From Frigidibacter sp. ROC022 (GTDB lineage: Bacteria; Pseudomonadota; Alphaproteobacteria; Rhodobacterales; Rhodobacteraceae), in NCBI RefSeq assembly GCF_024723735.1, contig NZ_JANQDU010000002.1, forward strand, positions 1 to 64,000: a DNA stretch of 64,000 nucleotides. The letters are read 5' to 3'. The notes below the pieces were generated by a model. It was not told where the DNA came from and did no database searches. It saw only the letters and a program-made list of their open reading frames with translations. Of the stretch, positions 1-64,000 are shown piece after piece (positions within the stretch are counted from its first letter, which is position 1; the number at the start of each line of letters is the position of its first letter). The position numbers and the translations under genes are program-made.

Positions 1-6
1 CCCGGT

Positions 7-25
7 CGGATCGCGCAGCGATCCG
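7..25 (-). terminator. GC hairpin downstream of the FAD-linked oxidase gene
   Basis: CGGATCGC and GCGATCCG form a perfect 8-bp stem around the loop GCA, about 25 bases past the stop of the oxidase gene on the minus strand. There is no T-run on the minus-strand exit side, so terminator function is inferred from position. Confidence 0.4.
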
Positions 26-50
26 AAACCGCTGGCGCGCGCCCGGCCGC

Positions 51-1463
51 TCAGGCCCGCAGCACCGCGCCCGGGTTCATGATACCCAGCGGGTCCAGCG
101 CCGCCTTGATGGCCCGCATGGCCGCCAGCTTGGCCGGGTCGCCATAGCGTTCCAGTTCTCCCACCTTGGCACGGCCGACGCCGTGTTCGGCCGAGAACGA
201 GCCCTCATGCGCCGCGACGAGATCGTTGACCAGCCGCATCAGCGTCTCGCGCCGGTCGGCCCAGGCGGCGCGGGTTCCGCCGGGTTCGGGGAAGATGTTG
301 AAATGCAGGTTGCCGTCGCCGAGATGGCCAAAGCAGTTGATCCGCAGCGGCCCGAGCGCCGCAATCGCGGTGCGCGCCTCGTCGATGAAACCGGCGATCC
401 GGCCCAGCGGCAGCGAGATGTCGTTCGACAGGATCGCCCCGATGCGGCGGTTCGCCTCGCTCATGCTTTCGCGCAGCGCCCAGAAGGCCTGGCTCTGCGC
501 CTGCGACCCGGCGATCATCCCGTCGAGCACCATCCCCGCCTCGTTGCCCGCCATGAACAACGCCTCGATCAGGGCCTGGGGGTCACGGTCGGATTCGGTG
601 CCGACCTCGATCAGCACCGCCCAGTCGGGCGCCTCGGGCCAGGGCTGGCGCAGGTCGGGCAGGGTCTCGGAAATGAAGCCCAGCCCGACCCCGGAAATCA
701 GTTCGAAGGCGCTGACCGATTCGCCGATGATCTCGCGGGCAAGGCTGAGAAGCCGCAGCGCCGCTGCAGGGTCCGGCACCACCAGAAGCGCGGTGCCGTT
801 GCGGACCATCCGCGGCGAGAGCCGCAGCACCGCGGCGGTGATGATGCCCAGCGTGCCCTCGGCGCCGATCAGGAGGTTGCGCAGGTCATAGCCGGTATTG
901 TCCTTGCGCAGCCGTTTCAGCCCGTGCCAGATCGTCCCGTCGGGCATCACCGCCTCGAGCCCGAGGCAGAGCTCGCGGGCATTCCCGTAGCGCAGCATCT
1001 GCACGCCGCCGGCATTGGTCGAGAGATTTCCGCCGACCCGGCACGATCCTTCCGAGGCCAGCGACAGCGGGTAGAGCCGGCCGGCCGCCTCGGCCGCCTC
1101 CTGCGCCTCGGCCAGGGTCACCCCGGCCTCGCAGACCATCAGGTTCTCGTCCGGATGCACCGCCCGGACCCGCCGCATCCGCTCCAGCGACAGCACCAGC
1201 GGCGCCGGGCCGCCGGTCATGATCTGGCCCCCGACCAGGCCGGTGCCGCCCGACCAGGGCACGATCCCGACCCGCGCCTGCGCCGCCAGCCCGACGATCA
1301 CCGAGACCTCGCCGACCGTCGCCGGCAGCGCCACCGCGCCGGCATGACCGCGCCAGATGCCGCGCGGCTCTTCCAGATAGGCGGGCCCGGCCTCGCGGAT
1401 CGTGCCTTCGGGCAGCACATCGGTCAGGCGTTCGACGAAATGGGTATCACAGGGATTGAGCAT
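51..1463 (-). CDS. FAD-binding oxidase, GlcD / D-2-hydroxyacid dehydrogenase family
   Basis: A 470-residue flavoprotein predicted to oxidise a 2-hydroxyacid such as D-lactate, glycolate or D-2-hydroxyglutarate. The PCMH FAD-binding domain carries PWSGGTGLVGGQ near residues 69-80. The C-terminal FAD-oxidase domain carries HLGDGNLHFN near residue 380 and SAEHGVG near 425, both typical of the D2HGDH/GlcD/DLD group. The ATG at 1463 was chosen because GGAGG lies six bases upstream; the frame stays open 15 codons further without a better site. No glcE or glcF partner is adjacent, so a stand-alone enzyme is more likely than the three-subunit glycolate oxidase. The exact substrate cannot be read from the sequence. 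Confidence 0.88.
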   Translation of the reverse strand: MLNPCDTHFVERLTDVLPEGTIREAGPAYLEEPRGIWRGHAGAVALPATVGEVSVIVGLAAQARVGIVPWSGGTGLVGGQIMTGGPAPLVLSLERMRRVRAVHPDENLMVCEAGVTLAEAQEAAEAAGRLYPLSLASEGSCRVGGNLSTNAGGVQMLRYGNARELCLGLEAVMPDGTIWHGLKRLRKDNTGYDLRNLLIGAEGTLGIITAAVLRLSPRMVRNGTALLVVPDPAAALRLLSLAREIIGESVSAFELISGVGLGFISETLPDLRQPWPEAPDWAVLIEVGTESDRDPQALIEALFMAGNEAGMVLDGMIAGSQAQSQAFWALRESMSEANRRIGAILSNDISLPLGRIAGFIDEARTAIAALGPLRINCFGHLGDGNLHFNIFPEPGGTRAAWADRRETLMRLVNDLVAAHEGSFSAEHGVGRAKVGELERYGDPAKLAAMRAIKAALDPLGIMNPGAVLRA

Positions 1464-1514
1464 GGTGCCTCCGTGAACGGATTCTGCACGGCGGTGGCGG
1501 AGGGGCAAGACCGA

Positions 1515-2054
1515 TCAGCGCGAAAGAGCCCCGGCCATCTCCGCCAGCTTCCGGCAGGTCCGCAGATTGCGCGCCGTCATCACGGCCTTGAAATGACGGG
1601 GCAGTTTCGCGGCGAAGGCGGACCGGCCGATGCCATCGGGCGCGCGCAGATAGAGCACCCGGTCGGTGCAATGCCACTGCTCTCCCGGCGCCAGCAGGGC
1701 GTCCAGCGCGGCACGATCGGGCCGGGCGGAATTGTCGTGGAAATACAGATGCATCGGCCGGGGGTCCGACTCGGCCTCGGGGAAGGGGTTTGCGGCCAGC
1801 ACGGCGGAAAACTCGGCACCGGACAGCAGGAAGGCCGCGGGGCGGAACCCGTGCCCGGCCTCGATGGCGTCCCGGATCGCGGCGGGCAGCGCGGCGCCGG
1901 GCCGCTCATGCAGGAAGACCGCGTTGCCGCTCTGGATATGGGTCGCGACCCGGTCGGCGCCGAGCCGCGCAAGCAGGGCCCGCAGATCGGCCATCGGCAG
2001 CTTGCCGGCGCCGCCGACATTGATGCCGCGCAGCAGGAGAACGCAGGCCGTCAC
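1515..2054 (-). CDS. DUF1697 family protein
   Basis: A 179-residue protein that opens ACVLLLRGINVGGAGKLPM and continues with LRALLARLGADRVATHIQSG, the signature of the DUF1697 family, whose function is unknown. The GTG start at 2054 overlaps the TGA of the upstream metallo-beta-lactamase-fold gene in a GTGA junction, so the two are probably translationally coupled. The ORF stays open far upstream in this frame, but that part shadows the neighbouring gene. Confidence 0.82.
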   Translation of the reverse strand: MTACVLLLRGINVGGAGKLPMADLRALLARLGADRVATHIQSGNAVFLHERPGAALPAAIRDAIEAGHGFRPAAFLLSGAEFSAVLAANPFPEAESDPRPMHLYFHDNSARPDRAALDALLAPGEQWHCTDRVLYLRAPDGIGRSAFAAKLPRHFKAVMTARNLRTCRKLAEMAGALSR

Positions 2055-2860
2055 TCCAGATAGTCCGGGCGCAGCACCACGATCGTCGGGCGTGCAGGCA
2101 GGCTGCGCAGCGAAAGGGTGATTTCGCTGGCATCGCTCCGCTCGACCGCGAATCCGTCCGACATGCCGACCAGGAAGGCATCCAGCGCCGCGCCGGAGAA
2201 CCAGTGCATCGGGATCACGACCGAAGAGCGCAGCCGTTCCACCACCCGCATCATCGTCGGCAGGTCCAGCGTCCGGCCGCCATCGACCGGCACCATCAGC
2301 ACGTCGATCCGCCCGAGCGCGGCATATTGCGCCGCATCGGGTTCGTGATGCAGGTGGCCCAGATGGCCGATGCAGAGGCCCGCGACCTCGAAGACGAAGA
2401 TCGAATTGCCCTTCGGCTCGACCCCCGACGCGCCCAGCCGGATGTCGGTGGAGACATTGCGCACCAGCATCTCGCCAAGGTCGAGATGGTGCTCGATCCC
2501 CTGCCCGAACGGGCCCCAGCCGGGCAGGACATGCGGAATCCGCGGATCGGGCGCGCTGGTCCAGTGGCTGGAATGGGCGTGATTCATGGTGACGACATCG
2601 GGGACCAGATCGACCGGACCGAGAAAGCCGGTGAAGTCGGTTGCCGCCGCCAACCCGCCCGGGGTCTGGATCAGGAACATCGAGTGGTCGATATAGCGGA
2701 TCCGGACCGTGTCCCTGGCCACCGGATCGCGCCAGTCGGCGCGCCAGAGCCGCTCGGGCCCGGCATCCGCGACGGCGATGCAATGGCTGGGAATGCGGGA
2801 CTGGGCGCTGGCCGGGAGCGCCACGAGGGCAAGGAAGACGGCGGCGAGGATTCGGTGCAT
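2051..2860 (-). CDS. Exported metallo-beta-lactamase-fold protein (UlaG-like)
   Basis: A 269-residue protein with a signal peptide ending near PASAQS (about residue 20), so it probably acts in the periplasm. The body resembles UlaG-type metallo-beta-lactamase-fold hydrolases: DHSMFLIQTPGG, NHAHSSHW, GHLGHLHH, a VPVDGG strand and PMHW. The usual HxHxDH metal motif reads H-A-H-S-S-H, so the aspartate for the second metal appears replaced by serine. GGAGGC lies just before the ATG. It is coupled to the DUF1697 gene. Substrate unknown; a single-metal or degenerate enzyme is possible. Confidence 0.75.
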   Translation of the reverse strand: MHRILAAVFLALVALPASAQSRIPSHCIAVADAGPERLWRADWRDPVARDTVRIRYIDHSMFLIQTPGGLAAATDFTGFLGPVDLVPDVVTMNHAHSSHWTSAPDPRIPHVLPGWGPFGQGIEHHLDLGEMLVRNVSTDIRLGASGVEPKGNSIFVFEVAGLCIGHLGHLHHEPDAAQYAALGRIDVLMVPVDGGRTLDLPTMMRVVERLRSSVVIPMHWFSGAALDAFLVGMSDGFAVERSDASEITLSLRSLPARPTIVVLRPDYLE

Positions 2861-2967
2861 GGGGGCCTCCGGGTCACGGCAAGCCTAGCAGCGGTCGCGG
2901 CGGATCCGGGGTTCACAGATTGGTGAGCTGGCGGTCCGGCCCGGCGCGGCGCCGAAAATCCGGGCGC

Positions 2968-3552
2968 TCAGCCGACGTCCGAGCGGCCGCGGCGATCACC
3001 GCGCAGATTGGCGTAGAGCACATGGTTGCGCCAGCGGCCGTTGATCTGCAGATAGCTTTGCGCCACGCCTTCGTATTTGAAGCCGCATTTCTCCAGCACC
3101 CCGCGGGAAGCGGTGTTTTCGGGCAGGCAGGCGGCCTCGAGACGGCTGAGGTCGAGCGTGGTGAAGGCGTGGTGGACCATGGCCTGCAGGGCCTCTCGCA
3201 TCAGGCCCTGGCGGGCATATGCCTGGCCGATCCAGTAGCCCAGCGTGCCCGATTGCGCCGGGCCGCGGCGGATGTTGTCGAGCGTGATGGCGCCGACCAG
3301 AACCTCGCCTTCGCGGCGGAACAGGAACAGCGGCAGGGCCGAACCCGAAGCCACCGAGCGTTGCGCCCAGTAGACCCGGTTGGTGAAGCCGCGCCGGGTC
3401 AGGTGATCGGCGGCCCAGGTCGGTTCCCATTTCTTCAGGAACTCGGCCCCGTCCCGGCGCAGCCCGGCCCAGGCACGGAAGTCACTGTGCTGCGGCGGAC
3501 GCATGATCATCCGCTCGGTCTCGATCCTCACCTTGCGGCGCGGCAAAAACAT
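2968..3552 (-). CDS. GNAT acetyltransferase, RimJ/RimL type
   Basis: A 194-residue GNAT protein. It shows the RimJ-like opening (IETERMIMRPP), a central strand LVGAITLDNI, the acetyl-CoA-binding region GYWIGQAYARQGLMREAL, and the C-terminal ENTASRGVLEKCGF. Members acetylate protein N-termini or small amines; the target here is unknown. Its ATG shares one base with the M16 peptidase TGA (TGATG), so it is the last gene of the ctaC-to-M16 run. Confidence 0.85.
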   Translation of the reverse strand: MFLPRRKVRIETERMIMRPPQHSDFRAWAGLRRDGAEFLKKWEPTWAADHLTRRGFTNRVYWAQRSVASGSALPLFLFRREGEVLVGAITLDNIRRGPAQSGTLGYWIGQAYARQGLMREALQAMVHHAFTTLDLSRLEAACLPENTASRGVLEKCGFKYEGVAQSYLQINGRWRNHVLYANLRGDRRGRSDVG

Positions 3553-4811
3553 CAGGCGGCGAGCCTTTCCCTCAGTCGCGCCAGTGACGGCGCCTTGCCG
3601 ACCGGGCCGTAGAGCGCCAGGGCCGGGGTTGTTCCGATCAGCGCCTGGGCAAAGTCGCGCACGCCCTGCGCCGAGACATCGTCGATCCGCCGGATGGTTT
3701 CCTCCAGCGGCGGCACCCGATCCCAGATGCCGACCAGCCGCGCCAGCCGCTCGGCCCGGGCCGAGGGGCTTTCCAGTCCCATCAGCAGCCCGGCCTTCAT
3801 CTGGGCGCGGGCACGGGCCACTTCGGCCTCGCTGATGTCGCTGGCGGCGCGTTTCAGCTCGTCCAGCGTCAGCGCGGTCAGGTCGGCGATATCCTCGCCG
3901 CTGGTGCCGGCATAGATCGTCATCAGCCCGGTCTCGGCATGGGCTCCGGTCGAAGCATAGATCGAATAGCAGAGCCCGCGCCGTTCGCGAACCTCCTGGA
4001 ACAGCCGCGAGGACATGCCGCCGCCGAGTGCGGTCGAGAAGATCTGGCTGGTGTAGACCAGCGGATCGCGGAATCCCGGAGTCTCGAAGGCCAGCGCCAT
4101 ATGCGCCTGTTCCAGCTTCTTCTTCACCCGCCGCTCGCCGCCGCCGAAGCGGCCGGCCTCGCCGCCTTCGCCGCCCCCGGCCGGCAGATGGCCGAAGAGG
4201 TCTTCGCAGAGCTTCACGATGGCGTCGTGATCCACCGCGCCCGCCGCCGAGACGATCAGCCGCTCGGGCCGGTAATGCTCGTTGACGAAGGCGCGCAGGT
4301 CGTCGCGATTGAAGCCCGCGACCCGCTCGGCCGGGCCGAGAATGGCGCGGCCCAGCGGCTGGTCGGGATAGGCGACCTCTTGCAGCCAGTCGAAGATGAT
4401 GTCGTCGGGCGTGTCGAGAACCTGGCCGATTTCCTGCAGGATCACCCCGCGTTCGATCTCGAGCTCGGCGGCATCGAAGGCCGGATTCAGGACGATGTCG
4501 GCGATCACGTCCAGCGCCATCGGCACGTCGGATTCGAGCACCCTGGCATAGAAGGCCGTGGTTTCGCGGCTGGTATAGGCGTTGATGTAGCCGCCGACGT
4601 CCTCGATCTCTTCGGCGATCTGCAGGGCGCTGCGCCGCGCGGTGCCCTTGAAGGCCATGTGTTCCAGGAAATGCGCGATGCCGTTCTGGTCGGCGCGTTC
4701 GTGCCGCGCCCCGGCGCTGACCCAGACCCCGACAGAGGCCGAGCGCAGGCTCGGCATGTTCTCGGTCACGATCCGCAACCCGTTCGGCAAACGATGCAAC
4801 TCGACAGTCAC
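3552..4811 (-). CDS. M16 family zinc metallopeptidase (processing-peptidase-like)
   Basis: A 419-residue insulinase/pitrilysin-family peptidase with the inverted zinc motif HFLEH at residues 47-51 and the distal glutamate region ELEIERGVILQEIG. The second half (LGGGMSSRLFQEVRERRGL) is the conserved M16 C-terminal region. The length matches bacterial homologues of mitochondrial processing peptidase beta. The gene overlaps thrC upstream by ATGA and the acetyltransferase downstream by one base. Placement next to thrC is common in Alphaproteobacteria. No signal peptide is visible, so a cytoplasmic location is inferred. Confidence 0.92.
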   Translation of the reverse strand: MTVELHRLPNGLRIVTENMPSLRSASVGVWVSAGARHERADQNGIAHFLEHMAFKGTARRSALQIAEEIEDVGGYINAYTSRETTAFYARVLESDVPMALDVIADIVLNPAFDAAELEIERGVILQEIGQVLDTPDDIIFDWLQEVAYPDQPLGRAILGPAERVAGFNRDDLRAFVNEHYRPERLIVSAAGAVDHDAIVKLCEDLFGHLPAGGGEGGEAGRFGGGERRVKKKLEQAHMALAFETPGFRDPLVYTSQIFSTALGGGMSSRLFQEVRERRGLCYSIYASTGAHAETGLMTIYAGTSGEDIADLTALTLDELKRAASDISEAEVARARAQMKAGLLMGLESPSARAERLARLVGIWDRVPPLEETIRRIDDVSAQGVRDFAQALIGTTPALALYGPVGKAPSLARLRERLAA

Positions 4812-6196
4812 TTGGACCGGTTCTCCCGAATCAGGTGCTGAAGGCTGGCCAGGTCGTTCGGCACCGCGGTGACGCGTTCAGGCAGATCGAAGAGATCGGC
4901 CATCCGCGGCGGCAGTGCCGGGCGCTGGCCGGTGGCAGCCTCGACGGCCACCGGGAATTTCGCCGGATGCGCTGTGCCCAGGGTGACCATCGGCGCCCGT
5001 CCCATATGCTCTTCCGCCACCTTCACCGCCACGGCGGTATGCGGGCAGATCAGCTGTCCGGTGGTTTCGAAGACCCGGCGGATCGTCGCGCGGGTCTCGG
5101 CCTCGGAAGCCCGGCCGGAACCGAAATTCTCGCGCAGCCGGTCCAGCGCCCCCTGGCTGAGCGCAAAGCCGCCGTCGCCCAGTTCCTCCATCAGCGCCTC
5201 CACCGCATTGCCCTCGCGGTCGTAGGCATCGAAGAGCACCCGCTCGAAATTCGAGGATATCTGGATATCCATCGACGGCGAGATCGAGGGCTCGACCCCC
5301 TCGGGGCGATGCTCGCCGGTCACCAGGGTCCGGTGCAGGATGTCGTTCTGGTTGGTGGCGATCACCAGCCGCTCGACCGGCAGACCCATGCCGCGGGCGA
5401 TATAGCCGGCGAAGATGTCGCCGAAATTCCCGGTGGGCACACAGAACCGCACCGCCCTCTCGGGCGCCCCCAGGGCCACAGCGGAGGTGAAGTAATAGAC
5501 GACCTGGGCCAGCACCCGGGCCCAGTTGATCGAATTCACCCCGGCCAGCGCCACCTCGTCGCGGAAGGCATGGTCGTTGAACATGTCCTTGAGCCGGGCC
5601 TGGCAGGCGTCGAAATCGCCGTCCATCGCCAGCGCGTGGACATTCTCCTCGGCCGGGGTGGTCATCTGGCGGCGCTGCACCTCGGACACCCGGTCGCCAT
5701 CGGGGAACAGGATGAACACATCGACGTTTTCCAGGCCCTTGAACGCCTCGATGGCGGCGCTGCCGGTGTCGCCGCTGGTGGCACCGACGATGGTGATCCG
5801 CTGCCCGGTCCTGGCCAGCGCGGTCTGGAACAGCTGCCCGATCAGCTGCATGGCGAAGTCCTTGAAGGCCAGCGTCGGGCCGTGGAACAGCTCCAGCAGG
5901 AAATGGGACGGCGCCAGCTGAACCAGCGGCGCCCGGGCGACATGGCCGAAGCCCTGATAGGCACGCTCGATGCAGTCGCGCAGCTCGTCCTCGGTGAAGG
6001 TGCCCTCGACAAAGGGCCAGACGATCCGGAAGGCGGCCTCCTCGTAGGGCAGCCCCTCCAGCGCGGCGATCTCGTCGGCGCTCATCTGCGGCACTTCGGC
6101 CGGGACATAGAGCCCGCCGTCGCGGGCCAGTCCGGTCAGCATCGCCTGCTCGAAGGTCAGCACGGGCGCGCGGCCCCGGGTCGAGATATATTCCAT
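4808..6196 (-). CDS. thrC: Threonine synthase
   Basis: A 462-residue PLP enzyme that converts O-phosphohomoserine to threonine. MEYISTRGRAPVLTFEQAML is the usual N-terminus. FHGPTLAFKDFAMQ holds the PLP lysine at about residue 112, and GATSGDTGSAAIEAF binds the phosphate. The length fits the long bacterial ThrC type. It follows the SURF1 gene by 14 bases and overlaps the M16 peptidase by ATGA, so it is probably co-transcribed with the oxidase assembly genes. Confidence 0.96.
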   Translation of the reverse strand: MEYISTRGRAPVLTFEQAMLTGLARDGGLYVPAEVPQMSADEIAALEGLPYEEAAFRIVWPFVEGTFTEDELRDCIERAYQGFGHVARAPLVQLAPSHFLLELFHGPTLAFKDFAMQLIGQLFQTALARTGQRITIVGATSGDTGSAAIEAFKGLENVDVFILFPDGDRVSEVQRRQMTTPAEENVHALAMDGDFDACQARLKDMFNDHAFRDEVALAGVNSINWARVLAQVVYYFTSAVALGAPERAVRFCVPTGNFGDIFAGYIARGMGLPVERLVIATNQNDILHRTLVTGEHRPEGVEPSISPSMDIQISSNFERVLFDAYDREGNAVEALMEELGDGGFALSQGALDRLRENFGSGRASEAETRATIRRVFETTGQLICPHTAVAVKVAEEHMGRAPMVTLGTAHPAKFPVAVEAATGQRPALPPRMADLFDLPERVTAVPNDLASLQHLIRENRSK

Positions 6197-6210
6197 GCCT
6201 GCCGTTCGTC

Positions 6211-6876
6211 CTATGCGGTCCGGCGAGAGATACGCCAGAGCAGCAGCCCTGTCATCCCCGCCCAGACCCCTGCCAAAAGAAACCAGGTGATGGCGTATTG
6301 CAGATGGTCGTTGGGAATCCCCTCGGTCGAGACCGGCAGCGGCGTGATCCCGTCGCCGGTATCCTCGCGCGCGACGACCAGCAGCGGCTCGGTGCCGAGC
6401 GCCCGGGCCATCTCGTCGAGATCGCGGGCAAACCAGATGTTCTTTTCCGGGTCGTTCGGCGGTGTCGAGCTGGTGCGGTCGTCGGGCCAGATCAGGTTGC
6501 CGACGATCCGGGTGACGGCGCCGGCATGCGGATCGTTCTGCCGACCGTCGAGCACATAGCCGCGGTCGAGCAGGACCGTGCGGCCGTCGGTGACGAAGGG
6601 CACGATGATCCGCCAGACCGGCCCGACATTCTGGATGCTGTCGAGCAGGTGCAGCTCTCCGGGGCCGATATGACCGGTGGCGGTGACCGCAAGATACCTG
6701 TCGCCCTCGGGGTCGGGATCGGCAGGGATCGGGACCGGCGCGGCGGCGATCCGGGCCTCGATATTGGCCAGGATGCCCCGCTTCCAGTCCAGTCTCTGCA
6801 ACTGCCAGACGGCCAGCGATATCAGGATGCCGATCCCGATGACGCCAAAGGCCAGCGCGCCGAGATAGCGTCTCAT
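6211..6876 (-). CDS. SURF1 family cytochrome oxidase assembly protein
   Basis: A 221-residue membrane protein with one segment at each end (about residues 5-25 and 195-215) and a periplasmic middle, the SURF1 topology. Markers are VWQLQRLDWKRG after the first segment and RGYVLDGR in the middle. SURF1 helps load haem a into subunit I of haem-copper oxidases. The ATG at 6876 was chosen because it opens directly into the first membrane segment; the 53 upstream codons lack that pattern. It lies between ctaE and thrC. Confidence 0.9.
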   Translation of the reverse strand: MRRYLGALAFGVIGIGILISLAVWQLQRLDWKRGILANIEARIAAAPVPIPADPDPEGDRYLAVTATGHIGPGELHLLDSIQNVGPVWRIIVPFVTDGRTVLLDRGYVLDGRQNDPHAGAVTRIVGNLIWPDDRTSSTPPNDPEKNIWFARDLDEMARALGTEPLLVVAREDTGDGITPLPVSTEGIPNDHLQYAITWFLLAGVWAGMTGLLLWRISRRTA

Positions 6877-6943
6877 GCGAAAGGCGCGGGACTGGCCCCG
6901 CGCCCTCCGGTCTTCTGCATGCCGCGCAAGATCGTCGTCCGTC

Positions 6944-7744
6944 TCAGCCGCCCCAGACGTAGACTGCGGCGAAGAGGAACAGCCAGACCACATCGACGAA
7001 GTGCCAGTACCAGGCGGCGGCTTCGAAGCCGACATGCGCCGTGGGCGTGAAATCGCCCCGCAGCGCCCGGATCAGGCAGACGGCCAGGAAGATCGTCCCG
7101 ATGATGACGTGGAAGCCGTGGAACCCGGTCGCCATGAAGAAGGTGGCACCGTAGATGTTGCCCGAGAAGCCGAAGGCGGCGTGGCTGTATTCATAGGCCT
7201 GGAAGACCGTGAACAGCGCGCCCAGAACGATCGAGATGATCAGGCCGTTGACCAGATCCTTGCGGTTGTTCTCGTGCACCAGCGCGTGGTGCGCCCAGGT
7301 GCAGGCAGCGCCCGAGCAGAGCAGGATCAGCGTGTTGATCAGCGGCAGGTGCCAGGGGTCGAAGGTCTCGATCCCGGCCGGCGGCCAGACGCCATCGACC
7401 GCGGGGCTGTCGGGGCCCATCGGATACATGGCGTGCTTGAAGAAGGTCCAGAACCAGGCCGAGAAGAACATGACCTCGGACATGATGAAGAGGATCACGC
7501 CGTAGCGAAGGCCGATGCGGACCACCGGGGTGTGATCGCCGCCATTGCCCTCGGCCACCACATCCGCCCACCACGCATACATCGTGTAGAGCACCGCGGC
7601 GAACCCGATCAGCAGCAGCCACGGACCGTAGTTGTGGAAATAGAGCACCGCGCCGAACAGCATCGCGAACGCCGATACGGCGCCGACAAACGGCCAGATC
7701 GAGGGTTGCAGAATGTGATAGTCGTGATTCTTCTCGTGCGCCAT
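6944..7744 (-). CDS. ctaE: Cytochrome c oxidase subunit III
   Basis: A 266-residue integral membrane protein with about seven hydrophobic segments and the N-terminus [19 protein letters not shown] of alphaproteobacterial subunit [16 protein letters not shown] and the ending [18 protein letters not shown] are family hallmarks; the glutamate in EVMFF belongs to the lipid- and proton-associated region. Subunit III stabilises the aa3 oxidase core. Its gene follows ctaG, as in Rhodobacter and Paracoccus. Confidence 0.97.
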
Positions 7745-7776
7745 GGTCTTCCCTCGCCCCCTGGATCCGGTGCGTC

Positions 7777-8370
7777 TCAGTTAGTTGTTCTCTGCCCGAT
7801 CGGCGGATCGATGGCAAGCTGGGTCAGCTGCTCTTCGGTCAGCTCGGTCTGGTAGAAGGTGTAGGACAAAGTGATCTCGTGCACGTATTTCGCATCGGGA
7901 TCGTTCTTGATGTCCGGATCGACATAGAAGGTCACCGGCATCTGCACCCTTTCATGGGGGCGCAGGATCTGTTCGGTGAAGCAGAAGCAGTCGATCTTGG
8001 TGAAATAGCCGCCGGAACTGTCGGGCGCGACGTTGAACGAGGCGCTGCCGCCGATCGGATGGTCGGTCGGGTTGTAGGCCTCGAAGAACGCCATGCCGGT
8101 CTCGCCGATATGCAGGGTCATCTTCTTGACCACCGGTTTGAATTCCCAGGGCATCCCGGGATCGGTGTTGGCGTCGAAGCGAATCAGGATGGTCTCGTCC
8201 AGCACCTTGTCGGCGGGGCCGACGGCGGTGGAGGTGGTTCCGGCAAACCCGGTCACCCGGCAGAACCAAGAATAGAACGGCACCGCGGCCCAGGCCAGCG
8301 CGCCCATGGTCAGGACCACGGAGACAAGCGCGAAGACCACGCGGGTATTGGGATCCTTCGGCAGTTTCAT
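7777..8370 (-). CDS. ctaG: Cytochrome c oxidase copper chaperone CtaG / Cox11
   Basis: A 197-residue protein anchored by one N-terminal membrane segment (about residues 11-31), with a periplasmic copper-binding domain. The CFCF copper motif is at about residues 128-131, and Cys37 follows the anchor. Cox11 delivers copper to the CuB site of subunit I. It overlaps the upstream small gene by ATGA and precedes ctaE. Confidence 0.96.
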
Positions 8371-8555
8371 GGCTTGTCCTCGGAAGTTGTGACAGCGGGT
8401 GCGGCGGCGCCGGGGGTCTGGGTCGCGCCGAGATTGGTGACCTTCACCATGGTCAGCGCAAAGACCAGGGCGACGAAACCGCCCAGAACCAGCCCGAGGC
8501 CGTAGTTGCGGCCGCGGCGGCGGCGGTGGAGTTCGTGTTCCTGGGTGATCGGCAT
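8367..8555 (-). CDS. Small single-span protein of the oxidase assembly cluster (CoxF-like)
   Basis: A 62-residue protein with a charged N-terminus ([15 protein letters not shown]), one membrane segment ([20 protein letters not shown]) and a short polar tail. It sits between ctaB and ctaG, the position of the small coxF-type gene in Rhodobacter and Paracoccus clusters. Its TGA overlaps the ctaG ATG, and it starts four bases after the ctaB stop. The role is presumed to be oxidase assembly, from position alone. Confidence 0.75.
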
Positions 8556-8559
8556 CGCG

Positions 8560-9486
8560 TCAGCCCCCCCAGCCGGGAACGCCCGGCGTCGCCTGCAGCA
8601 GCAGTGCACCGAAATGCAGGAACAGATACCAGAGCGAATAGCGGAAGAAGGCCTTCTCGGCCTTGTAGGCGTCGGCCTCGGCCAGCGCCTCGTCACGGCG
8701 GACCAGACGCAGCGCGCCCAGCACGAAGCCGGCATTCAGGACCAGCGACAGCGCCAGATAGAACGGCCCGCCGATCTGGGTCAGTCCGAGGCCCAGGGCC
8801 ACCGGAACCAGGGCGACGGCATAGGCCAGGATGTGGCGCCTTGTGGTTCTGCGACCATGCGTCGCAGTCAGCATCGGCACCCCGGCGGCGTCGTAATCGG
8901 CCTTCATGAACAGCGCCAGCGACCAGAAGTGCGGCGGCGTCCACATGAAGATCAGCGCCACCATCATCACCGGGGCCAGCGTCACGCTGCCGGTGACCGC
9001 CGCCCAGCCGATCATCGGCGGCAGCGCCCCCGACAGCCCGCCGATGACGATGTTCTGCGGGGTCCGGCGCTTCAGCCAGATCGTGTAGACCACGGCATAG
9101 AAGAAGATGGTGAAGGCCAGCAGCCCGGCGGCCAGGAAATTGGTGGCCAGCGCCAGGATCGTCACCGCAAAACCCGACAGGCCGAGGCCGAGCGCCAGTG
9201 CCTCGTCGGCGCGGACCCGGCCCGAGGGCACCGGACGCGAGCGGGTACGCCGCATCACCGCGTCGATATCGGCGTCATACCACATGTTCAGGGCGCCCGA
9301 GGCCCCGGCCCCGACCGCGATGCAGAGCACCGCGACAAAGCCGACCACCGGGTTGACGCCGCCCGGCGCCACCAGCAGACCCACCAGCGCGGTGAAGACA
9401 ACCAGGGACATGACCCGGGGCTTGAGCAGCGCGACATAGTCGCGAAAGCCCGCGTCGCCCTCTGCAATGGTGGTCACATCGGTCAT
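8560..9486 (-). CDS. ctaB: Protohaem IX farnesyltransferase (haem O synthase)
   Basis: A 308-residue UbiA-superfamily prenyltransferase with about eight to nine membrane segments. The prenyl-diphosphate motif NMWYDADID lies at residues 67-75, followed by [12 protein letters not shown], diagnostic for Cox10/CtaB. It adds a farnesyl group to haem b to give haem O, the precursor of haem A for the aa3 oxidase. It lies downstream of ctaC, after a strong hairpin in the 73-base gap. Confidence 0.96.
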
Positions 9487-9530
9487 TGTCTATCCAAAAC
9501 AGGTCTGTCCGGGAATGCCGGTTTGTCGTG

Positions 9531-9549
9531 GCCGGCCCCGGGGGCCGGC
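9531..9549 (-). other. Strong intercistronic hairpin between ctaC and ctaB
   Basis: GCCGGCCCC and GGGGCCGGC are perfect 9-base inverted repeats around a single base, which would form an eight-pair stem with a three-base loop. It lies in the 73-base gap between the ctaC stop and the ctaB start and has no T-run. It could stabilise the ctaC message or attenuate read-through; the choice is inference. Confidence 0.5.
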
Positions 9550-9559
9550 ACCGACCGGA

Positions 9560-10495
9560 TCAGTTCGAGGCAAGCCGGACCGGCTGGTCGCCGGCATCCA
9601 GCGAAGCGAACTCTTGCTTGGCACCGGCCAGCCAGTCGGCATAGGCCTCTTCCGAGACCACTTTCACGGTGATCGGCATATAGGCATGGTCCTTGCCGCA
9701 AAGCTCGGAGCACTGGCCGAAGAAGACGCCTTCGCGTTCGGGCTTGAACCACAGATGCGCGATCCGGCCCGGCACCCCGTCCTGCTTGACGCCGAAGGCG
9801 GGCAGCGCCCAGGAATGGATCACGTCGGCGGCGGTGACCTGCATCACGATGACCTTGCCGACCGGCACCACGACCGGATTGTCGGTGGCCAGAAGAAACT
9901 CGTCCTCGGTATAGCCGGCGGCGACCAGCTTGGCCTTCATCGCGTCGGTCAGCACATAGGGCTTGACGTCCGGCTCGGCGGCGTCGTCGATCGTGGCCGG
10001 CTGGCCGATCATGTAGCTGTCGAAGGCAAAGCCCTCATCGACATAATCGTAGTTCCAGAACCACTGGTTGCCGGTCACCTTGATGGTGATGTCGCCGACC
10101 GGAATCTCCTGCTGCTTGAACAGGATCGGCAGCGAGAAGGCGCCGATGACCACGAGAATCATGATCGGCAGCAGGGTCCAGGCCAGTTCGACCGGCGTGT
10201 TGTGCGTGAAGCGTGCCGGTGTCGGATTGGCGCGCCGGTTGTAGCGCAGGATCACGATGGCCAGCAGCACGACCACCAGGGCCACGATGCCGCCGATGAT
10301 CCAGTTGATCATGCCGTCGAGCCAATGGATGTCCGAGGCCAGTTCCGTGGCGGCAGGCTGGAAATACATCCCGCCATCCGTCGGTTTGCCAATCGTCTCC
10401 AGCGCCCCGAGCGCATCCTGGGCCAGGCCGAGTCCTGCCCACATAACCATGGTACCGGCTACCGAAATGCCCGAGAGGAGCTTCAATCCACGCAT
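9560..10495 (-). CDS. ctaC: Cytochrome c oxidase subunit II
   Basis: A 311-residue subunit with a signal-like N-terminus, two membrane segments and a periplasmic cupredoxin domain. The CuA ligands are all present: the histidine in ADVIHSW (about 227), then C262, E264, C266, H270 and M273 in [15 protein letters not shown]. It accepts electrons from cytochrome c. The ATG at 10495 was chosen because AGGAA precedes it by six bases and it opens into the signal peptide; an upstream ATG would add 14 charged residues. It heads the minus-strand oxidase assembly run; no subunit I gene is in this window. The divergent spacer to tldD carries TAATAT on the minus strand at 10583-10588 as a possible -10. 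Confidence 0.96.
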
Positions 10496-10699
10496 GTCAC
10501 GTTCCTGTTCGCTGATTGCCGACGAGTCGCCCGCCAAGACGGGCCCGGCCGGAATCCCATTGTGTCTGCGCGGTGTGAAACCATATTAGTGAGGTTCTAA
10601 CAAGACCAAGCCGCAACGCCAACGGTGCGTTATGCCGCATCTGCGACTCTCGGAGCCGCCAAAACGCCGCCAAACCTGCCCCGGAAGGCCCATCGCCCC

Positions 10700-12136
10700 A
10701 TGTCTCATACCGCCTCCAATCCCGCCCCGTTCCGCCCTTTCGAGGGCCAGATCGACCGTTCGGCCGCCGAATCTCTGCTCAAGCGCACCCTGGATGGGGC
10801 CGATGACGGGGAACTCTTTCTGGAGCGGCGCCGGTTCGAGGCCCTGGGCTGGGACGACGGCCGGCTGAAGACCGCCAGCTATGACGCGGCCGAAGGCTTC
10901 GGCCTGCGCGCGGTCAAGGGCGAGACCTCGGGCTATGCCCATTCGACCGAGATCACCGAAGCGGCGATGGCGCGCGCCGCCGAGACCGCGCGGCTGGCGG
11001 TCGGCGACGGCGGCGGCACGCTCGCCCTGGGCCCGAAACCGACCAACCGGCGGCTCTATACCGACCGCGACCCGCTGACCGATGCCGAATTCGGGGTCCG
11101 GATCGAGACCCTGGCCGAGATCGACGCCTATGCCCGGGCCCGCGATCCGCGGGTGGTGCAGGTCTCGGCCTCGCTGGTCGCCTCGATGCAGGAGGTGGAA
11201 ATCCTGCGTCCCGACGGGCTGCTGGTCCGCGATGCGCGGCCGATGACCCGGCTGAACGTCTCGGTCATCGTGGAAGACGGCGGCCGGCGCGAAAGCGGCA
11301 GCCACGGTGCCGGGGGGCGGACCTCGCTTCTGGGGCTGATCGAGCCGGCGCATTGGCAGGCGGCGGTGGACGAGGCGCTGCGGATCGCGGTGGTCAACCT
11401 GGGGGCCGAATCGGCTCCGGCGGGGATCATGGACGTGGCCCTGGGCGCCGGCTGGCCCGGAATCCTGCTGCACGAGGCGGTGGGCCACGGGCTGGAAGGC
11501 GATTTCAACCGCAAGAAGACCAGCGCCTTTGCCGGGCTGATGGGCCAGCAGGTCGCCGCGAAAGGCGTCACGGTGCTGGACGACGGCACGATTCCCGACC
11601 GGCGCGGCAGCATCAGCGTCGATGACGAGGGCACGCCCAGCGGCCGGAACGTGCTGATCGAGGACGGCGTGCTGGTCGGCTACATGCAGGACCGGCAGAA
11701 CGCCCGGCTGATGGGGGTGGAGCCCACCGGCAACGGGCGCCGCGAGAGCTATGCCCATACGCCGATGCCGCGGATGACCAACACCTACATGCTGGCGGGA
11801 GATGCCGATCCCGACGCGATCGTCGCCGATCTGAAGGACGGCATCTATGCGGTCGGCTTCGGCGGCGGCCAGGTCGACATCACCAACGGCAAGTTCGTCT
11901 TCTCCTGCACCGAGGCCTATCGGGTGAAGAACGGCAAGGTCGGCGCGCCTGTCAAGGGCGCGACCCTGATCGGCGACGGTCCCACGGCGCTGAAGCAGAT
12001 CCGGGCGATCGGCAACGACATGAAGCTCGATCCCGGGATCGGCAATTGCGGCAAGGGCGGTCAGTGGGTGCCGGTCGGGGTCGGGCAGCCGACCCTGCTG
12101 ATCGGCGGGCTGACGGTGGGCGGCTCGTCGGCTTGA
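10700..12136 (+). CDS. tldD: Metalloprotease TldD
   Basis: A 478-residue protein of the TldD/PmbA family. The zinc-binding sequence HEAVGHGLEGD begins at residue 258, and GGQVDITNGKFVFSC is a conserved C-terminal stretch. TldD pairs with TldE (PmbA) as a heterodimeric protease that acts on unfolded peptides such as microcin precursors. No tldE is in this window. The ATG at 10700 gives the normal family length; a GTG 25 codons upstream is less likely. It is divergent from ctaC. Confidence 0.95.
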   Translation: MSHTASNPAPFRPFEGQIDRSAAESLLKRTLDGADDGELFLERRRFEALGWDDGRLKTASYDAAEGFGLRAVKGETSGYAHSTEITEAAMARAAETARLAVGDGGGTLALGPKPTNRRLYTDRDPLTDAEFGVRIETLAEIDAYARARDPRVVQVSASLVASMQEVEILRPDGLLVRDARPMTRLNVSVIVEDGGRRESGSHGAGGRTSLLGLIEPAHWQAAVDEALRIAVVNLGAESAPAGIMDVALGAGWPGILLHEAVGHGLEGDFNRKKTSAFAGLMGQQVAAKGVTVLDDGTIPDRRGSISVDDEGTPSGRNVLIEDGVLVGYMQDRQNARLMGVEPTGNGRRESYAHTPMPRMTNTYMLAGDADPDAIVADLKDGIYAVGFGGGQVDITNGKFVFSCTEAYRVKNGKVGAPVKGATLIGDGPTALKQIRAIGNDMKLDPGIGNCGKGGQWVPVGVGQPTLLIGGLTVGGSSA

Positions 12137-12630
12137 GCGGCCAGCCGACACCGCGGCGGGCGGTCGAGGCGGATTACGACCCGCTGGCCGATCTGTTCCA
12201 CCAGCGCTGGCACGATGCGCATGGCGCCTATTCGCCACCCTGGATGATCGCCCTGCGCAGCCGCGCCGACCTGCTGCGCCGCCTGCGCGGATTCGGCGAC
12301 GACATGCGGGTGATCGGCCCCGAGGGCGCGCCGCAGGGATTCTGCGCGATCAAGGGCAGCCATATCGACCAGATCTATGTCAGCCGCGCGCTGGAGGGCC
12401 GCGGCGCGGCGGCGGTGCTGATGCGCGACGGGCTGGAGAGGATCGCGGCGGCCGGCCATGCCGAGGCGCTGCTCGAATGCAATCCCGGCAATGCCCGCGC
12501 CGCGGCCTTCTACCGCAAGACCGGCTGGACCCTGCGCGGCACCGAGACGGTGCTGCTGGACGGCCCCGAGGGACCGTTTCCCTTCGATTGCCTGATCTTC
12601 ACCCGGCCCCTGCCGGCGCCGGGCAAGTGA
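12133..12630 (+). CDS. GNAT family N-acetyltransferase
   Basis: A 165-residue GNAT protein with an acetyl-CoA-binding region (IDQIYVSRALEGRGAAAVLM) and the usual C-terminal NPGNARAAAFYRKTGW. The likely start is the TTG at 12133, which overlaps the tldD TGA (TTGA), so it is probably coupled to tldD. Substrate unknown. Confidence 0.82.
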   Translation: MSGQPTPRRAVEADYDPLADLFHQRWHDAHGAYSPPWMIALRSRADLLRRLRGFGDDMRVIGPEGAPQGFCAIKGSHIDQIYVSRALEGRGAAAVLMRDGLERIAAAGHAEALLECNPGNARAAAFYRKTGWTLRGTETVLLDGPEGPFPFDCLIFTRPLPAPGK

Positions 12631-12694
12631 CGCCGGGCGCCGCGCTTGCACGGGGCGGGCAGGCTGCTAGGTCTGGCGCTGGAGGAGGCCGAGG

Positions 12695-12745
12695 ATGACC
12701 CGAGACCCTGCGATTCAGCCCGCCCGCGCCGGAGCGGCCGCATGA
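12695..12745 (+). CDS. Possible 16-residue leader ORF before a membrane protein gene
   Basis: A very strong Shine-Dalgarno stretch (GGAGGAGGCCGAGG) directly precedes an ATG that opens a 16-codon ORF. Its TGA overlaps the next gene's ATG as ATGA. The downstream gene lacks a comparable ribosome site of its own, so the micro-ORF may load ribosomes for it. It is too short for coding evidence; the call rests on the Shine-Dalgarno site and the junction. Confidence 0.35.
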   Translation: MTRDPAIQPARAGAAA

Positions 12746-13176
12746 GCCTGCTCCGCACCCCGGCCGGGCGCGCCAGCGGCCCGATGGATCATCTGATCGC
12801 GGCGGCGGGCTGCCTTGCCGTCATGGCGGTGCTCGGCGCGGTGCTGACGATGGCGGCCAGCCTGGCGGAGCCGAGACTGGGAGCCGGCCCTCCGGTGGCG
12901 CAGCTCTGGAGCCTGGGCGCGGCGCTGATGGCGGTGCCGCTGTCGGCCCTGCCGATGCTGCTGCCGGGCATCCTGTCGCTTCTGCTGGCGCGGCGGGCCG
13001 GGGCCGGAGGCTGGGCGGTCGCCGGGCTGATCGGGCTGACGCTGGCGGCGCTGCGGATGCAGCTTGCCGGGCAACCGGCGACGGCTGCGACCCTGGGCAT
13101 CGGGGCGGCCATGGGGCTGGTCTACTGGGAACTCCTGCGCCAGCGCTGCAACGGACGGCTGACCGCAGCCTCTTAA
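12742..13176 (+). CDS. Small polytopic membrane protein of unknown function
   Basis: A 144-residue protein with about four hydrophobic segments (near residues 20-42, 58-85, 93-108 and 115-130) and a basic C-terminus. I recognise no family. The ATG at 12742 shares ATGA with the preceding micro-ORF. It lies between the tldD pair and dprA, and its stop codon sits in the CtrA-like box before dprA. Confidence 0.6.
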   Translation: MSLLRTPAGRASGPMDHLIAAAGCLAVMAVLGAVLTMAASLAEPRLGAGPPVAQLWSLGAALMAVPLSALPMLLPGILSLLLARRAGAGGWAVAGLIGLTLAALRMQLAGQPATAATLGIGAAMGLVYWELLRQRCNGRLTAAS

Positions 13177-13189
13177 ACGACCTGTTAAC
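13174..13189 (+). promoter_or_regulatory. CtrA-like binding box upstream of dprA
   Basis: The sequence TAAA-N7-TTAAC departs at one base from the CtrA consensus TTAA-N7-TTAAC and ends 44 bases before the dprA ATG. A similar box lies 43 bases before comM. In Rhodobacter capsulatus CtrA is known to control dprA and com-type genes needed for gene transfer agent uptake, which supports the reading. Confidence 0.5.
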
Positions 13190-13232
13190 CATTCAGGGAA
13201 CATGATCGCCGGGCAAGAGTGCGGACCCCGGA

Positions 13233-14390
13233 ATGGCTGAAGATCAATTCTCTCCCCCCCACCCCATCCACCCACCCCACGGGGAAGAAGAGCGGCTGCA
13301 CTGGCTCTGCCTCTTGCGCTCGCGCCGGGTCGGGCCGACGACATTCTACCGCCTGATGGCCGAACATGGCAGCGCCGCGGCGGCGCTGGAGGCATTGCCG
13401 GAAGTCGCCCGTGCCGCCGGGGTCGAGGACTATCGGGTCTGCCCGCTCGATGTCGTCCGGGCCGAGCGGCGGGCCGGGCGGCTGGCCGGGGCCAGGCTGA
13501 TCGCCTTTGGTGAAGATGCCTATCCCGCCGCCCTGGCGGAGCTGGACGACCCGCCACCGCTGCTCTGGGCCCTGGGCGACCTGTCGCTGCTGGCCCGTCC
13601 CGCCGTGGCGCTGGTCGGCGCCCGCAATGCCTCGAGTCTCGGCACCCGGATGGCGCGGACGCTGGCCGACGGGCTGGGCCGGGCGGGGCATATCGTCGTC
13701 TCGGGCCTGGCCCGCGGGATCGACACCGCGGCACATCTGGGATCGCTGGCGACCGGAACCCTGGCGGTGATGGCCGGCGGGGTCGATGTCGTCTATCCGC
13801 CGGAAAACGCCGTGCTGGCGCAGGAGATCGGCGACCGCGGGCTGCGGCTGTCGGATCAGCCGATGGGCACGGTGCCGCAGGCCCGCCATTTCCCGCGCCG
13901 CAACCGGATCGTCGCCGGGCTGGCACGGGCGGTGGTGGTGGTCGAGGCCGCAGCAAGATCGGGCTCGCTGATCACCGCCCGGGCGGCACTGGACGCGGGG
14001 CGCGAGGTGATGGCGGTGCCGGGCCATCCGATGGATGCCCGCTGCTCGGGCTGCAACATGCTGATCCGCGACGGCGCCCTGCTGGTGCGCAATGCCGAGG
14101 ATGTGATCGAGGCGCTGGCGGCGCCGCCCGCCCGCAACGAAGCGGCGGCGGCACCGCCGCCCCGGCCCGCCGACAGCATCCCCACCCCGCCACAGCGCCG
14201 CGACCTGGCCCGGACCTCGGCCCTGCACCGGCAGATCCTCGAACGTCTGTCACCCAGCCCGCTGGCCGAAGACCAGCTGATCCGCGACCTGGGCCTGGCG
14301 GCCAGCGACATCGGGGCCGAACTGCTGAACCTGGAACTGGAAGGCCGGATCGAACGCCAGGCCGGCGGGCTGCTGACCCGGATCAACTGA
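13233..14390 (+). CDS. dprA: DNA processing protein DprA (Smf)
   Basis: A 385-residue protein with a short SAM-like N-terminus, a Rossmann-like DprA core and a C-terminal winged-helix domain. Core markers are VALVGARNASSLGTRMA, HIVVSGLARGIDTAAH, MAGGVDVVYPPENA, and FPRRNRIVAGLA. DprA loads RecA onto incoming single-stranded DNA during transformation, and in Rhodobacter it is needed for gene transfer agent recipients. A CtrA-like box precedes it. It is followed by a 211-base gap before topA. Confidence 0.95.
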   Translation: MAEDQFSPPHPIHPPHGEEERLHWLCLLRSRRVGPTTFYRLMAEHGSAAAALEALPEVARAAGVEDYRVCPLDVVRAERRAGRLAGARLIAFGEDAYPAALAELDDPPPLLWALGDLSLLARPAVALVGARNASSLGTRMARTLADGLGRAGHIVVSGLARGIDTAAHLGSLATGTLAVMAGGVDVVYPPENAVLAQEIGDRGLRLSDQPMGTVPQARHFPRRNRIVAGLARAVVVVEAAARSGSLITARAALDAGREVMAVPGHPMDARCSGCNMLIRDGALLVRNAEDVIEALAAPPARNEAAAAPPPRPADSIPTPPQRRDLARTSALHRQILERLSPSPLAEDQLIRDLGLAASDIGAELLNLELEGRIERQAGGLLTRIN

Positions 14391-14508
14391 GACCCTGCCG
14401 CGACGCCACGCGCCCTGACCGTAGGCGCCGGCGCGCGCACCCATCCCCGCCTTGCGACGCCCGGCGCCGGGCCCGAAACGCTGCGACCCGACGTCGTTCC
14501 GGCCTGCA

Positions 14509-14537
14509 TTGACATCCTCCCGACCCGCCCACATGTT
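14509..14537 (+). promoter_or_regulatory. Candidate sigma-70-type promoter of topA
   Basis: TTGACA at 14509-14514 is followed after 17 bases by CATGTT at 14532-14537, about 65 bases before the topA ATG. The -35 is perfect and the -10 is weak. Confidence 0.42.
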
Positions 14538-14601
14538 CCCCCGCCAAACGGTCCGGCCCCCCGCCCCGGGCCATCCGCCCCCGTTCTGCTAAGGAAATTT
14601 C

Positions 14602-17232
14602 ATGCCCGTCGTCGTTGTCGAATCGCCCGCCAAGGCCAAGACGATCAACAAATATCTGGGCTCGGATTATGTGGTTCTGGCCTCGTTCGGCCATGTCCGC
14701 GACCTGCCGCCCAAGGACGGGTCGGTCGATCCCGAGCAGGACTTTAACATGAAATGGGAGGTCGCCAGCGACTCGAAAAAGCACATTCGTGCGATCACCG
14801 AGGCGCTGAAGACCGACGACACGCTGATCCTCGCCACCGACCCCGACCGCGAGGGCGAGGCGATTTCCTGGCACCTGCAGGAGGCGCTGGCCAAGGAGCT
14901 CAAGAAGGGCAAGAAGGTCAGCCGGGTGACCTTCAACGCGATCACCAAATCCGCCGTGACCGAGGCGATGCAGCATCCGCGCCAGGTCGACATGGAACTG
15001 GTCGAGGCCTATCTGGCCCGCCGGGCGCTGGACTATCTGGTCGGCTTCAACCTGTCGCCGGTGCTCTGGCGCAAGCTGCCGGGCGCCAAGTCGGCGGGCC
15101 GGGTGCAATCGGTCTGCCTGCGGCTGATCGTCGAGCGCGAGATGGAGATCGAGGCGTTCAAGCCGCGCGAATACTGGACCGTCTCGGCGGTGCTGGCGAC
15201 GCCGCGCGGCCAGACCTATACCGCAAGGCTGGTCAGCTACGGCGGCAAGAAGCTCGACAAGTTCGACCTGGCGACCGAGGCCGAGGCGGCACTGGCCAAG
15301 GCCGCGGTCGAGAGCCGGGCACTGAGCATCCGCAAGGTCGAGGCGAAACCCGCTTCGAAGAACCCCTCCGCCCCTTTCATGACCTCGACCCTGCAACAGG
15401 AAGCCAGCCGCAAGTTCGGCATGGGGGCGCGGCAATGCATGAACGCGGCGCAGCGGCTCTACGAGGCCGGGCATATCACCTATATGCGGACCGACGGCAT
15501 CGACATGGCCCCCGAGGCGGTCGCGGCGGCGCGCGAGGCGATCAAGCAGGCCTTCGGGGCCGAATACCTGCCCGACAGCCCGCGCATCTACAAGAACAAG
15601 GCCAAGAACGCGCAGGAAGCGCATGAATGCATCCGGCCGACCGACATGGCCAACACGCCCGAGAAACTGGGCCTGACCGATGGCGACCAGCGCAAGCTCT
15701 ACGACCTGATCTGGAAGCGGACCATCGCCAGCCAGATGGCCGGCGCCCGGCTGGAACGGACCACGGTCGAGATCGGCAGCGACGATGACCAGGTCGGGCT
15801 GCGGGCCACCGGCCAGGTGCTGCTGTTCGACGGTTTTCTGAAGGTCTATTCCGAGGGCCGCGACGATGCGCCCGCCGCCGACGGCACCGGGGCCGAGGAA
15901 GATGACGAGCGCCGCCTGCCGCAGATTACCGAGGGCGAAACCGCCGAAAAACGCCAGGTCGAAAACGCGCAGCATTTCACCCAGCCGCCGCCGCGCTACA
16001 CCGAGGCGAGCCTGGTGAAACGGATGGAAGAGCTCGGCATCGGGCGACCCTCGACCTATGCCTCGATCGTCTCGACGATCCAGGAGCGGGAATATGTCCG
16101 CAAGGAACAGAACCGGCTGATCCCCGAGGACAAGGGCCGTCTCGTCACGATCTTCCTGATGACGTATTTCTCGCGTTATCTGGCCTATGAATTCACCGCC
16201 GATCTGGAAGCGCAGCTCGATGACGTCTCGGCCGGCGACCGGAACTGGAAGGACGTGCTGGAGAAGTTCTGGCGCGATTTCTCGGCGGCGCTGGCGGAAA
16301 CCTCGGAGCTGCGGATTTCCGAGGTCCTGACCAAGATCGACGAGGTTCTGGCCCCGCATCTCTATCCGCCGCGCGCCGATGGCAGCGATCCGCGGATCTG
16401 CCCGCTCTGCGGCGAGGGACGGCTGAACCTGAAGACCGCCCGCTCGGGCGGCGCCTTCATCGGCTGCGGCAATTATCCGAAATGTCGCTACACCAGGCCG
16501 ATCGGCGGCTCGGGCGACGAGGCCGAGGGCGGCGGTGACCGGGTTCTCGGTGTGGACAACGGCGACGAGATTTCGCTGCGGTCGGGCCGCTTCGGCCCCT
16601 ATGTGCAGCGCGGCGAGGCCACCGAAGAAGTGCCGAAACCACCCCGCGCCAGCCTGCCCAAGGGCTGGGATGCCTCGGAACTGACGCTGGAAAAGGCTGT
16701 GCTGCTGCTCAGCCTGCCGCGCCCGGTCGGCAACCACCCCGAGGATGGCGAGCTGATCGAGGCCGGGATCGGCCGCTATGGGCCCTATGTCAAGCACGGC
16801 CGGGTCTATGCCAACCTGCCCGAGGTCGACGAGGTCTTTACCATCGGGATGAACCGGGCCGTCGAGGTTCTGGCCGAAAAGGCGGCACGCGGGCCGGGCC
16901 GGGGCCGCGCGGCGGCACCCCCGCTGCGCGAACTGGGCGAGCATCCGGATGGCGGGCCGGTCAACGTGATGGACGGAAAATACGGGCCCTATGTCAAATG
17001 GGAGAAGGTCAACGCCACCCTGCCCAAGGAGCTGCCGCCCGAGTCGGTGACCCTGGAACAGGCGGTCGAGCTGGTGAATGCCAAGGCCGCCAGCAAGGGC
17101 GGGCGCCGGAAGGCGGCGCCGAAGAAGGCCGCCGCCAAGAAGCCGGCCGCCAAGAAGACCACAGCCAAGAAAGCGCCCGCGAAGAAACCCGCGGCAAAGA
17201 AGGCGGCGGCCAGGAAACCCGCCGCGGAATAG
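14602..17232 (+). CDS. topA: DNA topoisomerase I
   Basis: An 876-residue type IA topoisomerase that relaxes negative supercoils. The Toprim domain has VVESPAKAKTI at the N-terminus and ATDPDREGEA near residue 80. The catalytic tyrosine is Y294 in YMRTDG. A C4 zinc ribbon (CPLCGEG to CGNYPKC) starts near residue 600, followed by repeated FGPYV/YGPYV modules. The last 50 residues are a lysine-, alanine- and proline-rich tail with repeated AKKPA-like units, histone-H1-like and probably DNA-binding. AAGGAAA sits just before the ATG. Confidence 0.97.
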   Translation: MPVVVVESPAKAKTINKYLGSDYVVLASFGHVRDLPPKDGSVDPEQDFNMKWEVASDSKKHIRAITEALKTDDTLILATDPDREGEAISWHLQEALAKELKKGKKVSRVTFNAITKSAVTEAMQHPRQVDMELVEAYLARRALDYLVGFNLSPVLWRKLPGAKSAGRVQSVCLRLIVEREMEIEAFKPREYWTVSAVLATPRGQTYTARLVSYGGKKLDKFDLATEAEAALAKAAVESRALSIRKVEAKPASKNPSAPFMTSTLQQEASRKFGMGARQCMNAAQRLYEAGHITYMRTDGIDMAPEAVAAAREAIKQAFGAEYLPDSPRIYKNKAKNAQEAHECIRPTDMANTPEKLGLTDGDQRKLYDLIWKRTIASQMAGARLERTTVEIGSDDDQVGLRATGQVLLFDGFLKVYSEGRDDAPAADGTGAEEDDERRLPQITEGETAEKRQVENAQHFTQPPPRYTEASLVKRMEELGIGRPSTYASIVSTIQEREYVRKEQNRLIPEDKGRLVTIFLMTYFSRYLAYEFTADLEAQLDDVSAGDRNWKDVLEKFWRDFSAALAETSELRISEVLTKIDEVLAPHLYPPRADGSDPRICPLCGEGRLNLKTARSGGAFIGCGNYPKCRYTRPIGGSGDEAEGGGDRVLGVDNGDEISLRSGRFGPYVQRGEATEEVPKPPRASLPKGWDASELTLEKAVLLLSLPRPVGNHPEDGELIEAGIGRYGPYVKHGRVYANLPEVDEVFTIGMNRAVEVLAEKAARGPGRGRAAAPPLRELGEHPDGGPVNVMDGKYGPYVKWEKVNATLPKELPPESVTLEQAVELVNAKAASKGGRRKAAPKKAAAKKPAAKKTTAKKAPAKKPAAKKAAARKPAAE

Positions 17233-17349
17233 CGGCGGATCGCCAACCCGGGGACGGTTAGCGCTATCTTGATCGATCCGCCGCAGCGCAGCATTGACTC
17301 CGGCGGACCCGGGACGGAGAAGAGAACAGCAAACCTCTCGGGGGACCCC

Positions 17350-18054
17350 ATGAAGAAAGTCTATGGCACGGCCTCGGAAGCGCTCGACGGGCTTCTGTTC
17401 GACGGCATGTTCATCGCGGCGGGGGGCTTTGGCCTCTGCGGCATTCCGGAATTGCTGATCGCGGCGATCCGCGACGCCGGCACCAAGGACCTGACCGTCG
17501 CCTCGAACAACTGCGGCGTCGATGACTTCGGGCTGGGCGTCCTGCTGGCCTCGCGGCAGATCAAGAAGATGCTCTCGTCCTATGTCGGCGAGAATGCCGA
17601 ATTCATGCGGCAGTATCTGTCCGGCGAACTGGAGCTTGAATTCAACCCGCAGGGCACCCTGGCGGAACGGATGCGGGCCGGCGGCTGCGGCATCCCCGGC
17701 TTCTACACCAAGACCGGCGTCGGCACGGTGATCGCCGAGGGCAAGGAAGTGAAGACCTTCGACGGCGAGGACTATATCCTCGAGCGCGGCATCGTCGCCG
17801 ACCTGTCGATCGTCAAGGCCTGGAAGGCCGACGAGACCGGCAACCTGATCTTCCGCAAGACCGCGCGCAACTTCAATCCGCCGGCGGCGATGTGCGGCCG
17901 GACCTGCGTCGCCGAGGTCGAGGAGATCGTGCCCACCGGCTCGCTCGACCCCGATGCGATCCACCTGCCCGGCGTCTATGTGCACCGGGTCGTCCAAGGC
18001 GAACACGAGAAACGGATCGAGCAACGCACGACCCGCAAGAAGGAGGCCGTCTGA
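17350..18054 (+). CDS. scoA: 3-oxoacid CoA-transferase subunit A
   Basis: A 234-residue alpha subunit of a two-component CoA-transferase (SCOT/ScoA/AtoD/PcaI family). [20 protein letters not shown] and [13 protein letters not shown] are typical of the A subunit. It transfers CoA between succinyl-CoA and acetoacetate or a related oxoacid. The start at 17350 gives the normal length. Its TGA overlaps the ATG of subunit B (TGATG). No ketone-body or aromatic degradation genes lie nearby, so the exact acid is not fixed. Confidence 0.93.
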
Positions 18055-18677
18055 TGCCCTGGGACCGTAACCAGATGGCCGCGCGGGCGGCCGAGGAACT
18101 GAAGGACGGCATGTATGTGAACCTCGGCATCGGGATCCCGACGCTGGTGGCCAACTATGTCGGCGACAAGGACATCACCCTGCAATCCGAGAACGGGATG
18201 CTGGGCATGGGTCCCTTCCCCTATGAGGGCGAGGAAGACCCCGATCTGATCAATGCCGGCAAGCAGACGATCACCGAACTGCCCCGCACCGCCTATTTCG
18301 ACAGCGCCACCTCCTTCGGGATGATCCGCGGCGGCAAGATCGCCATGGCGATCCTCGGCGCGATGGAAGTGTCCGAGACCGGCGACCTGGCGAACTGGAT
18401 GATCCCCGGCAAGCTGGTCAAGGGCATGGGCGGCGCGATGGACCTTGTGGCCGGCGTCGGCCGGGTGGTGGTGGTCATGGACCACACCAACAAGCACGGC
18501 GAATCCAAGGTGCTGCGCAAATGCACCCTGCCGCTCACCGGCAAGGGCGTGGTCGACCGGATCATCACCAATCTCGGCGTGCTGGACGTCACCCACAAGG
18601 GCCTGCATATCGTCGAACTGGCCGATGGCGTCACCGAGGCGCAGTTCCGTTCCGCCACCGAGGCGACCCTTGTCTGA
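18054..18677 (+). CDS. scoB: 3-oxoacid CoA-transferase subunit B
   Basis: A 207-residue beta subunit with the catalytic glutamate at about residue 46 in SENGMLGMGP, the residue that forms the glutamyl-CoA intermediate. LGIGIPTLVANYV and GKGVVDRIITNLGV are also typical. An AGGAGG site within the end of scoA serves its ATG. It overlaps the next small acetyltransferase gene by eight bases. Confidence 0.94.
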   Translation: MPWDRNQMAARAAEELKDGMYVNLGIGIPTLVANYVGDKDITLQSENGMLGMGPFPYEGEEDPDLINAGKQTITELPRTAYFDSATSFGMIRGGKIAMAILGAMEVSETGDLANWMIPGKLVKGMGGAMDLVAGVGRVVVVMDHTNKHGESKVLRKCTLPLTGKGVVDRIITNLGVLDVTHKGLHIVELADGVTEAQFRSATEATLV

Positions 18678-18960
18678 GATCGAGATCACCCGCGAAGTCA
18701 CCGGGTCGAAGGGCCGCTATGTCTATGCGCTGGACGGGGCCGAGGCCGAGCTGACCTATTCCATCGCCGGCCCCGGCCGCATCATCGCCGATCACACCAA
18801 CGTCCCCGAGACGTTTCGCGGCCAGGGCGTGGCGCTGAAACTGGCCAACCGGCTGATCGCGGACGCCCGCGCCGAAGGGGTCAAGATCGTCCCGGTCTGC
18901 TCCTACATCAAGGCGCAGGTACGGCGGCATCCGGACTGGGCGGATGTGATCGCGGACTGA
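18670..18960 (+). CDS. Small GNAT-fold N-acetyltransferase (YjdJ-like)
   Basis: A 96-residue protein that fits the short GNAT-fold family: AELTYSIAGPGRIIADHTNV, then FRGQGVALKLANRLIADAR and the ending VPVCSYIKAQVRRHPDW. The proposed TTG start at 18670 lies inside the end of scoB and gives the usual length. It probably belongs to the scoAB transcript. The acceptor is unknown. Confidence 0.82.
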   Translation: MSEIEITREVTGSKGRYVYALDGAEAELTYSIAGPGRIIADHTNVPETFRGQGVALKLANRLIADARAEGVKIVPVCSYIKAQVRRHPDWADVIAD

Positions 18961-19035
18961 GCGCCACCGCTGGACTCCCCCCGCGCCGCAGTCTTAACCT
19001 GTGCACAACAGTTTCCTGACACCGGAGTGACACCG

Positions 19036-19824
19036 ATGCTGACCCGCCGCGCTGCCCTTGCCGCAATTGCCCTGTTCGCCGCCCTGCCCGCCGCAGCGCA
19101 GGACCTGCCCGATCTGGGCGGGCGCGAGATCACGGTGGTCACCGAGAACGCCTATCCGCCGCTGCAGTTCCTGGACGGCAACGGCAACCAGATCGGCTGG
19201 GAATACGACGCCATGGCCGAGATCGCCAAGCGCCTGAACGCCAAGATCACCTACGAGAACATCTCCTGGGACGCGATGATCCCGGCAGTCAGCGAAGGCC
19301 AGTTCGACATCGGCATGACCGGCATCACGATCCGCGACGACCGCAAGGAAATGGTCGATTTCTCGGACCCCTACATGCATTCGGAAATGGTCATGCTGGT
19401 GCGCGGCGACGAGACCCGCTTCACCGATGCGGCCAGCTTTGCCGCCGACCCCGATCTGCTGATGGCCGCCCAGCCCGGCACCACGCCCTTCTATGTCGGG
19501 GTCTACGATGTGCTGGACGGCGACGAGGCCAACCCGCGGATCAAGCTGTTCGAGACCTTCGGCGCCGAGGTTCAGGCCCTGCAGGCCGGCGATGTCGATC
19601 TGGTGCTGACCGACGGCACCGCCGGCAAGGGCTATGTCGCGGCCTCGGATGGCGGGCTGAAGCTGATCGGCGAGCCGCTGGGCGCCGAGGACTTCGGCTT
19701 CATCTTCCCCAAGGGCTCCGATCTCGTGGCGCCGATCAATGCCGCAATCGCCTCGATGCAGGCCGACGGCACGATCGAAAAGCTGAACAAGCATTGGTTC
19801 CTGGACTTCAAGCAGGGCGAGTGA
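19036..19824 (+). CDS. Amino-acid ABC transporter substrate-binding protein
   Basis: A 262-residue periplasmic protein of the SBP_bac_3 family. A signal peptide ([20 protein letters not shown]) is followed by a binding domain with [40 protein letters not shown] and [15 protein letters not shown]. The family binds polar amino acids. The ATG at 19036 was preferred over a GTG three codons earlier because it opens into the signal peptide at a good distance from GGAG. A permease gene follows after 24 bases. Confidence 0.92.
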
Positions 19825-19848
19825 TCCCTCTCTCGACCCTCGCGCCAC

Positions 19849-20649
19849 ATGACCCAAAGACGAGCCCAGGCTGACAAGGCCGATTTTCCCTGGTGGCTGG
19901 TGGCCGCCGGGCTGATCGGCGCATGGCTCCTGTGGCAGGTCGTCGCGGACGATCTCTATTTCCGGGTCCTCACCACCCTGTCGCGGGGCATCGGCATCAC
20001 CCTTTTCGTCACCCTGGTGGCCTATGCCTTCGCAACGCTGCTGGGGCTGGGCCTGGCGCTGGCCGGGCTGTCGCGCTGGCTGCTGCTGCGGCAGCTGGCG
20101 CGGTTCTACATCGAGATCATGCGCGGCATCCCGATCATGGTGCTGCTGCTCTATGTCGCCTTCGTCTTTGCCCCGGCGCTGATCGCGGCCTGGAACTGGG
20201 CCACCGGCTGGACCGGCTGGGAGCCAATGAAGACCCGCGACTTCCCCTTTCTCTGGCGCGCGATCATGGCACTGACCTTCGCCTATGCCAGCTTTCTGGC
20301 CGAAGTGTTCCGCGCCGGAATCACCGCTGTCGATCCGGGCCAGATCGAGGCCGCCAAGGCGCTCGGCCTGAAGGGGTGGAACCGGTTCCGTCTGGTGGTC
20401 TGGCCGCAGGCCTTCCGGACCATCCTGCCGCCCTATGGCAACGACTTCGTCGCCATGGTCAAGGACAGCTCGCTGGTCTCGGTGCTCGGCGTCGCCGACA
20501 TCACCCAGCTGGGCAAGGTCACGGCGGCGGGGAACTTCCGCTATTTCGAGACCTACAACGTGGTGACGCTGATCTATCTGTTCATGACCATCGGCCTGTC
20601 GCTGCTGCTCCGGCGACTGGAACGGCATCTGCGGCGCCAGCCCGGCTGA
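19849..20649 (+). CDS. Amino-acid ABC transporter permease (HisM/GlnP family)
   Basis: A 266-residue inner-membrane permease. The EAA loop reads EAAKALGLKGWNRFRLVVWP and contacts an ATPase; EIMRGIPIMVLLLYV and AYASFLAEVFRAGI are family signatures. It forms a transport unit with the preceding binding protein. No ATP-binding subunit gene is present here; the next gene is a peptidase, so the ATPase must lie elsewhere or be shared. Confidence 0.93.
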   Translation: MTQRRAQADKADFPWWLVAAGLIGAWLLWQVVADDLYFRVLTTLSRGIGITLFVTLVAYAFATLLGLGLALAGLSRWLLLRQLARFYIEIMRGIPIMVLLLYVAFVFAPALIAAWNWATGWTGWEPMKTRDFPFLWRAIMALTFAYASFLAEVFRAGITAVDPGQIEAAKALGLKGWNRFRLVVWPQAFRTILPPYGNDFVAMVKDSSLVSVLGVADITQLGKVTAAGNFRYFETYNVVTLIYLFMTIGLSLLLRRLERHLRRQPG

Positions 20650-20724
20650 GGCCGCTTTCCCGCCCCTGCGGGCTGTTCCCTGCCGCGCCGCACGCCTAGA
20701 GTGCCGCGCAAAGGAGACCCGCCC

Positions 20725-22743
20725 ATGAACGCCCTGCTTTCGCCCTGGACCGCGCAATTCGATCTGCCGCCCTTCGCCGAGATCACCGATGCCGATTTCG
20801 CCCCCGCCTTCGAAGCCGCCCTGACCGAGGCGCGCGCCGAAATCGCCCGGATCGCGGAGAACCCCGAAGCGCCGACCTTCGCCAATACGATCGAGGCGCT
20901 GGAACTGGCCGATGAGACCCTGAACCGTGTGCTGGGCGTGTTCTACAACCTGGCCGGCGCCGACTCGAACCCGACCCGCGAGGCGCTGCAGCGCGAGTTC
21001 TCGCCCAAGCTGGCCGCCTATGGCTCGGAGATCACCCGCAACCGGCCGCTGTTCCAGCGGATCGAGACGCTTTGGCAAGCGCGCGATACACTCGGTCTGA
21101 CGCCCGAGCAGAACCGGGTGCTGATGCTGACCCGGCGCGGCTTCGTCCGCGCGGGCGCGGCACTGGAAGGCGAAGCGCAGAGCCGGATGGCCGAGGTCAA
21201 GGAACGGCTGGCGGTGCTCTCGACCCGGTTCACCCAGAACCTTCTGGCCGATGAGCGGGACTGGTTCATGGAACTCTCCGAAGCCGATCTTGAGGGCCTG
21301 CCCGATTTCGTCGTCGCCAGCGCCCGCGCCGCCGGGGCCGAGAAGGGTGCGAAAGGGCCGGTGGTCACCCTGTCGCGCTCGCTGATCGTGCCCTTCCTGC
21401 AATTCTCGCCCCGCCGCGACCTGCGTCGGAAGGCCTATGAAGCCTGGTCGAAACGCGGCGAGAACGGCGGCGCCACCGACAACCGCGAGATCGCCGCCGA
21501 AATCCTGCGGCTGCGGCAGGAGCGGGCCGAACTGCTCGGCTACCCGAACTTCGCGGCCTACAAGCTAGAAACCGAGATGGCCAAGACCCCCGAGGCGGTG
21601 CGCGACCTTCTGATGCAGGTCTGGAAACCGGCCCGCGCCAAGGCCGAGGCCGACGCCGCAAGGCTGGAAGAGATGATGCACGAAGACGGCATCAACGGAC
21701 GGCTGGAAGCCTGGGACTGGCGCTATTACTCGGAAAAGCGGCGCCGGGCCGAACATGATCTGGATGAGGCCGAGCTGAAACCCTATCTGCAACTCGACCG
21801 GATGATCGAGGCCGCCTTCGACTGCGCGACCCGGCTGTTCGGCGTGACCTTCCGGCCGCTGGACGTGCCGCTCTATCACCCCGACGCGCGGGCCTGGGAG
21901 GCAATGAAGGACGGCAAGCATCTGGCGGTGTTCATCGGCGACTATTTCGCCCGCGGCTCGAAACGTTCGGGCGCATGGTGCTCGGCCTTCCGCGAGCAGC
22001 AGAAACTGGCCGGAGAGATTCGCCCGGTGGTGGTGAACGTCTGCAACTTCGCCAAACCGGCCGAGGGCGAACCGGCATTGCTCAGCTACGACGACGCGCG
22101 GACGTTGTTCCACGAATTCGGTCACGCATTGCATCAGATGCTGTCGGATGTGACCTATGCGTCGATCTCGGGCACCTCGGTGCCGCGCGATTTCGTCGAA
22201 CTTCCCAGCCAGCTTTACGAGCATTGGCTGGAAGTGCCGGAGGTTCTGGGAAAGTACGCGACCCATGCGGTGACGGGAGAGCCGATGCCGAAGCCGATGC
22301 TGGACCGGCTGCTGGCGGCGCAGACCTATGACATGGGGTTCCAGACCGTCGAATACGTCGCCTCGGCGCTGGTCGATCTGGCGTTTCACGACGGTCCCGC
22401 GCCTGCCGATCCGATGGCGGCGCAGGCGGCGGAGCTGGAGCGGATCGGGATGCCGCATGCGATCCGGATGCGGCACGCGACCCCGCATTTCGCGCATGTC
22501 TTCGCCGGCGACGGCTATTCCTCGGGCTATTATTCCTACATGTGGTCCGAGGTGATGGACGCCGATGCCTTCCAGGCCTTCGAGGAGGTCGGCGATGCCT
22601 TCGACCCGGCGACGGCGGACAGGCTGGAGCGGTTCATCCTGTCGGCCGGGGGCAGCCAGGAGGCCGACGCCGCCTATACCGCCTTCCGGGGCCGGATGCC
22701 GGGGCCCGAGGCGCTGCTGAAGGGCCGCGGGCTGGACGGATAG
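20725..22743 (+). CDS. M3 family zinc oligopeptidase (oligopeptidase A / Dcp type)
   Basis: A 672-residue cytoplasmic thimet-type peptidase with the zinc motif HEFGH at about residues 463-467 (FHEFGHALHQML). GDYFARGSKRSGAWCSAF lies upstream of it and GYSSGYYSYMWSEVMDADAF near the C-terminus. It trims short peptides and signal-peptide fragments. AAAGGAGA before the ATG at 20725 supports that start over a GTG eight codons earlier. PrlC and Dcp cannot be told apart from sequence reading alone. Confidence 0.94.
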   Translation: MNALLSPWTAQFDLPPFAEITDADFAPAFEAALTEARAEIARIAENPEAPTFANTIEALELADETLNRVLGVFYNLAGADSNPTREALQREFSPKLAAYGSEITRNRPLFQRIETLWQARDTLGLTPEQNRVLMLTRRGFVRAGAALEGEAQSRMAEVKERLAVLSTRFTQNLLADERDWFMELSEADLEGLPDFVVASARAAGAEKGAKGPVVTLSRSLIVPFLQFSPRRDLRRKAYEAWSKRGENGGATDNREIAAEILRLRQERAELLGYPNFAAYKLETEMAKTPEAVRDLLMQVWKPARAKAEADAARLEEMMHEDGINGRLEAWDWRYYSEKRRRAEHDLDEAELKPYLQLDRMIEAAFDCATRLFGVTFRPLDVPLYHPDARAWEAMKDGKHLAVFIGDYFARGSKRSGAWCSAFREQQKLAGEIRPVVVNVCNFAKPAEGEPALLSYDDARTLFHEFGHALHQMLSDVTYASISGTSVPRDFVELPSQLYEHWLEVPEVLGKYATHAVTGEPMPKPMLDRLLAAQTYDMGFQTVEYVASALVDLAFHDGPAPADPMAAQAAELERIGMPHAIRMRHATPHFAHVFAGDGYSSGYYSYMWSEVMDADAFQAFEEVGDAFDPATADRLERFILSAGGSQEADAAYTAFRGRMPGPEALLKGRGLDG

Positions 22744-22747
22744 CCGG

Positions 22748-22763
22748 CGTCCCCATGGGGACG
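22748..22763 (+). terminator. Perfect GC palindrome after the M3 peptidase gene
   Basis: CGTCCCCATGGGGACG is a perfect 16-base palindrome starting five bases past the peptidase stop. It can fold as a short hairpin. The following bases are G-rich rather than T-rich, so terminator function is inferred only from placement between convergent genes. Confidence 0.4.
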
Positions 22764-22823
22764 GGGGGTCAAGCCGTTGAAATTCCTTGCGAACCCCGTG
22801 GGGACATCATCGTGGTTAACGGC

Positions 22824-23498
22824 TCAGTCACAAATCCCCTCGATCTGCACCCCGCGCCAGGGCAGCAGCACCTGCTGCGCCAGCGGGGTCGAGATCGGGG
22901 AGACGGGGAAGACCTTGGCCAGCATCTCGTGCAGGCGCCGGGTCCGCTCGGCATTCGGGGCGAGAACCCGGCAGCAGAGATACTCCTCGACGATCGCGCC
23001 CTGCTGCTCGTAGCCGAAGCTGCTGAAATCGGCCGTGGTGTCGGGGTCGAACAGATAGGGATCGGCGCTGGTGACATGCTCGCGCGCCGCCCGCCAGGGG
23101 GTATAGCCGGTCTCGGCCCGGTGCTGCCATTGCCAGACATGCACCGCCTCATGCGCCAGCAGCATCGCCCGCACCAGATCCATCTGCCGCGGCACCCCGC
23201 CGGTGAGATCCTTCGCCGCCCAGTCCGAGCGGACCATGATCGTGTTCCACAGCGTCATCGCCGGGGCGGCGCCGAGCGCGGTCTTGTTCGGGTTCGGCGG
23301 GTAGAGACGGCTCTGGCAGGTCAACCGCGGCTGCACCGGAAAGCGCCGGGTCAGCGTGACCAGACCGGGATGGATTCGGATCGCCGAAGTGTCCAGCCGG
23401 TCGCCGGTGAAATTGCGCAGGAAGGCGGCTTCGGGCGGCGCCAGCGGCCTTGTGCAGGCAGCCAGAAGCGTGAGCAGGAGGAACAGAAATCTTCGCAT
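22824..23498 (-). CDS. Putative lipoprotein with HExxH metalloprotease-like motif
   Basis: A 224-residue predicted lipoprotein: the lipobox LLAAC places the lipidated cysteine at residue 15. The mature part contains HEAVHVWQWQH (HExxH at 116-120) and, about 50 residues later, YEQQGAIVEEY, whose glutamates could be a third zinc ligand as in gluzincins. I do not recognise a characterised family. It is convergent with the M3 peptidase and lies 41 bases from the next minus-strand gene. Confidence 0.7.
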   Translation of the reverse strand: MRRFLFLLLTLLAACTRPLAPPEAAFLRNFTGDRLDTSAIRIHPGLVTLTRRFPVQPRLTCQSRLYPPNPNKTALGAAPAMTLWNTIMVRSDWAAKDLTGGVPRQMDLVRAMLLAHEAVHVWQWQHRAETGYTPWRAAREHVTSADPYLFDPDTTADFSSFGYEQQGAIVEEYLCCRVLAPNAERTRRLHEMLAKVFPVSPISTPLAQQVLLPWRGVQIEGICD

Positions 23499-23539
23499 GG
23501 CGGCAAGGCTATGCGAGCCATCACGATGCGTCGAGAGGG

Positions 23540-23989
23540 CTAGGAGGTCTGCGCCAGGACGACCCCGACGGCCATCAGCAGCAGCGCGATCATCCGCTGC
23601 GCCGAAAGGCCGATCACCCGGGCGCCGAACAGGCCGAAGGCGTCGATCACCGCGGCCGAGACCAGTTGCCCGAGCAGCACCATCATCACCGCATTTCCGA
23701 CGCCGAAGCGCGGCGCGATGACGGTGATCGAAAGCACGTAGAAGGCAACGAAACAGCCGCCCAGGAACAGATGCGGCGGCTGCGCGGGAAGCTTCGCGAG
23801 CGCCCCGCCCTGCCCCAGCAGCAGCATCGAGACCAGCGCGACAAGGAAGGCGACGACGAAGAGCACCGCCCCGGCGGCGAAGGGCGCGCCGATCCGGGCG
23901 CCGAGCTGCGCGTTGATCGCGGCGAGGATCGGGATGCCGACCCCGGCGGCGAACATGACCGTGGCGTGACGAAGGGTATCGGGCAGCAT
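23540..23989 (-). CDS. DMT-superfamily transporter, YdcZ/DUF606-like
   Basis: A 149-residue membrane protein with about five hydrophobic segments. The GIPILAAINAQLGARIGAPF opening and the PPHLFLGGCFVAFYVLS stretch match the short half-length DMT group (DUF606/YdcZ). Such proteins work as dimers and may export small metabolites. Substrate unknown. Confidence 0.78.
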   Translation of the reverse strand: MLPDTLRHATVMFAAGVGIPILAAINAQLGARIGAPFAAGAVLFVVAFLVALVSMLLLGQGGALAKLPAQPPHLFLGGCFVAFYVLSITVIAPRFGVGNAVMMVLLGQLVSAAVIDAFGLFGARVIGLSAQRMIALLLMAVGVVLAQTS

Positions 23990-24058
23990 GGGCGGGCTCC
24001 GGGCTGGATGCGGCAGAGCCTAGTCGGCGGGACCGGCGGGGGGAAGGGGGCGGCGCCT

Positions 24059-24346
24059 CTAGAGGCCAAGCGCCTTGCGCAGCGCGGCATTGGCGCGGGT
24101 CTGCCAGCCCTTGCCGTCGGCCTTCAGCCGGGCCAGCACGTCGGGGTCGAGGTACATGGTGACGCGCTGCTTCTTCTTCGAGGGCGGAAGCGGCGGCCGG
24201 CCCTGCCCCTTGACCAGGGCAAGGAGGTCGGGGCGTTCGGACATCGGGCGGAACCGGCGAAAATCCTCTTCGGTCAGTTCGCGAACTTCGCCCTCTTCGT
24301 CAATGAGGGGCGCGGGCGCGGTAGTAGGCTTTTTTCTCGCGGTCAT
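24059..24346 (-). CDS. brnA: BrnA-type antitoxin
   Basis: A 95-residue protein with an acidic, extended N-terminal half and a C-terminal ribbon-helix-helix (RVTMYLDPDVLARLKADGKG) followed by GWQTRANAALRKAL, the BrnA/DUF4415 pattern. BrnA neutralises BrnT and represses the operon. Its start lies 47 bases inside brnT, giving a long overlap and tight co-translation. Confidence 0.87.
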   Translation of the reverse strand: MTARKKPTTAPAPLIDEEGEVRELTEEDFRRFRPMSERPDLLALVKGQGRPPLPPSKKKQRVTMYLDPDVLARLKADGKGWQTRANAALRKALGL

Positions 24347-24581
24347 TGGCCTTCCTCAGGTTGATGAGGCGGGGTCTCCCGCCACGCGGTGTCCAGGTGC
24401 AGATGTGCAGCCTGCCATCCAGGTTGCCGACCGAAACGACGCGAACCTCACCATAGTCGCGTCTGCGGTCTTCTTCGAAAGTCGCCGTCTCCCAGTCGAA
24501 CCGGACGATCGCGGCGAAGTCCACGCCATGCTTGGCGCGGTTGCTGCGGCGCTTGGTCTCGTCCCAGTCCCAGTCCCACAT
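24300..24581 (-). CDS. brnT: BrnT-type ribonuclease toxin
   Basis: A 93-residue protein of the BrnT family (DUF497), a RelE-fold ribonuclease that blocks translation. WDETKRRSNRAKHGVDFAAI, the DYGEVRVVSVG strand and LINLRKANDREKKAYYRA at the end are diagnostic. It precedes brnA, the standard order for this toxin-antitoxin system. The promoter region is AT-rich with an ATGCAT-centred dyad. Confidence 0.9.
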   Translation of the reverse strand: MWDWDWDETKRRSNRAKHGVDFAAIVRFDWETATFEEDRRRDYGEVRVVSVGNLDGRLHICTWTPRGGRPRLINLRKANDREKKAYYRARAPH

Positions 24582-24605
24582 TTAATGTATGCATGTTTAA
24601 TTCGC
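24581..24605 (-). promoter_or_regulatory. AT-rich candidate operator-promoter of brnTA
   Basis: The 25 bases directly upstream of the brnT ATG are AT-rich and centred on the palindrome ATGCAT, flanked by TTAA on both sides in an imperfect dyad. BrnA and BrnTA bind an operator at this position in known systems. The exact operator and -10 cannot be fixed by eye. Confidence 0.4.
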
Positions 24606-24692
24606 AAGGGATGCCGGGAGGATGCGGGAGGTGTGGTTAACGGGAGGTGAAAGGGGAGATGGCCGGTGCGGTTGCCGAGGTGCGAAACGGAC

Positions 24693-24744
24693 AGCGGCCG
24701 GCCCGTGGGGGGCGGGTCGGCCGCTGCCCGGCCTGCGGCCGGGC
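24693..24744. repeat. Two tandem GC-rich inverted repeats
   Basis: The first hairpin pairs 24693-24705 with 24713-24725 (13 positions, one G-T wobble, seven-base loop). The second pairs GCCCGGCC at 24726-24733 with GGCCGGGC at 24737-24744 around TGC. They abut directly and sit between brnT and the AT-richer BRCT gene. They may be transcription stops insulating the two, or the boundary of an inserted segment. Confidence 0.55.
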
Positions 24745-24876
24745 GGGAGGGGGCGGAATGGTTTCAGCCTAATATATCCATATCGCAGGTAATCAGTTCC
24801 GATATTCCATCATCATTCGACAATCTTGACATGCCCGCATTTCGTATCTGAAAATCGAGAAAACTAGGAGGCCCTC

Positions 24877-25749
24877 ATGGCTGAACTCGAGCATAACGGT
24901 GTGGAACTGTCACGAATCCATAGACGAAACAATGAGAAGAAGTTCTTTTGTCACTTCACCGGCTTCCTCGAAGGCATTGCTGCAAGTGGCTACGTAGAAA
25001 AAGGTGAGGTTGCCCCTCTGATAGCAGAGTGTGAAGAGTTTGTGCTGCGCGCTTCCGACGGGGACGCATATGACATTATCGAGGATTTTCAGAGCGACCT
25101 TCTTGAACACGCAACCATTGCTGATGCGGCGCGTCTTCGGCTTTCAGAAATCGACCCAACCTGCACGAAGAGCAGTCTGAACCGGTTCCTCGGATTTTGC
25201 AGAGGTATCGTTTGCGATGGACGGATTACACTGCATGAGGCTCAAGGACTGATATCCTACATCGAAAGAAACCCCTCGATAAGAGATGTAGTGGGTGTCC
25301 GCCAGATATTTGTCACATGCGCGGATGCGATAGCCGATGGAATTATTGATGACACAGAAAGCAATGAGATCTGCGATGCCATCGGTCATGTCGTTGGCGA
25401 TTCCTACGGAGACACAGGACTGGCACAAACAGGAGGTGTAGCAAACTTCGAGGAATACAAAATTTCCGACATAAACAGCGATCTTGAGAACAAGAGAGTT
25501 GTTCTTACAGGAAGTTTTTCTGTCTCACCCAGAAGAATAATGGAGGAAAGAATTTCTGGGTTCGGCGCCATTGTTGAACGAGCAGTCACTCGGAAGACAG
25601 ACTATCTCTTCATTGGCGGCAATGCATCGCGCGATTGGATTGAGCTCAATCGGGGAACGAAGATGATCAAATCACTTAAGCTTAGACAGACATCTAATCG
25701 GCCACTGTTTGTATCTGAGCATCAGTTCCTTAGATTATCAAAGGCTTAA
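24877..25749 (+). CDS. BRCT-domain protein with N-terminal helical (TerB-like) repeats
   Basis: A 290-residue soluble protein. Residues 203-287 form a BRCT domain like that of bacterial DNA ligase: NKRVVLTGSFSVSPRRIMEE, then GFGAIVERAVTRKTDYLFIG. The N-terminal 175 residues contain three similar units, near 24-50 (FTGFLEGIAASGYVEKGEV), 101-130 (FLGFCRGIVCDGRITLHEAQ) and 145-170 (FVTCADAIADGIIDDTESNE), each with the pattern G-I-x-x-(D)G-x-I-x-x-x-E, suggesting TerB-like or EF-hand-like helices. TAGGAGG precedes the ATG at six bases. Base composition is far lower in GC than the neighbours (28 of 60 bases in the line at 25261), and its stop lies four bases from the parE stop. Transfer is likely. 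A role in DNA break sensing or defence is inference; no catalytic motif is visible. Confidence 0.75.
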   Translation: MAELEHNGVELSRIHRRNNEKKFFCHFTGFLEGIAASGYVEKGEVAPLIAECEEFVLRASDGDAYDIIEDFQSDLLEHATIADAARLRLSEIDPTCTKSSLNRFLGFCRGIVCDGRITLHEAQGLISYIERNPSIRDVVGVRQIFVTCADAIADGIIDDTESNEICDAIGHVVGDSYGDTGLAQTGGVANFEEYKISDINSDLENKRVVLTGSFSVSPRRIMEERISGFGAIVERAVTRKTDYLFIGGNASRDWIELNRGTKMIKSLKLRQTSNRPLFVSEHQFLRLSKA

Positions 25750-25753
25750 CCCC

Positions 25754-27706
25754 TCAAACATCCAGCTCCTCAACAAACCGCGCGTTTTCCTGGATATACT
25801 GGAACCGCAATTCCGGCTTCTTGCCCATCAGCCGCTCGACCAGATCGCCGGTCTCGCCGCCGTCCTCGTCGTCGATGCTGACCCGGATCAGCTTGCGGGT
25901 CTTCGCGTTCATCGTGGTTTCCTTCAGGTCCTTGGCGTCCATCTCGCCCAGGCCCTTGAACCGCTGCACGTCGATCTTGCCCTTGCCGCCCAGCCCCTTG
26001 GCCAGCCACAGATCCTTCTCGGCCTCGTCCGAGACGTAGAGCCGCTCGGCCCCCTGGGTCAGCCGGTAGAGCGGCGGGCAGGCGAGGTAGAGATGGCCCT
26101 TGTCGATCATCGGCCGCATCTGGGTGAAGAAGAAGGTCATCAGCAGGCTGGCGATATGGGCGCCGTCCACATCGGCGTCGGTCATGATGATGATCTTGTC
26201 GTAGCGCAGATCCTCGACGTTGAACTTGCTGCCCATGCCGGTGCCGAGCGCCTGGCAGAGGTCCGACAGCTCCTGGTTCTGGCCCATCTTCGCCGAGGCG
26301 GCGCCGAGCACGTTGAGGATCTTGCCCCGCAGCGGCAGCAGCGCCTGGGTGGCGCGGTCGCGGGCCATCTTGGCCGAGCCGCCGGCGCTGTCGCCCTCGA
26401 CCAGGAACAGCTCGGTGCCCTCGCGGTTGGTGGCGGTGCAGTCGACCAGCTTGCCGGGCAGGCGCAGGCGCTTGGTGGCGCTCTTGCGGGCGGTTTCCTT
26501 TTCCTGGCGGCGGCGCAGGCGTTCCTCGGCACGGAGCACCAGGAAATCGAGGATCGCCCCGGCGGATTTGGTGTCGGAGGCCAGCCAGTTGTCGAAATGG
26601 TCGCGCACCGCGCCCTCGACCAGGCGGGCGGCCTCGGTCGTGGCAAGGCGGTCCTTGGTCTGGCCGACGAATTCCGGCTCGCGGATGAAGCAGGAGACCA
26701 GGGCGCAGCCGCCGGCGGTCAGGTCGTCGCGGGTGATGTCGCCGGCCTTGCGGTTCTTGACCAGTTCGCCATAGGCGCGGATGCCCTTGAGGATGGCGGC
26801 CCAGAAGCCCTGCTCATGGGTGCCGCCCTCGGGCGTCGGGACGGTGTTGCAATAGGACTGGATGAAGCCGTCCTTCGACGGGGTCCAGTTGATCGCCCAT
26901 TCGACCGAGCCGGGGGTCTGGAACTTCTCCTCGAAGCTGACCTTCCCGGCGAAGGGCCGGTCGGCATAGGCGGTGGCGCCTTCGAGCTGTTCGTTCAGAT
27001 AGTCCGAGAGACCGCCGGGGAAGTGGAAGGTGGCCTCCAGCGGGGTGTCTCCGTCGGGAATCGCGGATTTCCAGCGCAGTTCCACCCCCGAGAAGATATA
27101 GGCCTTGGACTTGACCATCTTCAGCAGGCGGGCGGGCTTGAACCGGTGGCTGCCCCAGATTTCCGGATCGGGATGGAAGGTGGTGGCGGTGCCGCGCCGG
27201 TTGGCGATGCTGCCCAGCTGCTGCAGCGGGCCCTGCGGGATGCCCTTGGAGAACTCCTGCGCCACCAGCTGGCGGTTGCGGGCGACCTCGACGCGCATGT
27301 GGTCCGAGAGCGCGTTGACCACGCTGGCCCCGACGCCGTGCAGGCCGCCCGAGGTCTGATAGGCCTTGCCGCCGAACTTGCCGCCGGCGTGCAGGGTGCA
27401 GTGAATCACCTCGAGCGTCGATTTGCCGGGGAACTTCGGATGCGGGTCGAAGGGCATGCCGCGGCCGTTGTCGCGGATGGTGACGGAATAGTCCTCGTGC
27501 AGTTCGACCTCGATTCGCGTGGCATGGCCGGCCACCGCCTCGTCCATCGAGTTGTCGAGAATCTCGCTCACCAGATGGTGCAGGGCCCGATCGTCGGTGC
27601 CGCCGATATACATGCCGGGGCGCTTGCGGACCGGTTCCAACCCTTCCAGCACCTCGATCGACGAGGAATCATAGCTTTCCATGCCCTGCAAAAGGTCGTC
27701 CGCCAT
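25754..27706 (-). CDS. parE: DNA topoisomerase IV subunit B
   Basis: A 650-residue GHKL ATPase and Toprim subunit. N-terminal markers are EILDNSMDEA, DNGRGMPFDP and SGGLHGVGASVVN. The Toprim part has LFLVEGDSAGGSA and MTDADVDGAHIASL, and the C-terminus is RFKGLGEMDAKDLKETTM. With ParC it decatenates daughter chromosomes. ParE rather than GyrB is supported by RPGMYIGGTDDRALHHL and the short length. The ATG at 27706 gives the usual MADDLL start; two ATGs 12-13 codons upstream are alternatives. None has a strong ribosome site. Confidence 0.95.
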   Translation of the reverse strand: MADDLLQGMESYDSSSIEVLEGLEPVRKRPGMYIGGTDDRALHHLVSEILDNSMDEAVAGHATRIEVELHEDYSVTIRDNGRGMPFDPHPKFPGKSTLEVIHCTLHAGGKFGGKAYQTSGGLHGVGASVVNALSDHMRVEVARNRQLVAQEFSKGIPQGPLQQLGSIANRRGTATTFHPDPEIWGSHRFKPARLLKMVKSKAYIFSGVELRWKSAIPDGDTPLEATFHFPGGLSDYLNEQLEGATAYADRPFAGKVSFEEKFQTPGSVEWAINWTPSKDGFIQSYCNTVPTPEGGTHEQGFWAAILKGIRAYGELVKNRKAGDITRDDLTAGGCALVSCFIREPEFVGQTKDRLATTEAARLVEGAVRDHFDNWLASDTKSAGAILDFLVLRAEERLRRRQEKETARKSATKRLRLPGKLVDCTATNREGTELFLVEGDSAGGSAKMARDRATQALLPLRGKILNVLGAASAKMGQNQELSDLCQALGTGMGSKFNVEDLRYDKIIIMTDADVDGAHIASLLMTFFFTQMRPMIDKGHLYLACPPLYRLTQGAERLYVSDEAEKDLWLAKGLGGKGKIDVQRFKGLGEMDAKDLKETTMNAKTRKLIRVSIDDEDGGETGDLVERLMGKKPELRFQYIQENARFVEELDV

Positions 27707-28036
27707 TGCCGCTGCCCGTTCTTGCTCTTGGTTGGCGGACATCATGGCAGCAGCGACTCGGGCAGGCAATGGGTCCAGCCCTGTCGTTTCCACTCCGCGA
27801 ACGGCAAATGGCGATCCTGCGGCGAAAATTCGGCCATTGACGCCCAGGAAGGGACGATGCAAGGTCACAACCATGGATTGAATGCAGAATCGAAACGCTT
27901 TCCGATTCTGCAAGAGCAGCTTTGCACCCGATACCTGTAGGAAACGACAGGTTGGACTAAATCCTGCCACATTTTGCCACGAAACATGATCCTCGACGGC
28001 AGGGAAAACTTGCCGTGGAACGACAGGACTGAACCG
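27707..28036. other. Divergent intergenic region with three inverted repeats
   Basis: This 330-base gap between parE and a small plus-strand ORF has no convincing gene. It contains three dyads in 135 bases: TGCAGAATCG / CGATTCTGCA (27883-27892 and 27903-27912), ACCTGT / ACAGGT (27933-27938 and 27947-27952), and ACGGCA / TGCCGT (27996-28001 and 28011-28016). AACGACAGG occurs twice (27943 and 28019). It must hold the parE promoter and probably a structured leader for the small ORF. Confidence 0.5.
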
Positions 28037-28222
28037 ATGCAAAACGACCTCTGCAACAAAGCCCGCAACCGCCGCATCTTGGCGCTGGCACGTCTGACCC
28101 GGCGTCGTCTGCGTCATGAGAATGGCGCTGCGCGCTCGCTCCCGGAAATCAAGAGCGCAGAGGTCGGCGCGTTATTCGATACAATCAGTCAGAGGCTCGA
28201 CCAGAGTCCGATCCTGGCCTGA
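28037..28222 (+). CDS. Small basic protein, paralogue of the ORF at 28732
   Basis: A 61-residue ORF starting MQNDLCNKARNRRILALARL. Support: AGGA eight bases before the ATG, an intrinsic terminator about 95 bases after the stop, and an N-terminus that aligns with the small ORF at 28732 (shared KAR, RI, spaced A and L, RR). I recognise no family. The first half is strongly basic, the second acidic, so it could be a small nucleic-acid- or protein-binding factor. Confidence 0.5.
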   Translation: MQNDLCNKARNRRILALARLTRRRLRHENGAARSLPEIKSAEVGALFDTISQRLDQSPILA

Positions 28223-28731
28223 CGGGACCAAGGCGGTCCCCCCGCCTGTACCCCCCCCGACCCCGTCAGGGCAATTGCCGCGCAACGGAACCCGACACCG
28301 GCGCGCGCATCTCGAACCCCGTCCTTCGCCCTCCGGCGGGACGGGGTTTTTTCTTGTCTGCCCCCCATGTTGCGGGCCGATTCCGCACCCCGATTCTCCC
28401 CGGAACGCGCGCCTGACACGGGCCGCTGGCAACGCCGCCGACCGGCACATTTTCCGGCCCCAGGATTGCCGCAAATGGGGCGGAAGCGGCGACCGGGAAC
28501 AACCGCAGCGGTCGCCACCGGGCAGCCAAATTCTACAACAAAACCAGAAGGATGCGGCGAATCCCCCGAGAGCCGGAAGCAAGCCGCAGGCACCGCCTCA
28601 ATTCGCAGAAGATCGCCTTTAAGTTGTTCGAAAATGGCAGGATTCGCGTCGCATTCCGGTCGCATTTCCAAGTGAAGTTGGACCCATCGACGACCAACAG
28701 TCGAGCCAGCATACTACTCGGGAGAACACCA
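28223..28731. other. Gene-poor spacer between the two small-protein genes
   Basis: A 509-base stretch in which open frames on both strands look like composition shadows. It contains one clear intrinsic terminator (28315-28355). Upstream of it, AGGCGG and CCGCCT flank a C-run (near 28230-28246). Past the terminator I see no further gene. The last 170 bases are less GC-rich and probably carry the promoter of the ORF at 28732. An unannotated small RNA is possible. Confidence 0.45.
28315..28355 (+). terminator. Intrinsic terminator
   Basis: AACCCCGTCC at 28315-28324 pairs with GGACGGGGTT at 28339-28348 across a 14-base loop and runs into TTTTTT at 28347-28352. This is the clearest rho-independent terminator in this part of the window and ends the transcript of the 61-residue ORF. 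Confidence 0.85.
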
Positions 28732-28896
28732 ATGCCGAACCTGATGTCCAAGGCCCGCCAGAACCGTATCGACGCCATCGCCATCCTGAGTGACCGCCGG
28801 TCGCCACGTTCCTCCGATGCCGACAGGTCGGCGGGCTCGACCCACGCCGCGGTCGAAACCAACCGTCGCCCGTCGCGGCCGAACATCTTCATCTGA
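28732..28896 (+). CDS. Small basic protein, paralogue of the ORF at 28037
   Basis: A 54-residue ORF opening MPNLMSKARQNRIDAIAILS followed by an Arg/Ser-rich tail. GGGAGA lies seven bases before the ATG. The first 22 residues align with those of the 61-residue ORF 700 bases upstream. The tails differ. No family recognised. Confidence 0.5.
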   Translation: MPNLMSKARQNRIDAIAILSDRRSPRSSDADRSAGSTHAAVETNRRPSRPNIFI

Positions 28897-29025
28897 GTTC
28901 ACATCAGTTCCGCCCCAGGCGGCCATGCGGCCCCTCCCCGCATGTTAGCCGCCAAAGGGCCGCGCGGCGGCGAACTTCTGAGCGCCACCGCCAAAATCTC
29001 GGGATCTGGACCGCATTCCGGCGGT

Positions 29026-29763
29026 TCAGATCCTGAGTTTCTTGAACACCGGCTCGGGGATCGTGCGGATGATCAGCATGATCCAGCGCCAGATTGACGG
29101 TGTGTAGAGGATATTCCGCTTTTTCTCGGCAGCGCGGATCAATGCGGCGGCCACCGCTTCGGGCGCGGCCGCCTTCTTGATTCCCGGCAGGCCCCAGGTC
29201 ATCGCGGTGTCGATCACGCCGGGCTTGACGGTGACGACATGCACCCCTGACCGTCCCAGCCGGTTGCGCAGGCCCGAGAGATAGGCGTGGAAGCCGGCCT
29301 TGGCCGAACCGTAGACGTAATTCGGCAGCCGTCCCCGGTCGCCCGCCACCGAGCCGACCCCGATCACGGTGCCCGTGCCCCGCTGTTCCAGGAGCGGTGC
29401 CAGCATGTGCAGGAACCGGGCCGGGCCGGTGTAGCTGTCGGTCACGGTGCCGTCGATCAGCGAAGGATCGGCGTCGATGGCCGATTGCGGCGGCATCGAA
29501 CCGACGAAGACCGCGCAGCTGATCGTCCCCTCGACCGCGGTGGCACGTTCGATGATCGGGCCGAAGCTGACCGGATCGCGGGCGTCGAAGGCGATGGCTT
29601 CGGCCAGGGGCGCGCCGCGCAGCCCGGCATCCGAGGCCAGGGCGGCAAGATCCGCCATGTCGCGGCCGGCCAGCAGCACCGAGTCGCCGCGGGCGGCCAG
29701 TTCACGGACGAAGGCCCGCGCCATGGACGACGAGGCGCCGAGAATGATCCAGGTCTGTTGCAT
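29026..29763 (-). CDS. Short-chain dehydrogenase, DprE2-like
   Basis: A 245-residue SDR with the NAD(P) motif GASSSMARAF near residues 9-18, serine 138 and the catalytic YGSAK (Y151, K155). YVYGSAKAGFHAYLSGLRNR and VHVVTVKPGVIDTAM match DprE2, the reductase that finishes epimerisation of decaprenylphosphoryl-ribose to -arabinose. The C-terminal stretch SIWRWIMLIIRTIPEPVFKK is a membrane-associated tail also seen in DprE2. It starts three bases after the DprE1-like gene. Function in this organism is inferred from the pair. Confidence 0.8.
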   Translation of the reverse strand: MQQTWIILGASSSMARAFVRELAARGDSVLLAGRDMADLAALASDAGLRGAPLAEAIAFDARDPVSFGPIIERATAVEGTISCAVFVGSMPPQSAIDADPSLIDGTVTDSYTGPARFLHMLAPLLEQRGTGTVIGVGSVAGDRGRLPNYVYGSAKAGFHAYLSGLRNRLGRSGVHVVTVKPGVIDTAMTWGLPGIKKAAAPEAVAAALIRAAEKKRNILYTPSIWRWIMLIIRTIPEPVFKKLRI

Positions 29764-29766
29764 CGC

Positions 29767-31068
29767 TCAGCTCCTCAGCTTCAGGCGGCGGGTCATGTCG
29801 GTCTGCAGATGGCCTTCGGGATCGGCCTTGGCGACCACCTTCCGCCATTCGGCCAGTTCGGGATACATGCCGGGCAGCCGGTCCGGGCGCAGCAGCGAAT
29901 CCTTGGCCAGGTAGACCCGGCCCCCGGCGGCTTCGGTCAGCCCGTGCAGCATCTCGATCAGCGGCGCGGCGCCGGGGCGGTTGGGGAAATCGACGGCCAG
30001 GGTGAAGCCCTCCATCGGGAAGGACAGCATTCCGGCCCGGCCCGGCCCCATGCGCTTGAGCACCGAGAGCGGCGAGGCGATTCCGGCCTCGGCGATCTGG
30101 CTGAGCATGCCGCGCAGCGCATCGACGCTTTCGGTCGGCACGACGCATTGGAACTGGTGGAAGCCGCGCTTGCCATAGAGCCGGTTCCAGTCGCGAATCC
30201 GGTCGAGCGGGAAGAAGAAATCGGTGATCGGCTTGACCACGGTGCGGCCCGAACGCGGCACCCGGCGCCAGTAGGCGTTGTTGAACATCCGCACGATCGG
30301 CGAGGACAGCGCCCAGCCCGGCGCGTCGAAGGGCACCTTCTTGCCGGGCTTGCGCTTCGGGACCAGGCCCGAGCCGGTCTCGCCCTCTTCCAGGATGCCG
30401 CGGCCGAGGCTGGCGCCCCTGGCGGTGGCGTCGATCCAGCCGACCGAATAGGGCGCGGTGGAGGCTTCCAGCAGGGCGACATGTTCATCCCAGTCGGCGA
30501 CCCGGCGTTCGGTGACCATCATCAGGTCGCCCTTGCAGGGCGTCAGCCGCAACGTGGCCTGGGCGATGATCCCGGTCTGGCCCAGCCCGCCCAGCGTGGC
30601 GCGGAACAGGTCCGGGTCCGTCTCGGGCGTGATCGTGCCGGCCTTGCCGTTGCGGATCAGGGTGATGGCGGCGACATGCTGGCCGAAAGAGCCGGCGCCG
30701 TGGTGGTTCTTGCCATGCACGTCATTGGCGATGGCGCCGCCGACGGTGCAGAAGCCGGTGCCGGGCATCACCGCCGGCAGCCAGCCCCTTGGCGCGAAGG
30801 CGCGGGCGATGTCGCCGAGCCGGGCGCCGGCCTCGACCGTCAATTCGCCGCTGGCGCTGTCGAATCCCAGCATCCGGTCGAGCCGCGTCATGTCGATGAC
30901 CCGGCCGCCGGTGTTCAGCATCTCGTCGCCATAGCTGCGGCGCATCCCGATGGCGGGGCCCTCGCCCGACAACCCGGCCAGCAGACCGGCGCGTTCGGGG
31001 CGCGCGGCCTCGGCCTTGCCGCGCAGGGCCCGGCCCCAGCCGGCAATCTCGATTTCATTCCAGGTCAT
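29767..31068 (-). CDS. FAD-dependent oxidase, DprE1-like
   Basis: A 433-residue FAD_binding_4 protein. IGMRRSYGDEMLNTGG and VMPGTGFCTVGGAIANDVHG bind FAD, and YLAKDSLLRPDRLPGMYPEL plus the following EWRKVVAKADPEG match the DprE1 C-terminus, including the active-site lysine of AKDS. DprE1 oxidises decaprenylphosphoryl-ribose. It overlaps the membrane protein gene upstream by ATGA and is followed at once by the DprE2-like reductase. The lipid carrier and final sugar product are unknown here. Confidence 0.85.
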   Translation of the reverse strand: MTWNEIEIAGWGRALRGKAEAARPERAGLLAGLSGEGPAIGMRRSYGDEMLNTGGRVIDMTRLDRMLGFDSASGELTVEAGARLGDIARAFAPRGWLPAVMPGTGFCTVGGAIANDVHGKNHHGAGSFGQHVAAITLIRNGKAGTITPETDPDLFRATLGGLGQTGIIAQATLRLTPCKGDLMMVTERRVADWDEHVALLEASTAPYSVGWIDATARGASLGRGILEEGETGSGLVPKRKPGKKVPFDAPGWALSSPIVRMFNNAYWRRVPRSGRTVVKPITDFFFPLDRIRDWNRLYGKRGFHQFQCVVPTESVDALRGMLSQIAEAGIASPLSVLKRMGPGRAGMLSFPMEGFTLAVDFPNRPGAAPLIEMLHGLTEAAGGRVYLAKDSLLRPDRLPGMYPELAEWRKVVAKADPEGHLQTDMTRRLKLRS

Positions 31069-32069
31069 TTCGGCATCCGTTCGGCAAGCGGGAAGGCGAT
31101 CAGCCCGATCAGCAGGGCGAACCAGAGGGTGGTGAGGCGGATCACCGCGGTGGCGGGGATCGAGATGTCGAGCGGCACGCCTTCCAGCGCCAGCAGCGCG
31201 ACCATCGCCGCCTCGGCCCCGCCGACCCCGCCCGGCGCCCCGGTGAGACCGCCGGCAAGGGTGGCGAAGGTGAAGATGGCGATGCTCTTGGCAAGCCCGA
31301 TCTCGGCCCCCATGAAGCCGAGCAGCAGGTGAAAGGCATAACCTTCGGCGGCCCAGCCGATGACGCCCAGCACCCCGGCCCCCAGCAGCACGGCGGGCGA
31401 GGTGAAGCGCCCCAGCGAGCGGGCGGCGCCACGCAGCCGGGCGAACAGCCGGGCAAAGCGGCCGGTGACGCGATAGCCGATTCCGGCGGCGCCATGCAGC
31501 AGTGTCGGGCGGGTGGCAATCCAGGCGACGGCCAGGGCCAGCACCGCGACCGGCAGGGCGCCGCTGGTGCCGCCGGTCGAAAGCGCGACGCCGCCGGCCA
31601 TCAGCACCGCCATCGCGGCCAGGTCCGACGCCCGATCGACCAGAACCAGGGGCGCGGTGCGTTCCACGGGCCAGCCGGTCTCGCGCCGCAGCCAGCGCAT
31701 CCGCACCAGCTCTCCGACCCGGCCCGGCGTCACCGACATGGCGAATCCGCCGAGGAAATGGGTGACATTGCGCAGCGCCGAGGTGGGCACGCCCAGGCGG
31801 CGGGCGAAGAGATGCCAGCGCAGCCCGCGAAAGCCGTAATTGGCCAGGCTCAGCGCCAGCAGGAGGCCGATCTGCGCCCAGGTCAGCTTGGCGATCTGGG
31901 CCAGGGTCTCTTCCCAGCCGGTGGCCGCCGCCAGCCCGGCCAGCCCGGCCAGGACCAGCGCGAAGAGCCCGGCCAGCAGCGCATAGTCGCGCCAGCGCCG
32001 CGCCGTGGGCGGCGCGGGCGTCTGGGCCACCAGCGGGCCGGAAAGGGGATCGGAACCGGTCATCGTCAT
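31065..32069 (-). CDS. Flippase-like integral membrane protein (UPF0104 / LPG-synthase TM family)
   Basis: A protein of about 334 residues with seven to eight membrane segments. The family pattern includes NYGFRGLRWHLFARRLG, FLGGFAMSVTPGRVGELVRM and GGLTGAPGGVGGAEAAMVAL. Such proteins move or anchor lipid-linked sugars. The start is uncertain: ATGs exist at 32105, 32069 and 32063 without a clear ribosome site. It overlaps the DprE1-like gene by ATGA, suggesting one lipid-linked sugar pathway. Confidence 0.8.
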   Translation of the reverse strand: MTMTGSDPLSGPLVAQTPAPPTARRWRDYALLAGLFALVLAGLAGLAAATGWEETLAQIAKLTWAQIGLLLALSLANYGFRGLRWHLFARRLGVPTSALRNVTHFLGGFAMSVTPGRVGELVRMRWLRRETGWPVERTAPLVLVDRASDLAAMAVLMAGGVALSTGGTSGALPVAVLALAVAWIATRPTLLHGAAGIGYRVTGRFARLFARLRGAARSLGRFTSPAVLLGAGVLGVIGWAAEGYAFHLLLGFMGAEIGLAKSIAIFTFATLAGGLTGAPGGVGGAEAAMVALLALEGVPLDISIPATAVIRLTTLWFALLIGLIAFPLAERMPK

Positions 32070-32154
32070 TGCTGCCGGATTAGCAACGGATTTGGGCAAA
32101 ACCATGGCCCGGTTTCGGCATCGGAGACAATCCGGAGCCCATTTCCGGGCCTGT

Positions 32155-33210
32155 TCATTGCCCCACGGCCTGCGCCCCTTCGCCGCAGACCGGGCAATCC
32201 TCGCGACGGCTCATCCGCACCACCCGGGCCTCGGCATAAAGCCCGTCCCAGATCAGCATCCGGCCCCGCATCGGCTCGCCCGCGCCGACGATCAGCTTGA
32301 CGGCTTCGAGCGCCATCATCGTGCCGATCACCCCGGGCAGCGGCCCGACGACCCCGGCCACGGCGCAGGCCGGCACCATGCCGGGCGCCGGGGCTTCGGC
32401 GAAGACGCATTCATAGCAGGGCCCGCCCCGGGCCGGATCCCAGATCGAGATCTGCCCTTCCCACTGGGTCATCGCGCCCGAGATCAGCGGCTTGCCCTGC
32501 GCCACCGCCACGCGGTTGGCGAGGTAGCGGGTGTCGAAATTGTCCGATCCGTCGAGGATCAGGTCGTAATCGGCGAAGAGATCGGCGGCGATCTCTCCGG
32601 TCAGCCGCCGCTGATAGGGGCGGACCCGGATATGCGGGTTCTGCGCCTGCATCGCCGCCGCCGCCGACTGCACCTTGGGCTGGCCGGTGGCGGCATCGGG
32701 ATGGATCACCTGCCGGTGCAGGTTGCTGACATCGACCTTGTCGTCGTCGATCACCCCGATGGTCCCGACCCCCGCCGCCGCCAGATATTGCAGCGCCGGA
32801 GCGCCCAGCCCGCCGGCGCCGATCACCAGCACCCGGGCCGATTTCAGTTTCTTCTGCCCCGGTCCGCCAAGCTCCTGCAGCAGGATATGGCGCGAATAGC
32901 GCTCCAGCTCGGCATCCGAAAAGGCCGCCGAGGGCGATGGCGCCGCCTGCCGCGCCCGGGCCTTGGCCTTCAGCCAGGCCAGCCCCTGGGCATAGAGCGC
33001 GACCAGCAGCCCGGCGACGCCGACCGCACCCCAGGCCGCCGCACCACCGCCCAGTGCCCGGGCCAGCCCGTCCCCGGACGGCAGCAGGAGCAGACCGAAG
33101 ATCGCCGCCCAGCCCAGTGCCAGCAGCCCCAGCCGCAGGCCGCGCGGCCAGCCCAGCCAGCCGCCGCCGACCCACAGCACCAGGGCGGCCAGAAGCAGCG
33201 CGAAGATCAT
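32155..33210 (-). CDS. MoeB/ThiF-type sulfur-carrier adenylyltransferase with N-terminal membrane segments
   Basis: A 351-residue protein. Residues 98-351 form the E1-like ThiF domain: [19 protein letters not shown] binds ATP, CYEC and CPVC are the zinc cysteines, and [20 protein letters not shown] is conserved. It should adenylate MoaD or ThiS for molybdopterin or thiamin synthesis. The first 80 residues carry two to three hydrophobic segments, so it is membrane-anchored. No rhodanese domain follows. It overlaps dut by ATGA. Confidence 0.88.
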
Positions 33211-33680
33211 CCCCGGCCGGTCGAGCCGAAACCGCCCGCCCCCCGCCGGGTGTCGCTGAGCGACTCGACCAGCTCGAAACCGGCCTGCACCACGGGCGCC
33301 ACGATGGCCTGGGCGATCCGCTCTCCGTGATGGATCACCACCGGCTCGGAGCCGAGATTGACCAGCAGCACGCCCAGCGGGCCGCGATAATCGCTGTCGA
33401 TGGTTCCGGGAGAATTGGGCAGGGTCAGCCCGTGTTTCAGCGCCAGGCCCGAGCGGGGCCGGATCTGCATCTCGAACCCCTCGGGAATCTCGATGCAGAA
33501 GCCGGTCGGCACCACGACCCGCGCCATCGGCGCCAGGGTCAGCCCGGTCGCACGCTGTTCGGCGGGCAGATTGGCCCGCAGATCGGCCCCTGCCGCGCCC
33601 GGCGTCGCATAGGCGGGCAGCGCCACCTCGGGGTCGGCCCAGTCCTCGCGCAGCAGCCGGACGGTGGCCCCGGCGCTCAT
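33207..33680 (-). CDS. dut: Deoxyuridine 5'-triphosphate nucleotidohydrolase
   Basis: A 157-residue trimeric dUTPase that converts dUTP to dUMP. All five motifs are visible: [45 protein letters not shown] and the C-terminal [11 protein letters not shown] that closes the active site. It overlaps coaBC and the ThiF gene by ATGA on both sides. Confidence 0.97.
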
Positions 33681-34879
33681 GCCAGCGCCTCGGCGATCCG
33701 CGCCGCCAGGCGGCGGGCGACCATGTCCTTGTCCATCCGCGGCCAGCTCTCGGCGCCATTGGCATCGATCAGCGTCACCGCGTTCTCGCTGCCGCCCATG
33801 ATCCCGGTCTCGGGCGAGACATCATTGGCGACGATCCAGTCGCAGCCCTTGCGCTTGCGCTTGGCCTGGGCATGGGCCAGCAGGTTGTCGGTCTCGGCGG
33901 CGAAACCCACCACCAGCCGGGGCCGGCCCAACGCCATTTGCGAGACCCTGGCCAGGATGTCGGCATTCTCGGCGAAATCCAGCGACGGCAGGGCGCCCGA
34001 ACCGTCCTTCTTGATCTTGTTCCCGGCGGCATTGGCGACCCGCCAATCCGCCACCGCCGCCGCGAAGACCGCCGCATCCGCGGGCAGCGCCGCCTCGACC
34101 GCCGCCAGCATCTCGGCCGCGGTCTCGACCCGCACCAGGGTCACGCCCTCGGGCGGCGGCACGCTGGCCGGCCCGCTGATGAAGGTCACCCGCGCGCCCA
34201 GCGCCACCAGCGCCCGGCCCAACGCGCTGCCCTGGGCGCCCGAGGACCGGTTGGCGATATAGCGCACCGGGTCGATCGGCTCGTGCGTCGGGCCCGAGGT
34301 CACCAGCACATGGCGCCCGGCCAGGGGCCCATCGGCCAGCGCCGCTTCGACCGCGCCGGCGATCGCCACCGGTTCGGCCATCCGGCCCGGCCCGTATTCG
34401 CCGCAGGCCATGTCGCCATTGTCGGGGCCGACCGTCTCGACCCCGTCGGCGGCCAGCCGGGCCAGATTGCGCTGCGTCGCCGGATGCTGCCACATCCGCA
34501 CATTCATCGCCGGGGCGATCAGCACCCGGGTGTCGGTGGCCAGCAGCAGGGTCGAGGCCAGGTCGCCGGCCAGCCCGTTGGCCATCTTCGCCATCAGGTC
34601 GGCGGTCGCCGGCGCCACCACGATCAGGTCGGCGGACCGGGACAGCTGGATATGGCCCATCTCGGCCTCGTCGGTCAGGTCGAAGAGATCGCGATAGGCC
34701 TTCTCCCCGGCCAGGGCCGAGGCCGAGAGCGGGGTGACGAACTGCTCGGCCGCCCGGGTCAGCACCGGCACCACCGTGGCGCCGCGCCGCTTCAGCTCGC
34801 GGATCAGCTCCAGCGCCTTGTAGGCCGCGATGCCGCCGCCGATGATCAGAAGAATCCGTTTGCCCGCCAGCATTTCCAT
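33677..34879 (-). CDS. coaBC: Bifunctional phosphopantothenoylcysteine decarboxylase/synthase
   Basis: A 400-residue enzyme of coenzyme A synthesis. The CoaC part has [16 protein letters not shown], the catalytic histidine 76 in [15 protein letters not shown] and the cysteine loop [10 protein letters not shown]. The CoaB part has [20 protein letters not shown] and AVADWRV with the KIKK motif. Two ATGs two codons apart could start it. The gene is coupled to dut, a common alphaproteobacterial order. Confidence 0.96.
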
Positions 34880-34953
34880 TTCCCCGAAGCCTGTCCCTGT
34901 CTAGGCCCGCCGGGGCGCGAACTCAACAAGCGCCGGCAAGGCCCGGCCCGGCC

Positions 34954-34974
34954 GCTTTACCTTGGAAATATCCC
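34954..34974 (-). repeat. Terminator-linked repeat, copy 1
   Basis: On the minus strand this reads GGGATATTTCCAAGGTAAAG plus C. It follows the rpoH stop and the hairpin at 34986-35010. The same 21 bases recur exactly at 51380-51400, and a near copy lies at 39103-39123. Confidence 0.75.
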
Positions 34975-34985
34975 CGGGGAGAGCG

Positions 34986-35010
34986 CGAGAGGGGCAGGCA
35001 GCCCCTCTCG
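34986..35010 (-). terminator. Hairpin downstream of the rpoH-type sigma gene
   Basis: CGAGAGGGGC and GCCCCTCTCG form a perfect 10-bp stem around AGGCA, 24 bases past the sigma-factor stop. On the minus strand it leads into repeat copy 1 (GGGATATTT), which gives the only A/T run. Confidence 0.65.
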
Positions 35011-35033
35011 TTCCGCGCCCGCATCGGCGCCGG

Positions 35034-35912
35034 TCAGCCGAGCAGCGCCGCGACCTCGCCGCTCTCGCTCTCCAGCCAGCGCCGCATCTTGCCGTAGGCG
35101 CCGGCTTCCAGCTGCCGCACCCGTTCCTTCGACAGGCCCAGTTCGTCGCCCAGGCTTTCCAGCGTCCGCACCTCCTCGGTCAGCTTGCGGCTTTCCACGA
35201 TCAGCCGCTCGCGCGGGGACAGCCCGGCCAGCGCCGCGTCGATCCAGCGCCTCAGCCGGGCCCGGTCGATTGTCTCGGCCACCCGTTCGGCGGCCTGCGG
35301 CGCCTCGTCCTCGATCGTCTCGACCCAGGTCCGGCCCTCCTCGCCCGGCGCCTGTGTCGCGTCGAGCGAGACATCCGAGCCCGACAGCCGGCCCTGCATC
35401 ATCTCGACATCGGCCAGCGGCACGCCGATCTGACCGGCGATCCGCTGCCGCAGCTGGTGCCCGTCGAGCGGCGCCGCCGCGGAATCGCGCTCGATCCGGG
35501 CCTGGACCCGCTTGAGGTTGAAGAACAGCGCCTTCTGGCTGCTGGTCGAGCCGGTCCGGACCATCGACCAGTTGCGCATCACGTAGTCCTGCACCGAGGC
35601 CCTGATCCACCAGACCGCATAGGTCGAGAACCGCACGCCGCGATCCGGGTCGAACTTGTCGGCCGCCTTCATCAGGCCGAGGCTGGCCTCCTGGATCAGC
35701 TCGTTCATCGGCGCACCGTAGCGACGGAATTTCGACGCCATCGAGATCGCCAGCCGCATATAGGCGGTGATCAGGCGGTGCAGGGCGGCCTCGTCGCGCC
35801 GGTCGCGCCAGGCATGGGCCAGGGCCTGTTCGGTCTCGGCGTCCAGCATTTCGGCCCGCATCGCGCTGCGGGTGAATCTCCGGTCCTGATCCGCACCTGC
35901 CGCCATCGCCAT
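35034..35912 (-). CDS. rpoH: RNA polymerase sigma factor of the RpoH (sigma-32) family
   Basis: A 292-residue sigma factor without region 1.1. Region 2 shows ELIQEASLGLMKAADKFDPD and FSTYAVWWIRASVQDYVMRN; the RpoH box QKALFFNLK is at about residues 126-134; region 4 ends with LGLSKERVRQLEAGAYGKM. GGGAGAGG sits five bases before the ATG at 35912. The gene is divergent from cobU. Rhodobacter has two RpoH proteins; the neighbourhood suggests RpoHII, the singlet-oxygen-responsive one, but that is inference. Confidence 0.92.
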   Translation of the reverse strand: MAMAAGADQDRRFTRSAMRAEMLDAETEQALAHAWRDRRDEAALHRLITAYMRLAISMASKFRRYGAPMNELIQEASLGLMKAADKFDPDRGVRFSTYAVWWIRASVQDYVMRNWSMVRTGSTSSQKALFFNLKRVQARIERDSAAAPLDGHQLRQRIAGQIGVPLADVEMMQGRLSGSDVSLDATQAPGEEGRTWVETIEDEAPQAAERVAETIDRARLRRWIDAALAGLSPRERLIVESRKLTEEVRTLESLGDELGLSKERVRQLEAGAYGKMRRWLESESGEVAALLG

Positions 35913-36003
35913 TGCGCCTCTCCCTTTCGGCCCGCCGGGGTTTCGCGCCCGGATGCTCTGGGTTACGCAGGACCAACGCATCCGGATCACCTCGGGTTTC
36001 ACC

Positions 36004-36528
36004 ATGACGCTGAAAAATCTCTCGCTCGTGCTGGGAGGCGCTTCCTCGGGCAAGTCGGGATTTGCCGAGACGCTGGTGACGGGCAGCGGCCGGGCGCGGG
36101 TCTATATCGCCACGGCGCAGGCGCATGACGCCGAGATGCAGGCCAGGATCACCGCGCATCGGCAGGCGCGCGGGCCGGACTGGCGCACCGTCGAGGCGCC
36201 GCTGGAGCCGGGCGCGGCGCTGGCGACGGTCGCGGAGGACGAGATCGCGCTGCTCGACTGCGCGACGCTGTGGTTGTCGAACCTGATGCTGGCCGGGGCC
36301 GACCTGGCCGAGGCGGAACGGGAGCTGATGCAGGCGCTGGACGACTGCCCGGCGCCGGTGGTCGTGGTCTCGAACGAGGTCGGCGGCGGCGTGGTTCCGG
36401 ACAACGCCCTGGCGCGGCGGTTCCGCGCCGCCCAGGGCGGGCTGAACCAGAGACTGGCGGCACGGGCCGATCTGGCGGTGCTGGTGGTGGCCGGGCTGCC
36501 GCTGGTGCTGAAGGGGGCGCTGCCGTGA
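36004..36528 (+). CDS. cobU: Adenosylcobinamide kinase / guanylyltransferase
   Basis: A 174-residue enzyme of the cobalamin nucleotide-loop pathway. The P-loop LGGASSGKSGFAE is at residues 10-22, the guanylylation region is IATAQAHDAEMQARITAHRQ, and VVSNEVGGGVVPDNALARRF is diagnostic for CobU/CobP. It phosphorylates adenosylcobinamide and adds GMP. Its TGA overlaps the GTG of the next gene. Confidence 0.96.
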   Translation: MTLKNLSLVLGGASSGKSGFAETLVTGSGRARVYIATAQAHDAEMQARITAHRQARGPDWRTVEAPLEPGAALATVAEDEIALLDCATLWLSNLMLAGADLAEAERELMQALDDCPAPVVVVSNEVGGGVVPDNALARRFRAAQGGLNQRLAARADLAVLVVAGLPLVLKGALP

Positions 36529-37100
36529 CCCGGTTCTGGTGGGTCCGGCACGGGCCGACGCATCAGAAGGTCTTCACCGGCTGGCGCGACGTGCCCGCCG
36601 ATCTCTCCGACACCGCCGCCATCGCGCGGCTCGACGCGGCGCTGCCGGCCGGGGCGCTGCTGGTCTCTTCCGACCTGTCGCGCGCCGTGGCCACCGCCGA
36701 TGCCCTGGCCCGGGGCCGCCGGCGCCTGCCGCATCGCGCCGACCTGCGCGAGTTCCATTTCGGCGACTGGGACGGCAAGGGCTTTGCCGAGATCGCCGAG
36801 GCGCATCCAGACCTGTCGCGGCGCTACTGGGAGGTCCCGGGCGACGTGGCGCCGCCGGGCGGCGAAAGCTGGAACGCCGCCGCCGCCCGTGTCGCCAGGG
36901 CGGTGACGGCGCTGCACCGGGACCATCCGGGCCGCGACATCGTGGTCGTGGCGCATTTCGGAGTGATCCTGACCCAGCTTCAGGCGGCGCTCGGCCAGAG
37001 CCCGGCGCAGGTCATCGCCCGGACCATCGACCCGCTGTCGCTGACCCGGATCACCCTGTCGGACCCGCCGCAGGTCCACGAGATCAATCACAAACCCTGA
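36525..37100 (+). CDS. Histidine phosphatase family protein (CobC-like)
   Basis: A 191-residue phosphoglycerate-mutase-fold phosphatase. VRHGPTH holds the catalytic histidine at about residue 9, REFHFGDWDGKGFAEI is typical, and VVAHFGVILTQLQAAL contains the second catalytic histidine. The GTG start overlaps the cobU stop (GTGA), which supports the CobC role (alpha-ribazole phosphatase); sequence alone allows other phosphatases. Confidence 0.85.
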   Translation: MTRFWWVRHGPTHQKVFTGWRDVPADLSDTAAIARLDAALPAGALLVSSDLSRAVATADALARGRRRLPHRADLREFHFGDWDGKGFAEIAEAHPDLSRRYWEVPGDVAPPGGESWNAAAARVARAVTALHRDHPGRDIVVVAHFGVILTQLQAALGQSPAQVIARTIDPLSLTRITLSDPPQVHEINHKP

Positions 37101-37177
37101 TCGGGAACATCGGAAACATTCGCTTTGCGGATGCCGGCCGCCGGGCTAGGCAGGGGGGCCACGCAACGGAGGCTGCC

Positions 37178-38050
37178 ATGACCTACGCCCTTGCCATCGG
37201 ACAGCGCTCCTATTCCAGCTGGTCGCTGCGCGGCTGGCTGCTCTTCGAGAAGACCGGCCTGCCGCTGCAGTTGCAGTTCGCCGAGATCTACGGCGCCGAT
37301 TTCCTGAAGCAGCTGGCCGAATTCGCCCCGGCCCGCACGGTCCCGGCCCTGCGCCTGCCCGATGGCACCGCGGTGACCGAGTCGCTGGCGATCGCGGAAG
37401 AGCTGGCCAGCCGCCACCCCGAGGCCGGGCTCTGGCCCGAGGATCCGTCGGCCCGCGCCATGGCAAGGTCGATGGCCGCCGAGATGCATGCCGGGTTCAC
37501 CGCGCTGCGCGGCGATTGCCCTCAGAACCTGCGGGTCTCCTATGCCGGTTTCCGGCCCGCTGCGGGGGTGCTGGCCGACCTGGCGCGGCTTGAACGGCTC
37601 TGGGCGCTGGCCCGCGACCGGTTCGGAAGCGCCGGTCCCTGGCTGTTCGGCGCCTGGTCGGCGGCGGATGCCTTCTTTGCCCCGGTTGCGGGACGGATCG
37701 CCAGCTACGGCCTGCCGGTCGGACCCGAGGCGCAGGCCTATGTCGATCTGCAACTCGCCGACCCGGCCTTTCGCCGCTGGCGCGCCCTCGGCGCGGTCGA
37801 AGGGCCGGATATCCCGCGCTATCACCTGCCGCTGGCCGCCCGGCCCTGGCCCGGCCCGAAGCCGCTGCCGGCACGGGCGGTCGCGGGCACCGAGGCCGAG
37901 AACACCGCCTGCCCCTATTCCGGCAGGCCGGTGACCCATGTGCTGGAATTCCGCGGCCGCCGCTGGGGCTTCTGCAACCCGACCTGCCGCGACATGACCC
38001 TGCAGGACCCCGAGGCCTGGCCGAGCTTCATGGCGATGGCGGGCGGGTAA
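37178..38050 (+). CDS. Glutathione S-transferase family protein with C-terminal Cys motif
   Basis: A 290-residue protein. The N-terminal thioredoxin-like domain (SYSSWSLRGWLLFEKTGLPL) and the helical domain identify a GST of the maleylacetoacetate-isomerase-like group. About 60 extra C-terminal residues contain CPYSGRPVTHVLEFRGRRWG and then FCNPTCRDM, three cysteines that could bind a metal or be redox-active. ACGGAGG precedes the ATG at 37178. Substrate unknown. Confidence 0.87.
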   Translation: MTYALAIGQRSYSSWSLRGWLLFEKTGLPLQLQFAEIYGADFLKQLAEFAPARTVPALRLPDGTAVTESLAIAEELASRHPEAGLWPEDPSARAMARSMAAEMHAGFTALRGDCPQNLRVSYAGFRPAAGVLADLARLERLWALARDRFGSAGPWLFGAWSAADAFFAPVAGRIASYGLPVGPEAQAYVDLQLADPAFRRWRALGAVEGPDIPRYHLPLAARPWPGPKPLPARAVAGTEAENTACPYSGRPVTHVLEFRGRRWGFCNPTCRDMTLQDPEAWPSFMAMAGG

Positions 38051-38133
38051 GCGCGGTCATCCGAGCCGCCCCGGCCCCTTGATAGGGAGCGATAGCGGCT
38101 TGCCAAAACCATACGGAATGGCTTTCTAAATGC

Positions 38134-39054
38134 ATGGGAAAACTCATCTTGATGCACAAGACGGACTCGATCTACGAGGATGAGCCGGACACCGTCTATG
38201 ACTTTCCGAAGACATATCTGAAAGCCGTGAAGGAAGGCATCGGAGACTGGGTCATCTACTATGAACCGGTGAAGGCAGGCCCACGCGGGTATTTTGCTGT
38301 CGCGAAGATACAGGATGTGATCCCCAAGCCCGGCACCCCTGACCGCTATCTGGCATTGATCGAGCCCGGCAGCTACCTGCCCTTGGATCGTGAGGTGCCA
38401 CGGTTGCTGGATGGGCGTCCGCTTGAGCAGTCGCTGGCCGAAGCCGATGGCACCCCGAAGAAGGGCGGGGCGCTCCAGCTTGCAGTACGCCGCCTGCCCG
38501 ATCGAGACTTCGCCAAGATCGTCAAGATCGGGTTGCCGCAGGACCTGGAGCGGATCGAGAACACGCGCTACGACCCGCACAAGCCCGAGATGGACGATCC
38601 CGCCGCCACCTTCGAACGTCCCGTCATTGAACGCCTGACCCGCCTCCCCTATCGGGACGTGGTCTTTCGCCGAAAAGTCCGCGAGGCCTATGACTACCGC
38701 TGCGCCATTTCAGGCCTGCGCCTGCGCAACGGTGGCGGGCGCCCTGCAGTCCAGGCGGCCCATATTCGCCCGGTCGCACGGCAGGGAAACGACTCGGTGC
38801 GCAATGGCCTGGCCCTGTCGGGAACCCTGCACTGGATGTTTGACCGCGGTCTCCTATCCGTCGCCGACGACTGGTCAATCCTTGTGTCCCGGAACAAGGT
38901 CCCGCCCGAGGTAGTAGACCGGTTGTTTCTGCCCGATGGCAAGCTGTGCCGACCGGCCGACCCACGGAACTGGCCCAGCCTTCATAACCTGCGCTGGCAT
39001 CGCGAGAATGTCTTCGGGCAGGTCATCACGGACGAGTCCGCGCCTTGGGGATAG
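38134..39054 (+). CDS. HNH endonuclease with N-terminal EVE/SRA-like domain, probable type IV restriction enzyme
   Basis: A 306-residue protein. The C-terminal part is an HNH nuclease (HNH_2-like): YDYRCAISGLRLRNG, VQAAHIRPVARQGND with H210, N224, and LHWMFDRGLLS with H233. The first 150 residues, including VYDFPKTYLKAVKEGIGDWV and YFAVAKIQDVIPKPGTPDRY, resemble PUA-fold readers of modified bases (EVE or SRA type). That architecture is typical of modification-dependent restriction. No methyltransferase is adjacent, which fits. The gene is less GC-rich than its neighbours. ATG 38134 is used; an ATG at 38152 is possible. Confidence 0.75.
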   Translation: MGKLILMHKTDSIYEDEPDTVYDFPKTYLKAVKEGIGDWVIYYEPVKAGPRGYFAVAKIQDVIPKPGTPDRYLALIEPGSYLPLDREVPRLLDGRPLEQSLAEADGTPKKGGALQLAVRRLPDRDFAKIVKIGLPQDLERIENTRYDPHKPEMDDPAATFERPVIERLTRLPYRDVVFRRKVREAYDYRCAISGLRLRNGGGRPAVQAAHIRPVARQGNDSVRNGLALSGTLHWMFDRGLLSVADDWSILVSRNKVPPEVVDRLFLPDGKLCRPADPRNWPSLHNLRWHRENVFGQVITDESAPWG

Positions 39055-39063
39055 CCGGCGTCA

Positions 39064-39093
39064 GGGGGGCGCTGCCCCCCTCGGCCTGCGGCC
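39064..39093 (+). terminator. Double hairpin after the HNH gene
   Basis: GGGGGGC/GCCCCCC around GCT (39064-39080) is followed by GGCC/GGCC around TGC (39083-39093), beginning ten bases past the HNH stop. Repeat copy 2 with GGGATATTT follows directly. Confidence 0.6.
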
Positions 39094-39102
39094 TCACCCC
39101 CC

Positions 39103-39123
39103 GGGATATTTGCACGGTGAAGC
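39103..39123 (+). repeat. Terminator-linked repeat, copy 2
   Basis: GGGATATTTGCACGGTGAAG plus C, 18 of 21 bases identical to the other two copies. It lies after the HNH stop and its hairpins, in the same order as the other copies. Confidence 0.7.
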
Positions 39124-39144
39124 CGGCAGCCGTCGGGAGCGGCG

Positions 39145-39160
39145 TTAACAATTCCTAAAC
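39145..39160 (+). promoter_or_regulatory. CtrA-like binding box upstream of comM
   Basis: TTAA-N7-TAAAC, one base off the CtrA consensus, ends 43 bases before the comM ATG, almost the same spacing as the box before dprA. Confidence 0.5.
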
Positions 39161-39202
39161 CATCTTCCGGCTACCGAGGGGGCAATCAGCTTGGGAGATG
39201 GC

Positions 39203-40726
39203 ATGGGCGCCACGGCCTATACTGTGGCCTTTCAGGGGATCGAGGCGCGGCTGGTCGAGGTGCAATGCGCCGTCACCCCCGGGATGCCGAATTTCGCGCT
39301 GGTCGGCCTGCCCGACAAGGCGGTGAGCGAGGCGAAGGAACGGGTGCGCTCGGCGCTGTCGGCGCTGAACATCGCGCTGCCGTCGAAACGGATCACGATA
39401 AACCTCTCGCCCGCCGACCTGCCCAAGGAAGGTTCGCATTTCGACCTGCCGATCGCGCTGGCGCTGGTGGCGGCGCTGGAAATTCTGCCCGCCGACCTGG
39501 TGGCCGAGACGGTGGCACTGGGCGAGCTGTCGCTGAACGGCGCCCTGGTGCAGGTGATCGGGGCGCTGCCGGCGGCGATGGCGGCGGCGGAGGCGGAAAA
39601 GGCGCTGATCTGCCCGAAGGCCTGCGGCGCCGAGGCGGCCTGGGTCGGGGCGACTCCGGTCTATGCCGCCGGATCGCTGGGCGATGTGATCGCGCATGTT
39701 CTGGGCCGGCGCCCGATCGAACCGGCCAAGCCGGGAGAGGTCGCCGGGCCGGAGGGGCTGCGCGATATGCGCGAGGTCAAGGGCCAGGAACGCGCCAAGC
39801 GGGCGCTGGAGATCGCCGCCGCCGGCCGCCATCACATGCTGCTGGTCGGCCCGCCCGGTTCGGGCAAGTCGATGCTGGCGGCGCGGCTGCCGGGCATCCT
39901 GCCGCCGCTGTCGCCGGTCGAGGCGCTGGAAACCTCGATGATCCATTCGCTGGTCGGGCTGATCGAGGAGGGCGGGATTTCCCGGCTGCGGCCGTTCCGC
40001 GAGCCGCATCACACCGCCTCGATGGCGGCGATCGTCGGTGGCGGGCGCGGCGCAAGGCCGGGCGAGATCTCGCTGGCCCATAACGGCGTGCTGTTCATGG
40101 ACGAGTTCCCCGAGTTCTCGCGCGCGGTGCTGGAGACCCTGCGCCAGCCGATCGAGACGGGCGAGGTCGTGGTGGCCCGGGCCAATGCCCATGTCCGCTA
40201 TCCCTGCCGCTTCCTGCTGATCGCCGCCGCCAACCCCTGCAAATGCGGCCATCTCTCGGACCCGGCCCGGGCCTGCGCCCGGGTGCCGCATTGCGGAGAG
40301 GAGTACCTGGGGCGGATTTCGGGGCCGCTGATGGACCGGTTCGACCTGCGGATCGAGGTTCCTCCGGTGGGTTTTACCGATCTCGACCTGCCGGAATCGG
40401 GCGACAGTTCGGCGCGCGTCGCGGCACGGGTCTCGGCGGCGCGGGCGCTGCAGGCCGAACGCTATGGTGCCGACGCGGGCTGCCGGGTCAATGCCGATGC
40501 CGAGGGCGCGGTGCTGGAACGGGTGGCGACCCCGGATGCCGAGGGACGGGCGCTGCTGGGCCGGGTGGCCGAACGTTTCGGTCTCTCGGCCCGCGGCTAT
40601 CACCGGGTGCTTCGGGTGGCCCGCACCATCGCCGATCTCGACGGCGCCACGCCGGTCAGCCGCCGCCATGTCGCCGAAGCGGTCAGTTTCCGCCTGTCGG
40701 GAGAGCGGGAAGCTGTCGCCGGATGA
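39203..40726 (+). CDS. comM: ComM/YifB family AAA+ Mg-chelatase-like ATPase
   Basis: A 507-residue protein: an N-terminal ChlI-like domain (VGLPDKAVSEAKERVRSAL, INLSPADLPKEGSHFDLPIA), an AAA+ core with Walker A GPPGSGKSMLAARLPGILPP near residue 216, and the C-terminal domain with CKCGH and RISGPLMDRFDLRIEV. ComM is a hexameric branch-migration helicase used when transformed or GTA-delivered DNA recombines. GGGAG before ATG 39203 supports this start. Its last 44 bases overlap the convergent esterase gene. Confidence 0.95.
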   Translation: MGATAYTVAFQGIEARLVEVQCAVTPGMPNFALVGLPDKAVSEAKERVRSALSALNIALPSKRITINLSPADLPKEGSHFDLPIALALVAALEILPADLVAETVALGELSLNGALVQVIGALPAAMAAAEAEKALICPKACGAEAAWVGATPVYAAGSLGDVIAHVLGRRPIEPAKPGEVAGPEGLRDMREVKGQERAKRALEIAAAGRHHMLLVGPPGSGKSMLAARLPGILPPLSPVEALETSMIHSLVGLIEEGGISRLRPFREPHHTASMAAIVGGGRGARPGEISLAHNGVLFMDEFPEFSRAVLETLRQPIETGEVVVARANAHVRYPCRFLLIAAANPCKCGHLSDPARACARVPHCGEEYLGRISGPLMDRFDLRIEVPPVGFTDLDLPESGDSSARVAARVSAARALQAERYGADAGCRVNADAEGAVLERVATPDAEGRALLGRVAERFGLSARGYHRVLRVARTIADLDGATPVSRRHVAEAVSFRLSGEREAVAG

Positions 40727-41591
40727 AACCGGCGATATTGGTCACAGCGGCATCGGCCTCGGGCAGCCAGCCCTGATACATCGCCCAGACATGCGGCAGG
40801 TCGCCCCAGAGATCGAGTTCGGGCGCCGCGCCCTCGGCGGTCAGATGCGCCACCATGCGCAGCGTGTCGTCGCGCAGGATCTCGGTACTGGCGGTCTGGA
40901 AGAACACCGGCGGGCAATCGGGGAAACGGGCGTAGAGCGCCGAGGCCCGCGGGTCCTTCGGATCGGCGCCGTTCAGGAACAGCCGGCAGACCTCGGCGAT
41001 GCGGCCGGCGGGCAGGTAGAGGTCGCTCTCCGCGTTGTCCCGGATCGAATCGCCCGAGCAGGTGAGGTCGAGAAACGGCGCCAGCGCCACCGCGGCGCGC
41101 GGGCGCTGCCCCCGGGCCAGCAGTGTCGCCAGCAGCGACAGCATCACCCCGCCGCCGGAACTGTCGCCGCCCAGAATGATGGTTCCCGGCGCATGGCCCA
41201 TCTCCACCAGCCCGTCCCAGACCGCCAGCGCGTCGTCATGCGAGGCCGGAAACGGGGCCTCGGGCGCCAGGCGATAGTCGGGCAGCACCGCCTTGAGCCC
41301 GGTCATCGCGCCGATCCGGGTCACCATGGCCCGATGGGTGCGCGGCGAGCCCATGACATGGGCGCCGCCATGGATCCAGAGCAGGATCTCCGGCCGACGC
41401 GGCCGCGCCGAGCCCCAGGTCACCGGAATCCCGCCGATCCGGTCCTCCTGGTAGAGCGCATAGGGCGGGTCGCGGAACCTCCGGCCCTGGCGTTCGAAAT
41501 GCGCCCGCGCGACCTCCGGCTCGGACCGCGCCAGCCGGCGCTTCTCGACCCTCCGGAGCCAGGCAGAGAGAAGGCGCAGGCGCAGGGTCAT
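40683..41591 (-). CDS. Alpha/beta hydrolase, hormone-sensitive lipase family
   Basis: A 302-residue esterase. The oxyanion motif HGGAH is at residues 74-78, the nucleophile serine 144 lies in GGDSSGGG, and the C-terminal histidine is in DLPHVWAMY. Substrate unknown. It overlaps gshB upstream by ATGA and comM tail-to-tail. Confidence 0.9.
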
Positions 41592-42529
41592 TGCCGCCTG
41601 GCCTCGATCGCATCCCAGATCCGGCCGGCGATATTGGCGCCGTCGAAACGCTCGAGCTCCAGGATACCGGTCGGCGAGGTGACGTTGATCTCGGTCAGCC
41701 AGTCGCCGATCACGTCGATGCCGACGAAGATCTGGCCCTTTTCCTTCAGCACCGGGCCGATCCGGTCGCAGATCTCGCGGTCGCGCTCGGTCAGGCCGAC
41801 CGGTTCGGGACGGCCGCCGACATGCATGTTCGACCGGGTCTCGCCCTCGGCCGGAACCCGGTTGATGGCGCCGACCGCTTCGCCGTCGACCAGGATGATC
41901 CGCTTGTCGCCGCTGGCGACGGCGGGCAGGAATTTCTGCGCGATCAGCGGCTCGCGGCTCATCGAGGTGAAGAGCTCGTGCAGGGCGTTGAGATTGCGGT
42001 CGGCCGGGTCGAGCCGGAACACCCCGGCGCCGCCATTGCCGTAGAGCGGCTTCAGGATGATGTCGCCATGCGCGTGCTTGAAGGCCTTCAGCGTTTCAAG
42101 ATCGCGGGCGATGGTGGTCGGCGGGTGCAGGTCGGGAAAGCTCAGCACCAGCAGCTTTTCCGGCGAGTTGCGGACCCAGAACGGGTCGTTGACCACCAGC
42201 GTGCCGGGCATCAGATGCTCGAGAATATGGGTGGTGGTGATATAGCCCATGTCGAAGGGCGGATCCTGGCGCAGCCAGACCACATCCCAGTCGGCCAGGT
42301 CGACCTCGGTCTCGGCGCCCAGCCGGTAGTGGTCGCCCTTGACCCGGCGCACCTCCAGCGGCCAGCCCCGCGCGGTCACGCGCCCGTCCTGCCAGGCCAG
42401 CCGGTCCGGCGTGTAGTAGAACAGCGAATGGCCCCGGGCCTGCGCCTCTTCGGCGATCCGGAACGTCGAATCGGCGTCGATGTTGATCGGACCGATCGGG
42501 TCCATCTGGATGGCAATCTTCAGCGGCAT
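41588..42529 (-). CDS. gshB: Glutathione synthetase
   Basis: A 313-residue ATP-grasp enzyme that joins gamma-glutamylcysteine and glycine. [54 protein letters not shown] (ATP) and [20 protein letters not shown] are all diagnostic. The esterase gene overlaps its stop. A 7-bp hairpin lies just upstream. Confidence 0.97.
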
Positions 42530-42545
42530 CTAACCCTCCGGCACA

Positions 42546-42563
42546 GCCCCATCTACATGGGGC
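42546..42563 (-). other. Hairpin between yraN and gshB
   Basis: GCCCCAT and ATGGGGC pair perfectly around CTAC in the 62-base gap. With no T-run it is as likely an intercistronic mRNA structure as a terminator. Confidence 0.4.
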
Positions 42564-42591
42564 AGCAACAAGGGGAGGGCAAGAGCCGGGG

Positions 42592-42996
42592 TCAGAGCTG
42601 GCTGACGTTCTCGATGATCGAGACCCTGCCCTGCGCATCGACCAGCGCCAGATCGACCCGGCAATCGGTCAGCTGGCCCTTCGGCATTCCGGACAGGAAA
42701 TCGCTGGCCGAACTGCAGATCCGGTCCAGCTGCCGCCGCGACAGGCGTTGCGCGGCCAGCTCATGGGTCTCGGCGCGCTTCACCTCGACGAAGATCAGCC
42801 CTTCGCCGGCTTCGAGGATCAGGTCGATCTCGCCGCCCGGCCCCCGCCAGCGCCGCCGCGCCGCGGGGATGCCGCGCCGGGCATAGTCATCGACCACGAT
42901 GTCCTCGGCAGCGGCGCCATTGCGGTAATTCACCGCGCCGCGAATTTGCCGGGCGGTCTTCCGGGAGGGTTTTGCCGTGCTGCGCCGTCGCCGCAT
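42592..42996 (-). CDS. yraN: YraN family (UPF0102) endonuclease-fold protein
   Basis: A 134-residue protein with the restriction-endonuclease-like core GGEIDLILEAGEGLIFVEVK, where D, E and K sit as in PD-(D/E)XK nucleases, and a basic N-terminus. Family function is unresolved, possibly linked to DNA processing. The ATG at 42996 gives the usual length. It follows rsmI, a widely conserved pairing. Confidence 0.92.
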   Translation of the reverse strand: MRRRRSTAKPSRKTARQIRGAVNYRNGAAAEDIVVDDYARRGIPAARRRWRGPGGEIDLILEAGEGLIFVEVKRAETHELAAQRLSRRQLDRICSSASDFLSGMPKGQLTDCRVDLALVDAQGRVSIIENVSQL

Positions 42997-43030
42997 GTCG
43001 CGTCCGCCTGTTCGGGGCGGATCGCCAGGC

Positions 43031-43885
43031 CTAGGAGTCCTTCCCCAGGGCGAGCGCCGCCTGATACACCTGTCGCCGGGGCAGACCCGCGGCCCCCGCC
43101 ACCGCATCCGCCGCATCGCGGATGCTCATCGTCTTCAGCGCCGAGCGCAACGCCGCGTCCAGATCGAAACCCGACCCGTCTGCCGGCCCGCGGTCCAGAA
43201 CCAGCACGATCTCGCCCTTCAGGTCGCGACCGGCCAGCGCCTCGGCGATTTCGGCCACCGTTCCCCGGATGACCTCTTCGAATCGCTTGGTCAGCTCGCG
43301 GCAGACGGCTGCCTGCCGGTCCGGGGATGTTTGCACCAGATTGCTTAACAATCCCTGAATCCGTTTCGGGCTTTCATAGAGCACCAGCGTCGCCGGGACC
43401 GCCAGGATCTCGGCCAGCCAGCTCCGCCGTTCGGCGGCTTTCGGCGGCGGGAATCCGGCAAAGAGGAAACGGTCCGTGGGCAGGCCCGAGAGGGTCAGCG
43501 CGGTCAGCACCGCCGAGGCGCCCGGGGCGGCGGTGACCGGCAGACCCTCGGCCGCCGCGGCCCGGACCAGCTGATAGCCCGGATCGGCGATCAGCGGGGT
43601 GCCGGCTTCGGAGGCATAGGCCACCGACCTGCCCTCCCGCAGCGGCGCCAGCAGCCGCTCGCGGGCGCGGGCGTCGGAATGGTCGTGATAGGCCAGCACC
43701 CGCCGGCCGTTCAGGGCGACCCCGTGGATCTCCATCAGGTGCCGCAGGGTCCGGGTGTCCTCGGCGGCCAGCACATCGGCGCTGCCCAGCACGTCCAGTG
43801 CCCGCAGCGTGATGTCCCGTGCCGCGCCGATCGGGGTCGAGACCAGATGCAGACCGGCGGAGATCGGCTTTGCTTCGGCGCGCAT
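43031..43885 (-). CDS. rsmI: 16S rRNA (cytidine-1402-2'-O)-methyltransferase
   Basis: A 284-residue tetrapyrrole-methylase-fold enzyme. HLVSTPIGAARDITLRALDV, AAEDTRTLRHLM, ASEAGTPLIADPGYQLVR and AAPGASAVLTALTLSGLPTD are specific for RsmI. It methylates the ribosomal decoding centre with RsmH. It is divergent from the LpoA-like lipoprotein, the same neighbourhood as in Enterobacteria. Confidence 0.96.
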   Translation of the reverse strand: MRAEAKPISAGLHLVSTPIGAARDITLRALDVLGSADVLAAEDTRTLRHLMEIHGVALNGRRVLAYHDHSDARARERLLAPLREGRSVAYASEAGTPLIADPGYQLVRAAAAEGLPVTAAPGASAVLTALTLSGLPTDRFLFAGFPPPKAAERRSWLAEILAVPATLVLYESPKRIQGLLSNLVQTSPDRQAAVCRELTKRFEEVIRGTVAEIAEALAGRDLKGEIVLVLDRGPADGSGFDLDAALRSALKTMSIRDAADAVAGAAGLPRRQVYQAALALGKDS

Positions 43886-44019
43886 CGGCAGCCCCCCGAT
43901 TGCTCCGTTTACACCGGCCCGTGATGCTCATAGTTTAGGGCCGAGCGCAAGAACGACGCCAACAGAGCTGACAACCGACACATGACCCCATGCTGTCCGA
44001 CCTGTCGAAGGAGCCAGAC

Positions 44020-45186
44020 ATGACCCCGAGAACCGGCCTCGGCCTTTCCCTGCTGGCCCGTATCAGCCTCCTCCTCACCGCGTTCTGGCTGGCCGCCTGC
44101 GAACCGTTCCCGGTGGGCAGCCCGAGGATCGACGCCTCGGCGCCAGTGCCGGTGGCGCTGCTGGTGCCGCAGACCGGGTCCGGCGGCGATCAGGTCCTGG
44201 CCTCGAATCTCGAGAACGCGGCGCGGCTGGCGATCGCCGATCTCGACGGGGTGCAGATCGACCTGCGCGTCTATGACACCGGCGGCAACGCCACCCAGGC
44301 CGCCGCCGCCGCCACCAGGGCGATCGACGAGGGCGCCAAGATCATTCTCGGCCCGGTCTTCGCCGAGGCCGCCAATGCTGCCGGCCATGCCGCCGCGGCG
44401 CGCGGGGTCAACGTGCTGGCCTTCTCGAACAACCCGACCATCGCCGGCGGCAATGTCTTCGTGCTGGGCAACCTGTTCGACACCACGGCCCAGCGGCTGG
44501 TCAACTATGCCGCGCGGAAGGGCAAGCGCTCGATCCTGGTGGTGCATGGCAACAGCGGCGCCGAGATGCTGGGCCGCGACGCCATCGTCCGGGCGATCCG
44601 CAATTCCGGCGCCACCCTGGCCGGAACCAGCAGCTTCGACCTGTCGCAGCAGGCGGTGGTCAGCGCGGTTCCGGGGATCGTCGCCAAGGCGAAATCGACC
44701 GGCGCCGACGCGATCTTCATGACCTCGGGCACCGATGGCGCGCTGCCGCTGCTGGCCCAGCTGCTGCCGGAACAGGGGCTTTCGACCACCGCGACCCAGT
44801 TCATGGGCCTGCAACGCTGGGACATCCCGGCCAGCGCCAAGGCCCTGCCGGGCCTGCAGGGCGGCTGGTTCGCGCTGCCGGACCCGGGCATGACCCAGCT
44901 GTTCGACAACCGCTACTATGCCGCCTACGGCGCCGCCCCGCACCCGATCTCGGGCCTTGCCTATGACGGCATCGCCGCCATCGGGGCGCTGGTCAAGCAG
45001 GGCCAGTCGCAGGCGCTGACCGCCGCCGCCCTGACCCAGTCCCAGGGCTTTGTCGGGGTCAACGGCATCTTCCGTCTGCTGCCCAACGGCACCAACCAGC
45101 GCGGCCTTGCGGTCGCCCAGATCCAGAACTCCCAGGTGGTTGTGATTGACCCTGCCCCGAGAAGCTTTGGCGGCGCGGGCTTCTAG
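44020..45186 (+). CDS. LpoA-like penicillin-binding protein activator lipoprotein
   Basis: A 388-residue lipoprotein (lipobox LAAC, cysteine 27) with a periplasmic-binding-protein type I fold: VALLVPQTGSGGDQVLASNL, ILGPVFAEAANAAGHAAAA and YDGIAAIGALVKQGQ. The position opposite rsmI and yraN matches LpoA, which activates PBP1A in Gammaproteobacteria; alphaproteobacterial members may instead sense ligands like Leu/Ile/Val-binding proteins. AAGGAG precedes ATG 44020. Its 3' end overlaps the proposed glnD start. Confidence 0.82.
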   Translation: MTPRTGLGLSLLARISLLLTAFWLAACEPFPVGSPRIDASAPVPVALLVPQTGSGGDQVLASNLENAARLAIADLDGVQIDLRVYDTGGNATQAAAAATRAIDEGAKIILGPVFAEAANAAGHAAAARGVNVLAFSNNPTIAGGNVFVLGNLFDTTAQRLVNYAARKGKRSILVVHGNSGAEMLGRDAIVRAIRNSGATLAGTSSFDLSQQAVVSAVPGIVAKAKSTGADAIFMTSGTDGALPLLAQLLPEQGLSTTATQFMGLQRWDIPASAKALPGLQGGWFALPDPGMTQLFDNRYYAAYGAAPHPISGLAYDGIAAIGALVKQGQSQALTAAALTQSQGFVGVNGIFRLLPNGTNQRGLAVAQIQNSQVVVIDPAPRSFGGAGF

Positions 45187-47986
45187 GCCCGCAAATCTGC
45201 CGCAACAGACCGAATCGGCGCCGGACAGGCTGATCTGTCCGGCGTCTTCGATTTTTGACGCCGTGGCGGTCCGCGCCGCCATCGACGCGGCCATTTCCGC
45301 GGCCCCGCATGACGACCCGCGGGCCCGGCGCGCCGCCGTGGTCGGGGTGCTGTCCGAGGCCAATGCCCGCGGCCGCGCGGCGATCGCCGAGGCTTTCGCC
45401 GCCCAGCCCCGCCGGGCCCGGCCGACGGTGCGCGCCTATGCCAGGCTGACCGACGGGCTGGTCATCGAAGTCCTGCACGCGGTGCTGACCCATATGCATC
45501 CGCTGCCCAATCCGACCGCCGCGGAACGGGTCTCGCTGCTGGCGGTGGGCGGCTATGGCCGGGCCGAAATGGCGCCCTATTCCGACGTGGACCTGCTGTT
45601 CCTGACCCCATGGAAAACGACGCCCTGGGCCGAGAGCGTGGTCGAGACCATGCTCTACATCTTGTGGGACCTGCATCTGAAGGTCGGCCATGCCACCCGC
45701 ACGGTGAGGGACTGCATCCGGCTGGGGCGCGAGGATTACACGATCCGCACCGCGCTGCTGGAACAGCGCTACCTGGCCGGCGACGAGGCGCTGGCGGCCG
45801 AGTTGAAGAAGAAGCTGCGCAGCGAGCTGTTCAAGGGCACCGGCGGGGAATTCATCGAAGCCAAGCTGGCCGAGCGCAGCGAGCGGCACAAGAAGCAGGG
45901 CGGCCAGCGCTACATGGTCGAGCCCAACGTGAAGGAGGGCAAGGGCGGGCTGCGCGACCTGCAGTCGCTGTTCTGGATCGACAAGTATCTGCACGGGGTC
46001 GAGGACCTTTCCGTGCTGATCAAGCGCGGCGTCTTCACCCAGGACGAATACGCCAGCTTCCGCGAGGCCGAGGAATTCCTGCTGGCCGTGCGCTGCCATC
46101 TGCATCTGATCGCGAACCGGGCGCAGGACCAGCTCACATTCGAACTGCAGGTCGATGTCGCGCAGCGGATGGGCTTTGCCGATCATGGCGGCCGCCGCGC
46201 GGTCGAGCATTTCATGCAGGCCTATTTCCGCCATGCCACGACGGTCGGGGAGATGACCCGGATCTTCCTGACCGACCTGGAGCAGCTCCATGTCAAGACC
46301 GCGCCCAGCCTGGTCGGGTTCTTCCGCCGCGCCAGGAAGGTGCGCGCGCCCTACAAGCTGCAGCAGGGCCGGCTGGCGGTGAGCTCGGAGAAGAAGTTTC
46401 TCGAGAACAAGCTGAACATGCTGGGGATCTTCGAAGAGGCGCTGCGCACCGGGCATCTCATCCACCCCGACGCGATGCGGCTCGTGACCCGCAACCTGGG
46501 GCTGATCGACGACCAGATGCGCGAGAACCGCGAGGCCGGGGCGCGGTTCCTTGACCTGCTGCTGAAACATGGCAATCCGGAGCGCGCCCTGCGCCGGATG
46601 AACGAACTGGGGGTGCTGGCCGCCTTCCTGCCGGAATTCGCGCCCGTCGTGGCGATGATGCAGTTCAACATGTATCACCACTACACGGTCGACGAGCACA
46701 CCATCCAATGCATCTCGACCCTCAGCCAGATCGAGCGCGGCGAGCTGGCCGAGGAGCTTCCGATCGTCACCGAGATCATGAAGGCCGGGGTCAACCGCAA
46801 GGTGCTCTATCTCGCGGTGCTGCTGCATGACATCGGCAAGGGCCGGAAAGAGGACCACTCGGTGCTCGGCGCGCAGATCGCCCGCAAGGTGGCGCCGCGG
46901 ATGGGACTGAAGCCGGACGAATGCGAGACCGTCGAATGGCTGGTCCGCTATCACCTGCTGATGAGCGACATGGCGCAGAAGCGCGACCTGGCCGACCCGC
47001 GCACGGTGCGCGATTTCGCCAAGGCGGTGAAGACCCGCAAGCGGCTGGACCTGCTGACGGTGCTGACCGTCTGCGACATCCGCGGTGTCGGGCCGGGGAC
47101 CTGGAACAACTGGAAGGCGGTGCTGCTGCGCAACCTCTACCGGGCCACCGAGACGGCGCTGGAAGGCGGGCTGGAATCGGTCAACCGCGAGACCCGGGTG
47201 AACGAGGCCAAGCGGCAGCTGCGCGAGGCGCTGGCCAGCCCCGAACAGGGCGCCTGGGACAGAAAGGACATCCGCACCGAGATCGCGCGGCACTACGACC
47301 CCTACTGGCAGGGGCTGCCGCATCCGGTGCATCTGATCTTCGCCCGGCTGCTGCGCGACATGAAGGACGACGAGCTGGGCATCGACCTGCTGCTGGACGA
47401 GGACCGGGACGCCACCCGCGCCTGTTTCGCGCTGGTCGATCACCCCGGCATCTTCTCGCGCCTGGCCGGGGCGCTGGCGCTGGTCGGGGCCAATGTGGTG
47501 GATGCCCGCACCTATACCTCGAAGGACGGCTATGCCACCGCGACCTTCTGGGTGCAGGATGCCGAAGGCCGGCCCTATGAAGAGGCCCGGCTGCCGAAGC
47601 TGACCAGCATGATCCGCCGCACGATGAAGGGCGAGGTGGTGGCGCGCGAGGCGCTGGCGGGGCGCGACAAGATCAAGAAGCGCGAACGGGTGTTCAAGGT
47701 GCCGACCTCGATCACCTTCGACAACGAGGGATCGGACATCTACACGATCATCGAGGTCGATACCCGCGACCGGCTGGGGCTGGTCTACGACCTGACCCGG
47801 ACCATGGCCGCCAACAACATCTACATCGCCAGCGCGGTGATCGCGACCTACGGGGCGCAGGCGGTGGACACGTTCTACGTCAAGGACATGTTCGGGCTGA
47901 AACTGCATTCCGAAAGCCGCCGCAAGGCGCTGGAGAAGAAGCTGCGCGAGGCGATCATCAGCGGCGCGCAGAAGGCGAACGCCTGA
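45146..47986 (+). CDS. glnD: Bifunctional uridylyltransferase / uridylyl-removing enzyme
   Basis: A protein of about 946 residues that modifies PII proteins in response to glutamine. The nucleotidyltransferase motif GGYGRAEMAPYSDVDLLFL is near residue 134, the HD domain (LHDIGKGRKEDHS) near 560, and two ACT domains (FALVDHPGIFSRLAGALALV and VDTRDRLGLVYDLTRTM) at the end. The N-terminus is uncertain: the frame starts with TTG at 45146 inside the preceding gene, and the next conserved stretch APDRLICPASSIFD lies after it. One base separates it from murJ. Confidence 0.95.
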   Translation: MTLPREALAARASRPANLPQQTESAPDRLICPASSIFDAVAVRAAIDAAISAAPHDDPRARRAAVVGVLSEANARGRAAIAEAFAAQPRRARPTVRAYARLTDGLVIEVLHAVLTHMHPLPNPTAAERVSLLAVGGYGRAEMAPYSDVDLLFLTPWKTTPWAESVVETMLYILWDLHLKVGHATRTVRDCIRLGREDYTIRTALLEQRYLAGDEALAAELKKKLRSELFKGTGGEFIEAKLAERSERHKKQGGQRYMVEPNVKEGKGGLRDLQSLFWIDKYLHGVEDLSVLIKRGVFTQDEYASFREAEEFLLAVRCHLHLIANRAQDQLTFELQVDVAQRMGFADHGGRRAVEHFMQAYFRHATTVGEMTRIFLTDLEQLHVKTAPSLVGFFRRARKVRAPYKLQQGRLAVSSEKKFLENKLNMLGIFEEALRTGHLIHPDAMRLVTRNLGLIDDQMRENREAGARFLDLLLKHGNPERALRRMNELGVLAAFLPEFAPVVAMMQFNMYHHYTVDEHTIQCISTLSQIERGELAEELPIVTEIMKAGVNRKVLYLAVLLHDIGKGRKEDHSVLGAQIARKVAPRMGLKPDECETVEWLVRYHLLMSDMAQKRDLADPRTVRDFAKAVKTRKRLDLLTVLTVCDIRGVGPGTWNNWKAVLLRNLYRATETALEGGLESVNRETRVNEAKRQLREALASPEQGAWDRKDIRTEIARHYDPYWQGLPHPVHLIFARLLRDMKDDELGIDLLLDEDRDATRACFALVDHPGIFSRLAGALALVGANVVDARTYTSKDGYATATFWVQDAEGRPYEEARLPKLTSMIRRTMKGEVVAREALAGRDKIKKRERVFKVPTSITFDNEGSDIYTIIEVDTRDRLGLVYDLTRTMAANNIYIASAVIATYGAQAVDTFYVKDMFGLKLHSESRRKALEKKLREAIISGAQKANA

Positions 47987-47987
47987 C

Positions 47988-49556
47988 ATGGCGGCCACCC
48001 GTCTGATCAAGGGCTTCATGACCGTGGGCGGCTGGACCCTGGCCTCGCGGGTGCTGGGCTTTGCCCGCGACATCCTGATCGCCGCCTTCCTGGGCGCCGG
48101 GCCGATCGCCGAGGCCTTCCTGGTGGCCTTCTCGCTGCCCAACATGTTCCGCCGCTTCTTCGCCGAGGGCGCCTTCAACATGGCCTTCGTGCCGATGTTC
48201 TCGAAGAAGGTCGAAACCGGCGACGCACCGCTGGAGTTCGCCCGCGATGCCTTTTCCGGCATGGCGCTGCTGCTGACCGCCTTTTCGGCCCTGGGGGTGA
48301 TCTTCATGCCGGGGCTGGTCTGGCTGATGGCCTCGGGCTTTGCCGAGGACGAGCGCTTCGGGCTGGCGGTGGTCTATGGCCGGATCGCCTTTCCCTATAT
48401 CCTGTTCATCTCGCTGGCGGCGCTTCTGGCCGGGGTGCTGAACGGGCTGGGCCGGTTCACCGCTGCCGCCGCGGCACCGGTGCTGCTGAACGTGATCTTC
48501 ATCCTCGCGATGCTGCTGACCACCCTGACGGGCACCGAGGGCGGCCAGGCACTCGGGCTGCGGGTCGGCGATGCCCTGGCGCTGTCGGTGCCGCTGGCCG
48601 GCATTGCGCAACTGGCGCTGGTCTGGTGGGCGGCCCGGCGGGCGGGCTATCCGCTGCGCTTCCGGCGCCCCCGGATGACGCCAGAACTCTGGCGCCTGGC
48701 CCGGATCGCGGCGCCGGCGGCGCTGGCCGGCGGGGTGGTGCAGGTCAACCTGCTGGTCGGGCGCCAGGTGGCCAGCTATTTCGACGGCGCCATCGGCTGG
48801 CTGAACTATGCCGACCGGCTCTATCAGCTGCCGCTCGGGGTCGTCGGCATCGCGATCGGCGTGGTGCTGCTGCCGGAACTGTCGCGCCGGCTGGCGGCGG
48901 GTGACCTGGAGGGCCAGCGCAACGGGCTGAACCGCGCCGCCGAGGTCTCTCTGGGCCTGACGATCCCCGCCGCCGTGGCGCTGATGGTGGTGCCGGGCCC
49001 GCTGGTGCAGGCGCTGTTCCAGCGCGGCGCCTTCACCACGGAAGACGCCGCCAACACCGCGCTGGCGCTGACGATCTACGGTCTCGGGCTGCCCGCCTTC
49101 GTGCTGCAGAAGGTGCTGCAACCGCTCTATTTCGCCCGCGAGGACACCAAGCGCCCGTTCTACTATGCCCTGGTCTCGCTGGCGCTGAATGCCGGCATCG
49201 CGATCGGCCTGGCGCCGTTCATCGGTTTTGCCGCGGCCGCGGTGGGCACGACGCTGGCGGCCTGGGGCATGGTGCTGCAGCTCTGGCTGGGCAGCCGCGA
49301 GATGGGCGAGGTGGTGCATATGGACGCCACCCTGCGCCGGCGGCTGCCGCGGATGCTGCTGTCGGCGGCGCTGATGGGGCTGGCGCTCTGGGGCTTTTCC
49401 TGGCTTGCGGCGCCGATGTTCGCACCGGGTGGCGCCCGGGCGATTGCCCTGCTTCTGCTGGTCGCGCTCGGCGCCATGGTCTATTTCGGCTGCGGCCAGG
49501 TTGTCGGCGCCTTCCGGCTGGCCGATTTTCGCGGCGCCCTGAAACGCCGCGGCTAG
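47988..49556 (+). CDS. murJ: Lipid II flippase MurJ
   Basis: A 522-residue membrane protein of the MVF/MATE-like family with about 14 segments. It opens TRLIKGFMTVGGWTLASRVL and then GFARDILIAAFLGAG, and carries PNMFRRFFAEGAFNMAFVPM and GVVQVNLLVGRQVASYF. It moves lipid II to the periplasmic side for peptidoglycan synthesis. It follows glnD directly, the usual alphaproteobacterial order (glnD-murJ-trpS). Confidence 0.96.
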   Translation: MAATRLIKGFMTVGGWTLASRVLGFARDILIAAFLGAGPIAEAFLVAFSLPNMFRRFFAEGAFNMAFVPMFSKKVETGDAPLEFARDAFSGMALLLTAFSALGVIFMPGLVWLMASGFAEDERFGLAVVYGRIAFPYILFISLAALLAGVLNGLGRFTAAAAAPVLLNVIFILAMLLTTLTGTEGGQALGLRVGDALALSVPLAGIAQLALVWWAARRAGYPLRFRRPRMTPELWRLARIAAPAALAGGVVQVNLLVGRQVASYFDGAIGWLNYADRLYQLPLGVVGIAIGVVLLPELSRRLAAGDLEGQRNGLNRAAEVSLGLTIPAAVALMVVPGPLVQALFQRGAFTTEDAANTALALTIYGLGLPAFVLQKVLQPLYFAREDTKRPFYYALVSLALNAGIAIGLAPFIGFAAAAVGTTLAAWGMVLQLWLGSREMGEVVHMDATLRRRLPRMLLSAALMGLALWGFSWLAAPMFAPGGARAIALLLLVALGAMVYFGCGQVVGAFRLADFRGALKRRG

Positions 49557-49565
49557 GTTGCGCGC

Positions 49566-50264
49566 CTATCGGTTGCGCAGCCGGGCGCGGATCGCCGCCC
49601 AGGCGCCGGGCGCCAGCAGGAAGCACAGCAGGAAGCCCGCGGCAAAGCCGGCCAGTTCGGCGATGACCTGCACCCCGATCCCGCCCTGCATAAGGGCGAA
49701 CATCAGTTGCAGCCCGATCAGCACGCCGATCATCCGGAAGGCCCTGGCCGGGTGCTCGCCGGTCTGCTTCGCCTTGCGCCAGAGCAGGAAGGTGAAGGCG
49801 CCGACCAGCCCGTAATCGGGCGGCATCGCGCCGAAGAGCGGGATCTGGGTGTCGGTCAGCAGCAGCAGGGCCAGCGCCCCGGCGATGGCGGAACCGAACC
49901 ACAAGGCCACCAGCGCCAGGCCCGAGAACACCTGGCCCACGAACTTGCCCAGTGCCAGCAGGATCACCACGCCGAACATCATGTGGGTGAAGCCGCCGTG
50001 AATGAACGGATAGGTCACCAGCCGCTGGATGATGCCGATCTGCCAGCGGCCGCTGTCCAGCATCATCCAGTCGAACTGCGGCGCCCAGAACGAGAACCGG
50101 CCGATCGCCTCGCTGCGCCAGCCGACTCCCCCTGCGCCGCCGATCACCCCCTGCTGGGCAAGCTCCAGCACGATCTCGATGGCGACCAGCACCAGGGCGC
50201 CGATCACCACCACCGGCGGGACATCGTTGAAGGGCGAGGCATTGTGGTCCTGATCGAAGGGCAT
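49566..50264 (-). CDS. Rhomboid-fold membrane protein, probably catalytically inactive
   Basis: A 232-residue protein with about six membrane segments. FIHGGFTHMMFGVVILLALG is the rhomboid TM2 region. The nucleophile site, normally G-x-S-G, reads DYGLVGAFTFLLW here, with no serine, and the TM6 catalytic histidine site reads AELAGFAAGF. It therefore looks like a pseudo-rhomboid, which would bind rather than cut membrane proteins. AAGGAAG precedes ATG 50264. It lies in reverse between murJ and trpS. Confidence 0.8.
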   Translation of the reverse strand: MPFDQDHNASPFNDVPPVVVIGALVLVAIEIVLELAQQGVIGGAGGVGWRSEAIGRFSFWAPQFDWMMLDSGRWQIGIIQRLVTYPFIHGGFTHMMFGVVILLALGKFVGQVFSGLALVALWFGSAIAGALALLLLTDTQIPLFGAMPPDYGLVGAFTFLLWRKAKQTGEHPARAFRMIGVLIGLQLMFALMQGGIGVQVIAELAGFAAGFLLCFLLAPGAWAAIRARLRNR

Positions 50265-50273
50265 CGGGCTTCC

Positions 50274-50302
50274 TTGACGCTGTATCGGCACATGGGTATG
50301 CG
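50274..50302 (+). promoter_or_regulatory. Candidate promoter of trpS
   Basis: TTGACG at 50274-50279 and TATGCG at 50297-50302 are 17 bases apart and 36 bases upstream of the trpS ATG. Confidence 0.4.
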
Positions 50303-50337
50303 AGCCGGACCGCATAATCCAGTCGGAGCCTGTCAAC

Positions 50338-51360
50338 ATGGCCAACCAACCTGCCAAATTCTCGCCGCGCGTCTTTTCGGGCATCCAGCCCTCGGGCCAG
50401 TTGCACCTGGGCAACTACCTCGGAGCGATCAAGCGTTGGGTCACCATGCAGGAGGAGGATTTCGAGACGCTGTTCTGCGTCGTCGATCTGCATGCGATCA
50501 CCGTCTGGCAGGATCCCGACCACCTGACCCATGCGATCCGCGAGCTGACGGCGGCGCTGATCGCCAGCGGCATCTCGCCCGAGAAGTCGATCCTGTTCAA
50601 CCAGTCGATGGTTCACGAACATGCCGAACTGGCCTGGATCTTCAACTGCGTCGCCCGGGTCGGCTGGATGGACCGGATGACCCAGTGGAAGGACAAGGCC
50701 GGCAAGAACGCCGAGAAGCAGTCGCTGGGGCTCTATGCCTATCCGGCGCTGATGGCGGCCGACATCCTGATCTACCACGCCACCCATGTTCCGGTCGGCG
50801 ACGATCAGAAGCAGCATGTCGAGCTGACCCGCGACATCGCGGCCAAGTTCAACCACGATTACAAGGTCGATTTCTTCCCGATGACCACCCCGGTCATCGA
50901 GGGCCCCGGCATGCGGGTGATGAACCTGCGCGACGGCACCAGGAAGATGTCCAAGTCGGGCGAGAGCGACATGGAACGGATCAACATGACCGATGACGCC
51001 GAAACCATCGCCAGGAAGTTCAAGCGCTCGCGCACCGATGCCGAACCGCTGCCGTCGGAAGCGGCGGGGCTGAAGGACCGTCCCGAGGCGAAGAACCTGG
51101 TCGATATCTATTCCGCCCTGGCGGATGTCGGCGTCGATCAGGTCTTGGCCGAATACGGTGGCCAGGGCTGGGGCACGTTCAAGCCGGCGCTGGCCGAACT
51201 GGCGGTATCGAAGATCGCGCCGATCTCGGACGAGATGGCGCGGATGATGGCCGATCCGGGCGAAATCGACAATCAGCTGCGCAAGGGTGCCGCCCGCGCC
51301 AGCGCCATCGCGGCGCCGATCCTGGCCCGGACCTACGAGATCGTCGGCCTGGTGCGCTGA
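50338..51360 (+). CDS. trpS: Tryptophanyl-tRNA synthetase
   Basis: A 340-residue class I synthetase. The HIGH-type motif is [13 protein letters not shown] (residues 15-27) and the KMSKS loop is [10 protein letters not shown] near 203. [11 protein letters not shown] and [16 protein letters not shown] are typical of bacterial TrpRS. It charges tRNA-Trp. It ends in a region of palindromes shared with the convergent LysR gene. Confidence 0.97.
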
Positions 51361-51379
51361 GCCGCCCCCCGGGCGCCCG

Positions 51380-51400
51380 GCTTTACCTTGGAAATATCCC
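51380..51400 (-). repeat. Terminator-linked repeat, copy 3
   Basis: The minus strand reads GGGATATTTCCAAGGTAAAG plus C, identical to copy 1. It lies past the LysR stop and two strong hairpins, on the LysR-coding strand. Confidence 0.75.
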
Positions 51401-51408
51401 ACGGGGGT

Positions 51409-51459
51409 GCGGGGGTGTGAAACCCCCGCCCTGCCCGCACCGCCGAGCGGCGGTGCGGG
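51409..51459. terminator. Paired hairpins between convergent trpS and lysR
   Basis: CCCGCACCGCC/GGCGGTGCGGG (51434-51459, loop GAGC, 11 perfect pairs) and GCGGGGGT/ACCCCCGC (51409-51429, loop GTGAA) lie side by side. A 12-base palindrome CCGGGCGCCCGG (51369-51380) flanks them on the trpS side. Together they can stop transcription from both sides. Confidence 0.65.
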
Positions 51460-51471
51460 ATCATCGCCGCA

Positions 51472-52371
51472 TCACTTCGGCCAGTCGCGCGTCGCCTCTT
51501 TCAGAAAGCTCAGGAAGGCCTGCACCTTGGTTGTCCGGTGCAGGTCCACATGGGTCACCAGCCAGAGCCGCACCGCCCAGGCGTCCAGCGGCTCCATCAC
51601 CTCGATCAGTTCGGGGTAGCGGTCGCGGGTCGAGGCGGCGACGAAGCCGAGCCCCAGCCCGGCGACCACCGCCTCTTCCCGTGCCTCGCTGTCCGAGGCG
51701 CGGAACACCACCGCGCTGTCCGGCACCGTGTCGCTCAGCCAGCGATAGAAGGGGGCCGCCGTCCGCTCGGAGGCATGGCCGATGAAGCGGTGGCCGCTGA
51801 AATCCCCGTTCACCGGCCGCCCGTGACGCTCGATATAGGCGGGCGAGGCGCAGAGATGCCCGTGCAGGACCGCCAGCGGCTGCACCACATTGTCGGGTTC
51901 TTCCGGCGCCGATCCGGCGCGGATCGCCACATGCGCCTCGCCATATTCCAGCCGGAACACCCGGGCATCGGTCAGGAACCGGACGGTAAGCCCCGGGTGC
52001 TGCCCCTGGAACTTGGCGATCAGCGGCACCAGCAGCGCCGACAGGCCGGAAACGGTGGTCACCACCAGTTCGCCCGTCACCTCGGCGCCGCGGCCGCGGA
52101 TGCGCGAGACCAGCTGCGAAATCTGGTCGTCGGTGGCCTGGCCGACCGCCATCAGGTCGCGCCCGGCCTCGGTCGGCGTGTAGCCGCGGGCATGGCGCTG
52201 GAACAGCTTGACGCCGATCCGGCTTTCCAGCGCGTCGATATGGCGGATCACCGTGGCGTGGTGGACGCCAAGCGCCTCGGCGGCGCCCGAAACCGTGCCG
52301 GAGCGCGCGACTTGATAGGCGGTGCGAATCTCGTCCCAGTTCGTCGTCGGCATCTGTGACCCTTTTTTCAT
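51472..52371 (-). CDS. LysR family transcriptional regulator
   Basis: A 299-residue regulator. The winged helix-turn-helix is GTVSGAAEALGVHHATVIRH with DALESRIGVKLFQRHARGYT; the rest is a substrate-binding-like effector domain with VVTTVSGLSALLVPLIAKF. ATG 52371 has AGGAAA at six bases; ATG 52353 is an alternative. It is divergent from the secreted repeat protein, a usual arrangement between a LysR regulator and its target; the inducer is unknown. Confidence 0.92.
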   Translation of the reverse strand: MKKGSQMPTTNWDEIRTAYQVARSGTVSGAAEALGVHHATVIRHIDALESRIGVKLFQRHARGYTPTEAGRDLMAVGQATDDQISQLVSRIRGRGAEVTGELVVTTVSGLSALLVPLIAKFQGQHPGLTVRFLTDARVFRLEYGEAHVAIRAGSAPEEPDNVVQPLAVLHGHLCASPAYIERHGRPVNGDFSGHRFIGHASERTAAPFYRWLSDTVPDSAVVFRASDSEAREEAVVAGLGLGFVAASTRDRYPELIEVMEPLDAWAVRLWLVTHVDLHRTTKVQAFLSFLKEATRDWPK

Positions 52372-52454
52372 TGTGTTTCCTGTCTACTGGCGCAAGCCGT
52401 CCGCCGGCGCAATCCCCGCTGCACCGCAGCAAGCGGCTAGGAACGAGCTACGAC

Positions 52455-52495
52455 CGATTCAAGGTTTTCCGTCGCTGAATCGTATGTGCACATAC
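52455..52495. promoter_or_regulatory. Paired dyads in the lysR / repeat-protein intergenic region
   Basis: CGATTCA-N14-TGAATCG (52455-52482) joins directly to the perfect palindrome GTATGTGCACATAC (52482-52495). Both lie between the divergent lysR and secreted-protein genes and are good candidates for regulator sites, perhaps for the LysR protein itself. Confidence 0.5.
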
Positions 52496-52647
52496 AAACA
52501 TGTCCCTGCTCGGATTTGCGCCTTTTGTTCGGGGCGGCCGACACCCAATTCCATGACACCGGCCGCACTTCCCCCCCGCGGCCCAGAAACAAACAAGCCA
52601 CCAGGCTGGGGCAAGAAGCCCCGGCGAGTTGAGTAGAAAGGACTACC

Positions 52648-53148
52648 ATGTTTTCGCGTAATCTTCTGGCCGTTCTGGCCGTTGTCGCCGCCGCCCCCGC
52701 CTTCGCTGCCGACGTGTCGGCGGGCGATGCCCAACTGGCCCTCGCCCTGGGCGTCGAGCCGGGTGTCTATACCACCGATCAACTGATCCGTCTGAACAAT
52801 GCGCGGCAGGAAAACGATGCCGAAACCACGCGGTTCATCCTGGCGTCGCCGGGCGGCTACCTGTCCTCGACCGACAGCGCCACCGTGTCCCCGGGTGAAG
52901 CCCAACTGGCGCTGAGCCTCGGTGTCGAGCCGGGCGCATATTCGCTCGCCGACCTGACCCGCCTCGAGCAGGCCCGTCAGGACAACGATGCCGAAACCGA
53001 GCGGGCGATCCTGACCGGTGAAGTGCACAACCCGGTATCCGAGGCCGTGACCCCGGCCAAGGAGCAGCTGGCCGCCACCGTGGGCGTCAACCCGGCGGAC
53101 TACACCCTGGCGGAGCTGACGGCGATGAACGCCGCGCTCTACGATTGA
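52648..53148 (+). CDS. Secreted protein with three internal repeats, function unknown
   Basis: A 166-residue protein with a signal peptide cleaved near AFA-AD (residue 20). The mature part is built of repeats of about 40 residues: 26-65 (AQLALALGVEPGVYTTDQLI then RLNNARQENDAETTRFIL), 82-122 (AQLALSLGVEPGAYSLADLT then RLEQARQDNDAETERAIL) and a partial third at 137-166 (EQLAATVGVNPADYTLAELT). Each ends in a charged helix. AAAGGA precedes the ATG and a perfect terminator follows, so it is a single-gene unit. Small periplasmic proteins with one such unit occur in Rhodobacteraceae to my recollection; no function is known. Confidence 0.75.
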   Translation: MFSRNLLAVLAVVAAAPAFAADVSAGDAQLALALGVEPGVYTTDQLIRLNNARQENDAETTRFILASPGGYLSSTDSATVSPGEAQLALSLGVEPGAYSLADLTRLEQARQDNDAETERAILTGEVHNPVSEAVTPAKEQLAATVGVNPADYTLAELTAMNAALYD

Positions 53149-53189
53149 TCGCAACGACCGGTCGACATCTTCCACCTCGTCGATCGACA

Positions 53190-53222
53190 GGGCGCGCGGG
53201 CAACCGCGCGCCCTTTTCCTTT
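53190..53222 (+). terminator. Intrinsic terminator of the secreted repeat-protein gene
   Basis: GGGCGCGCGG and CCGCGCGCCC form a perfect 10-bp stem with a GCAA tetraloop, followed by TTTTCCTTT. It starts 41 bases past the stop codon. Confidence 0.9.
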
Positions 53223-53433
53223 GCCGGCGCGGCAGGCCCCGACAGGCCCGGCATCTTGACTCGTCCGCCCGCCCGGTCTAACCCCTGCCGGATTCCGGAG
53301 GTCTCTATGCTTCCGGTTCCCGGACCGATCCGGGGATCGACATCCGTCAGCGCGTTGCGCCCACGGGTGCCCTTGGGCATTTCCGCGCCCGGTCCCATAT
53401 CGGTACGGTAGCACGACAAGGAAGGGACCGCGC

Positions 53434-54939
53434 ATGTTCGAGACACTCTCCGAAAGGCTCTCCGGAGTCTTTGACCGGCTGTCCAAGCAGGGCGCCCTGT
53501 CCGAGGCCGATGTCGCCACGGCGCTGCGCGAGGTCCGGGTGGCGTTGCTCGAAGCCGACGTCTCGCTGCCGATCGCCCGCGATTTCGTCAAGGCCGTGCA
53601 GGAAAAGGCCACCGGCCAGGCGGTCACCAAATCGGTGACCCCGGGCCAGCAGGTCGTCAAGATCGTCCATGACGAGCTGGTGCATGTCCTGGCCGGCGAC
53701 GGGACGGAATCCGGCGAGCTGAAGATCGACAACCCGCCCGCGCCGATCCTGATGGTCGGCCTGCAGGGCAGCGGCAAGACCACCACCACCGCCAAGCTGG
53801 CCAAGCGCCTGACCGAACGCGAGGGCAAGCGCGTGCTGATGGCCTCGCTCGACACCAACCGCCCGGCGGCGATGGAACAGCTCGAGATTCTCGGCCGCCA
53901 GATCGGCGTCGATACGCTGCCGATCATCAAGGGCCAGTCGGCGCTGGAAATCGCCAAGCGCGCCAAGACCCAGGCCGCGATGGGCGGTTATGACGTCTTC
54001 ATGCTCGACACCGCCGGCCGGTTGCAGATCGACCAGGTGCTGATGGACGAGGTGGCCGCGGTCCGCGACGCCACCAAGCCGCGCGAGACCCTGCTGGTGG
54101 TCGATGGCCTGACCGGCCAGGTCGCCGTGGACGTGGCGACCGAGTTCGAGGCCCGGGTCGGGATCACCGGCGTGGTGCTGACCCGGATGGACGGCGACGG
54201 GCGCGGCGGCGCGGCGCTGTCGATGCGCGCGGTCACCGGCAAGCCGATCAAGTTCGTCGGTCTCGGCGAAAAGATGGACGCGCTCGAGGAGTTCCACCCC
54301 GACCGGGTGGCGGGCCGGATTCTCGGCATGGGCGACATCGTGGCGCTGGTCGAAAAGGCGCAGCAGACGATCGAGACCGAACAGGCCGAGCGCATGATGA
54401 AGCGGTTCCAGAAGGGCCGGTTCAACATGAACGACCTGCGGATGCAGCTGGAACAGATGCTGAAGATGGGCGGCATGGAATCGATCATGGGCATGATGCC
54501 GGGCATGGGCAAAATGCAGAAACAGGTTGCCGAGGCCGGGTTCGACGATGCCGTGCTGCGCCGCCAGATCGCCCTGATCAACTCGATGACCAAGCGCGAA
54601 CGGGCCAACCCCGAGATCCTGCAGGCCTCGCGCAAGCGCCGGATCGCGGCGGGCGCGGGACGCGACGTGCAGGAATTGAACCAGCTTCTGAAGATGCAGC
54701 GGCAGATGGCCGACATGATGAAGAAGATGGGCAAGGGCGGAATGCTCAAGCAGGCGATCAAGGGCATGTTCGGCAAGGGCGGCGCCCCCGACATGAACGA
54801 CCCCGCCGCGATGCAGGAAGCCGCCAGGGCCCTGGGCCAGAAGATGCCCGGCATGGGCGGCCGCGGCGGCCTGCCCGGTCTGGGCGGCGGCGGCATGCAG
54901 TTGCCGCCGGGCCTGTCCGGCTTTGGCAAGAAGAAGTGA
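53434..54939 (+). CDS. ffh: Signal recognition particle protein Ffh
   Basis: A 501-residue SRP54 GTPase. The N domain (residues 1-100) is followed by the G domain with GLQGSGKTTTTAKLA near 109, DTAGRLQID and TRMDGDGRGGAALS, and the methionine-rich M domain (MNDLRMQLEQMLKMGGMESI). The tail is rich in glycine, methionine and proline. It targets nascent membrane proteins to FtsY. It starts the plus-strand run to rpmE. Confidence 0.97.
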   Translation: MFETLSERLSGVFDRLSKQGALSEADVATALREVRVALLEADVSLPIARDFVKAVQEKATGQAVTKSVTPGQQVVKIVHDELVHVLAGDGTESGELKIDNPPAPILMVGLQGSGKTTTTAKLAKRLTEREGKRVLMASLDTNRPAAMEQLEILGRQIGVDTLPIIKGQSALEIAKRAKTQAAMGGYDVFMLDTAGRLQIDQVLMDEVAAVRDATKPRETLLVVDGLTGQVAVDVATEFEARVGITGVVLTRMDGDGRGGAALSMRAVTGKPIKFVGLGEKMDALEEFHPDRVAGRILGMGDIVALVEKAQQTIETEQAERMMKRFQKGRFNMNDLRMQLEQMLKMGGMESIMGMMPGMGKMQKQVAEAGFDDAVLRRQIALINSMTKRERANPEILQASRKRRIAAGAGRDVQELNQLLKMQRQMADMMKKMGKGGMLKQAIKGMFGKGGAPDMNDPAAMQEAARALGQKMPGMGGRGGLPGLGGGGMQLPPGLSGFGKKK

Positions 54940-54940
54940 C

Positions 54941-55015
54941 GTGACCGGCGCCGGCCTCCATATCCCGATGCTGGACCCCGCGCGGCCGCGCCCGCGGGTG
55001 GAGGCCCGCGCATGA
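54941..55015 (+). CDS. Possible 24-residue linker ORF after ffh
   Basis: A GTG one base after the ffh stop opens 24 codons whose TGA overlaps the next ATG (ATGA). It may only pass ribosomes from ffh to the acetyltransferase genes. No independent coding evidence. Confidence 0.25.
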   Translation: MTGAGLHIPMLDPARPRPRVEARA

Positions 55016-55518
55016 CTCCTCCGACGCTCACTACAGCCCGGCTGACCCTGCGCCCGCAGGTTCTGGCGGATTTCGAACCCTTCGCCGAGATGCTCGCCTC
55101 GGACCGCGCCCGATACATGGGCGGCCCGATCCAGCGCAACGAGGCCTGGGGCTGGTTCTGTGCCGACGAGGCCGGCTGGACCTTTCTGGACCATGGCGCC
55201 CTGAGCGTCACCGAGACCGCCAGCGGCCGGCTGGCCGGGCAGGTCGGGCTGAACAAGCCGCCGCGCTTCCCGGAAATCGAGCTGGGCTGGCTTGCCTATG
55301 ACTGGGCCGAGGGCCGGGGCTACATGACCGAGGCCGCCCGCGCCCTGCGCGACTGGGCCTTCGGGCCGCGCGGATTGACCACGCTGGTCAGCTATGTGGA
55401 CCCTGCCAACCTCCGCTCGCGGGCCCTCGCCGAACGTCTGGGCGCCCGCATCGACCCCAAGGCCACCGGTCCGGACCCCGACGATGTCGTCTATCGGCAC
55501 AGCCCGGAGGCCGCATGA
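55012..55518 (+). CDS. GNAT acetyltransferase, RimJ/RimL type (array copy 1)
   Basis: A 168-residue complete GNAT: TARLTLRPQVLADFEPFAEM, the CoA-binding DWAEGRGYMTEAARAL, and DPANLRSRALAERLGARID. It is related to the next gene and overlaps it by ATGA. The location between ffh and rpsP suggests a ribosomal-protein or translation-factor target, which is inference. Confidence 0.86.
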   Translation: MTPPTLTTARLTLRPQVLADFEPFAEMLASDRARYMGGPIQRNEAWGWFCADEAGWTFLDHGALSVTETASGRLAGQVGLNKPPRFPEIELGWLAYDWAEGRGYMTEAARALRDWAFGPRGLTTLVSYVDPANLRSRALAERLGARIDPKATGPDPDDVVYRHSPEAA

Positions 55519-56042
55519 CAGCCGCGCTTGGCCCGACCCTGACCACAGACCGCCTCACCCTGCGTCCGCTGGCCGAAGGGGATTTCGAGGCGATCCGCCG
55601 GTTCGGCCAGTCCGAACGCACCCGGTTCATCGGCGGCAAGGCCGACGAATTCACCATGTGGCGGGCCTTTCTGGCCGGGATCGGGCATTGGCACCTGCGC
55701 GGCTACGGGCTGTTCTCGGTGATCGAGCGCGCAAGCGGCGCCTTCGTCGGCCGTGCCGGGCCGATCTTTCATCTGCACCATTCCGAGCCGGAACTGGCCT
55801 GGCACCTGTTCGACGGGTTCGAAGGCCGGGGCTATGCGACCGAGGCCAGCGCGGCAGCGCGGGACTGGTATCATGCAAGCACCGGAAACGATCCCCTGAT
55901 GAGCTGGATCGACCCCGAGAACACCGGCTCGGTCCGGGTCGCCGAACGGCTCGGCGCCACGCCCGAGGGCTGGCACGAGATGGACAACGAGCGGGTCCGC
56001 ATCTGGCGCCACATCGCCCCGACCGGCGGAGGCAACGCATGA
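55515..56042 (+). CDS. GNAT acetyltransferase, RimJ/RimL type (array copy 2)
   Basis: A 175-residue complete GNAT, similar in plan to copy 1: TDRLTLRPLAEGDFEAIRRF, GFEGRGYATEASAAARDW and DPENTGSVRVAERLGA. It is joined by ATGA on both sides. Target unknown. Confidence 0.86.
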   Translation: MTAALGPTLTTDRLTLRPLAEGDFEAIRRFGQSERTRFIGGKADEFTMWRAFLAGIGHWHLRGYGLFSVIERASGAFVGRAGPIFHLHHSEPELAWHLFDGFEGRGYATEASAAARDWYHASTGNDPLMSWIDPENTGSVRVAERLGATPEGWHEMDNERVRIWRHIAPTGGGNA

Positions 56043-56314
56043 TTGCCACCCGCACCGCCCCGATCACCCCCGACCGCCTCACCCTGCGTCGCCCGACTGC
56101 GGCCGACATGCAGGGCTTTGTCGATTTCTTCGGCACCGAACGCTCGACGATGAACGGCGGGCCGCTGCTGCCGGGCCGCGCCTGGCGGGCCTTCGCCGCC
56201 CAGCTGGGTGCCAGGCTTGACCCCGATGCCGCGACACCGCCCGCCGAATACCGCCCGCAGGTCTGGCGGCATCCGAATCCGACGACCGCAACCGACCCGA
56301 GAGGCCCGCAATGA
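56039..56314 (+). pseudogene. Internally deleted GNAT acetyltransferase (array copy 3)
   Basis: A 91-residue in-frame ORF. Residues 1-47 match the GNAT N-terminus (PDRLTLRRPTAADMQGFVDF), then the sequence jumps to the family's C-terminal end (AAQLGARLDPDAATPPAEYR). The whole acetyl-CoA-binding core is missing, so it cannot be an active acetyltransferase. The frame is intact and both ends keep ATGA overlaps, so it still carries ribosomes to the chorismate mutase gene. Confidence 0.75.
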
Positions 56315-56607
56315 CAGACCCCGCCGCCCGCGCTGCAGCCCTGCTGAAGGAGCATCGCGAAAGCATCGACCGGCTAGACGCGATCCTCGTCTACACTCTG
56401 GCCGAGCGGTTCAAGCACACCCAGGCGGTGGGCCGGCTGAAGGCCGAACACGCGCTGCCGCCCTCGGACCCGAGCCGCGAGGCCGAACAGATCGCGCGGC
56501 TGGAGACCCTTTCGGTCGATGCCGATCTCGACCCCGAATTCGCCAAGGCCTTCCTCGCATTCATCATCGAGGAAGTCATCCACCACCACCAGAAGTTCCA
56601 GAAATAA
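56311..56607 (+). CDS. Chorismate mutase, AroQ class
   Basis: A 98-residue all-helical chorismate mutase: [40 protein letters not shown] and [11 protein letters not shown]. It converts chorismate to prephenate. The stand-alone domain between acetyltransferases and rpsP is common in Rhodobacteraceae. Its ATG overlaps the GNAT remnant. Confidence 0.93.
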
Positions 56608-56665
56608 CAAGGAATTGGGCCCGGTTCTCCGGCGCCCGAAACAGCCATCCAAAGGAGACAAACTC

Positions 56666-57061
56666 ATGGCTATGAAAATCCGTCTTGCCCGTGGCGGCTC
56701 GAAGAAGCGCCCGTTCTACTCGGTCGTCGCCGCCGACTCGCGGATGCCCCGCGATGGCCGCTTCATCGAGAAGCTGGGCACCTACAACCCGCTGCTGCCG
56801 AAAGACAGCGAAGAGCGGGTGAAACTGGATCTCGACAAGATCAAGGCCTGGATGGACAAGGGTGCGCAGCCGACCGACCGGGTGTCGCGGATGCTGGAAG
56901 CGGCCGGCGTGCTGCCGAAGAAGACCCGCGCCAACAACAAGAAGGGCATCCCGGGCGAAGCCGCCAGGAAGCGCGCCGAGGAAAAGGCCGCCAAGGCCGC
57001 CGCGCCGGCTCCCGCTGCGGAAGAAGCCCCCGCCGAAGCCGCGGAACCGGCCAGCGAGTGA
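56666..57061 (+). CDS. rpsP: 30S ribosomal protein S16
   Basis: A 131-residue protein. The first 80 residues are standard S16 ([37 protein letters not shown]); the last 40 form an Ala/Glu/Pro-rich tail found in alphaproteobacterial S16. AAAGGAGA precedes ATG 56666. It heads the ribosome cluster rpsP-rimM-trmD-rplS-rpmE. Confidence 0.98.
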
Positions 57062-57129
57062 TCAACCGGGATGGGGCGTGGCCGCCGCGCCCCATCCGCC
57101 ACCCGCTCGGGTCCAGAAACGGAGGGATC

Positions 57130-57657
57130 ATGGCCGAACCGCTGGTTCTGGTCGGCGCCATTTCCGGTGCCTTCGGCGTCAAGGGCGAGGTGCGGCTGAA
57201 GAGCTTCTGCGCCGAGCCTGAAGCGATCGAGACCTATGCGCCGCTCTCGACCGAGGACGGCAGCCGGGAGTTTTCCGTCCGCCTGACCCGGCCGATCCCG
57301 AACGGATTTGCCGCGCGGCTGGGCGGGGTGACGACCAAGGAACAGGCCGACGCCCTGCGCGGAACCCGGCTGTTCGCCCCGCGGGAGCGGTTGCCGGCGC
57401 TGCCGGATGACGAATTCTACCATGCCGACCTGATCGGGCTGGAAGTCCGCAATTCGGGCGGCGAGTTGCTGGGCCGGGTCCGCGCGGTGCTGAACCACGG
57501 CGCCGGGGACATCCTGGAAGTCCACCAACCGGGCGCGGCGCAGACCCTTCTGCTGCCCTTCACGCTGAAGACCGTGCCGACGGTCGATCTGGCCTCGGGC
57601 CGGATCGTCGCCGATCCGCCGGAAGAGCTGATCGCCCGGCCCGAGGACGAGGAATGA
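57130..57657 (+). CDS. rimM: Ribosome maturation factor RimM
   Basis: A 175-residue 30S assembly factor. [20 protein letters not shown] opens the RimM N-domain, and the PRC-barrel part has [20 protein letters not shown] and [23 protein letters not shown] 57130 follows a GGAGG site. Confidence 0.96.
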
Positions 57658-57731
57658 CCCAGCAAGTTCACCCCGACGCCGCCCGGCGGGCGCCCGGCAA
57701 GCGGACCACGGCGCCGGAGGCCGCGCGATGA
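57654..57731 (+). CDS. Possible 25-residue linker ORF between rimM and trmD
   Basis: ATG 57654 overlaps the rimM TGA and its own TGA overlaps the trmD ATG, both as ATGA. The 25 residues ([15 protein letters not shown] and so on) are basic and resemble nothing I know. It may serve only for coupled translation. Confidence 0.4.
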
Positions 57732-58597
57732 GCGACCAACCCAAGTCGCACGGCCGCAAGTCGATCCGCGCGAGCGCCGCACCGCGGGCGTTGATGGACG
57801 GCCCGCCCGAGTTGAAGGATGCCTGGGTTGCCAGGGTCGTCACCCTGTTTCCCGAGTGCTTCCCCGGGGTTCTGGGCGCGTCGCTGACCGGCAAGGCCCT
57901 GCAGGAAGGGCTGTGGCGGCTGGAGACCATCGACCTGCGCCAGTTCGGCGAGGGCAAGCATCGCGCCGTCGATGATACGCCGGCGGGCGGCGGCGCCGGG
58001 ATGGTGATGCGCCCCGACATCGTCGCCCGGGCGCTGACCCAGGCGGCACGGGGCACGACCACCGACCGCGCCCGCTGGCCAGTGATCTACCTCTCGCCGC
58101 GCGGCAAACCCTTTACCCAGGCCATGGCCGAGACGCTGAGCCGAACCGAGGGGCTGACGCTGCTCTGCGGCCGGTTCGAAGGCGTCGACGAACGGGTGAT
58201 CGAGGCCTTCGACATCACCGAGGTCTCGCTGGGCGATTATGTCCTGACCGGGGGCGAGATCGCCGCACAGGCCTTGATCGATGCGACCGTCCGGCTTATA
58301 CCCCGCGTGCTCGGGAATCATGCGTCAGCCGGGGAGGACTCCTTCTCGGCCGGTTTGCTTGAATACCCGCAATACACGAAGCCTGCCGTTTGGGACGGTC
58401 GTGCGATACCCGAGGTTCTTCTCTCGGGCCATCACGCGAAGATAGCCGACTGGCGGAGGGCCGAGGCCGAAAGGCTGACCAAGGAACGACGACCTGATCT
58501 CTGGCGGGCTTACCTGCAAGCGCATGGTAGGGACCCGGGTGAAGACCGAGAGCTCTCTGGCGTCCCCACGTCGCGGAAGAAACCGCGCGGAACATAG
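57728..58597 (+). CDS. trmD: tRNA (guanine-37-N1)-methyltransferase
   Basis: A 289-residue SPOUT-class methyltransferase. [20 protein letters not shown] opens the domain; the trefoil knot is [27 protein letters not shown] and [13 protein letters not shown]. About 35 extra N-terminal residues precede the usual start, and the tail is basic. It may start later, but the ATGA junction favours 57728. Confidence 0.96.
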
Positions 58598-58608
58598 GAG
58601 TGACAGGC

Positions 58609-58995
58609 ATGGACCTGATCGCACAACTCGAGGCCGAGCAGATCGCTGCGCTTGGCAAGACCATTCCGGACTTCAAGGCCGGTGACACCGTCCGGGTCGG
58701 TTACAAGGTGACCGAAGGAACCCGGAGCCGGGTCCAGAATTACGAAGGCGTCTGCATCAGCCGCAAGAACGGCAAGGGCATCGCCGGATCGTTCACGGTC
58801 CGCAAGATTTCCTTCGGTGAAGGCGTGGAACGGGTGTTCCCGCTGTATTCGACCAATATCGATTCGATCGAGGTCGTCCGTCGTGGCCGCGTCCGCCGCG
58901 CCAAACTGTATTATCTGCGTGCACGTCGCGGCAAGTCGGCCCGGATCGCGGAAGTCACCAACTACAAGCCGCTCGACAGCGGCGCAGACGCGTAA
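58609..58995 (+). CDS. rplS: 50S ribosomal protein L19
   Basis: A 128-residue protein: [51 protein letters not shown] and [21 protein letters not shown] lies eight bases before ATG 58609. Confidence 0.98.
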
Positions 58996-59007
58996 GGAGA
59001 TCCGGAG

Positions 59008-59229
59008 ATGAAAGCCGATACCCATCCCGACTACCACCTGATCGACGTCAAGCTGGTCGATGGCACCGTGGTGCAGATGAAATCGACCTGGGGCAAGGAA
59101 GGCGAACAGCTCGCCCTGGACATCGACCCCTCGGTTCACCCGGCCTGGACCGGTGGCGGCACCCGCCTGATGGACACCGGTGGCCGCGTGTCGAAGTTCA
59201 AGAACAAATACGCCGGCCTCGGGTTCTGA
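59008..59229 (+). CDS. rpmE: 50S ribosomal protein L31
   Basis: A 73-residue L31 ([40 protein letters not shown]). The zinc cysteines of classic L31 are absent, so it is the C-minus form. AAGGAGA precedes the ATG, and an intrinsic terminator ends the cluster. Confidence 0.97.
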
Positions 59230-59251
59230 GCACCCGCCCATGGCAGAAATC

Positions 59252-59283
59252 GCGCCGCCCTCCGGGGCGGCGCTTTTCGTTTC
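59252..59283 (+). terminator. Intrinsic terminator of the rpsP-rpmE cluster
   Basis: GCGCCGCCC and GGGCGGCGC form nine pairs around the loop TCCG, followed by TTTTCGTTTC. Confidence 0.9.
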
Positions 59284-59384
59284 GGCGCCCGGCCGTGGCA
59301 GGGTCAAGGTAACGGACAATGTCACTTTCCGTTCCGGCGCCGGCCACCGATACTGGCCCCGTCGCCCCGAACGAGATTCCGCCG

Positions 59385-59810
59385 ATGCGCCTGACCCTTT
59401 CCGCCCTCCTGCTCTGCGCCGCCCTGCCCGCGCATGCCGATGTCTTCGACGACGCGTCCGGGCTTTGGGGCCTGACCGGCGATGACGAGCTGACCTGCCA
59501 GTTGAATCCGCACCGGGTCACCTTCTTCGACGACAACAAGCGGGCCAGCTTCCGCTGGGAGCACCTGATGACCAACTATCTGGGAGAACCGGATCAGGAG
59601 GGTTTCTATACCGTGCTCGACCACGGCGACGACTACATCGTGCTGGCCCTGGACGGCGAGCAACGCCGGACCCTGGAGGATGCGCCCGTGGTCTGGATCA
59701 TGCGGCTGAGCGAGGGCGGCGGGCGCTATTGCTGGGGCCGCACCGACTGGCCGGCTGAGGATTGCCTGGACGGCTATGCCCGCTGCCCGGCGCCGGTTCC
59801 GATCAGCTAG
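59385..59810 (+). CDS. Small exported protein of unknown function
   Basis: A 141-residue protein with a signal peptide (MRLTLSALLLCAALPAHA). The mature part starts DVFDDASGLWGLTGDDELTC and has four cysteines and a beta-rich look, ending CLDGYARCPAPVPIS. No family recognised. The ATG at 59385 is chosen because it opens the signal peptide. It slightly overlaps the proposed start of the next gene. Confidence 0.65.
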   Translation: MRLTLSALLLCAALPAHADVFDDASGLWGLTGDDELTCQLNPHRVTFFDDNKRASFRWEHLMTNYLGEPDQEGFYTVLDHGDDYIVLALDGEQRRTLEDAPVVWIMRLSEGGGRYCWGRTDWPAEDCLDGYARCPAPVPIS

Positions 59811-61068
59811 ACCGCCTGCGACCCTGGGCCCGGTTGACAACGCCGACGTCAAACCGGACTTCCGGCAAATGCTGCTGAATGCCGCCATCCTGATCACAAT
59901 CGCCGCGGCACTCGGCCTGCTCTGGTTGCCACGGTTGCGCACCGATCCGCCCTGGCGGGCGATGGTGACGCCGCTGGCCTCGATCATCGGATCGGGTTTC
60001 CTGCTGCTCGGCCCGGTGCTGAGCCATGCCTATGGCGCCTATGCGCCGCTGGCGATGGCCGGACTGTGCTGGCTGGCCTGGGGCTTTGGCGATGCGATCC
60101 GCTATTCCATCGCCCGGATCGACGAGGCCGAGGCCCGGCCCGCGCCCGACCGGACGATCGAGCGGCTGGCCTCGGCCACGCTCGGCCTCGCCTATGTGGT
60201 GTCGGTGGCCTATTACCTCAACCTGCTCGGCGCCTTCGGGTTGAGCCTGACGCGCTGGAACGACCCCCTCCACGCCAAGATGCTGACCTCGGCGGTGATG
60301 CTGGCCATCCTCGCCGTCGGCTGGACCCGCGGCTTCGCGATGCTTGAGCGGCTCGAATATGTCTCGGTCTCGCTGAAACTGGCGATAATCGCCGGGCTGC
60401 TTCTCGGGCTGGCGGTCTATTTCGGCCATGCGGCCGGTGCCGGAGAACTCCACGCCCTGCCCGTCTCGGCGGGCGGACTCGGTGCGGTGACGCTGGGCTT
60501 CGGGCTGATCGTGACGGTGCAGGGCTTCGAGACATCTCGCTACATGGGCGACAGCTACCGGGCCGCGACCCGGATCCGGTCGATGCGTTGGGCGCAACTG
60601 TTCTCGGCCCTGATCTACATGATCTACATCGTCCTCTTTGCCTATGTCTTCCGCCCGGACCAGATCGAGCTGCGCGAGACCGCGCTGGTCGACATGATGG
60701 GGATCGTTGCGCCGATCCTGCCGGCGCTGCTGGTCCTGGCGGCCCTGTCGGCACAGTTCTCGGCCGCGGTGGCCGACACAAGCGGTTCGGGTGGCCTGTT
60801 CCACGAGCTGAGCGGCGGCCGGATCAGCCATCGGCTGGGCTACGCCGGGCTGATCGCCCTGGGCCCGATCCTGACCTGGAGCTTCGACATCTTCGCCATT
60901 GTCGCCTATGCCTCGCGGGCCTTCGCCGCCTATTACGCGCTGCAGTCACTGCTGGCGACGCTGGCGGCGCACCGGCGCCAGAACCGGCCGCGCAGCCTGC
61001 TCTATGCGCTGCTGACCGGCCTGGGTGTGGCCATCGTGGCGCTAGGTCGGCCGGTCGAAGGCGGATAG
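59776..61068 (+). CDS. Polytopic membrane protein, APC-permease-like
   Basis: A protein of up to 430 residues with about ten to eleven hydrophobic segments. IIGSGFLLLGPVLSHAYGAY and the FGLIVTVQGFETSRYMGDSY stretch resemble amino acid/polyamine/cation (APC-type) permeases, but no decisive motif is seen. ATG 59776 overlaps the previous gene by 35 bases; ATG 59869 would drop 31 residues that include the soluble VKPDFRQ stretch. It precedes mipZ by 102 bases. Transport substrate unknown. Confidence 0.6.
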   Translation: MPAARRRFRSARPPATLGPVDNADVKPDFRQMLLNAAILITIAAALGLLWLPRLRTDPPWRAMVTPLASIIGSGFLLLGPVLSHAYGAYAPLAMAGLCWLAWGFGDAIRYSIARIDEAEARPAPDRTIERLASATLGLAYVVSVAYYLNLLGAFGLSLTRWNDPLHAKMLTSAVMLAILAVGWTRGFAMLERLEYVSVSLKLAIIAGLLLGLAVYFGHAAGAGELHALPVSAGGLGAVTLGFGLIVTVQGFETSRYMGDSYRAATRIRSMRWAQLFSALIYMIYIVLFAYVFRPDQIELRETALVDMMGIVAPILPALLVLAALSAQFSAAVADTSGSGGLFHELSGGRISHRLGYAGLIALGPILTWSFDIFAIVAYASRAFAAYYALQSLLATLAAHRRQNRPRSLLYALLTGLGVAIVALGRPVEGG

Positions 61069-61170
61069 CGCCCGAAGTGCTTTTCAAGGCGACTCGCACA
61101 ACATATAGTGGCGGAAACGCGCCGAAGCGCGTCAGACCACGCGCAGAGAGCGCTCAGAGCAGGACGGCCA

Positions 61171-61980
61171 GTGGCACATATCATCGTCGTCGGGAACGAA
61201 AAGGGTGGCGCGGGGAAATCCACCGTGTCGATGCATGTTGCGACAGCCCTGGCCCGGTTGGGCCATCGGGTCGGCGCCATTGATCTGGATCTGCGGCAAA
61301 AGACCTTTGCCCGCTATCTCGAGAATCGCGCCACATTTGCCCTGAAGGAAGGCCTGGCGTTGCCGACCCCCGAATATCGCGACCTTCCGGACGTGCCGCG
61401 CGACCAGTTGCAGGCGGGCGAGAACGTCTATGACCGGCGGTTGTCGGCGGCCGTGTCGGGGCTCGAGGGCGATTGCGACTTCATCATCATCGACTGCCCC
61501 GGCTCGCATACCCGGCTGTCGCAGGTGGCGCATTCCCTGGCCGATACGTTGATCACGCCGCTGAACGACAGCTTCGTCGATTTCGACCTGCTGGCCCGCG
61601 TCGATGCCGAAACCAACCATGTCACCGGGCCTTCGGTCTATTCCGAGATGGTGTGGAACGCGCGTCAACTGCGCTCGCAGGCCGGGCTGGCGCCGATCGA
61701 CTGGGTGGTGGTGCGCAACCGGCTGGGTGCGCAGAACATGCACAACAAGCAGAAGATGACCAATGCCATCGCCGAGCTGGCCAAGCGGATCGGCTTCCGC
61801 ACCGCGCCCGGCTTCACGGAGCGGGTGATCTTCCGCGAGCTGTTCCCGCGCGGCCTGACCCTGCTGGATCTGCGCGACATCGGGGTGCACAACTTCAACA
61901 TCTCGAATGTCGCCGCCCGGCAGGAACTGCGCGAACTGGTGAAGGCGTTGCGCCTGCCCGGAGTCACCGTCGATTTCTGA
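61171..61980 (+). CDS. mipZ: MipZ-type ParA-like ATPase, division-site regulator
   Basis: A 269-residue ParA-superfamily ATPase. The deviant Walker A is NEKGGAGKST (residues 9-18), switch I IDLDLRQKTFARYLENR and switch II FIIIDCPGSHTRLSQVAH. These are distinctive for MipZ, which forms a polar gradient with ParB and inhibits FtsZ away from midcell. The start is GTG 61171, with AGGAC upstream; it gives the exact MipZ N-terminus (AHIIVVGNEKGG). Confidence 0.93.
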   Translation: MAHIIVVGNEKGGAGKSTVSMHVATALARLGHRVGAIDLDLRQKTFARYLENRATFALKEGLALPTPEYRDLPDVPRDQLQAGENVYDRRLSAAVSGLEGDCDFIIIDCPGSHTRLSQVAHSLADTLITPLNDSFVDFDLLARVDAETNHVTGPSVYSEMVWNARQLRSQAGLAPIDWVVVRNRLGAQNMHNKQKMTNAIAELAKRIGFRTAPGFTERVIFRELFPRGLTLLDLRDIGVHNFNISNVAARQELRELVKALRLPGVTVDF

Positions 61981-61992
61981 ACCCGGCCGCTG

Positions 61993-62853
61993 TCAGAGCC
62001 CGTGCGACCCGTCGTATCGGCTGGGTTCCGGCGGCGTCCAGCCCCTTGGCGCGGCCTTGGGACGGTAGATCTCGATCAGCAGCGGGTAGCAGCGGGCGGT
62101 GTCGCTGGAATGCTCGGCACCGCAGTCGCCACCGGGGCAGGCCGAAAGGCCCAGCAGCAGGTCGATTTCGGCGAAGAACTCCAGGAAATCACCGGGACGG
62201 ACCGGCGAAGCCTTCATGAAATACTGCCCGGTGTCGCGGCTGAAGCCGGTGCACATGAAGACGTTGAGCACGTCATGCACCAGCGGCTCGGCTTCGGCCG
62301 GGCGCATCCCGGTCTCGGCGGCCAGCGCCCGCGTCAGGTTGGAATGGCAGCAATGGTGATAGTCGGTGCCTGACAGAAGCCGCCCGGTATAGGGATCGCA
62401 ACGGGTGCCGATCACGTCATGCACGGCGCCGCCGAAGCGGTCGAACCCGTACCAGTCCAGCGTGTCCTCGGTGATCGTCGCCATCGGACGCAGATGCGGG
62501 AAGCTGGACCACAGCCGGTCGCCGCCGGACAGATGGGTGCCGTGCAGCGCGCGCGTCTTGCCCGAATAGAACCGCTCGCCGAGATCGCCGGCATTCCAGA
62601 GATTCAGATCGCCCACCTGCGGACCTTCGGTCGAGACGATGCGAAAGAACCAGCCCGCCGGAACCCGGGCGCAGGCGGCCTCGCGTGGCGGAACGGTGAC
62701 GGTCTGTTCCAGAACCCAGCCTTGCCGGGCCGCACGCAGGCGCTCCAGCCCCGGATCGGGCAGGGTCTCGGGCGGGTAGCAGATCACCGGCGCACAGGCC
62801 AGACGCTCGGCGGCGTCGGCGGGGGCGTCATGTTCGGGGGTCTGAGGTTTCAT
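61993..62853 (-). CDS. DUF1989 family protein (urea carboxylase-associated type)
   Basis: A 286-residue protein. VPPREAACARVPAGWFFRIV, GPQVGDLNLWNA, DYHHCCHSNLTRAL and NVFMCTGFSRDTGQYFM are typical of DUF1989, found with urea amidolyase genes, though none is here. The Cys/His-rich motifs suggest a metal site. Function unknown. It is convergent with mipZ. Confidence 0.85.
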   Translation of the reverse strand: MKPQTPEHDAPADAAERLACAPVICYPPETLPDPGLERLRAARQGWVLEQTVTVPPREAACARVPAGWFFRIVSTEGPQVGDLNLWNAGDLGERFYSGKTRALHGTHLSGGDRLWSSFPHLRPMATITEDTLDWYGFDRFGGAVHDVIGTRCDPYTGRLLSGTDYHHCCHSNLTRALAAETGMRPAEAEPLVHDVLNVFMCTGFSRDTGQYFMKASPVRPGDFLEFFAEIDLLLGLSACPGGDCGAEHSSDTARCYPLLIEIYRPKAAPRGWTPPEPSRYDGSHGL

Positions 62854-62918
62854 CGGAGCTCCAGGCAGATCGTCACGGATGTGACGCTAGCCGAGACGCC
62901 GGAACTTGCAAGCGATGC

Positions 62919-62944
62919 GCTTCGGGCCCTTGCGGGCCCGAAGC
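62919..62944 (-). terminator. Hairpin downstream of the DEAD-box helicase gene
   Basis: GCTTCGGGCCC and GGGCCCGAAGC form a perfect 11-bp stem around TTGC, seven bases past the helicase stop. No T-run follows on the minus strand. Confidence 0.6.
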
Positions 62945-62951
62945 CGGCTGC

Positions 62952-64000
62952 TCAGGCCGCGCCGACCGACGACCTGCGGCGCTGGCGATGCCGGGCCTTC
63001 GGCTTGGCGCTGCCGTTCGAGCCCTTGCCGCCACCCGCGCGGAACCCGCCCGACTTGAACCCGCCGCCACTGCGGCGACGCTGGTTCTGCACCGGCTTCT
63101 CGATCTGCGATCCGACCCAGGGCGTGCCGCCGATCACCGGCAGGGCATTGCCGATGGTCTTCTCGATGGCGCGGAACTCGTCCATCTCGGCCGGCGAGCA
63201 GAAGGCCACCGCGCGACCGTCCTTGCCGGCCCGCGCGGTGCGGCCGATGCGGTGCACATAGGCGTCCGGGACGTTCGGCAGATCGTAGTTGTAGACATGC
63301 CGCACATCCGGAATGTCGATCCCGCGCGCCGCCACATCCGTGGCCACCAGCACCCGCAACTCACCCGCCTTGAAAGCGGCAAGGGCGCGGTCGCGCTGCC
63401 CCTGGCTCTTGTTGCCGTGGATCGAGCCGGCGGCAAAGCCCCAGTCTTCCAGCAGCTTCTTCAGCTTCTCGGCGCCATGTTTGGTGCGCGAGAAGACCAG
63501 TGCCAGTTCGTCGCGGTGCTGGTCGAGATAGCTTTCCAGCAGCCTGGCCTTTTCGCCCTGGGCGACGAAATGCACCGATTGGTCGATCTTGTCGGCGGTC
63601 TTGCCGGGGGGCGAGACCTCGACCCGGATCGGGCTCTGCAGGTAACTGTTGGCAATCTCGGTGATCAGCTTCGGCATGGTGGCCGAAAACAGCATGGTCT
63701 GGCGCTCTTCGGGCAGCACCTTCACGATCCGGCGCAGCGCGTGGATGAACCCGAGGTCCAGCATCTGGTCGGCCTCGTCCAGCACCAGGAACCGGGTCTG
63801 GCCCAGCGAGATCGAGCCTCGGTCGAGATGGTCGATCAGACGGCCCGGCGTTGCCACCAGGATATCCAGACCGCGTTTCATCTTTTCGGCCTGCGGACGC
63901 AGCGAGGCGCCGCCGACCACGACCGCGGTCTTCAGCGGCGTGCCCTTGGTGAACACGCCGAGGCTGGCCTCGATCTGCTTGGCAAGTTCACGGGTCGGCG
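62952..64000 (-). CDS. DEAD-box RNA helicase (5' end beyond the window)
   Basis: The frame runs off the window edge, so the N-terminus with the Q motif and Walker A is missing. Visible are PTRELAKQIE (motif Ia), TPGRLIDHLD (Ib), VLDEADQML (DEAD box), FSATMPK (III), ARGIDIPDV (V) and HRIGRTARAGK (VI). The C-terminus is a basic Gly/Arg/Lys-rich tail. It is of the RhlE type and probably acts in ribosome assembly or mRNA decay. Confidence 0.94.
   Translation of the reverse strand, partial: PTRELAKQIEASLGVFTKGTPLKTAVVVGGASLRPQAEKMKRGLDILVATPGRLIDHLDRGSISLGQTRFLVLDEADQMLDLGFIHALRRIVKVLPEERQTMLFSATMPKLITEIANSYLQSPIRVEVSPPGKTADKIDQSVHFVAQGEKARLLESYLDQHRDELALVFSRTKHGAEKLKKLLEDWGFAAGSIHGNKSQGQRDRALAAFKAGELRVLVATDVAARGIDIPDVRHVYNYDLPNVPDAYVHRIGRTARAGKDGRAVAFCSPAEMDEFRAIEKTIGNALPVIGGTPWVGSQIEKPVQNQRRRSGGGFKSGGFRAGGGKGSNGSAKPKARHRQRRRSSVGAA

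Follow-up and report, generated by a model that had tools for sequence, protein, structure and literature searches.

The gene under study occupies positions 24877 to 25749 on the plus strand of the window, by which we mean the whole stretch of 64,000 nucleotides that was analysed. It looks like a genuine gene and lies between parE and a brnT/brnA toxin-antitoxin pair. The features at the locus are as follows:

24059..24346, minus strand: brnA antitoxin gene, behind brnT (Pfam)
24300..24581, minus strand: brnT toxin gene (Pfam)
24600..25748, no strand: DNA that the relative with the most similar ParE lacks at its parE-brnT junction (approximate, ends not exact to the base)
24826..24855, plus strand: promoter-like pair TTGACA / GAAAAT with a spacing of 18 (one found versus 0.8 expected, the level of chance)
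24866..24871, plus strand: ribosome-binding site AGGAGG, read directly, 5 bases before the ATG of the BRCT gene
24877..25749, plus strand: BRCT gene with ATG start, encoding 290 amino acids with two four-helix units and a C-terminal BRCT domain
24922..25152, plus strand: four-helix unit 1, residues 16-92 (AlphaFold model), homologous to unit 2
25174..25395, plus strand: four-helix unit 2, residues 100-173 (AlphaFold model), homologous to unit 1
25471..25743, plus strand: BRCT domain, residues 199-289 (Pfam and model), with the invariant residues T211, G212, R219 and K262
25754..28117, minus strand: parE, topoisomerase IV subunit B (ORF as listed), the conserved left flank of the hotspot described below

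As an earlier reading made from the sequence only had noticed, the gene is much poorer in GC (47.7%) than its surroundings (68.4% and 67.7% in 1-kb stretches starting 300 bases off either side). The AT-rich part of the DNA between parE and brnT extends from about 24760 to 25750. The ORF coordinates also confirm that the stop codon of the BRCT gene lies four bases from that of parE, which converges on it from the opposite strand (25749 versus 25754). The toxin-antitoxin pair that was said to sit against the gene was identified as BrnT/BrnA by Pfam, but brnT is 295 bases away, on the opposite strand and pointing away from the BRCT gene. Two adjoining strong GC-rich hairpins are found between brnT and the BRCT gene (24693-24744). 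In the listed parE ORF, homology to relatives begins only at residue 117-136, so that the true start of parE is probably further in. Among homologues at the same site in other genomes, dN/dS was 0.10-0.11 in all three pairs formed by L003-L005, a comparison that leaves out the window's own copy, and the family is therefore under purifying selection at the parE site.

Domain architecture and the predicted phosphate pocket

An AlphaFold2 model based on 12 sequences (pLDDT 73, pTM 0.73) places helices at residues 16-92 and 100-173 and the BRCT domain at residues 199-289; a single-sequence model was poor (pLDDT 38) and was set aside. The two helical units are homologous to each other (hhalign probability 97%, E 4e-11), and each appears by eye to be composed of two hairpins. 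The pattern DG-x-I-x-x-x-E is clear by eye in three of the four hairpins of the window protein and in all four of orf2 of the Vibrio phage K139, a full-length relative. The sequence-only reading had described three TerB-like repeats: its three motif copies correspond to three of the four hairpins, but on the evidence of the model and of hhalign the three-repeat arrangement was replaced by two homologous four-helix units. Kinship to TerB was likewise abandoned for want of profile-level support. The TerB family (PF05099) was matched by none of 15 family members at E <= 1, in a scan whose HMMER filters remove most hits with E over 0.1, and hhalign against a profile of 15 TerB sequences, which is of low diversity and thus of limited power, yielded a probability of at most 8%, over one hairpin. 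When the N-terminal profile was searched against PDB sequences, no match had an E-value under 0.2, and the Foldseek and VIA-align rows for the whole-protein model were mostly BRCT chains. Relatives of about 200 amino acids consist of unit 2 and the BRCT domain and are devoid of unit 1.

The C-terminal domain was correctly assigned as a BRCT domain of the DNA-ligase kind. It exceeds the curated cut-off of Pfam BRCT (PF00533) with 24.5 versus 21.3 bits over residues 203-266, and all 15 family members scanned gave a BRCT match at E <= 1. When a BRCT profile was compared with the PDB, the BRCT domain of human RFC1 was the best match (E 5e-11), followed by E. coli-type LigA (2owo, E 5e-10). BRCT was the only domain that the Pfam scan of the window protein returned, with no enzymatic domain, in agreement with the earlier statement that a catalytic motif is absent. 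The protein thus shares its BRCT type with LigA and RFC1, but unlike these it has no ligase or AAA+ domain and carries its BRCT joined to two four-helix units.

Four residues, T211, G212, R219 and K262, are invariant in all 15 rows of the family alignment. They align with the 5'-phosphate pocket of yeast Rfc1, in which Thr166, Gly167, Arg174 and Lys209 bind a DNA 5' phosphate according to PMC9359705. T211, G212 and R219 are spaced as in Rfc1. Across a longer loop, the GTK lysine of human RFC1 is the counterpart of K262 in the alignment, K262 being located 51 residues past T211 versus 43 for the lysine of yeast Rfc1. By alignment, the window BRCT domain therefore has the T, G, R and K of an RFC1-type pocket, which makes DNA-end binding a specific prediction. 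Judged from these four residues and the profile similarity, the protein probably grips cut or phosphorylated DNA ends. Binding to ends would not by itself make the protein a defence factor, because the BRCT domains of LigA and RFC1 serve ligation and clamp loading.

Acquisition of the gene and the insertion hotspot behind parE

The gene is rare and patchily distributed. In a sample of 394 genomes of the family, 11 contained a match, namely seven full-length copies including the window's own, two half-length copies and two LigA-like sequences, whereas 383 had none. In the genus of G080 the gene was present in one of four genomes and three had no match; in the Roseovarius genus, to which the genome of L004 belongs, nine of 84 genomes carried it, one copy having an internal stop, and 75 were without a match. 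A sample of 398 genomes from the phylum contained, besides the window's own copy, at least three full-length, five half-length and two two-unit-like relatives, the latter (G687 and G513) each having a pair of unit-like matches in a single frame; 381 of the 398 genomes gave a match of some kind, nearly all rows being LigA-type BRCT domains that were set aside. The gene follows parE in six genomes (the window and L003-L007) and is low in GC in all six. Five of its six close homologues lie at parE in the same orientation, and the sixth, L002, is by eye beside leuA. None of 200 bootstrap trees contained a branch that set the copies from the parE site apart from all others.

Of the other 40 genomes searched, the one nearest by ParE (89% across the final 199 residues) has no match to the gene and represents an empty site, with 34 bases separating parE from a brnT homologue, compared with 1172 in the window. 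The simplest reading of these sequences is that the gene arrived in the interval separating parE from brnT, without the toxin-antitoxin pair as a companion. As the brnT homologue already follows parE in this gene-less relative, the pair is no sign of joint acquisition, and the part of the sequence-only reading that took it as such a sign has to be given up. Horizontal acquisition itself, which that reading also proposed, is well supported because of the empty site, the patchy distribution with seven full-length copies in 394 genomes, and the relatives in phages and plasmids. Had all relatives carried the gene in synteny by vertical inheritance, this would have spoken against acquisition; the gene does recur at parE in six genomes, but 383 of 394 and 75 of 84 genomes lacked a match.

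Many of the Roseovarius-genus genomes carry a different AT-rich gene directly after parE. We compared the parE flanks of the best 30 of 39 matching genomes (40 searched), the gyrB flanks of the same 30 genomes and, family-wide, the parE flanks of the best 30 of 41; flanks shorter than 600 bases were dropped (1/30, 1/30 and 2/30). A drop in GC of at least 0.10 just after the gene was present in 18 of 29 Roseovarius-genus parE flanks versus one of 29 gyrB flanks (Mann-Whitney p 4e-6), the reference being the gene body, taken over 600 bases for parE and only about 230 for gyrB. Family-wide, 13 of 28 parE flanks had such a drop, the window's own included. Across genera, parE was seen to be followed immediately by short, AT-rich insertions comprising one or two genes (L033-L062 and L185-L214), some with cargo that Pfam does not recognise.

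The cargo includes defence genes. Among 20 proteins from 18 loci of the genus, with ORFs picked by eye and one scanned locus (L036) having no GC drop, eight exceeded a Pfam cut-off (HEPN_RiboL-PSP, guanylate cyclase, WYL, beta-lactamase-like, TIR_2, SocA/Panacea, MT-A70 and BglII) and 12 passed none. Family-wide, three of ten did so (AbiTii, HEPN_AbiU2 and DUF4145). PADLOC matched four of the 12 cargo proteins submitted, namely the TIR protein of L054, the WYL protein of L040, the AbiTii protein of L211 and, weakly, a protein of L034. No defence-type domain was found in ten proteins from the gyrB flanks, which were picked by eye as protein-like from 29 ORFs. An MT-A70 methylase and a BglII-type endonuclease form a compact restriction-modification pair after parE in one genome (L062:73-1427), and the WYL protein of L040 has a sub-threshold match to TerB.

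With the same site, differing cargo in relatives and an empty site, the position behind parE is an insertion hotspot. Published core defence hotspots likewise combine a fixed place with changing defence cargo; the parE site differs from these in that its AT-rich cargo is short, amounting to one or two genes, with no transposon gene by eye and only four bases between the stop codons in the window. For some CAST elements, parE is a TniQ-directed site, and insertion of this type was considered and rejected on the same two grounds, the lack of a transposon gene among the cargo ORFs (by eye) and the spacing of the stop codons. A search of the window's own genome for TniQ had no hit, but neither did its controls, so that it carries no weight. 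A GC-rich palindromic repeat ends many of the inserts on the right (L003-L005, L034, L035, L039, L042, L054, L058 and L059). It was discarded as an attachment site, being a dispersed repeat: with one mismatch allowed, it has 2-29 copies in each of the five genomes searched (G396, G446, G472, G465 and G456), versus 0-3 for the reversed pattern. No element ends were seen at the parE site, and the cargo may be exchanged by homologous recombination in parE and in the flank on the far side. Three Roseovarius-genus loci (L107, L108 and L111) show a second recurrent site, by eye flanked by LysE-like exporter and YebC-like genes, which holds a more distant homologue of the BRCT gene; the copy in L111 has an internal stop.

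Relatives in phages, plasmids and defence neighbourhoods

The window protein matches the phage protein family phrog_3989 over its full length (E 2e-33, residues 13-286 on positions 7-290 of 296), a family that has a catalogue number and no recorded function. Nine phage records match, eight of them from K139/kappa-type Vibrio phages and one from a Sulfurimonas phage. K139 orf2, alias kp3 in phage kappa, is 26% identical over 94% of the length and likewise consists of two units and a BRCT domain. By annotation its order is cI-orf2-glo-int. Like the window gene it is an accessory gene of a mobile element, but one within a prophage operon, between cI and glo, whereas the window gene is a lone chromosomal gene. 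This place between cI and int is a published prophage antiviral hotspot (PMC9122126). The word BRCT is absent from the main text of that paper, and 'brct' does not occur in the available portions of the K139 papers PMC4870250 and PMC3986222. Phage relatives such as L020:5980-6603 and kp3 of phage kappa (AB374228.1) carry the annotation of a DNA polymerase or of a putative NAD-dependent DNA ligase, probably only on account of the BRCT domain. In the IMG/VR contigs L063, L066, L068 and L070, a regulator precedes the gene, with intervening ORFs in L066, L068 and L070, and an integrase lies downstream in L068 and L070 (all by eye). The relative in L064 differs from these, being situated by eye at a prophage end. 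No relative was found when viral contigs were scanned with another homologue, and no near match to an enterobacterial-type prophage copy was found in E. coli genomes.

Two relatives are physically linked to known defence components. On a Hymenobacter plasmid (L021:857-6585), a half-length relative starts 64 bases past the Shango operon SngABC (profile E-values of 1e-36 for SngA, 8e-167 for SngB and 2e-206 for SngC) and is possibly a fourth Shango gene. In G074 (L101:7823-10162), the BRCT module forms the C-terminus of an ORF resembling the Hhe / PDC-S37 helicases (2e-92 / 3e-138); this is a single ORF without the N-terminal region of the helicase, by eye amid transposase and integrase remnants. 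The window gene has no such partner next to it: its neighbours are parE, brnT and brnA, and the adjacent SngA, SngB and SngC by which Shango is recognised are absent. The relative on a Cupriavidus plasmid (L215) shows no fusion. In many neighbourhoods the gene is alone, sometimes amid housekeeping genes, and has no constant partner. The PADLOC candidate PDC-S48 is weakly similar over unit 2 and the BRCT domain (E 2e-5, positions 228-373 of the 411-position model), leaving positions 1-227 unmatched by the window protein. It weakly matches three of four relatives tested, K139 orf2 at 3e-8, and the helicase-fused relative is not matched. With GAPS2 (NCBIfam NF047932) the likeness is limited to the BRCT domain, and at 15.6 bits versus a cut-off of 330 the protein is not a member.

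Possible functions of the BRCT protein

We favour the reading that the gene, acquired horizontally, encodes a protein that recognises phosphorylated DNA ends and protects against phages as a single-gene system, and give it a probability of about 0.5. The setting supports a phage-related role because of the defence genes in the parE hotspot, the place of K139 orf2, the Shango neighbour and the Hhe-like fusion, and from this neighbourhood the protein may help to block phages, although we came across no report of a phage assay for any family member; a DNA-damage or phage-sensing role had been put forward in the sequence-only reading as reasonable, though unproven. According to this model, the gene was inserted between parE and brnT, where genomes of the family carry differing short AT-rich genes, defence genes included. 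The RFC1-like BRCT domain would most likely dock on double-stranded DNA at ends or junctions that bear a 5' phosphate, such as are exposed by incoming linear phage genomes and by intermediates of phage replication or packaging. The paired four-helix units are most likely a dimerisation or adaptor surface and could couple the recognition of ends to a block, either by occluding them or through a recruited nuclease or helicase. A broader proposal, which we put forward tentatively, is that of an end-sensing single-gene defence family that acts by way of its paired helical units, is shared by temperate phages and chromosomes and is used elsewhere as a targeting module (Hhe fusion, Shango neighbour), together with a family-wide, post-parE defence hotspot that works by exchange of cassettes with one or two genes.

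The protein might instead be a prophage-derived helper of DNA metabolism that, during lysogeny, assists in ligating, recombining or circularising phage DNA and that has survived in the chromosome by chance. A BRCT domain nearest to those of LigA and RFC1 would suit this role, as would an integrase close to the gene in phages, by annotation in K139 and by eye in L068 and L070. We regard it as unlikely, since by eye many chromosomal relatives have no phage gene nearby, although L105 looks phage-like, and since defence genes occupy the parE site in related genomes and selection at that site is purifying. The phage protein Gam protects DNA ends, and a Gam-like function would consist in shielding ends from RecBCD/AddAB, thereby favouring mobile DNA over the host. 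Such a protein would be oddly placed beside Shango and in a chromosomal hotspot with defence genes; even with the predicted pocket for a 5'-phosphate end and the carriage by temperate phages in its favour, we assign this function a low probability.

It is less probable again that the BRCT domain reads a phosphorylated protein, for example in a kinase-based signal, and not DNA. In proteins with tandem BRCT domains this same pocket is used to bind phosphopeptides (PMC9359705), and an ORF that by eye resembles a Ser/Thr kinase is found some 3 kb away from one half-length relative (L116:11384-14053). However, the BRCT domain is single and has its best profile matches in RFC1 and LigA, and by eye no kinase recurs as a neighbour among the neighbourhoods listed. 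Very improbable, finally, is a vertically inherited repair gene of odd base composition that was lost from most lineages. The position at parE common to six genomes, with low GC in each, would be in keeping with this, and the well-supported branches of the tree are compatible with a single origin of that position. Against it stand the 383 of 394, three of four and 75 of 84 genomes without a match, the empty site in the nearest relative by ParE, the close homologue located elsewhere and the bootstrap trees, none of which united the parE copies.

The domain parts of the favoured anti-phage protein are of known kinds, and the literature searches made brought up no function for the family. Among the publications listed as matches, judged by title and the start of the abstract, none dealt with a helical-BRCT phage protein or a defence hotspot at parE, which is not proof of absence. 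If our reading is right, a lone BRCT domain, a module best known from ligases and clamp loaders, would act as a bacterial immune sensor of DNA ends, and the pocket residues make the end-sensing idea directly testable. The few hundred bases past parE in this bacterial family may then be a simple hunting ground for new small defence genes.
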